Below, one piece after another: positions 1 through 10,096 of a stretch of 10,096 nt of DNA. The DNA is from Anaerolineae bacterium. GTDB lineage: Bacteria > Chloroflexota > Anaerolineae > B4-G1. The position numbers and the translations under genes are program-made. The notes under the pieces are model-generated. The model made no database searches and was not told the origin of the DNA. It saw only the letters and a program-made list of their open reading frames with translations. Numbering within the stretch: position 1 is the stretch's first letter; every line of letters begins with the position of its first letter. The stretch lies in NCBI GenBank assembly GCA_030612185.1, contig JAUWOI010000115.1, positions 1-10,096 of the forward strand, in the 5' to 3' direction.

Positions 1-441
1 GACGTCATCTTCGTCCTGCTCATCGTCCTTGAGGTACGCCGGCCCACTCCAAAAGCCATTCGCGTCGAACAGGCCGCTGGCGGGGAGGTGCAAATCAGCG
101 TTGCCTCCATCGCCGACCGGTTGAAGTATGAGGTAGACCAGATCTCCGGAATCTTGCGCACCAAGTCGAAGGTGTCGGCCAAGCGCGGCGGTGTTGTGGT
201 TGTACTAGACGTGGAGACGGCGGCCGGAGTTGACGTGCCGGAGAAGGACACGCGGATCGTGGAGACGGCGCGGCAGGTGGTGGAGGAGAAGATGGGGCTC
301 AAACTGGCCCGTCCTCCTAAGGTCAATCTGCGCGCTGTCCGCTATCCCACCGTGCCGAAAGGCCGCCCGTCTGCCTCGCCGGAGGGCTGGTCGGAGAAGG
401 CTCGCCCACAGGCGGGGCCTGAGGTGGACCAGGGTGACTGA
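1..441 (+). CDS. AmaP-like alkaline-shock membrane anchor protein, 5' partial
   Basis: The frame is open from the first base of the window to the TGA at 439-441, so the gene begins upstream and the GTG at 88 is not its start. The visible part starts with the end of a hydrophobic helix (VIFVLLIVLEVRR), then a short linker and a soluble alpha/beta domain: VQISVASIADRL, a VSAKRGGVVVVLDVET strand, and a helix TRIVETARQVVEEKMGL. This order (membrane helix, then an Asp23-like fold) is that of AmaP, which anchors the Asp23/Gls24 alkaline shock protein to the membrane in Gram-positive bacteria. The tail after about position 340 is Pro/Gly/Lys-rich and looks disordered. It lies 23 nt ahead of scpB on the same strand, so the two are probably co-transcribed. 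A general DUF322/Asp23-family protein is the alternative. The assignment rests on pattern only, because the N-terminal helices are outside the window. Confidence 0.72.
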   Translation, partial: DVIFVLLIVLEVRRPTPKAIRVEQAAGGEVQISVASIADRLKYEVDQISGILRTKSKVSAKRGGVVVVLDVETAAGVDVPEKDTRIVETARQVVEEKMGLKLARPPKVNLRAVRYPTVPKGRPSASPEGWSEKARPQAGPEVDQGD

Positions 442-464
442 GGTCGCCGCAGTGTGGTGGTGAA

Positions 465-1005
<541 letters not shown>

Positions 1006-1007
<2 letters not shown>

Positions 1008-1070
1008 CCTCCCCTAAGGTGCAACGCACTCAAAGTGCGTTGCACCTGAGTTAAGCCTCGGAGGTCTTTT
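1006..1070 (+). terminator. Nested-hairpin terminator after scpB
   Basis: An outer 7-bp stem (GACCTCC at 1006-1012 with GGAGGTC at 1060-1066) encloses a perfect 14-bp hairpin with a 3-nt loop (AGGTGCAACGCACT at 1017-1030, loop CAA, AGTGCGTTGCACCT at 1034-1047). TTTT follows directly at 1067-1070 and a second T6 run lies at 1078-1083. The position directly at the end of scpB fits intrinsic termination of the AmaP-like/scpB run. The inner palindrome is longer and more perfect than a terminator needs and may also be a dispersed repeat captured at this site. Confidence 0.72.
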
Positions 1071-1083
1071 GTACGTGTTTTTT

Positions 1084-1209
1084 CGCAATGGCGCAAAACT
1101 CACCCTGTCACCCTGAGCGAAGCGAAGGGTCTCGACCAAGGTAGTAGGGAGATTCTTCGCTACGCTCAGAATGACGGTCAACTATCAGGGTGACTTTTGC
1201 GGTACTGCG
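1084..1209. repeat. 126-nt nested inverted-repeat (MITE-like) element
   Basis: Three inverted-repeat pairs are nested around one centre. Outer pair: 1084-1098 with 1195-1209, 12 of 15 matching. Middle pair: 1093-1107 (GCAAAACTCACCCTG) with 1186-1200, 14 of 15. Inner pair: 1107-1133 (core CCCTGAGCGAAGCGAAGGG) with 1149-1175 (core TTCTTCGCTACGCTCAGAA), 22 of 27. The loop is about 15 nt (1134-1148). The inner core resembles the CTGAGCGAAGCGAAG-type palindromic repeat that recurs between genes in many bacterial genomes. There is no ORF of note inside. It lies between the scpB terminator and the next promoter. Whether it is mobile is not shown by the sequence; no clear target-site duplication was identified. 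Confidence 0.75.
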
Positions 1210-1241
1210 TTTTTTCATCCCCTCTTGGTACAAAAGTCCTC

Positions 1242-1270
1242 TTGAATCTCCGCCTGTGTTCGTGTACAAT
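1242..1270 (+). promoter_or_regulatory. Sigma70-type promoter for the large secreted-protein gene
   Basis: TTGAAT (1242-1247) and TACAAT (1265-1270) are separated by exactly 17 nt, each with one or two departures from the housekeeping consensus. Transcription from about 1277 would give a leader of roughly 120 nt that contains the hairpin at 1297-1332 and the Shine-Dalgarno at 1383-1389. It lies downstream of the scpB terminator and the inverted-repeat element, as expected for an independent promoter. Confidence 0.62.
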
Positions 1271-1296
1271 AAGAAGTGGTTGGAGCCTCATTTGTC

Positions 1297-1332
1297 GCAA
1301 TGCTAGCGGCGGCGCGTGTGCCGCTGCATTGC
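1297..1332 (+). promoter_or_regulatory. Leader hairpin upstream of the secreted-protein gene
   Basis: GCAATGC-(T)-AGCGGC at 1297-1310 pairs with GCCGCTGCATTGC at 1320-1332, giving 13 bp with a single bulged T (1304) and a 9-nt loop (GGCGCGTGT). It sits inside the predicted 5' leader, about 50 nt ahead of the Shine-Dalgarno. It is not followed by a T-run, so it does not look like an attenuator on its own. A role in mRNA stability or translation control is possible; no known riboswitch is recognised. Confidence 0.45.
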
Positions 1333-1382
1333 TGGGTGTGGGAGCCGGTTGTTTTTCGATATATGTTATGATTCCGTACTTT

Positions 1383-1389
1383 AAGGAGG
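1383..1389 (+). promoter_or_regulatory. Strong Shine-Dalgarno fixing the start at 1396
   Basis: AAGGAGG lies 6 nt before the ATG at 1396. This near-perfect anti-16S match fixes the start codon of the 1482-residue protein and suggests efficient initiation. Confidence 0.88.
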
Positions 1390-1395
1390 CGACTC

Positions 1396-4300
1396 ATGAA
1401 ATTCACTGCTAGAGAACGCACGTTTTACTTGTCTGTCGTGTTTCTGCTGGGCGCGGGGGCTGTGGTCCTGCTGCTGATCGCACTGTCATCTCCGCTGCGC
1501 GCTGCCTCCACCCGCTGCGATTTCAATGCCGGGGAGACGCTCACTCCCCTGGGCGCTGGTCAGCCCGACGACCTCAAGCGCCGCAATGCCTACAAAGCCC
1601 TCTGGCACGCTCTCTATCACCATGACCACCCCGACCTGGCCTGGAGTGCTGGCGACAGCGCCGTGGACGGCACCAACTATGACCCGGGTGCGATCCTTGG
1701 TTCTCTGAGTGGCGACTTCGATCAGGTGACTGCCTCTGGTCCCTTCAACGTACCTCGTTCCTTCGCCCTCCACCCTCGTAAGGTCGCCCTCTTCTACGGT
1801 ACCACGCGCGACGAGTACGATCAACTCGTCGTCTGGGAGGAGGGGGACTTCGAGCAACTCTTCCGCGTCTACTTGTGGTGCGAGGAGACAGCCGAGGGCT
1901 GCCCCTACTTCGACACGCTCACCGAGACGCAGGTTGCCGCCGACCTCTCCGACTACGACGTTCTTATCCTGCCGGCCATCCGCATCGGCTACGCCGACGA
2001 GGTGGTCGCTGCGCTGGGTACCGACGGCTTGACCGCCATTCGAGAGTTCGTCGAGGGCGGTGGCTTTCTCTATGCCCAGTCTGACGGGGCCTACATCGCC
2101 GAGGCGGCCGGTCTGGTGCCCGCTGGCACCGTGGACCTGGAGACCCGCGTCACCGACTCGGACAACGAGGGGCAATTGGACATTCTCCTGCCCGATCACC
2201 CGCTCACTTTCTCCTGGCTCTCCAATGCCACCTATGTGCTCAACGAGCCAACGCTGTCCTCGACGGCTGGCATCTCCGTCGTAGCGACCTTCGTTGACAC
2301 GACCCAGCCCGGCACGCTGGCCATCGCTGTCGCGACGCCCGGCGATGGGCGGGTGGTGCTCTTCAACGGTCATCCCTCCGATGATATAGACCACCATCCG
2401 CAGGTGCTCGATGCGCTCCTGTGGGCGATGGGTGAGCGAGCCTCCATCCACGGCACGCTCTGCCAGCAGCACTTTGCGTCTGTGGACTGCGACACCATCC
2501 CGGCCTACGAACCGGGCGTGCCCATCGCCGTCACCACTACCCTCAGGAATTACTGGGACGGCCCGCTGGCGGACGTTGTGATCACCGAGACGGTCCACGA
2601 GGGCTTCACTACTACGCTGGCCTCCATCGTGCCCACGCCGACCGGTTTCGTCGAGAATGGTGATGGCACGACGACCATCGTCTGGACGCTGACCGAGACG
2701 CTGCCTGGCGACACTCACTTCACCTACGTGGCCTACACCGAAGCCCCATCCGGCACGACTGGGTCGGCGCTGGTCAGTACCGCCGCTGCCGGCTACGTCG
2801 ACGCCTTCTGGCCGACGGCGTACCACCCTGGCGGCCTTCCTCGCCACATCGTGCGTAACAGCCTGTGGGTCAACACGCTGATGGCGGCGCGGCTGGTTGG
2901 TGATCGGGATATCGAACTGGATGGCCTTTATCCCCTGCCGCCCGAAGGGGAATACTTCGACATCGCGCTGACGCTGGAGAACAAGGAGGAGACCAGCGCA
3001 ACCCACACCATCATCACCGACGTGGTGGCGCTTCTCTCCCCCATCGTGGACGTGGATGATCAGCGACTCATCCCGCAGGTCATCACCGACGTCAGCGGTG
3101 GTGGGATGGCTGTCTCTCACACCATCTTCGCTCACAACGACATCTTCTTCTACGAAACGCCGGTGCAAATCTACCCGCTGCCGGTCCACATTGACGGCGT
3201 GTCGCCCTCGGCCATCACCACCGGCGTCTTCTATACTCTCACCGCCTGGAATGCCGGCCCGAAACTGGTCTACACCTACACCGGCAACTTCACCACCACC
3301 ACCGGTTTCACCAATTCCATCACCATCCCACTGGCCTATGCTGGTTACATCACAGTCACCGCCGAGGGAGACATCCTCCTCCCGGCGCTGAGGATGGTGT
3401 GGGATTTCGGCAGCATGCCCGCCTACGATTACCTGGAACCGGCAGTGCGCTACGGCCTCTTCAGCCAGGAGTTGCTAGGGCGGCAGGTTTCGTTTGCCTC
3501 CGACCCGATGACCGACACCGGCGTCGTACTGGCGGGCAGTGGCGGTTCGGTCTACACTAACCTGGGCGGCCACCCCATCCCGTACCACGAGTTTCTCTCC
3601 AGCGGCGTCGTGCACATACCTGTCCCGCCGGAGATGTCGCGCGTGACCTACCTGGACATCTGGAACCGCACGCAGGAGATGGAGTTGCGCACTGTCTTTT
3701 ACGACATCGTGCCTTTCCCCCCACCGGAGTACCATGCCGTCGTCAACACTACCTTCGAGATGCGGGCCGATCGGGACGGGGATGGGCGCGGCGAGACCCG
3801 CGTACTGGAGTTCCCTGCCCGCGAGGGGGCCGACCTGGTGCTGTACCTCAAATCCTGGTCTAACTTCGACCCGGCGATGCCGCCGTTGGAGAAGGACGAG
3901 ACGCTTCTTGCCCAAGGGATGTTCCGTGGACGGGGATTCGAGTTGCAGCCGATGTACGGCAGTTGGTGGGACTCCTGGAGTTCGCCTGAGTTACAGGGCG
4001 AACCCGGCGCGACCGTGCTTACCGACGTCATCAGCGTGCCCGCCTACGACTATCTCTACTTCCAGCAGTTCCTGCAGAGCCAGCAGCGGGAGGGGATACT
4101 CATCAGCGCTACGCTCGGTACCTACCCTGACTTCCACCGCGAGGGGGTGATGAAGATTGACGACGGGGCGCGGTTTGTCTATCACCAGAAAGCGGTCGGC
4201 CCCAACCGGTACGAGGTCTACGACGCGCACGTGCAGGCGGTCTTCGGTCTTTCCTCCGACGCCCGGGTTCACAAGGCGGTGGCTCCGGTGTTGGTGGCGA

Positions 4301-5844
4301 CCTTCGACGACCACGTCTACCACCTCGTGCGGATCGAGGATCCATGGGACCCCCGCTGTGCGGGTTGGGATCCGTTCATCAAGTCCTACGGCTTTGGGGA
4401 CCTGGCGGCGACGGTCTACGTGGGCGGGCGGCACAATATGGAGTTGCTCTGGCCGCGCGTCGCTCCCGGCGAGGAGACCCAGGTACGGTTGGAGATTCGC
4501 AACAACCAGGATGGCATCACCCTGACCAACTTGGCTATTACGCCCCATGCCCCCCCTGGCATTACCGTCAATCTGCGCAGTGTGACGGAGACGGAGGCCA
4601 TTGAGCCTATCTTCTTTGACTTTCCCTTCCTGCATCAGACGACTGTCCCCGATGGCTGGCGCACGGTGTGGTACTACGACGTGGAGGTCAGTTCGGGCTT
4701 CACCGACATCGGTCACGTGCATCCGATCACCTTCGAGGTGAGCGCCGATGGGCTGCCGGCCGACTTCGTGGTACCGGCGGCGGAGATCGGCGTGGGCGGC
4801 CATGGGCAGTGCATCGAGACAGTCTGGGGTCAGGCAACCGACCTGCAATTGGAGGATCTGTTACCTCCGTGGGCCACGCCCGAGGACGCCCGCCTGGCGA
4901 ACGCCGGTGAGGCCACCTCGTTGGAGGGGGCGCTGGCGCTGGGCGAAGAGGACTCCGCCACAACGATCTTCTCCGCTCTGCGGCCCGTCTCCTTCGTCAC
5001 CACGTCAGTGGACGGCGGCACGCTGGTCTCCTTCACACTCCCTGTCTCGGACGCTTACGACGCCACCCAGATGCCCTGGCTGGAGAACGGCCAGCGCTCT
5101 GGTGAAGTGTACGTGATCTTCAAGTCCCACGCTCAGATCGAGAGTAGCGGCACGGCGATCATCAACTACGGCCCGGTCATTTCCTACACCGATCCCTTCG
5201 CCCAGGTCTACACCGACGTCGGCAATCTGCAGACGGTGGAGGTGCACGGGGCGGCGCTGGTGGTGACCTACACGGTGGATGCCATCACCGATACGCCTGC
5301 CACGAGTACTCGCAGTGGACTTACTGGTCAACCTGTCGCGGGGGTGTCGCCTCTGGTGTTGAACGAGGCGGCCGTGACGGTAGATGTGTTCAACCAGGGT
5401 GATTACATCGCCAAGGAGGTGTGCATCACTGTCACCTTCCCCACGGGCGTGACGCTGGTGGCGAGCACCTGGCTGGTGGCGGCCCAGGGGACAGACTGGG
5501 TAGCCTTCAACCTGCCCGATATGCCCCCTGGCGCACGAGAGCAGATCGGCCTGGTGCTGGAGTTTGTCCCGAGCGGTGTGGGACCGTGGGCGGGTGGGCT
5601 GCGCCCTGATCGTGTCGAAGGACCGATGGCGCCACCTGACTCGTACCGCATCATCGCCCACACTGACGGACGGTACGTCCACGAGTTTCCGTTCGCGGCT
5701 CTCACTCCACGCCGGGTGATCGGCGAGGACCGGCTGGCGGGGCCGCTGGAACTGGGCGCTACCACTCGCGTCTATCGTGCCTTCCTGCCGACGGTGCTGC
5801 GCGATTACTACGCTCCCTGGTGGCCGCAGTCGGTGCAGGATTGA
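1396..5844 (+). CDS. Very large secreted protein with GATase-like and DUF11-like domains, function unknown
   Basis: The 1482-residue product begins with a classical export signal: basic residues 2-8, a hydrophobic core from about 10 to 30, then SSPLRAAS with likely cleavage near residue 37. Residues about 129-350 resemble a class-I glutamine amidotransferase-like/BPL_N fold: strand KVALFYGT, DYDVLILP (from 186), EGGGFLY (from 220) and the closing FNGHPSDD (GHP at 325-327); the nucleophile Cys of true amidotransferases is not evident, so it is probably non-catalytic. Regions near 370-460, 1020-1130 and 1330-1400 look like DUF11/CARDB beta-sandwiches with phrases such as YEPGVPIAVTTTLRN and DVFNQGDYIAKEV. 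A DRDGDGRGE stretch at 792-800 has the spacing of a DxDxDG calcium loop. The end, RVYRAFLPTVLRDYY (from 1458), resembles the YLPLVLR-type tail I associate with secreted Chloroflexota proteins. It has its own promoter and Shine-Dalgarno. A cell-surface or extracellular role is likely; substrate and activity are unknown. Confidence 0.88.
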   Translation: MKFTARERTFYLSVVFLLGAGAVVLLLIALSSPLRAASTRCDFNAGETLTPLGAGQPDDLKRRNAYKALWHALYHHDHPDLAWSAGDSAVDGTNYDPGAILGSLSGDFDQVTASGPFNVPRSFALHPRKVALFYGTTRDEYDQLVVWEEGDFEQLFRVYLWCEETAEGCPYFDTLTETQVAADLSDYDVLILPAIRIGYADEVVAALGTDGLTAIREFVEGGGFLYAQSDGAYIAEAAGLVPAGTVDLETRVTDSDNEGQLDILLPDHPLTFSWLSNATYVLNEPTLSSTAGISVVATFVDTTQPGTLAIAVATPGDGRVVLFNGHPSDDIDHHPQVLDALLWAMGERASIHGTLCQQHFASVDCDTIPAYEPGVPIAVTTTLRNYWDGPLADVVITETVHEGFTTTLASIVPTPTGFVENGDGTTTIVWTLTETLPGDTHFTYVAYTEAPSGTTGSALVSTAAAGYVDAFWPTAYHPGGLPRHIVRNSLWVNTLMAARLVGDRDIELDGLYPLPPEGEYFDIALTLENKEETSATHTIITDVVALLSPIVDVDDQRLIPQVITDVSGGGMAVSHTIFAHNDIFFYETPVQIYPLPVHIDGVSPSAITTGVFYTLTAWNAGPKLVYTYTGNFTTTTGFTNSITIPLAYAGYITVTAEGDILLPALRMVWDFGSMPAYDYLEPAVRYGLFSQELLGRQVSFASDPMTDTGVVLAGSGGSVYTNLGGHPIPYHEFLSSGVVHIPVPPEMSRVTYLDIWNRTQEMELRTVFYDIVPFPPPEYHAVVNTTFEMRADRDGDGRGETRVLEFPAREGADLVLYLKSWSNFDPAMPPLEKDETLLAQGMFRGRGFELQPMYGSWWDSWSSPELQGEPGATVLTDVISVPAYDYLYFQQFLQSQQREGILISATLGTYPDFHREGVMKIDDGARFVYHQKAVGPNRYEVYDAHVQAVFGLSSDARVHKAVAPVLVATFDDHVYHLVRIEDPWDPRCAGWDPFIKSYGFGDLAATVYVGGRHNMELLWPRVAPGEETQVRLEIRNNQDGITLTNLAITPHAPPGITVNLRSVTETEAIEPIFFDFPFLHQTTVPDGWRTVWYYDVEVSSGFTDIGHVHPITFEVSADGLPADFVVPAAEIGVGGHGQCIETVWGQATDLQLEDLLPPWATPEDARLANAGEATSLEGALALGEEDSATTIFSALRPVSFVTTSVDGGTLVSFTLPVSDAYDATQMPWLENGQRSGEVYVIFKSHAQIESSGTAIINYGPVISYTDPFAQVYTDVGNLQTVEVHGAALVVTYTVDAITDTPATSTRSGLTGQPVAGVSPLVLNEAAVTVDVFNQGDYIAKEVCITVTFPTGVTLVASTWLVAAQGTDWVAFNLPDMPPGAREQIGLVLEFVPSGVGPWAGGLRPDRVEGPMAPPDSYRIIAHTDGRYVHEFPFAALTPRRVIGEDRLAGPLELGATTRVYRAFLPTVLRDYYAPWWPQSVQD
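5299..5318 (+). repeat. 20-nt segment shared with a downstream intergenic repeat
   Basis: The 20 bases here inside the secreted-protein gene match 5984-6003 at 19 of 20 positions (only A/G at 5313). In the protein they encode part of PATSTRSGLTGQ, a polar, Thr/Ser-rich linker just before the last beta-sandwich. The second copy lies within the intergenic inverted-repeat element. The shared segment contains the palindrome CGAGTACTCG. Direction of copying cannot be judged from one window. Confidence 0.6.
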
Positions 5845-5861
5845 GCGCGTTGTCGTGAACG

Positions 5862-5895
5862 GGCGGCGCTGGGTTGTAGCAGGCCCAGCGCCGCC
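5862..5895 (+). terminator. GC-rich terminator-like hairpin after the secreted-protein gene
   Basis: GGCGGCGCTGGG (5862-5873) pairs perfectly with CCCAGCGCCGCC (5884-5895) around a 10-nt loop, beginning 17 nt after the stop codon. It is followed by TCTTCC rather than a clear T-run, so it may be a weak intrinsic terminator or an mRNA 3'-end stabiliser. The next 60 nt (5896-5958) hold nothing recognisable apart from a small GGCGCGCC palindrome. Confidence 0.55.
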
Positions 5896-5958
5896 TCTTC
5901 CAGGGCGGCGCGCCGTCAGAAAATAGCCCCCGTCTACTAAGAAACCTAGGCGGGCAGC

Positions 5959-6072
5959 GTCATTGCGAGCGCAGCGAAGCACCGCCACGAGTACTCGCGG
6001 TGGTACTCGCGGTGGCAATCTCCACCTGGGCCATTGGGGGATTGCTTCGTCGCTGGCGCTCCTCGCAATGAC
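5959..6072. repeat. TCATTGCGAGCG-type inverted-repeat element
   Basis: The left arm GTCATTGCGAGCGCAGCGAAGCA starts at 5959. The right arm (6040-6072) reads, in reverse complement, GTCATTGCGAGGAGCGCCAG then CGACGAAGCAATC, so the two ends pair with a short internal offset. The shared ATTGCGAGCG...GCGAAGCA form is that of a palindromic repeat seen between genes in many bacterial genomes. Between the arms is a direct repeat of TACTCGCGGTGG (5992-6003 and 6004-6015) and the palindrome CGAGTACTCG. It shares the GAGCG(A/C)AGCGAAG core with the element at 1084-1209, so related elements flank the secreted-protein gene on both sides. No protein is encoded. Confidence 0.75.
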
Positions 6073-6089
6073 AGAGAGACTTGGTCCAC

Positions 6090-6118
6090 TTGTATTCACT
6101 GTCCCCTTGTGTTATACT
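6090..6118 (+). promoter_or_regulatory. Sigma70-type promoter for the glycosyltransferase gene
   Basis: TTGTAT (6090-6095) and TATACT (6113-6118) are 17 nt apart. It begins just after the inverted-repeat element ends and precedes the gene start at 6294 by about 170 nt. Like the promoter at 1242-1270 it has a TTGnAT -35 box. If it is used, the longer reading frame that can be drawn from TTG at 6081 cannot be translated in full, which supports the start at 6294. Confidence 0.6.
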
Positions 6119-6159
6119 CCCCCACTGCTGTTACGGGCATTGGATCGAGCACGTGAAGA

Positions 6160-6266
6160 CCAAGAAACCGGGTTTTTCGTACAGGAAGACCTCCCTGGCA
6201 GCAGAAAAGCGCCTATCAAGCAATACTACTTCGCTTGTGGAGCACCAAAAACTCGGTTTCTGCTTG
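6160..6266. repeat. ~100-nt leader element bounded by AGAAACCGGGTTTTT inverted repeats
   Basis: AGAAACCGGGTTTTT at 6163-6177 is matched in inverted orientation by AAAAACTCGGTTTCT at 6247-6261 (14 of 15 positions), and flanking CCAAG/CTTGG extends the symmetry. The 69 nt between them show no clear gene. The whole lies in the predicted 5' leader of the glycosyltransferase gene, so it may fold into a long-range stem in the mRNA. The same 15-bp motif recurs at 7582-7615. Small non-autonomous element or paired palindromic repeats are both possible. Confidence 0.62.
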
Positions 6267-6279
6267 GATCAAGTACAAC

Positions 6280-6285
6280 GAGGTA
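6280..6285 (+). promoter_or_regulatory. Shine-Dalgarno fixing the start at 6294
   Basis: GAGGTA ends 8 nt before ATG 6294. Together with the promoter at 6090-6118 this favours 6294 over an upstream TTG at 6081, whose 71 extra residues would be encoded mainly by repeat DNA. Confidence 0.7.
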
Positions 6286-6293
6286 GACTGCTG

Positions 6294-9200
6294 ATGAACG
6301 ATCAACCCAAGCGGGGGCGGAAGGCTCTTGGCACGGCGTTGCTACTCGCCTCCATTCTGCTGGTGGGAGGTTACCTGCGTTTCACGGGCCTGAATTGGGA
6401 TGAGGGGCAGTGGATCCATCCTGACGAGGGGCATATGCGGATGACCCTCTCGGCTATCAGGATGCCGGACAGTCTCTCGCTTTACTTCGACACGCACAAC
6501 TCCCCGCTTAACGTGCGCAATAGTGGCGCTCGATACAGTTATGGCACGCTGCCACTCTTTCTGACCCGCCTGACGGCTGAGTGGCTCGACCGGGCGTGTG
6601 GTGAATCCCCCGACAGGTTGAGCACAGCCGTGGTGTCGCTGCTCGTGGGGCCTGCGGCTGCTGAATGTGGGCCGGGTACCTTCACCGGCTTCCGCAGCGC
6701 GCAGGTTGGGCGGGCGCTCTCGGCGCTGGCCGACCTGGGGACTGTGTTCCTCATCTACTTGATCGGTCGCCGTCTGTACGGGGAGACGACGGGGCTGCTT
6801 GCCGCAGGGTTGGGGGCACTGACGGCATTCTCTATCCAGCAGGCTCACTTCTTCACCGTGGATAGTATGGCCTGCTTTTTCACCACACTGACTGTTTACT
6901 TCTCGGTGCGCGCGGGCCAATCGGGGGACTGGCTCAGTTTCGGGCTGGCAGGGCTGGCCACCGGCCTGGCCATGGCCTGCAAGGTTGACGCGGCTCTGGC
7001 CTCTCTCCTCGTCGTGCTGGCTGCAGTTGAAATCCCAAATCCCAAACCCCAGACCCCAACCTCCCCCTCCCATACCCCCACACCCCCACACACTTCTTTC
7101 CTCTCCGTCTTCCCCCGTCTTGTCCTCGCTGGCCTGTTGGCATTGGTCGCCTTCCGTATTGCCCAGCCCTATGTTTTTGAAGGTCCAGGTTTCTTCGGCG
7201 TGCGGCCCAGCCCGGAGTGGCTCGACCGGTTGGATCAGATACGCGTTGAGCAGAGCGGCGAGGCGGATTTGCCGTGGGGCCGGCAGTGGACGAATCGTGC
7301 GCCTATCTTGTTCCCCTGGATCAACATGGTTGTCTGGGGCATGGGGCTGCCACTGGGCCTGGCCGCCTGGGCCGGTTGGGCAGTAGCAGGTTTTGAGTTA
7401 TTATGGCGCGGGAAGCGTACCCACCTGATCCCGTGGGTCTGGGTAAGCCTCATGTTCCTTTATCAGGCCACCCGCTGGGTCAAGGCCATGCGCTACTCTC
7501 TGTCCCTGTATCCCATTTTCATTATCCTGGCCGCCTATCTGCTAATGCGCCTGGTCGATCTGCCCCGTGGTACTGGGTCGAAGAAACCGGGTTTTTTCCG
7601 AAAAACCTGGTTTCTGGTCGCTAGTCATATACCGTTGGTCTTATGCGTGGCTGGAACCGCTTTGTGGGCCGGCGCAGTATTCTCCATCTACCAACGTTCC
7701 CATACGCGTCTGGCGGCTTCACGTTGGATCTACGATCACGTCCCGCCCGGCGCTACGGTGGCCAACGAGCATTATGACTGGGGAGTGCCGCTGCGAATAG
7801 ACGGGCACGATCCCTTCAACGGGATGTACAATGGCTTTGAGATGCAGCACTATCACGAGGATACGTGGGAAAAGCGGACGCAACTGTTTGACTGGCTCGA
7901 CGAGGCGGACTATGTTTTTATGGCCAGCAACCGGCTCTATGGCTCCATCGCTCGCCTGCCGGCCCGCTACCCACTGACGACCGAGTATTACCGGGCGCTC
8001 TTCGCCGGCGAATTGGGCTTCGAGTTGGCAGCCGATTTCACCTCCCGCCCGGCCTGTGGCCCGTTCCAGTTCCCCGACCAGGAGAATCCTTTCCCGCTGA
8101 TGGAGGCGGGGTATGCGTATCAGACTGAGCCTATCGTGGTGCGCCTGCCGCCGGCTGAGGAGGCTTTCAGCGTCTACGACCATCCCCGCGTGCTCATCTT
8201 CCGCAAGACGGATGATTACTCCCGCCAGCGCGTGGAGGAGGTGTTGGGCGGGATTGACGTGGAGCACGCGCTGCACGGTCTTACCCCCAGGCAGGCTACC
8301 GGCGCTCCCGAAAATCTAGCGGAACTTGTTCAAGGCCTGGAGGAGGCGCTGGGCGAGATAAATCTGGAGCAGGCTCTTGAGATAATCAGGGTCGCTCCTG
8401 GGCTCCTGGAGTTCGACTCCGAGACCTGGGCCGATCAGCAGGCGGGTGGCACCTGGGCGGAGATGTTCGACCGCGACAGTCTTCTCAACCGGTACCCGGG
8501 GCTGGCGGCGGTCGCCTGGTGGGCCGTCGTGACCGTCTTGGGCTGGCTGGCTTTCCCGCTCATGTTCGTCGCGCTCCCAGCCCTGCGCGACCGGGGCTAC
8601 GGACTGGCGCGGGTATTGGGGCTGCTGCTCATTGCTTATCTCACGTGGCTGGCTGCCAGCCTGCGGGTCTTGCCGAACACACGCTCCACTATCGTGTACA
8701 TGGTGCTGCTCCTGGCGCTGGCCGGCGGTGGGGTGGGGTGGTTCAAGCGGGCCGAGTTGTCTCGTTTTCTACGGAACCGCTGGCGGCTGCTCCTGCTGAC
8801 CGAGGGGCTCTTCGCTTTGCTGTACGTGGTGTGGATAGGCGCGCGGCTCCTGCATCCTGATCTGTGGCATCCGATCGTCGGCGGCGAGAAGCCGATGGTT
8901 TTCGCCTATCTCAACGCGGTCATGAAGTCCACCTGGTTCCCGCCCTACAACCCCTGGTTCTCCGGCAGTTACGTCAACTACTACTACTTCGGCTTCGTCA
9001 TCGTCGGCACGCTGATCAAGTTGCTGGGCACCGTGCCGGCGGTGGCCTACAATCTGATGGTGCCGCTCCTGTTCGCGCTGACCGGCGTAGGGGCCTTCTC
9101 CGTCGCCTATAATCTCTTCGACGGGTTCGACGGGTTCGACGGGCGCGAGGAGCACGAGGAGCGCGAGCGTGGACGCTTGCTGGCGGGAGTGACGGCGCTC

Positions 9201-9635
9201 GGTTTCACCGTCCTGCTGGGCAACCTGGGCGTCGTGCGGCTCATCCGCGCGGCGCTCATCAGGCTGGGCGGTGAGCCTTTCCCCAGCACGATCCCTGGCT
9301 TCGCCGAGATGGTGACGATGTTCAAGGGATTGTGGCAGATGATCGCCCACGGCGCGACGCTCGCGTTGCGGCCTGAGTCGTGGTACTGGGAGCCAACCCG
9401 CATTATCCCGGCCGCGCCAGGGGAGGTGGGGCCCATCTCCGAGTTCCCGGCCTTCACCTTCCTCTACGCTGACCCGGACGCGGGCATGATCTCTTTCTCG
9501 CTGGTACTGCTGGCGTTGGCGATCGTGGTCTACTGGGCACGCACGTCGCGCCCTGGCTGGCTCAGCCTGGTTCTGGGCGGTCTGGCCATCGGCGCGCTCC
9601 GCCCGGCCAACACGTGGACCTTCCCCCCTTCCTGA
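6294..9635 (+). CDS. GT-C glycosyltransferase fused to DUF2298 (Chlor_Arch_YYY) membrane domain; frame ends early
   Basis: The 1113-residue frame has two multi-spanning halves. The first (about 1-465) is a GT-C/PMT-like enzyme: helix 12-28, then [11 protein letters not shown] with the D36-E37 pair, HPDE at 42-45, and [10 protein letters not shown] in a later helix-loop. Such enzymes move sugars from a polyprenyl-phosphate donor on the outer membrane face; the acidic pair is the usual catalytic site. A soluble region (about 465-735) holds the family signature [12 protein letters not shown] (YDHP at 628-631). The second half is DUF2298: GGEKPM (E865), PPYNPW (883-888) and the name-giving NYYYFG (895-900), followed by more helices. 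Frame 1 stops at 9635 just after ALRPANTW, which I take to be a family block that should continue into another helix; the continuation is found in another frame (9629-10096). Simple-sequence blocks are inserted at about residues 246-267, 429-441 and 942-950. The sugar and acceptor are unknown. The neighbouring secreted protein is a possible substrate, by context only. Confidence 0.88.
7030..7094 (+). repeat. In-frame C-rich heptamer block
   Basis: Four tandem 7-mers (AAATCCC, AAATCCC, AAACCCC, AGACCCC at 7030-7057) run into C-rich low-complexity DNA up to about 7094. It encodes a Pro/Thr-rich loop ([20 protein letters not shown]) between two predicted membrane helices (ending LLVVLAAV and starting RLVLAGLL). 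Read on the other strand the units are GGGATTT/GGGGTTT, close to the GGGGATT units at 10010-10037. Confidence 0.85.
7582..7615. repeat. Palindromic repeat inside the glycosyltransferase coding sequence
   Basis: AGAAACCGGGTTTTT (7582-7596), loop TCCG, then AAAAACCTGGTTTCT (7601-7615): 14 of 15 positions are complementary and the last is a G-U pair in RNA, so the whole stem can fold. It encodes [11 protein letters not shown], a basic loop between predicted helices. The left arm is identical to the 15-mer at 6163-6177 in the gene's own leader. Confidence 0.82.
9117..9143 (+). repeat. Three perfect TTCGACGGG nonamers in frame
   Basis: The three units encode FDG-FDG-FDG (residues 942-950), followed by an acidic/basic run [11 protein letters not shown]. 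The block separates two predicted helices of the DUF2298 half. A 9-nt unit keeps the reading frame when the copy number changes, unlike the heptamers elsewhere in this gene. Confidence 0.85.
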
Positions 9636-9698
9636 TGTTAGGTCTGGCTGGCTTGTTGGTGGGGGCGTGGGCAGGCCCGCCTGCGAGGGCGCGGGCAG

Positions 9699-9730
9699 GG
9701 GGACACGGGGACACGGAGACGCGGGGACGC
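9699..9730 (+). repeat. GGGGACAC octamer repeat
   Basis: Four tandem 8-mers: GGGGACAC (twice), GGAGACGC, GGGGACGC, followed by a partial GGGGCAGG. In the shifted frame they encode a polar Gly/Arg/Asp/Thr-rich segment ([14 protein letters not shown]) between two helices. An 8-nt unit would shift the frame if the copy number changed. Confidence 0.85.
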
Positions 9731-9741
9731 GGGGCAGGGGA

Positions 9742-9776
9742 GCAATTCGCTATTCGCAATTCGCAATTCGCAATTT
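9742..9776 (+). repeat. GCAATTC heptamer repeat
   Basis: Five tandem 7-mers: GCAATTC, GCTATTC, GCAATTC, GCAATTC, GCAATTT. It lies 11 nt after the octamer block and in the same loop, encoding [22 protein letters not shown] residues with a 7-residue period. This A+T-rich unit contrasts with the G+C-rich gene around it. Confidence 0.87.
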
Positions 9777-9994
9777 GCCTGCGGGCGTTCGCCTGGCGTG
9801 CCCTCTTGCTCATTGGCCTGACGGTGCTGCTCTACCGGCCCTACATCCAGCACTACGCGGCGGGCTATACGTCGGTCGAGAAGTGGCAGGGGTCGCATAC
9901 GCCGTTCGGGATTTATCTCTGGATCCACGGCATCCTGCTCTTCCCGCTGCTGACCCGTCTGCTGATTGAGGTATACCGGGTTGTCGTTAGACGT

Positions 9995-10087
9995 GGGAGA
10001 TTGGAGATTGGGGATTGGGGATTGGGGATTGGGGATTGGGTATTGGGTATTGGGTATTGGGTATTGGGTATTGGTTCATTGGTCGTT
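9995..10087 (+). repeat. GGGGATT/GGGTATT heptamer minisatellite
   Basis: After degenerate copies (9995-10009) come four perfect GGGGATT units (10010-10037) and five perfect GGGTATT units (10038-10072), then degenerate copies (GGTTCATT, GGTCGTT). In the shifted frame it encodes [21 protein letters not shown], a 7-residue repeat with Trp and Gly. The unit matches the general form of the heptameric STRR repeats described in cyanobacteria (CCCCAAT on the other strand). The array may continue in degenerate form to the window edge. Confidence 0.92.
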
Positions 10088-10096
10088 GGTCTGGGC

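Follow-up and report, generated by a model that had tools for sequence, protein, structure and literature searches.

The window, a stretch of 10,096 nucleotides, contains a gene with six blocks of short repeats, and the same positions are occupied in relatives by gaps or by other repeats. Judged by its sequence, this Anaerolineae gene encodes a membrane enzyme of the GT-C/DUF2298 type for which glycosyl transfer is predicted. The pattern is very probably explained by dispersed short repeats that have repeatedly entered the gene in frame and been retained where tolerated, mostly in predicted cytosolic loops. The features are listed in Table 1.

Table 1. Positions of repeat blocks, gene pieces and irregularities in the window
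Feature	Position	Strand	Location or content
First frame piece, 1113 aa	6294–9635	+	GT-C module 1 (PMT_2), periplasmic domain, start of module 2 (DUF2298/Chlor_Arch_YYY)
Second frame piece, extending past the window end	9614–10096	+	DUF2298 continued, weak (26.2 bits; cut-off 27.8)
B2 palindrome arm, extra 16-nt copy	6162–6177	+	Just upstream of the gene start
B1: AAATCCC/AAACCCC-type heptamers, then CCCACACC octamers	7030–7094	+	Predicted cytosolic loop CL3, module 1
B2: palindromic repeat encoding an 11-residue peptide	7582–7615	+	Loop CL5 and start of TM11
B3: TTCGACGGG nonamers (FDG x3) and GAGGAGCAC-type nonamers	9117–9170	+	Loop CL1', module 2
B4: GGGGACAC octamers	9699–9734	+	Loop CL3', module 2
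B5: GCAATTC heptamers	9742–9776	+	Loop CL3', shared with B4
B6: GGAGATT/GGGGATT/GGGTATT heptamers x11	9995–10087	+	Loop CL4', running into the TM23 position
Five departures from near-invariant columns, all of the window copy	9474–9608	+	Including the His of DLHAHM
Frame break	9614–9635	+	ORF 6294–9635 stops; DUF2298 likeness resumes from 9614 in a different frame

The first frame piece scored 245 bits against Pfam PF10060, above the cut-off of 27.8, and 257.6 bits against TIGR03662, whose curated cut-off is 300.25, the piece being shortened by the frame break. The AF2 model of this piece has a pLDDT of 85.8, and a fold comparison assigned a GT-C fold to module 1, with a structure resembling STT3/AglB/ArnT/PMT. 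A limited literature search found no paper combining DUF2298 with a glycosyltransferase. A single scan each of Pfam and NCBIfam assigned no family to the neighbouring ORF (1396–5844), a megablast search of plasmids with positions 9614–10096 gave no match, and the P0001 patterns matched no stretch of viral contigs.

The six repeat blocks proposed in the initial annotation do exist. Analysis with TRF revealed five rows of period 5–30 with scores of at least 51, against 0.02 (dinucleotide) or 0.018 (codon) such rows expected per shuffle of positions 6294–10096 (500 shuffles of each kind): a 21-mer row at 7048–7087 (score 52), three copies of a 9-mer at 9117–9143 in B3 (score 54), 4.5 copies of an 8-mer at 9699–9734 in B4 (score 51), 4.9 copies of a 7-mer at 9742–9775 in B5 (score 61), and 11.4 copies of a 7-mer at 9994–10074 in B6 (score 111). 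The 21-mer row bridges the two rows of B1, a 7-mer at 7030–7059 and an 8-mer at 7069–7091, each with a score of 39; since this score is expected about 0.2 times, the heptamer part of B1 is weak if taken alone. A second nonamer row of B3 is located at 9146–9167 (score 37). On direct reading, B2 is the palindrome AGAAACCGGGTTTTT / AAAAACCTGGTTTCT, with 15-nt arms, one mismatch and a 4-nt spacer, and ORF 6294–9635 stays open across positions 7582–7615. B6 ends 9 bases short of the window end, so only its near flank can be judged. The CL3' loop in module 2 is placed like CL3, the loop of B1, in module 1.

The earlier statement that one gene carries all blocks in an open frame did not hold, since the first ORF stops and the DUF2298 likeness resumes out of frame, which places B4–B6 beyond the break. 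Each of the two frame pieces is open when taken alone, and relatives such as L001 (1517 aa) are open throughout, with zero stops. One could suppose that the gene is decaying in the window genome and that the repeats accumulated under relaxed selection, given the break and the five departures among 204 near-invariant columns, all inside the 45 core columns directly before it, against a median of one departure per homologue. However, the 99 homologues behind this median are favoured by the comparison, since they were used to define the near-invariant columns, and L007, which lies outside the 99, also departs at 3 of 206 columns, though at scattered ones. The array-bearing relatives L001 and L002, which also belong to the 99 as P0007 and P0027 according to their place in the tree, depart at 0 and 2 of 262 columns, respectively, and neither has an internal stop; the local oddities near 9474–9635, moreover, may be sequence errors. 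Decay is an unlikely explanation.

In the AF2 model, which covered B1–B3, B1 lies in coil (residues 246–268, pLDDT 53–63), as does the FDG part of B3 (residues 942–951), while B2 is part coil and part start of the helix 434–467; the loops of B4–B6 were assigned from the relative L007. The blocks had been proposed to fall between helices, and they are located between helices or at helix edges, with B2 and B6 reaching helix positions. Topology and TM borders were assigned by hand, and the loops are predicted to face the cytosol. Several short loops labelled periplasmic contain more K+R than D+E.

Arrays with 6–9-nt units in at least three copies were collected from the two window pieces and 48 of the 49 relative genes, the short fragment L036 having been omitted from the alignment. 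Thirteen of the 17 arrays were mainly in cytosolic loops, four mainly in TM segments and none in periplasmic regions; with residue shares of 14.6% for cytosolic and 53% for periplasmic regions, the binomial probability of 13 cytosolic arrays out of 17 is 1.8e-8. Each of the four arrays mainly in TM segments touches a cytosolic loop. Of 25 other arrays, 15 were mainly within TM segments. Regions of at least 8 residues beyond the core, counted in 99 homologues of 1400–1600 residues each, amounted to 259 events in 151 cytosolic columns, 52 in 787 periplasmic columns and 24 in 497 TM columns, although these events are not independent, since the homologues are mutually related. Some of the L loci and P proteins are identical (e.g., L001 is P0007), so that DNA and protein counts overlap. 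Since the loops are predicted to be cytosolic, on the side away from the catalytic face, these inserts are not naturally read as surface variation.

A 7- or 8-nt array passes through all three frames and thus gives a peptide period of 7 or 8 residues. Lag 7 was raised in the cytosolic-loop peptides (10.6% versus 8.6%, z about 6), as were lags 2–4. This period was rejected as proof of a heptamer origin, since the periplasmic control also peaks at lag 7 (z 10.3), which results from its segments being 99 copies of conserved sequence; it is a weak sign of such an origin.

Alignment with relatives revealed gaps or different repeats at the block positions, as the initial annotation had anticipated. 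The closest case to the suggested rapid variation between strains is P0026, which over core columns shares 95.4% identity with the window piece and has B2 in common with it, while the insert at B1 is wholly different. All arrays of L001 (3/3), L002 (3/3), L006 (4/4), L008 (2/2) and L072 (1/1) are located at window-block loops, as are 3 of the 6 arrays of L078, the remaining ones being at the N-terminus and CL5'; some of the relatives' arrays at these loops extend into the next helix. Only 6 of the 49 relative genes contain an array with 6–9-nt units, and many relatives carry non-repetitive inserts at the same loops, indicating that loop length also varies without a visible repeat.

If every block were a private expansion of the gene's own sequence by local slippage, no dispersed element would be needed. 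For B3 such an origin fits: relatives have NLFGGxRRG at its site, the window has a different 11-residue stretch, and, judging by the peptides, the block looks like a local expansion of native codons. The unit variants of B6, grouped in blocks in the order GGAGATT, GGGGATT and GGGTATT, are likewise a sign of stepwise growth. As an explanation of all blocks, however, slippage is quite improbable, since the P0026 insert at B1 is unrelated, the B2 palindrome is no tandem product, and the units of B1, B2, B5 and B6 recur in genomes of relatives. The independent insertion or expansion suggested at the outset agrees with the differing repeats in relatives, with B3 looking locally expanded.

The recurrence of these four units was observed in searches of relatives' genomes. 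For the B2 palindrome arm, 103, 22 and 13 matches were found in G002, G003 and G004, respectively, and none in 14 of the 21 genomes, while the reversed-pattern control gave one match in all 21. The B5 unit GCAATTC had 92, 21 and 17 matches in G087, G021 and G007, and none in 17 of 21 genomes; the AAATCCC family of B1 had 41 matches in G001 and none in 14 of 21; and the GGRDATT heptamer of B6 had 21 matches over 5 of 14 genomes, with 0 matches of the reversed control for each of these three. The B4 octamer was scarce, with 4 matches in 2 of 21 genomes; the 20-nt palindrome GCCACGAGTACTCGNNGTGG, found in 0 of 21, was rejected as a shared family. The inference that the gene accepted different units is borne out by unrelated families, several of which recur across relatives' genomes. 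This recurrence, and the origin of the 16 named relatives from metagenome assemblies, could also point to repeats causing mis-joins at the blocks. An assembly artefact is nevertheless hardly credible, considering that the window arrays are shorter than 100 nt, in frame and between conserved helices, and that independent assemblies carry arrays at the same loops.

In-frame copies of the units are present in other genes. When ORFs longer than 450 nt were required, copies inside ORFs accounted for 16 of 26 for GCAATTC in G087, 8 of 24 for the palindrome in G002 (both from 20 regions per family at the top of the match lists) and 12 of 22 for AAATCCC in G001, although the ORF models were crude, being the longest frames of 100 aa or more that do not overlap, and some assignments, mainly to short ORFs, are possibly spurious. 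Among 20 repeat-bearing ORFs, hand-picked rather than random, Pfam analysis identified 8 of GT-C type (one of them, L178, below the cut-off) and 2 without a family (L174 and one L176 ORF). One site in amidohydrolase genes (L163/L215) carries two different heptamers, and different families occupy one site or loop in a PMT_2+NHL protein (L093/L130) and in DUF2298-type genes (L209/L129, with window B3). Pre-adaptation of the repeats by being open in all six frames was not supported as a general property: for 7–8-nt units in at least three copies at loci L080–L139, those open on both strands numbered 24 of 36 inside ORFs (22.2 expected from shuffled units), 9 of 31 at edges (9.6 expected) and 5 of 19 in intergenic positions (7.7 expected). 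A gene-level filter on units open on both strands is possible.

Phase variation at SSR contingency loci involves in-frame tandem repeats whose units shift the frame. None of the units in B1, B4, B5 and B6 has a length divisible by three, and B6 has 11 copies, so slippage of such arrays could toggle the enzyme; by simple arithmetic, one 7- or 8-nt unit lost or gained would switch the gene off by a frameshift rather than vary the loop. However, the frame break at 9614–9635 lies outside the arrays, and MutS and UvrD genes, where switching has no obvious benefit, also contain such arrays, making this explanation highly improbable. Unlike contingency loci, repeat families here change between relatives at one site.

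Similar to the window repeats are the palindromic elements of Rickettsia (RPE) and intragenic REPs, which are dispersed short repeats located in frame inside genes; in two Xanthomonas species, REPs are described at nearly the same position of recB (PMC3733652, PMC10969869). Compared with these accounts, the repeats studied here are mostly 7–8-nt tandem arrays, several families occur together in one gene, and the same membrane-enzyme loops have been struck in several lineages. The Xanthomonas and Nostoc heptamers GGGNATC and GGGGA(C/T)T are described as G-rich 7-nt tandem units occurring genome-wide (PMC4692102); the GGGGATT units of B6 match the form known from Nostoc, while later B6 units are GGGTATT. 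According to the same description, these heptamers lie mainly between genes (68% in Nostoc) and are rarer than expected on the coding strand (PMC4692102), whereas 12 of 22 AAATCCC and 16 of 26 GCAATTC copies were inside ORFs in the relatives sampled here. Fam_1_14_23 of Chloroflexus aurantiacus, from the same phylum, comprises short satellites scattered in one genome, and is set beside the window repeats by description only; in-frame loop inserts form no part of that description (PMC6749651). A limited literature search for repeats inside Anaerolineae genes found no relevant paper.

Under recurrent entry, 7- or 8-nt tandem arrays and the REP-like palindrome would repeatedly enter the gene from a genome-wide pool, and we infer that the repeats are dispersed in the window's own genome too. 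Arrays would then grow by local tandem expansion, with native codons expanding at B3. Arrival is probably not targeted to this gene, and a stop-free array may enter any frame if the total length inserted is divisible by three. A selective filter would then permit survival where the protein tolerates added residues, here mainly in short inter-helix cytosolic loops, off the catalytic periplasmic face. A broader proposal, that in Anaerolineae 7–8-nt arrays constitute a mobile non-coding intragenic class which spreads genome-wide and inserts into genes in whichever frame, and for which GT-C cytosolic loops are landing zones, with families replacing each other as a fast clock of loop change, is conceivable but doubtful.

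Caution in annotation is advisable, as a low-complexity stretch of such a protein may be a recent repeat rather than a domain. If recurrent entry is true, repeat DNA would steadily supply free-living bacteria with new segments for their proteins, and one loop with unrelated repeat fillings in close relatives would provide many natural replicates. Three old questions would then be open to test: by what means short tandem repeats move when no enzyme for it is known, how far and on which side a many-helix membrane enzyme tolerates insertions, and whether the inserts are neutral or used.

The six repeat blocks noticed in the initial annotation were recovered at about the positions it gave: B3, B4, B5, B6 and, as a 21-mer row, B1 by a repeat search (tandem rows scoring 51 or more, with 0.02 expected per shuffle), and B2 by direct reading. 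The annotation placed every block in a loop; all six do touch predicted cytosolic loops (CL) in a topology assigned by hand, although two of them reach beyond the loop.

Repeat features of the window and their places in the predicted protein (TM, membrane helix; prime, module 2)
Feature	Window position	Repeat type	Place
B1	7030-7094	AAATCCC-type unit	CL3, loop following TM6
B2	7582-7615	Palindrome	CL5, loop following TM10; extends into next helix position
B3	9117-9170	Nonamers	CL1'
B4	9699-9734	Octamers	CL3', module 2 loop placed like CL3
B5	9742-9776	GCAATTC	CL3', module 2 loop placed like CL3
B6	9995-10087	GGAGATT/GGGGATT/GGGTATT	CL4'; extends into next helix position
20-nt repeat, copy 1	5299-5318	Palindrome	Within neighbouring 1482-aa ORF
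20-nt repeat, copy 2	5984-6003	Palindrome	Between genes
Inverted repeat	1014-1050	17-nt arms	Between genes
Longer stretch	1086-1200	Resembles dispersed intergenic element (direct reading)	

The two copies of the 20-nt palindromic repeat are 95% alike, and matches to it were found in none of the 21 relatives' genomes.

The reading of the window gene as a single open frame through all blocks did not hold. The ATG at 6294 opens a first piece of 1113 residues, in which profile scans detected a PMT_2 domain together with the beginning of DUF2298/Chlor_Arch_YYY; this piece is closed by a stop codon at 9633-9635, while the DUF2298 resemblance continues in a different frame from 9614. Relatives with an intact gene exist. 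In all, 1171 homologues were found, and 99 of the 120 listed are single proteins of 1400–1600 residues. In the window piece, 5 of 204 near-invariant columns deviate, including the histidine of DLHAHM; all lie within core columns 981-1025 (window 9474-9608), directly preceding the frame loss. The median is one deviation among the 99 homologues, which helped to define those columns, and L007, a relative not used for this purpose, deviates in 3 of 206. The odd residues and the frame loss reflect either local decay or sequence error.

Among the 99 homologues, extra-length events (regions exceeding the core by 8 residues or more) numbered 259 in 151 core columns of cytosolic loops, 24 in 497 of helices, and 52 in 787 of periplasmic parts; of these last, 31 fell in the C-terminal domain and 15 in EL1. 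As the annotation expected, relatives differ at the block positions, and near relatives often have wholly different loop sequences among the first ~45 homologues shown. There the B1 loop is filled by other repeat-like peptides, for instance TRGQGDRGTGGQGDRETGG in P0003, TSHVSRFTSHVSRFTSHVSR in P0010, LTPALSPGGRGSGVLTPALSLGGRG in P0029 and, in a sister 95.4% identical to the window piece over core columns (P0026), SGQVGKYASRQVGKWASGQ; it is unrepetitive or short in other homologues. In P0022 this loop reaches ~150 residues, built from repeats of a TAGISARQSDQDGRGP-like unit. Among the homologues shown, the peptide encoded by the B2 palindrome is common to the window, P0026 and P0003, with an altered form in P0012; it is missing from P0001 and P0002, which are placed closer to the window in the tree.

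In 49 distinct relative genes, some of them partial, 37 tandem rows scored 45 or more, with 4.45 expected from codon shuffles. Arrays with 6–9-nt units in at least 3 copies were confined to six of these genes (L001, L002, L008, L066, L072 and L078). Together with the window, 17 such arrays were counted: 13 mainly cytosolic, none periplasmic and four mainly in helices (window B6, one each in L001 and L078, and a codon-type array in L066), each of the four partly overlapping a cytosolic loop. The remaining 25 rows (15 helix, 9 cytosolic loop, 1 periplasmic) include many resembling hydrophobic-codon runs. Units vary from genome to genome and may recur within one; TCAGCGG occupies three sites of the L078 gene. 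L006 carries 21–41-nt units at the same loops, among them 33–41-nt repeats in three loops (gene nt 816-934, 2952-3055 and 3644-3722) with a common CGAAGCG/AGCGGAG-like core. In the L001 gene (P0007), an 11-copy ATTCTCC array (gene nt 3657-3734) lies at the position of the TM23-24 two-helix hairpin of other members, a difference that would keep the sidedness of the remaining protein unchanged.

Several of the units also occur repeatedly in relatives' genomes, in counts where overlapping matches inside one array score more than once. The B2 palindrome arm (at most one mismatch) gave 103 matches in G002, 22 in G003 and 13 in G004 (7 of 21 genomes positive; one match for the reversed-pattern control). 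With control counts of zero, three GCAATTC copies matched 92 times in G087, 21 in G021 and 17 in G007 (4 of 21 genomes), AAATCCC 41 times in G001 (7 of 21), and GGRDATT x3 21 times across 5 of 14 genomes. The B4 octamer GGGGACAC had 4 matches in 2 of 21.

Repeat arrays are not peculiar to the GT-C/DUF2298 gene. Crude ORF models applied to an 864-kb sample of five genomes placed 34 arrays with 6–9-nt units inside ORFs, 32 at edges, 21 between ORFs and 7 in the target gene. L001 holds 3 such arrays in ~4.5 kb against 9 in ~278 kb of sampled coding sequence of the same genome, an overstated enrichment, L001 being an outlier among the 49. In regions fetched round listed matches, 16 of 26 GCAATTC arrays (G087), 8 of 24 palindromes (G002) and 12 of 22 AAATCCC places (G001) were inside ORFs, fractions below the coding share of ~0.91 in the genome samples, as expected if many gene insertions get lost. 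Host genes include MutS, UvrD, amidohydrolase, PPDK, GT4 enzymes and FemAB; 8 of 20 hand-chosen ORFs scanned were of GT-C type, and PMT_2 matches numbered 27 to 34 per genome in each of three genomes. The best single comparison is the amidohydrolase of G087 and G001 (58% identical), with GCAATTC and AAATCCC, respectively, at the identical place. L129 (G087) and L209 (G001; DUF2298-type by alignment only) likewise carry GCAATTC and AAATCCC at the loop of window B3, and one loop of a PMT_2+NHL protein holds different arrays in G002 and G008. The DUF2298 paralogue L129 (1-1677) has five heptamer arrays, and GCAATTC-type units form two of these, in separate loops. At L116, a UvrD helicase (2074-5367) combines an intein-like insert with a heptamer array, and the adjoining MutS (2-2110) has an octamer array immediately after domain V.

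Known kinds of repeat between them cover the parts of the present finding: in-frame RPEs and intragenic REPs (PMC3733652; PMC10969869), the heptamer repeats described in Nostoc and Xanthomonas (PMC4692102), and satellites that are scattered in Chloroflexus (PMC6749651). No description of heptamer arrays recurring in identical membrane loops was found in the literature searched, mostly at listing level.

On the favoured reading, dispersed short repeats land more or less anywhere, with retention set by reading frame and fold. Arrays also expand locally on this reading; B6 consists of consecutive blocks of unit variants. It is possible that unit loss in arrays switches the gene. As to insertion and retention, arrays of different families adjoin, B4 beside B5 and further pairs in relative genes and genome samples, which suggests that a site already occupied is one where insertions are tolerated.
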